A stretch of 8,428 bases of DNA from Candidatus Zixiibacteriota bacterium (lineage in GTDB: Bacteria > SM23-81): assembly GCA_030628225.1 (NCBI GenBank), contig DAOVRJ010000100.1, positions 1 through 8,428 on the forward strand, given 5' to 3'. This document shows, piece by piece, positions 1-8,428 of this stretch. The first letter of the stretch is position 1. Every line of letters starts with the position of its first letter. A program made the position numbers and the translations under genes. The notes under the pieces were generated by a model. It was given only the letters and a program-made list of their open reading frames with translations, ran no database searches and had not been told where the DNA came from.

Positions 1-31
1 GCTGGAAGACATACGAAAAACTTCTCTGGTA

Positions 32-52
32 GAACAGGCGTCTCGCCTGTTC
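32..52. repeat. Perfect 9-bp-arm palindrome (GAACAGGCG / CGCCTGTTC)
   Basis: Arms at 32-40 and 44-52 pair perfectly around a 3-base loop. On the minus strand it sits in frame in the DUF1684-like remnant and reads GTGETPVL. Short GC-rich hairpins of this general form occur as dispersed palindromic repeats in several bacterial genomes. Dispersal in this genome cannot be tested from one window. No T-run follows on either strand, so it is not a typical intrinsic terminator. Confidence 0.75.
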
Positions 53-54
53 CA

Positions 55-88
55 TTTTCCGCAGGGGCAGGAGCCCCTGCGGGGAAAA
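55..88. repeat. Strong GC-rich hairpin (CCGCAGGGGC / GCCCCTGCGG)
   Basis: Core arms at 59-68 and 73-82 pair over 10 bp around a 4-base loop. Flanking TTTT (55-58) and AAAA (85-88) can extend the stem across a two-base bulge. It lies two bases from the other palindrome (32-52), so the pair forms a composite repeat unit inside the DUF1684-like reading frame. On the minus strand the hairpin is followed by AAAATGG and not by T residues, which argues against a terminator for the yggS transcript. Confidence 0.75.
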
Positions 89-254
89 AGAAAAGCTCAA
101 GTTCAAACCGGAAGTCTGGGTTATAAGGGTAATAGACAACCTCCTTAAAGCTTCTCAAGAGGAATTGGCGATTGCGGATGGTTCAAAAAAAATCTATCTT
201 TCTCTTCTCGCTCTTGTTCAAGACGCGCTTTCCATTCAGGAATCTTTATCATTA

Positions 255-929
255 TTAACATTCTCTTTCGCCGAATAGAGCTGTACCAATTCTCACCATA
301 TTGCTACCTTCCTCTATAGCTATCCTAAATGAATTGGTCATACCCATGGAAAGATATTGCATCTCTACATTGGGCAAACACAGTTTTTTAATTTTCTCAA
401 ATATTTTTCTCGTCACCCGGAAATAAGGCCTTGAATCTTCTGGATTTCCAAAACGTGGACCCATGGTCATTACTCCCATAATTTTTATCTGGGATAAAGA
501 AGAAATTTCCTGTATTAAATCTACAACCTGTTCTGGCATTACCCCAGTTTTTTGTGGCTCTTCACCACTGTTTATTTCCATCAATACGGGCATAATTTTC
601 CCGATTTGTTTACATCTCTTATCAATCTCTTTGGCTAACCTGACTGAATCAATGGTTTCTATCATAGAAAATATATCGACTGCATTCTTAACCTTATTTC
701 TCTGGAGATGGCCTATCATATGCCAATGTACCTGCTGTGCCTTATCACCCAACTGACTACATACAGTTCGAGCTTCCTGCACATAGTTTTCACCTATATT
801 TATAGCACCAGCGTCGATAATCTCTTCTATCTCCTCTGCAATTCTCGTTTTTGCCGCCACTATCAAATCCACATGTTTTGGAATAGACTCTCTTAAGCGT
901 CTATAGTTATCTGAAATTTTACTTTTCAT
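255..929 (-). CDS. yggS: YggS/PLPBP family pyridoxal phosphate homeostasis protein
   Basis: This 224-residue protein matches the YggS/PROSC family, non-enzymatic PLP-binding cytosolic proteins with an alanine-racemase-like TIM barrel that buffer free pyridoxal 5'-phosphate. Visible family marks are LIVAAKTR, with K27 the expected Schiff-base lysine; IGENYVQEA (about 45-53); WHMIGHLQRNK (about 69-79); GVMTMG (about 152-157); and the C-terminal phosphate-binding block LSMGMTNSF ... MVRIGTALFG. Length is normal. The usual Asp after the MS/MT pair is replaced (MTNSF), a mild deviation. The start follows from the family N-terminus, but only four bases separate it from the terminal repeat of a mobile-looking element. 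No Shine-Dalgarno is visible upstream (sequence GACCCCCAAAA-ATG). A DUF1684-like pseudogene begins two bases downstream. AT-rich codon use contrasts with the operon beyond 2274. Confidence 0.93.
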   Translation of the reverse strand: MKSKISDNYRRLRESIPKHVDLIVAAKTRIAEEIEEIIDAGAINIGENYVQEARTVCSQLGDKAQQVHWHMIGHLQRNKVKNAVDIFSMIETIDSVRLAKEIDKRCKQIGKIMPVLMEINSGEEPQKTGVMPEQVVDLIQEISSLSQIKIMGVMTMGPRFGNPEDSRPYFRVTRKIFEKIKKLCLPNVEMQYLSMGMTNSFRIAIEEGSNMVRIGTALFGEREC

Positions 930-932
930 TTT

Positions 933-959
933 TGGGGGTCTTCACAAGAATTTGTGGGT
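933..959 (+). repeat. Left terminal inverted repeat of the element
   Basis: Begins TGGGGGTCTTCACAAG at its outer end and pairs with 1307-1333 in inverted orientation, 25 of 27 bases identical. It lies immediately upstream of the yggS start codon (927-929), so the yggS translation initiation region consists of element sequence. Confidence 0.85.
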
Positions 960-1283
960 CAATTTAGATGTATAGTGAACCATAAGCTTCTATCAAAGAG
1001 CCAAAGCAAACTTTCTGGATTTGTTTCCCCTACAACAATACATGAGGGGAAAACCGCTTGGATACGCGCTCCCAAAAGGTTTGTGCATACGAAATAGAAA
1101 CAACTTAGCCTAACTCTGTGCACAGGACAACCGCAAGGAACCGTCTCTTTTCTGTAAAAAGGCTATACCATACAATAAGGATCAATCTTGATTTCTTCCT
1201 GTTTCTTTCGTCTACCCTGAAAGGAGTTCTTCTTTCTAAAGGTGAAATGCAACAGCCCAATTTATGGGATAACGTTCACACTT

Positions 1284-1555
1284 TCAGCATGTTAGACAAT
1301 CACTACACCCACAAATTCGTGTGACGACCCCCATTTGGACTACTGAGAACAACTTGCAACAATTGTCAAACTTCAGTACTTGGAATGCCTTTCTCATAAA
1401 TTCTTCATAAGTTAGCTGTCTTTCATGTACCTTCTCGCTCCACACGCTCCCCTCTGTCCCACAAAACCAGCAGATATGAAAATTTTCGCTATACTCATAT
1501 GGTCTTTGTTCAAATTCTCACCATTGTCTGTATCAAACGCAACTGACAATTTCAT
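1284..1555 (-). pseudogene. Broken gene fragment of unknown family, cut by the element
   Basis: An ATG at 1553-1555 overlaps the methyltransferase stop as ATGA, implying former translational coupling. Its frame reads MKLSVAFDTDNGENLNKDHM and stops at 1412-1414 (47 codons). A different frame of the same strand is open from 1517 and looks more protein-like: EFEQRPYEYSENFHICWFCG, then TEGSVWSEKVHERQLTYEEF, then MRKAFQVLKFDNCC. It enters the terminal repeat at 1333 and stops at 1284-1286 inside the element. The simplest reading is one gene with a frameshift near 1515-1520, then truncated at its 3' end by the element. The first 20 residues weakly recall NifX/NifB-type N-termini, and CWFC is a possible metal-binding pair. 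I do not recognise the family. Confidence 0.5.
1307..1333 (-). repeat. Right terminal inverted repeat of the element
   Basis: Reverse complement begins TGGGGGTCGTCACACG. It differs from the left repeat only at the ninth and fifteenth bases. It forms the boundary of the protein-like reading frame that ends here, consistent with insertion into or next to that gene. Confidence 0.85.
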
Positions 1556-2130
1556 TTTCTATTTACTTTTGCAAAATTCAAAATGATTCCCTTATCGTAT
1601 TTATCATCATGAATCAATTTATTAAATATTTGCTGCTCAAAACAAAAGTTTGCACTTTCTATCTCTTTCATAATAGTTTCTAATTTCATCTCTGAGAAAT
1701 TCCATAGCGGTTCATCTGATTTACAGTGCTTCGGATACACTGAAAGAAGCCCGCCAATTTTTAAAATTTCATAGATTTCTTTATATACTTCTCTCCTTTT
1801 TTCCGTTTCCATGTAATGCAAAACATCATACAGCAAGATAACATCAACCGGCTCGTTCTGCAGATAATTTTTTAACTCTTTTAACGTCTCTACGGGCACT
1901 ACGTTTTCGAGATCCAGCGACCTGGCCATCTGCATCAATTGAGCTAAAACTTCTCTGTCTTTGTCTACTGCAAATATTTTGCCTTCCTTTCCCACTATTT
2001 TTGCAACTGGAATTGTGTAATTACCAGCTCCACAGCCAAAATCCACCAGGACTTGGCCCTTCTTAACGCCTACTTTCGTTAAAAATCCTTCACCTTCTCC
2101 GTTTAACCACCTCTTAACATCATCCCCCAT
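1552..2130 (-). CDS. Class I SAM-dependent methyltransferase (AT-rich)
   Basis: A 192-residue single-domain Rossmann methyltransferase. Motif I is VLVDFGCGAGNYTIPVA (about 27-43), where the G-x-G-x-G loop binds S-adenosylmethionine. The acidic residue after strand 2 is D56 in IFAVDKD. VDVILLYDVLHYM (about 95-107) fits motif IV, and the LKIGGLLSVYPKH segment is the usual post-motif strand and turn. The fold resembles UbiE/ArsM-like enzymes but lacks the cysteines expected for arsenite methylation, so the substrate is unknown. The ATG at 2128-2130 has only a weak AAAAGG two bases upstream. The stop overlaps the start of the broken gene downstream as ATGA. Codon use is strongly AT-rich, unlike the second methyltransferase at 2274-2954, so this is not a recent duplicate of it. 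Confidence 0.88.
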   Translation of the reverse strand: MGDDVKRWLNGEGEGFLTKVGVKKGQVLVDFGCGAGNYTIPVAKIVGKEGKIFAVDKDREVLAQLMQMARSLDLENVVPVETLKELKNYLQNEPVDVILLYDVLHYMETEKRREVYKEIYEILKIGGLLSVYPKHCKSDEPLWNFSEMKLETIMKEIESANFCFEQQIFNKLIHDDKYDKGIILNFAKVNRK

Positions 2131-2273
2131 AACCTTTTCTCGCTTAGATCGTTGAATAAATGTAGAAAAGACAAGTTCCTAGGATGCCGCGATAGATCGC
2201 AGATGCTGAACGAAAACGAGAAACTCCTCATATGGCTCCGCACCACTCATTGTAAACTCCAAAATACACAAAA
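2131..2273. other. Intergenic junction between GC-rich operon and AT-rich block
   Basis: These 143 bases separate two methyltransferase genes and mark the change in base composition. On the minus strand a 23-codon frame (2179-2250, starting MSGAEPYEEFLVF) can be read, with no recognisable family and no Shine-Dalgarno; it could be a gene remnant or chance. I see no hairpin with a T-run to end the operon and no convincing -10/-35 pair for the AT-rich methyltransferase. Confidence 0.4.
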
Positions 2274-2954
2274 CTATCCGGCGAGACCAGTTCGTTTTTT
2301 CAGCTCCACGGCCACGGCATAAAAAGCGCCCAGAGGAATCCGCCTAACTGGGCCTCTTCCCCAGGGAGCAACCCTCAACGAGACGGGGACACCTGCCTGA
2401 CGCGCCACCCGGCGGATCATGGCACACAGGACTGGCGCCGAGTAGAAACGGGTCTGGGAGAAGATCGTCGGCCGGAATATCGCCCGTATCCTGCGGGAAA
2501 GAGCCAGGGGGCTCAAGGAGTTCAAGACACCCAGCACAACTCTCTCCCTGCTCACCCGCATGGCCTCCGCCAGGGCCATCTCGGGATGTGCGGTGGACTC
2601 CAGGGTGGTGATCATGGCCGAAACAGGGAAGCTTTTATCCGCAAAGGGAAGCTTTTCGGCTTCTCCCCGGCAGTAGAAGATCCCATTTCCGGAGAGCTCC
2701 CTGGCCCGGACCAGCATCCGTTCCTCCAGGTCCAGACCCCAGACTTCCCAGCCCAGCTCCCGGAACCATCGGGTGAAATGGCCCGTCCCACAGCCGATAT
2801 CCAGCAGGCGGCCTCCCCGCACCGGGCCGAGAAGCCCGGCTATGAGATCCTTCTCCAGCGCGTCGTACTTTTTCCCCGGGGGCGTTCGATACCACGCCTC
2901 ATAGCTTTCGGCCACATTTGCCCAGTTGGGCTGTGCCTTCGCCACCGACCTCAA
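2274..2954 (-). CDS. Class I SAM-dependent methyltransferase, last gene of the operon
   Basis: A 226-residue protein opening with a segment common in this family, ESYEAWYRTPPGKKYDALEK. Motif I is LLDIGCGTGHFTRWF (about 50-64), the acidic strand-2 residue is D75 in VWGLDLEERM, and GEAEKLPFADKSFPV (about 97-111) is the motif II/III region. The C-terminal third is basic (many Arg) and has no membrane segment. The frame opens with TTG at 2952-2954, overlapping the upstream ATPase stop as TTGA, with GCGGGGGA just upstream as a possible ribosome site; a GTG three codons later is an alternative. The overlap argues for coupled translation with the Fe-S ATPases. Substrate is unknown; similar methyltransferases are, as I recall, frequent neighbours of MinD-type ferredoxin ATPases in anaerobes. 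Confidence 0.88.
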   Translation of the reverse strand: MRSVAKAQPNWANVAESYEAWYRTPPGKKYDALEKDLIAGLLGPVRGGRLLDIGCGTGHFTRWFRELGWEVWGLDLEERMLVRARELSGNGIFYCRGEAEKLPFADKSFPVSAMITTLESTAHPEMALAEAMRVSRERVVLGVLNSLSPLALSRRIRAIFRPTIFSQTRFYSAPVLCAMIRRVARQAGVPVSLRVAPWGRGPVRRIPLGAFYAVAVELKKRTGLAG

Positions 2955-3817
2955 TCCCCCGCCAGGGCATAACTGATCTGACGCCAGAGCTTCTCGATCT
3001 CCTTGGCCACCAGCCCGCTGGAGTACTCCACCACCGTCTTACCCTGCACCATGGCCTTGGTAACCACCGTATCATATGGAATTCTGCCCATCAGCTTCAG
3101 CCGGCGCTGTTGACAAAAGGTCTCCACCTGGGCGGTCAGCTGCTCATTGATATCGAATTTATTAACGCAGATGAATGTCGGGATCTGAAAATGACCGGCC
3201 AGGTCCACCACCCTCTTCATGTCGTGAATCCCCGACAGCGTCGGCTCCGTCACCACCAGCACGGCGCTGGCGCCGGTGATCGATGAGATCACCGGACAAC
3301 CGATCCCCGGAGCCCCATCTGCCAGGATCAGATCCGATCCATCCTCCTGGGCCAGCAACTTGGCATTCTGGCGAACCAGAGCAACCAGCTTGCCCGAATT
3401 CTCCTCGGCGATGCCCAGCTTGGCATGCACCAGCGTGCCGAAGCGAGTATCGGAGATGAACCACTCGCCGGAGAGGTTTTCACGCAACTCTATGGCCTGC
3501 TCCGGGCAGAAGTGAACGCAGACCCCGCAGCCCTCACAGGCTATCTTATCCACCACATAATCTTCGGAGATGGCCTGGTAGCGGCACACTTCCCGGCACT
3601 TGCCACACTGCGTGCAACACTCAGCATCGATAACCGCCGATTTGCCGCTGCGAAATTCCTCCCTGTGTCTGATATGCGGTTCCAGGAGAAGGTGCAGGTC
3701 GGCGGCGTCCACATCACAGTCGGCCATCACTTTGTTCTTGGCCAGTGCGGCGAAAGAGGCAACGATGCTGGTCTTGCCAGCTCCACCCTTGCCGCTGATA
3801 ACTACCAACTCCTTCAC
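2951..3817 (-). CDS. NBP35/MinD-type P-loop ATPase with two 4Fe-4S motifs (second of pair)
   Basis: A 288-residue cytosolic SIMIBI-class ATPase. The deviant Walker A is SGKGGAGKTS (8-17), with signature lysine K10 and P-loop lysine K15. CDVDAADL (34-41) is the A' region. A ferredoxin-like insert follows, with Cys at 68, 71, 74, 78 and at 94, 97, 100, 104, enough for two 4Fe-4S clusters. Switch II is DGAPGIGCPV (167-176), with a Cys in the position that follows the loop. VVTEPTLSG and the base-recognition segment CVNKFDIN (about 217-224) complete the fold. The family includes the paired ATPases encoded in ORP operons of sulfate reducers, thought to help assemble metal clusters. It overlaps the upstream paralogue by 4 bp (ATGA), and the two probably act as a heterodimer. 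The exact cluster substrate is not shown by sequence. Confidence 0.93.
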   Translation of the reverse strand: MKELVVISGKGGAGKTSIVASFAALAKNKVMADCDVDAADLHLLLEPHIRHREEFRSGKSAVIDAECCTQCGKCREVCRYQAISEDYVVDKIACEGCGVCVHFCPEQAIELRENLSGEWFISDTRFGTLVHAKLGIAEENSGKLVALVRQNAKLLAQEDGSDLILADGAPGIGCPVISSITGASAVLVVTEPTLSGIHDMKRVVDLAGHFQIPTFICVNKFDINEQLTAQVETFCQQRRLKLMGRIPYDTVVTKAMVQGKTVVEYSSGLVAKEIEKLWRQISYALAGD

Positions 3818-4677
3818 GCTTTCACCTCCTCAGACGCAGACATGGTCTCGATCTTATCCATAAGCATCTGGAATTTGTCCTCATACTCCGGCGCCACATC
3901 CAGAATCAACTGTCCCCGGGAATATCCCCGGGCAATTCTCCGGTCATCGGGAATCTCCATCAGCAGGTCAATTCCCTCCTGGCGGCAATACTCAACTACC
4001 TTTCGGTCACCGACATCGGCGCGGTTGATGATCACCGCATGAGGAAGCTCCAGGGCTCGCACCATGCCCACGGCCAGCACCAGGTCATTGAGCCCGAAGG
4101 GCGTTGGCTCGGTGACCAGAATGCAGATGTCGCTGCCCCTGATGGCCTCGATGACCGGGCAGGAGGTCCCCGGCGGAGCATCGATAATGCTGGTACCCTG
4201 ATGGGAAACGCGCTCCTTGACCTCTCTGATCAAGGGTGGAGACATGGCCTCTCCTACTCGGAGACGGCCATGGACGAACTGAATTTCGTCGGCCCGTCCC
4301 TGCTCGATAACCCCGATCTCCCGCGGCGTTTCACAAATGGCTCCCTCAGGGCAGACCAGGGTACATCCGCCGCATCCATGACACAGCTCGGGAAAAGTGA
4401 GCACCTTCTCCTTGATGCACACGATGGCGCTGAACTCGCAGATCTGGCCGCACTGGCCGCAACCGGTGCATTTCTGCTCGTCAACCTGTGGGACCGGCAA
4501 ACTAACCGTCTCTGTCGTTTCGATAATGGGCTTGAGGAACAGGTGACAGTTCGGCTCCTCTACATCGCAGTCCAGTAACTGAACCTGCTGACCTTTTCTG
4601 GCCAAATTCATGGCCAGGTTTGTGGCCAGGGTCGTCTTTCCCGTGCCTCCCTTTCCGGAGGCGATGGCTATGATCAT
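3814..4677 (-). CDS. NBP35/MinD-type P-loop ATPase with two 4Fe-4S motifs (first of pair)
   Basis: A 287-residue paralogue of the next gene with the same architecture. Walker A is SGKGGTGKTT (7-16), with K10 and K14. CDVEEPNCHLFL (37-48) is the A' region and carries an extra Cys pair. Ferredoxin-type Cys sit at 70, 73, 76, 80 and at 99, 102, 105, 109. Switch II is DAPPGTSCPV (166-175), and VTEPTPFGLND (188-198) and INRADVGD (217-224) follow. Hydrolysis of ATP coupled to Fe-S cluster transfer or cluster-protein maturation is the expected role for the family. The start at 4675-4677 has GAGGGG about ten bases upstream; an upstream alternative is not needed. It ends inside the start codon of the partner ATPase. 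The two paralogues differ enough to be an old duplication and not a recent one. Confidence 0.94.
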   Translation of the reverse strand: MIIAIASGKGGTGKTTLATNLAMNLARKGQQVQLLDCDVEEPNCHLFLKPIIETTETVSLPVPQVDEQKCTGCGQCGQICEFSAIVCIKEKVLTFPELCHGCGGCTLVCPEGAICETPREIGVIEQGRADEIQFVHGRLRVGEAMSPPLIREVKERVSHQGTSIIDAPPGTSCPVIEAIRGSDICILVTEPTPFGLNDLVLAVGMVRALELPHAVIINRADVGDRKVVEYCRQEGIDLLMEIPDDRRIARGYSRGQLILDVAPEYEDKFQMLMDKIETMSASEEVKA

Positions 4678-4732
4678 ATCGCAAAACCCCTCATATTAAA
4701 AGGACCCGAAATCCATGCCACAGGCCAAACCA

Positions 4733-5530
4733 TCAACGCTTCAGGGTGATGACCTGGCCGACCCCGTTCTGGATGTAATTCTCCCCGTATGCCTCCCGGA
4801 ACATCTTTATAGCCTCTGGGCCGGTGCAATGGCAGGGGGAAACCTTGACCACACCCAGGTCCTGAAACTTATCCAGAATTTCGCCAACCCGCTGGCGAAA
4901 GGCTCCGCAAAGGTGAAATCCTCCCATCACTAAATAAGCAGATCCCTCCCCGATCTCACAGCCTCTCTCGATCACCCCGGTGATGCCCGGATGGGCACAG
5001 CCGGTGATGATGGCCAGTCCCTGGCCGGTTTTCAGGACGAGGGCCTGCTCGGGGATGACGTTGCCCATCTGCCCTGTCAAAAAAGCCCCCTGACAGATCT
5101 GTTCAGACTCCCTTATAACCACCAACTGGGCTCCCGCATCCGTCACCTTTCGTTTAAGAGACCTGGGAGAGGAATCCAGTAAATATACCTCTACCTGGCG
5201 GTTCAATCCGAGAAAATCGGCCAGCCCACCTGTGTGATCGCCGTGAAGGTGCGAGAGGACCACCACCTGGACTAGCTAGGGATCCAGACCCAGTTGCTCC
5301 ATGTTGGCCAACAGGATATCCCCATCTGCTCCCGTGTCGAAGAGAATGGTCTTCTCCAGCCCCTGAACCATGCAGGAAAATCCCCAGGAGGGCGTCAATC
5401 CCTCTATGAAGGCGTTGTTATCGTAGACGGTTGTGATGGTAATGACGTCCCTCTCGGTGCCCTCTCCAGACAGACCTCCAGCAAGAACCAACAACATCAT
5501 GCCCAGGCACGAAATCGCCAGCCGAAGCAT
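4733..5530 (-). pseudogene. Metallo-beta-lactamase-fold hydrolase interrupted by in-frame TAG
   Basis: One reading frame of 266 codons with an amber codon at 5276-5278 (codon 85) and no other disruption. The 84 N-terminal residues hold a hydrophobic leader (MLRLAISCLGMMLLVLAGG), then TTVYDNNAF and TILFDTGAD. The rest restarts with VVLSHLHGDHTGG, the H-x-H-x-D-H metal site, followed by GCAHPGI and the late histidine in VSPCHCTG. This fits COG1237-type hydrolases (dihydropterin-ribofuranosylaminobenzene phosphate synthase-like), here probably exported. The ATG at 5528-5530 is set by AAGGAG (5538-5543); an ATG further upstream lacks this. Related proteins usually have a Lys or Glu where the TAG stands. 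TAG is also the ordinary stop of at least five neighbouring genes, so routine readthrough is unlikely; nonsense mutation or sequencing error is the simplest view. A GTG at 5264-5266 could restart a leaderless fragment but has no clear ribosome site. Confidence 0.82.
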
Positions 5531-5537
5531 CCCCAAA

Positions 5538-5543
5538 CTCCTT
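5538..5543 (-). promoter_or_regulatory. Shine-Dalgarno that decides the MBL start
   Basis: AAGGAG seven bases upstream of the ATG at 5528-5530. It favours this start over an ATG 18 codons further upstream and places the hydrophobic leader right at the N-terminus. Confidence 0.75.
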
Positions 5544-5590
5544 CCCAAACCTCTGTCAGTGCTTGAAGCAAACTCCGGATACACTGGGAA

Positions 5591-6232
5591 CTATTTTCCC
5601 TTCTCCATCTTGGAGATTCGCTCCTGAATCTCCTTGAGCTGTTCCATCATTCCCTGGGCCTGGTCCTTCAGCATGCTCAGCTCCTGATCCTTGGTCATCT
5701 GGGGAGCAGGACCTCCCCCAGGAGCCCCGGCCATCCCGGCGCCCATCCCTCTTCCCATGCCCCGACCCATACCCATACCCCTTCCCATACCCATGCCCCG
5801 ACCCATACCGGGACCGGGCATCATCTGCTGGGGAGATCGAGGGGTAGCTTGCTGGCCCGCTGCATCGCCGGCCATGCCAAATTTGCTGTCCACATTGGGC
5901 CCGGTGGCTGCTGAGAAAGCTCCGGCCTTGAACTGCTCCACGGCATTCTTGACCGGACCGCTGACCCCGATGATCACCTGAATTCCGGCAGCGCCGAAAG
6001 TCTGAAAAGCGTTGGGACCGCAATTACCCGTCAACACCGTCTGGACTCCCCGCTGGGCCAGAAACTGAGCCGATTGGATTCCAGCACCTCCCCCAAGGGC
6101 AATGTTGGGATTCTCAATGGCCTCAAACTCCATGGTGTCGGGATCGACGACCAGAAAATAAGCACAACGGCCAAATCGGGCCTCCACCTGGTCATCAAGG
6201 GTGGGGCCTGTGGATGTCAGGGCAATCTTCAT
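5591..6232 (-). CDS. NifX/ORP-like metallocluster protein with Gly-Met-Arg repeat and DUF5320-like tail
   Basis: 213 residues in three parts. Residues 1-115 are a NifB/NifX-type dinitrogenase cofactor domain: MKIALTSTGPTLDD at the start, ARFGRCAYFLVVD (18-30), and the ORP-type signature LTGNCGPNAFQTFGAAGI (67-84) with C71. Proteins of this family bind or carry Fe-Mo or Mo-Cu-S clusters. Residues 140-176 are low complexity, GPGMGRGMGMGRGMGMGRGM and similar, with Met, Arg and Gly alternating. Residues 177-213 are a predicted coiled coil beginning APQMTKDQELSMLKDQA, closely like the tail of the DUF5320-like protein at 6528-6896. AGAGGGG lies about seven bases before the ATG. Gap to the FmdB gene is 18 bp and to the MBL gene 60 bp. 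Related NifX/ORP proteins are normally about 110-120 residues, so the C-terminal 95 are an addition. Confidence 0.9.
   Translation of the reverse strand: MKIALTSTGPTLDDQVEARFGRCAYFLVVDPDTMEFEAIENPNIALGGGAGIQSAQFLAQRGVQTVLTGNCGPNAFQTFGAAGIQVIIGVSGPVKNAVEQFKAGAFSAATGPNVDSKFGMAGDAAGQQATPRSPQQMMPGPGMGRGMGMGRGMGMGRGMGRGMGAGMAGAPGGGPAPQMTKDQELSMLKDQAQGMMEQLKEIQERISKMEKGK
5757..5808. repeat. Imperfect tandem repeat coding for Gly-Met-Arg tract
   Basis: The 16-base string ATGCCCCGACCCATAC occurs exactly at 5757-5772 and again at 5793-5808, 36 bases apart. Between and around it are degenerate CCCATACC units. The 36-base step equals 12 codons, and the products are the GMGRGMGMGRGM repeats of the NifX-like protein. 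Such tracts can change length by replication slippage. Confidence 0.8.
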
Positions 6233-6250
6233 GAAATGTCCCCTCTTTTT

Positions 6251-6457
6251 TCATGTGATCGGGCAGGTCCCCGTCGGACAGGAACCGCTCGCCGTGGTCG
6301 AGCCGCCAGCCATACCAACGTTCGGGACTGATAAGAGCTTTCGCACATCCTTGCTTCCACACTTCTCGCAACGGTGTCCCTTGGTGGAATTTGCCGAACT
6401 TTCCAGAAATTCCGTAACATGCTGGCACTTCTCACATTGATATTCGTAAATGGGCAT
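6251..6457 (-). CDS. FmdB-type small zinc-ribbon protein
   Basis: 68 residues beginning MPIYEYQCEKCQH, the hallmark N-terminus of the FmdB/CxxC regulatory family. One zinc ribbon is built from C8-x2-C11 and C30-x2-C33 (HRCEKCGSKDVRKLL). The tail is Gly/Ser/Thr-rich with two further cysteines (C60, C65) in ASGSCPTGTCPIT. Members are annotated as putative regulatory proteins from a link to formamidase genes, but their general function is unknown. The start at 6455-6457 is fixed by the family N-terminus and by GAGGTGAGG at 6461-6469; the longer frame to 6601 has no such support and overlaps the upstream gene. It lies 18 bp before the NifX-like gene in the same operon, so a zinc or Fe-S related role in that system is plausible but unproven. 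Confidence 0.9.
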   Translation of the reverse strand: MPIYEYQCEKCQHVTEFLESSANSTKGHRCEKCGSKDVRKLLSVPNVGMAGGSTTASGSCPTGTCPIT

Positions 6458-6460
6458 TAT

Positions 6461-6469
6461 CCTCACCTC
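6461..6469 (-). promoter_or_regulatory. Shine-Dalgarno that decides the FmdB-type start
   Basis: GAGGTGAGG just upstream of the ATG at 6455-6457, selecting the 68-residue product over a 116-residue extension. Confidence 0.75.
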
Positions 6470-6483
6470 GATGTAACAAGCAT

Positions 6484-6520
6484 GGCTCTCAGGGGAATAC
6501 CGGTCATCCCCCTGAGAGCC
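6484..6520 (-). other. 12-bp perfect stem-loop between DUF5320-like and FmdB genes
   Basis: GGCTCTCAGGGG (6484-6495) pairs perfectly with 6509-6520 around a 13-base loop. It fills most of the 70-bp gap and begins eight bases after the DUF5320 stop. No T-run follows on the minus strand (ATGCTTGTTAC), so it is not a classic intrinsic terminator. It could act as an mRNA processing or stability element, separating levels of the upstream Gly-rich proteins from the downstream NifX/ATPase genes, or as a weak attenuator. Confidence 0.6.
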
Positions 6521-6527
6521 GGACATA

Positions 6528-6896
6528 CTACTTTTTCTCCTCTTGGCCAGCCGCCTCCAACTCCTGGATCCGCTTGTTGATATCCTGGAGAGCATCATCA
6601 AAATACTTGGCCTGACCTTTCAGGCCTTCCAGCTCCTGCTCAGAGGTCATCTGAGGAGCATAGGACTCGCCAAATGGCTGGTATGGCGACATACCGACCC
6701 CATAAGGTGCCCCACCAGGAAAACCTGCTGCGGAGTAACCGAAGCGCCAACCGCGACCCCAACCACCCCGACCCCGGAAACCGCGTCCGGGAATTGGACT
6801 TACGTACCCGGGCATATTGTAGCCGGCACAATATCCGGCGCCACGTCCGGTCATCGGCCCCATCCCCATAGGTCCTGTTCTATCTCCTCCTGGCAT
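6528..6896 (-). CDS. DUF5320-like Gly/Met/Arg-rich protein with coiled-coil tail
   Basis: 122 residues. Residues 1-26 are the family motif: MPGGDRTGPMGMGPMTGR, then GAGYCAGY. Residues 35-80 are rich in Gly, Arg, Trp, Tyr and Pro (GRGFRGRGGWGRGWRFGY). Residues 81-122 form a charged coiled coil, APQMTSEQELEGLKGQAKY then FDDALQDINKRIQELE, typical of DUF5320 C-termini. No signal peptide or membrane segment is visible. Function of the family is unknown; members sit beside Mrp/MinD ATPases and NifX-like proteins in anaerobes, according to what I know of the family. AAGGAGGA at 6904-6911 is seven bases upstream of the ATG. The tail module is shared with the NifX-like protein at 5591-6232, suggesting the two interact with each other or with a common partner. 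Confidence 0.88.
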   Translation of the reverse strand: MPGGDRTGPMGMGPMTGRGAGYCAGYNMPGYVSPIPGRGFRGRGGWGRGWRFGYSAAGFPGGAPYGVGMSPYQPFGESYAPQMTSEQELEGLKGQAKYFDDALQDINKRIQELEAAGQEEKK

Positions 6897-6903
6897 TTTC
6901 TTA

Positions 6904-6911
6904 TCCTCCTT
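6904..6911 (-). promoter_or_regulatory. Strong Shine-Dalgarno of DUF5320-like gene
   Basis: AAGGAGGA with a 7-base spacer to the ATG at 6894-6896; near-perfect anti-16S complement, indicating bacterial-type initiation and high expression. Confidence 0.8.
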
Positions 6912-6933
6912 TCAACAAATTTTCAAAAAACCA

Positions 6934-7401
6934 CTACCAACCCCTACCAAACCACCCTCGCCCGCGACCTGCGCCACGTCCCCAACCACGGCCGAAACCC
7001 ATCCCAAATGATCGCGCCGGGAATCCACGTCCGTAGAAACCTCCGCCACCATAGGGGTATGTTGCCGGGTATCCCATTGGTCCGAACGGAACTCCGGCAC
7101 GTCCCCAGGAAGGGTTCATGTATCCAGGGGCCGAGTAACCAGCACAGTAGCCGGCTGCCCTGCCCGTCATGGGCCCCATTCCCATGGGTCCTGTTCCGTT
7201 TCCTCGCGGCATCTGGATCATCTCCTCTCTATCTGTTTGAAGTTCTCCCAAAGAATAACCCATCGGCACACCTCTGCGGCCCACGTAGCCTCGAATGCTG
7301 GAGTTATCCTCTCTACCTGGACTCTTCAAAACGCAGTAGCCCAGACCCTGCCCCGTCATCGGACCTGCTCCAGCAGGCCCTGTTCCATCAAATCCCGGCA
7401 T
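6934..7401 (-). CDS. Two-module DUF5320-like Gly-rich protein
   Basis: 155 residues from the ATG at 7399-7401, chosen over a TTG two codons upstream because GGAGGTGA (7408-7415) stands six bases before it. Two complete copies of the family N-terminal motif lie in one frame: residues 1-23 (MPGFDGTGPAGAGPMTGQ, then GLGYC) and residues 64-86 (MPRGNGTGPMGMGPMTGR, then AAGYC). The linker between them is hydrophilic (REDNSSIRGYVGRRG ... GELQTDREEM). The last 50 residues are Gly/Arg/Phe/Tyr-rich, ending RGAGRGRGWFGRGW, without the coiled coil seen in the next gene. The second motif has its own AGGAGA eight bases upstream of an ATG, so a shorter 92-residue product could also be made. It looks like an in-frame fusion of two formerly separate small genes. 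Function unknown. Confidence 0.85.
   Translation of the reverse strand: MPGFDGTGPAGAGPMTGQGLGYCVLKSPGREDNSSIRGYVGRRGVPMGYSLGELQTDREEMIQMPRGNGTGPMGMGPMTGRAAGYCAGYSAPGYMNPSWGRAGVPFGPMGYPATYPYGGGGFYGRGFPARSFGMGFGRGWGRGAGRGRGWFGRGW
7221..7226 (-). promoter_or_regulatory. Possible internal Shine-Dalgarno for second DUF5320 module
   Basis: AGGAGA lies eight bases upstream of the internal ATG at 7210-7212, which begins the second copy of the motif. It may be a relic of a separate gene or allow internal initiation. Confidence 0.45.
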
Positions 7402-7407
7402 TGCCAA

Positions 7408-7415
7408 TCACCTCC
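7408..7415 (-). promoter_or_regulatory. Shine-Dalgarno that decides the two-module protein start
   Basis: GGAGGTGA six bases upstream of the ATG at 7399-7401; the TTG in the same frame at 7405-7407 would sit inside the spacer. Confidence 0.8.
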
Positions 7416-7459
7416 CTCTCATTCCCTTGTGGCCTGAAGGCCATCGTTCTCCTCCCAGC

Positions 7460-7681
7460 TCACTGGGCCCGGGTCATCATCGCCCCGCAGCCGGGACAGG
7501 TGATGCTGTTACAGGGCGCTCCTCTCTTGTGGGGCACCGTCTTGCCGCAGTTGGGGCAAACGCAGTTGCCTCCAAGCCCCAGGCCAAAACCTCCCATCCT
7601 GCCTCCTCCTCCACCCTGACCCACTCCTCTGCCGGTTGCTGGACCCTTTCCGGCAGGGCCCGTTCCATCACCTCTTGGCAT
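7460..7681 (-). CDS. Small DUF5320-motif protein with C-terminal zinc ribbon
   Basis: 73 residues. The N-terminus MPRGDGTGPAGKGPATGR is the same motif as in the next two genes. A Gly-rich linker (GVGQGGGGGRMGGFGLGLGG) follows. The C-terminus has CPNCGKTVPHKRGAPC and CPGCGAMM, giving two CPxCG knuckles plus one intervening Cys, a probable zinc ribbon or rubredoxin-like metal site. The ATG at 7679-7681 is supported by AGGAGGTG (7688-7695), overriding a longer frame to 7705. It overlaps the end of the NifU-like gene by 14 bases. The protein is probably cytosolic. Function is unknown; the link of the Gly-rich motif to a zinc ribbon suggests a metal-related or scaffold role. Confidence 0.85.
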   Translation of the reverse strand: MPRGDGTGPAGKGPATGRGVGQGGGGGRMGGFGLGLGGNCVCPNCGKTVPHKRGAPCNSITCPGCGAMMTRAQ

Positions 7682-8117
7682 TTGACTCACCTCCTGTTTT
7701 TTCACAATCCTTCAGCGCCTGATGCAACGTGTCCACGGCCAGCTTGGCGCAGTGCATGTGCGATTCCGGCAGTCCACCCAGAACCTTGAGCAGCTCCTCC
7801 TGGCCGATAGCGACCGCCTCTATCAGGGTTCGCCCGGAAACCATCTGGCTGAGCATGCTGCCGCAGGCCACCGTCGGCCCGCAACCATCCGTTAAAAATC
7901 CAATCTCCGCGATCTTATCCCTGTCCAGCTTCAGACCGACATACATGGTGTCGCCACATGGACCGGTGATGGTGGCCTTTCCGGCTGGATCCGGGATCTC
8001 CTTCAGGTTTTGAGGCTGGAGATAATTGTCGATCACCTGGGGGGAAAAGATCTTACGATCCTCCTCCAGGATGAGCTCCTGCAGCTGTTTGGCCCACTGA
8101 TGGAAAGGTTTGTTCAT
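7668..8117 (-). CDS. NifU/IscU-type Fe-S cluster scaffold protein
   Basis: 149 residues from the ATG at 8115-8117; a GTG at 8133-8135 would add six residues and cannot be excluded, as neither start has a strong ribosome site. The U-type scaffold pattern is clear: VIDNYLQPQNLKEIPDP, then ITGPCGDTMYVGL with C54 and D56, IGFLTDGCGPTVACGSML with C79 (and an extra C85), and HMHCAKLAVDTL with C123. The three ligand cysteines and the Asp that assists cluster release are all in place. An N-terminal helix (HQWAKQLQELILEEDRK) precedes the domain. The protein would assemble nascent 2Fe-2S or 4Fe-4S clusters in the cytosol for the downstream ferredoxin ATPases or the NifX-like protein. It has no NifU C-terminal domain. 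No cysteine desulfurase is seen in the window. Confidence 0.92.
   Translation of the reverse strand: MNKPFHQWAKQLQELILEEDRKIFSPQVIDNYLQPQNLKEIPDPAGKATITGPCGDTMYVGLKLDRDKIAEIGFLTDGCGPTVACGSMLSQMVSGRTLIEAVAIGQEELLKVLGGLPESHMHCAKLAVDTLHQALKDCEKTGGESNAKR
7688..7695 (-). promoter_or_regulatory. Shine-Dalgarno that decides the zinc-ribbon protein start
   Basis: AGGAGGTG six bases upstream of the ATG at 7679-7681, inside the 3' end of the NifU-like gene. Confidence 0.8.
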
Positions 8118-8178
8118 TCGTCTGGTTCCACTCACAATCTGTACATCCCTTTACCTTTGATCGGCTGTTGAGTTCCCT

Positions 8179-8428
8179 CTATGTCCGATCTCCCTCAACC
8201 CTCGCCTCTTTAACGATATGACTGCCTTCCTGACAACCCAGATCCCGGGCCAGCACCGGGCACTTGACTCTCAGCAGGTGGAAGATATGTTTGTTCACCT
8301 GGCTGAGGGTCTCATAATTGCCCTGTCCTTTGGAGATGACCACATCGACGGTTTGAAATTTCTGGCGGAACTCCTCCGAGCAATCCTCCAGGATGGTGCC
8401 TGGCGCGTTGGAGCCGTTATCGATGACC
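8179..8428 (-). CDS. DUF89/ARMT1-like metal-dependent phosphatase, C-terminal part
   Basis: The last 82 codons are in the window; the 5' part lies beyond 8428. The sequence VIDNGSNAPGTILEDCSEEF, then VDVVISKGQGNYETLS and IFHLLRVKCPVLARDLG, carries the family signature: a metal-binding Asp-Asn pair, NGS-x-APGT, and the KGQGN-E loop. DUF89 proteins are Co/Ni/Mn-dependent phosphatases proposed to remove damaged phosphometabolites. The stop is TAG at 8179-8181, 61 bases before the NifU-like ATG (43 before its alternative GTG). It is on the same strand and spacing as the operon, so it is probably an upstream member. A link between a metal-dependent phosphatase and the metallocluster genes is contextual only. 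Confidence 0.88.
   Translation of the reverse strand, partial: VIDNGSNAPGTILEDCSEEFRQKFQTVDVVISKGQGNYETLSQVNKHIFHLLRVKCPVLARDLGCQEGSHIVKEARVEGDRT

Follow-up and report, generated by a model that had tools for sequence, protein, structure and literature searches.

An ORP-type operon with DUF5320 proteins in a Candidatus Zixiibacteriota bacterium and its possible role in handling metal-sulfide clusters

Gene content and extent of the operon

The window analyzed here, a stretch of 8,428 nucleotides from a Candidatus Zixiibacteriota bacterium (assembly GCA_030628225.1, contig DAOVRJ010000100.1), is largely taken up by an operon whose genes all lie on the minus strand at the coordinates given in a preliminary description made from the sequence (Table 1). 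The gene list of that description was borne out, namely a NifU-type scaffold, three DUF5320 proteins, an FmdB protein, a NifX/ORP-like carrier, an MBL-fold hydrolase, and two ferredoxin-containing MinD-type ATPases (ATP1 and ATP2) on one strand, with spacing that ranges from overlaps of 4–14 bases to gaps of up to 70 bases. The operon is longer than the interval first described, as it continues at the 3′ end into a methyltransferase gene and upstream into a DUF89/ARMT1 gene that leaves the contig end. The methyltransferase gene overlaps ATP2 by 4 bases and has a counterpart (67% identity) in the same position of L042, one of two related loci in a sister genome. The N-terminal part of DUF89 is encoded on another contig of the same genome (C232), and comparison with L042 indicates that approximately 16 codons are absent between the two contigs. 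Contig C232 holds most of DUF89 and adds genes for a sigma54 activator, a fourth DUF5320 protein, and two further NifX proteins, as well as a consensus sigma54 promoter. No structured RNAs were found in the window or C232 (Rfam), and no tRNAs were found in the window.

Table 1. Coordinates and supporting matches of the features in the window.
Feature	Position	Strand	Evidence
SAM-dependent methyltransferase, operon 3′ end	2274..2954	-	PF08241 66.2 bits
ATP2, ATP1 paralogue with inserted 2x[4Fe-4S] ferredoxin	2951..3817	-	GKGGAGKT, two CX2CX2CX3C sets
ATP1, MinD/NifH-like P-loop ATPase with inserted 2x[4Fe-4S] ferredoxin	3814..4677	-	CbiA + Fer4
MBL-fold hydrolase, signal-peptide-like N-terminus	about 5531-4733	-	PF00753 22.8 bits on 3′ part
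NifX/ORP-like carrier	5591..6232	-	PF02579 (Nitro_FeMo-Co) 86.3 bits, PF17253 38.6 bits
FmdB-family zinc ribbon protein	6251..6457	-	PF09723 52.4 bits, TIGR02605 53.2 bits
DUF5320 protein	6528..6896	-	PF17253 93.4 bits
DUF5320 protein, two fused motif copies	6934..7401	-	PF17253 78.1 bits, 2 stretches
DUF5320-type protein, C-terminal zinc ribbon (CVCPNCGK...CNSITCPGCG)	7460..7681	-	PF17253 24.9 bits
NifU/IscU-type scaffold	7668..8117	-	PF01592 (NifU_N) 85.9 bits
DUF89/ARMT1-like damage-control phosphatase, C-terminal 82 aa	8179..8427	-	PF01937 67.6 bits

The NifU protein scores 98.7 bits against TIGR03419, under the equivalog cut-off of 187.9 bits, and its residues Cys54, Cys79, and Cys123 sit in conserved GPCGD, DGCGP, and HCAKLA contexts. 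ATP1 carries the Walker A motif GKGGTGKT and two CX2CX2CX3C sets, and the eight ferredoxin cysteines together with Cys173 are invariant among 21 homologues. The genes for ATP1 and ATP2 overlap by 4 bases; ATP2 adjoins ATP1 across phyla, and in some genomes the two form a single reading frame.

The MBL gene is split by an in-frame TAG at 5278-5276 and is therefore probably broken or misassembled. An intact orthologue scores 44.4 bits against PF00753, and both copies in one of the nearest relatives (G001) have a Gln codon at the position of the TAG. Pyrrolysine insertion or other recoding of this stop was considered and rejected, because PylS is absent from the genome, TAG normally ends several of the neighboring genes, and the relatives encode Gln.

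The curated Pfam cut-off for DUF5320 (PF17253, 27 bits) is exceeded by the proteins encoded at 6896-6528 and 7401-6934 and by the C-terminal tail of the carrier. The protein at 7681-7460 falls slightly below this value; it has a net charge of +7 and orthologues in both sister loci (L041 and L042; 73–74% identity). The protein at 7401-6934 contains 44 Gly, 15 Arg, and 21 aromatic residues with a net charge of +9, and its second motif copy begins at Met64 (7212) with its own Shine-Dalgarno-like sequence. AlphaFold2 predicts that the protein at 6896-6528 consists of a disordered Gly/Arg/aromatic N-terminal part (residues 1–80; pLDDT about 47) followed by a helix (85–121; pLDDT 82–95). Among 108 DUF5320 proteins, the first 80 residues are on average 30% Gly, 11% Arg, 1% Lys, and 13% aromatic, with a mean net charge of +6.5, and Cys23 is invariant across 48 DUF5320 proteins.

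The carrier is modeled by AlphaFold2 as a globular Di-Nase domain (1–117), a disordered Gly/Met/Arg-rich tail, and a C-terminal helix (181–212) of the kind common to the DUF5320 proteins. The tail comprises 66 residues, including 22 Gly, 5 Arg, 1 Lys, and no Glu; it contains no Cys, and the invariant Cys is found instead in the DUF5320 proteins. The DUF5320 match in this tail is a feature absent from the preliminary description. An extension of at least 40 residues after the domain occurs in only 27 of 102 carriers adjoining ATP1, some of these extensions not being Gly-rich, and elsewhere NifX is fused to the DUF5320 helix, a ferredoxin, or a zinc ribbon.

ORP kinship, regulation, and conservation of the neighborhood

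The kinship of this operon with the ORP system is strongly supported, and the preliminary description of it as ORP-like holds: the carrier matches Desulfovibrio gigas ORP, the genome encodes MrpORP, and a sigma54 promoter and activator stand at the operon head. The best solved relative of the carrier is D. gigas ORP (PDB 2wfb; phmmer E 3.7e-21), to which the predicted fold aligns with a Foldseek TM of 0.91 normalised to ORP and 1.0 Å rmsd. MrpORP (cut-off 450 bits) is encoded outside the operon on contig C293 in this genome (559.6 bits) and inside the sister operon L042 (546.7 bits), whereas ATP1 and ATP2 score 62.0 and 37.1 bits against the same cut-off.

A sigma54 site (TTGGCACGTTCCTTGCC) lies immediately ahead of the first gene, with similar sites in L041 and L042. 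A PAS-type activator (PAS-AAA-Fis; PAS, Sigma54_activat, and HTH_8 domains) is encoded directly upstream of the operon and rpoN is present in the genome; the operon is likely under sigma54 control. The ORP operon of D. vulgaris likewise has a sigma54 promoter and activator (PMC3897727). Such control as a general rule was not supported, as an activator occurs in only 15 of 80 loci and the strict promoter pattern was found in few.

The sister genome carries the whole gene set twice (L041 and L042), in the same order and with about 61–83% protein identity, and the core genes are found together in archaea and in bacteria of many phyla; the gene arrangement is therefore not due to chance. To survey the neighborhood, 80 named loci were chosen by ATP1 sequence alone and same-strand partners were counted up to 8 kb away. 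NifX was found in 75/80 and ATP2 in 74/80 loci, followed by DUF5320 (46/80), Mrp (41/80), and NifU (26/80), with almost no partner genes beyond 8 kb of ATP1. The genes are thus regular neighbors, and the condition that would have refuted the preliminary description, rare adjacency, did not hold. Scaffold, ATPases, and carrier are co-encoded in this ORP-type operon, and the survey and the gene fusions speak for one working unit. Of 290 sampled genomes, 100 were found to encode ATP1. The core of NifX, ATP1, and ATP2, with or without DUF5320, ranks with the more frequent gene clusters of anaerobes that lack an explanation.

DUF5320 was present in 94 of the 290 sampled genomes, mostly beside these ATPases. 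The suggestion that the Gly/Met-rich proteins represent a local expansion was rejected because DUF5320 is widespread and the whole set occurs twice in the sister genome. Text searches of the literature for DUF5320 and for the ATPase family yielded no functional study of either.

Candidate cargo and proposed role

As isolated from D. gigas, ORP binds a Mo-Cu-S cluster. In a conventional ORP system of the Desulfovibrio kind, the carrier would hold such a cluster, to be matured or positioned by the ATPases together with MrpORP, and a Mo-Cu cargo had been implied for the present operon. D. gigas ORP is indeed nearest by solved fold and sequence, the ATPase pair, MrpORP, and sigma54 control match, and a second NifX of the same operon (NifX2, L056_581) groups with D. 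gigas ORP in one starred clade of the Di-Nase tree. However, the tail-bearing carrier is placed outside the ORP clade in this poorly resolved tree of 121 columns, and a search for MoaA, ModA, and WtpA detected none of them in the genome or its three nearest relatives (G001–G003). Moreover, in 47 of 85 genomes with ATP1 and DUF5320, the host included, both MoaA and ModA are missing, and the association is negative. The molybdenum ABC permease model TIGR01581 was discarded as uninformative because it also picked up unrelated permeases in each of the 14 control genomes. The missing genes could reflect incomplete genomes or the use of other transporters. Judged by gene content, the host seems unable to use molybdenum, and iron-sulfur handling would therefore be the likelier job. 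A Mo-Cu cargo is thus doubtful, and we consider the conventional ORP system unlikely here. To our knowledge, no metal has been measured on any family member with a DUF5320 partner.

The MinD-type ATPases recall the first proposal for the ORP complex, a role in cell division or polar positioning; ATP1 and ATP2 belong to the MinD superfamily, a part in placing the septum has been suggested for the ORP complex of D. vulgaris, and MrpORP has a polar location (PMC3897727, PMC6345978). The conserved partners among the labelled neighbors are nevertheless Fe-S and metal proteins. Similarity to MinD is also common to the metal-cluster ATPases NifH and Nbp35, and a division or positioning role appears very improbable.

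A line dedicated to Fe-S assembly and to delivery to particular enzymes of low potential, without any storage function, deserves more weight and is a tentative possibility. NifU would build the clusters, the carrier together with Mrp, ATP1, and ATP2 would deliver them, and the DUF5320 proteins would be chaperone-like adaptors. The three conserved cysteines of NifU and the frequencies of NifU and Mrp in the surveyed loci are consistent with this, and MrpORP passes Fe-S to aconitase and Orp3/Orp4 in vitro (PMC6345978). However, NifX and the ATPase pair occur in almost every locus but NifU in a minority, no recurring target enzyme was found among the labelled neighboring ORFs, and the highly cationic low-complexity proteins are left unexplained.

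The tail of IssA offers a parallel for these proteins, being about 70 residues long and glycine-rich, with seven cations that are mostly Arg, aromatic residues, and the only Cys of the protein (PMC5524996). Within the globular domain, the carrier is nearer to ORP than to MTH1175, an IssA homologue that has no settled position in the tree; with 121 columns, the tree was set aside as an arbiter between ORP and IssA. Disordered Gly/Arg-rich regions also serve in RNA binding or in the formation of condensates that have nothing to do with metals.

Taken together, we give roughly even weight to the reading that this ORP-type operon of strict anaerobes serves to bind, store, and pass along anionic clusters of metal and sulfide, most probably iron-sulfide, and we infer a role in iron-sulfide storage. 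The activator would sense redox state, sulfide, or metal and switch on the operon in response, with NifU providing Fe-S units. The globular domain of the carrier may nucleate anionic metal-sulfide, which its cationic tail and the separate DUF5320 proteins would wrap or gather by phase separation, as proposed for the IssA tail with thioferrate, and the helices common to these proteins may keep them together. ATP1 and ATP2, probably one complex with four [4Fe-4S] clusters, would use ATP and low-potential electrons for cargo loading or reductive release, and FmdB, the DUF5320 zinc ribbon, DUF89, MBL, and the methyltransferase may be accessory. A bolder version, which we put forward only speculatively, is that DUF5320 proteins are free-standing IssA-like tails and that the operon builds an ATP-controlled iron-sulfide store, a bacterial anaerobic counterpart of ferritin. 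The operon of this proposed store, likely sigma54-regulated here, is found in approximately one third of the bacterial genomes sampled, with members from different phyla, and also occurs in archaea. The joint link to ORP and IssA, together with the lack of detectable Mo genes in most genomes with ATP1 and DUF5320, yields a testable claim on iron and sulfide buffering in anaerobes. If true, this would assign a function to DUF5320 and call for a fresh look at what the ORP family carries physiologically.

Comparison with known systems

The operon shares with the Desulfovibrio ORP operons (orp3/4/5/8/9) the twin ATPases with two ferredoxin motifs each (Orp3/Orp4), the ORP-type Di-Nase carrier (Orp8), and a sigma54 promoter with its cognate activator. 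MrpORP (Orp9) is encoded in the sister operon but, in this genome, on a contig outside the operon. The Desulfovibrio set also includes Orp5, a small [2Fe-2S] protein. On the other hand, the Desulfovibrio genes form two divergent operons, whereas in L042, and in the window combined with C232, the activator and all genes are unidirectional. The present system also differs in its three NifX and four DUF5320 genes, in the addition of NifU, FmdB, DUF89, MBL, and the methyltransferase, in the Gly/Met/Arg tail and helix of the carrier, and in a host that shows no genes for Mo uptake or cofactor. The NIF chaperones NifX/NafY and NifU have the same Di-Nase fold and belong to the same scaffold family, respectively, although the NifX/NafY fold matches are far weaker (Foldseek E 5e-4 and 6e-4) than that to ORP. 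Similarly, the Nbp35/ApbC/MrpORP carriers are P-loop NTPases tied to Fe-S delivery, with MrpORP present in the genome and the sister operon, but ATP1 and ATP2 have an inserted ferredoxin domain and score far under the MrpORP cut-off. Compared to the thioferrate storage protein IssA of Pyrococcus furiosus, the tail functions here are largely encoded by separate genes, the tail is followed by a helix, the genes are co-encoded with ATPases and a scaffold, and the carrier tail lacks the single Cys of IssA. IssA binds thioferrate and forms nanoparticles, and the likeness at the level of sequence and predicted structure lies in a Di-Nase domain followed by a Gly/Arg-rich disordered tail, in strict anaerobes, and in DUF5320 proteins that match the make-up of that tail with one invariant Cys.

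Operon organization and distribution

The operon comprises eleven genes on one strand of the window (see table), spaced from 14-base overlaps up to 70-base gaps, in a 2.34 Mb genome (306 contigs, 92% complete) of which the window spans one entire contig. It extends onto a second contig, C232, whose co-directional upstream genes encode, in order, a PAS sigma54 activator, NifX, DUF5320, a second NifX, and the first part of DUF89; judged from the sister genome, about 16 codons appear to be absent at the junction. Profile matches confirmed the proteins named in the preliminary description (NifU, DUF5320 proteins, FmdB, NifX/ORP, MBL, and two ATPases, all on a single strand), which had overlooked the methyltransferase, DUF89, the MBL stop codon, and a DUF5320 match in the carrier tail. 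Two further genes lie beyond gaps and outside the conserved operon.

Features of the operon and its surroundings (window positions unless a locus is named)
Feature	Position	Strand
DUF89/ARMT1, end portion (gene 1)		-
NifU (gene 2)		-
DUF5320-type protein with zinc ribbon (gene 3)		-
Double DUF5320 protein (gene 4)	7401-6934	-
Second DUF5320 motif within gene 4	7212	
DUF5320 protein (gene 5)		-
FmdB ribbon (gene 6)		-
NifX/ORP-like carrier (gene 7)	6232-5591	-
MBL-fold protein (gene 8)	5531-4733	-
Signal-peptide-like stretch of gene 8	5531-5450	
In-frame TAG of gene 8	5278-5276	
Two MinD-type ATPases with inserted ferredoxins (genes 9, 10)		-
SAM methyltransferase (gene 11)		-
Second methyltransferase	2130-1552	
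YggS-type PLP-binding protein	929-255	
CDF transporter with Di-Nase domain	L042:3406-4683	

The sister genome, from another genus of the same family, carries the operon set twice, on two contigs (L041 and L042), in unchanged order. The L041 copy ends inside the ATPase gene ATP1 at the contig edge, and the L042 copy is followed by MrpORP and, immediately after it, a cation-efflux (CDF) transporter with a C-terminal Di-Nase (NifX/ORP globular) domain. The two copies are diverged. In the window's own genome, MrpORP is located on a separate contig, C293 (559.6 bits; cut-off 450).

The MBL gene contains an in-frame TAG at a site that is a Gln codon in both sister copies. The reading frame is preserved to either side of the TAG, and the third-position divergence of these flanks and similar identity upstream and downstream (0.60–0.67) suggest a recent nonsense change or an assembly error. 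PylS is absent from the window's genome. The hydrophobic stretch at the N-terminus, also present in both sister orthologues, may mean that the MBL protein is exported, unlike its operon partners.

ATP1 occurs in 100 of 290 genomes and DUF5320 in 94. Among the 97 best ATP1 matches, DUF5320 lies within 10 kb in 65, NifX nearby in at least 69, and both nearby in at least 54; 40 further loci drawn from this list over-represent clustered cases. An unbiased count comes from 80 named loci picked on ATP1 sequence only. On the same strand and no more than 8 kb away, these encode NifX (75), the paralogous ATPase ATP2 (74), DUF5320 (46), Mrp (41), NifU (26), FmdB (19), MBL (18), the activator (15), DUF89 (13), and the methyltransferase (13), and beyond 8 kb the same families are nearly absent. 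The expected neighborhood of a NifX-like protein with both ATPases was thus borne out. Hosts include Planctomycetota, Desulfobacterota, Chloroflexota, Bacillota, Omnitrophota, and Spirochaetota, as well as Bathyarchaeota, Methanophagales, and Methanosarcina.

A consensus sigma54 site (TTGGCACGTTCCTTGCC) immediately precedes the first gene on C232, and L041 and L042 carry TTGGCATGCTCCTTGCC and TTGGCATACTCCTTGCC, respectively, at the equivalent position. The activator combines Sigma54_activat and PAS domains with an HTH domain of the Fis type, and its loop has the sequence GAFTDA; rpoN is present in the window's genome. The D. vulgaris orp operons are likewise under sigma54 and activator control (PMC3897727). 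Beyond this phylum, the activator is found at some loci only (15/80). An inverted repeat (ATTTATGC-N7-GCATAAAT) about 100–125 bases before the sigma54 site on C232 is a candidate activator binding site.

ATPases and metal cargo

We infer that this ORP-type operon, whose anatomy is directly observed, would serve in nucleating, storing, and transferring anionic metal-sulfide, with iron-sulfide as the probable cargo. NifU would supply the cargo, and the ATPase pair, with four [4Fe-4S] clusters, would drive its loading or reductive release. The Walker A motif, all eight ferredoxin cysteines, and Cys173 of ATP1 are kept in 21 of 21 homologues. In several genomes, matches to ATP1 and ATP2 fall within one open frame of about 615–675 codons, which suggests that the two form one complex. 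Sequence-only searches found no solved structure covering the ATPase over its whole length. A cell-division positioning system is a rival explanation of the operon.

The D. gigas ORP bears Mo-Cu-S, and a genuine Mo-Cu ORP system is another rival to iron-sulfide handling. MoaA, ModA, and WtpA were not found in the window's genome or in four relatives. Among the 85 genomes that have both ATP1 and DUF5320, 47 lack MoaA and ModA alike at any strength, and MoaA occurs in 40% of ATP1 genomes versus 63% of the remainder, counts that rest on draft genomes of hosts sharing ancestry, in which other transporters are possible. Despite these caveats, the absence of both genes from more than half argues that molybdenum is not the general cargo of these operons. 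The interpretation in the preliminary description is partly supported: the fold match and the sigma54 site favor its ORP-type reading, and its implied molybdenum cargo is doubtful. The cargo is now a testable question.

Carrier and DUF5320 proteins

In the AlphaFold2 model of the carrier, the Di-Nase domain (residues 1–117) is confident (pLDDT about 98), followed by disorder at about 120–178 and a confident helix at 181–212. The domain superposes on D. gigas ORP with a target-normalized TM of 0.91 (1.0 A rmsd, 47% identity; phmmer E 3.7e-21), and the tail itself matches the DUF5320 profile (38.6 bits). In a tree of 97 rows and few columns, the carrier groups with tail-bearing and other ATP1-linked carriers, and adjoins but falls outside a starred clade containing D. 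gigas ORP and NifX2 of the same operon. At other loci the carriers end in Gly/Met/Arg tails, and in some a further element comes after the tail: a ferredoxin, the DUF5320 helix, or a zinc ribbon resembling the one in the DUF5320 protein. Fusions of this kind speak for joint action of the carrier and the DUF5320 proteins. Examples from other phyla are L104, L065, and L067 (ferredoxin-like 8-Cys domain) and L113, L133, and L078 (zinc ribbon). The tails of both proteins would hold the metal-sulfide cargo, a rival reading being Fe-S delivery without storage.

The motif MPGGDGTGPMGMGPMTGRGAGYCAGY is common to 108 DUF5320 proteins, and Cys23 is invariant among 48 aligned members. On average, residues 1–80 contain 30% Gly, 11% Arg, 1% Lys, and 13% aromatic residues, with a net charge of +6.5, and a member from the window is predicted to be disordered through residue 80, with a helix from 85. 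The second motif of the double DUF5320 gene has its own Met and Shine-Dalgarno-like sequence, and this module may therefore also be produced separately. In make-up, DUF5320 proteins are like the tail of P. furiosus IssA, a likeness in composition and context only and not a demonstrated homology. The IssA tail, of about 70 residues, is glycine-rich, with aromatics, seven cations (mostly arginine), and the protein's only Cys, and has been proposed to wrap anionic thioferrate (PMC5524996).
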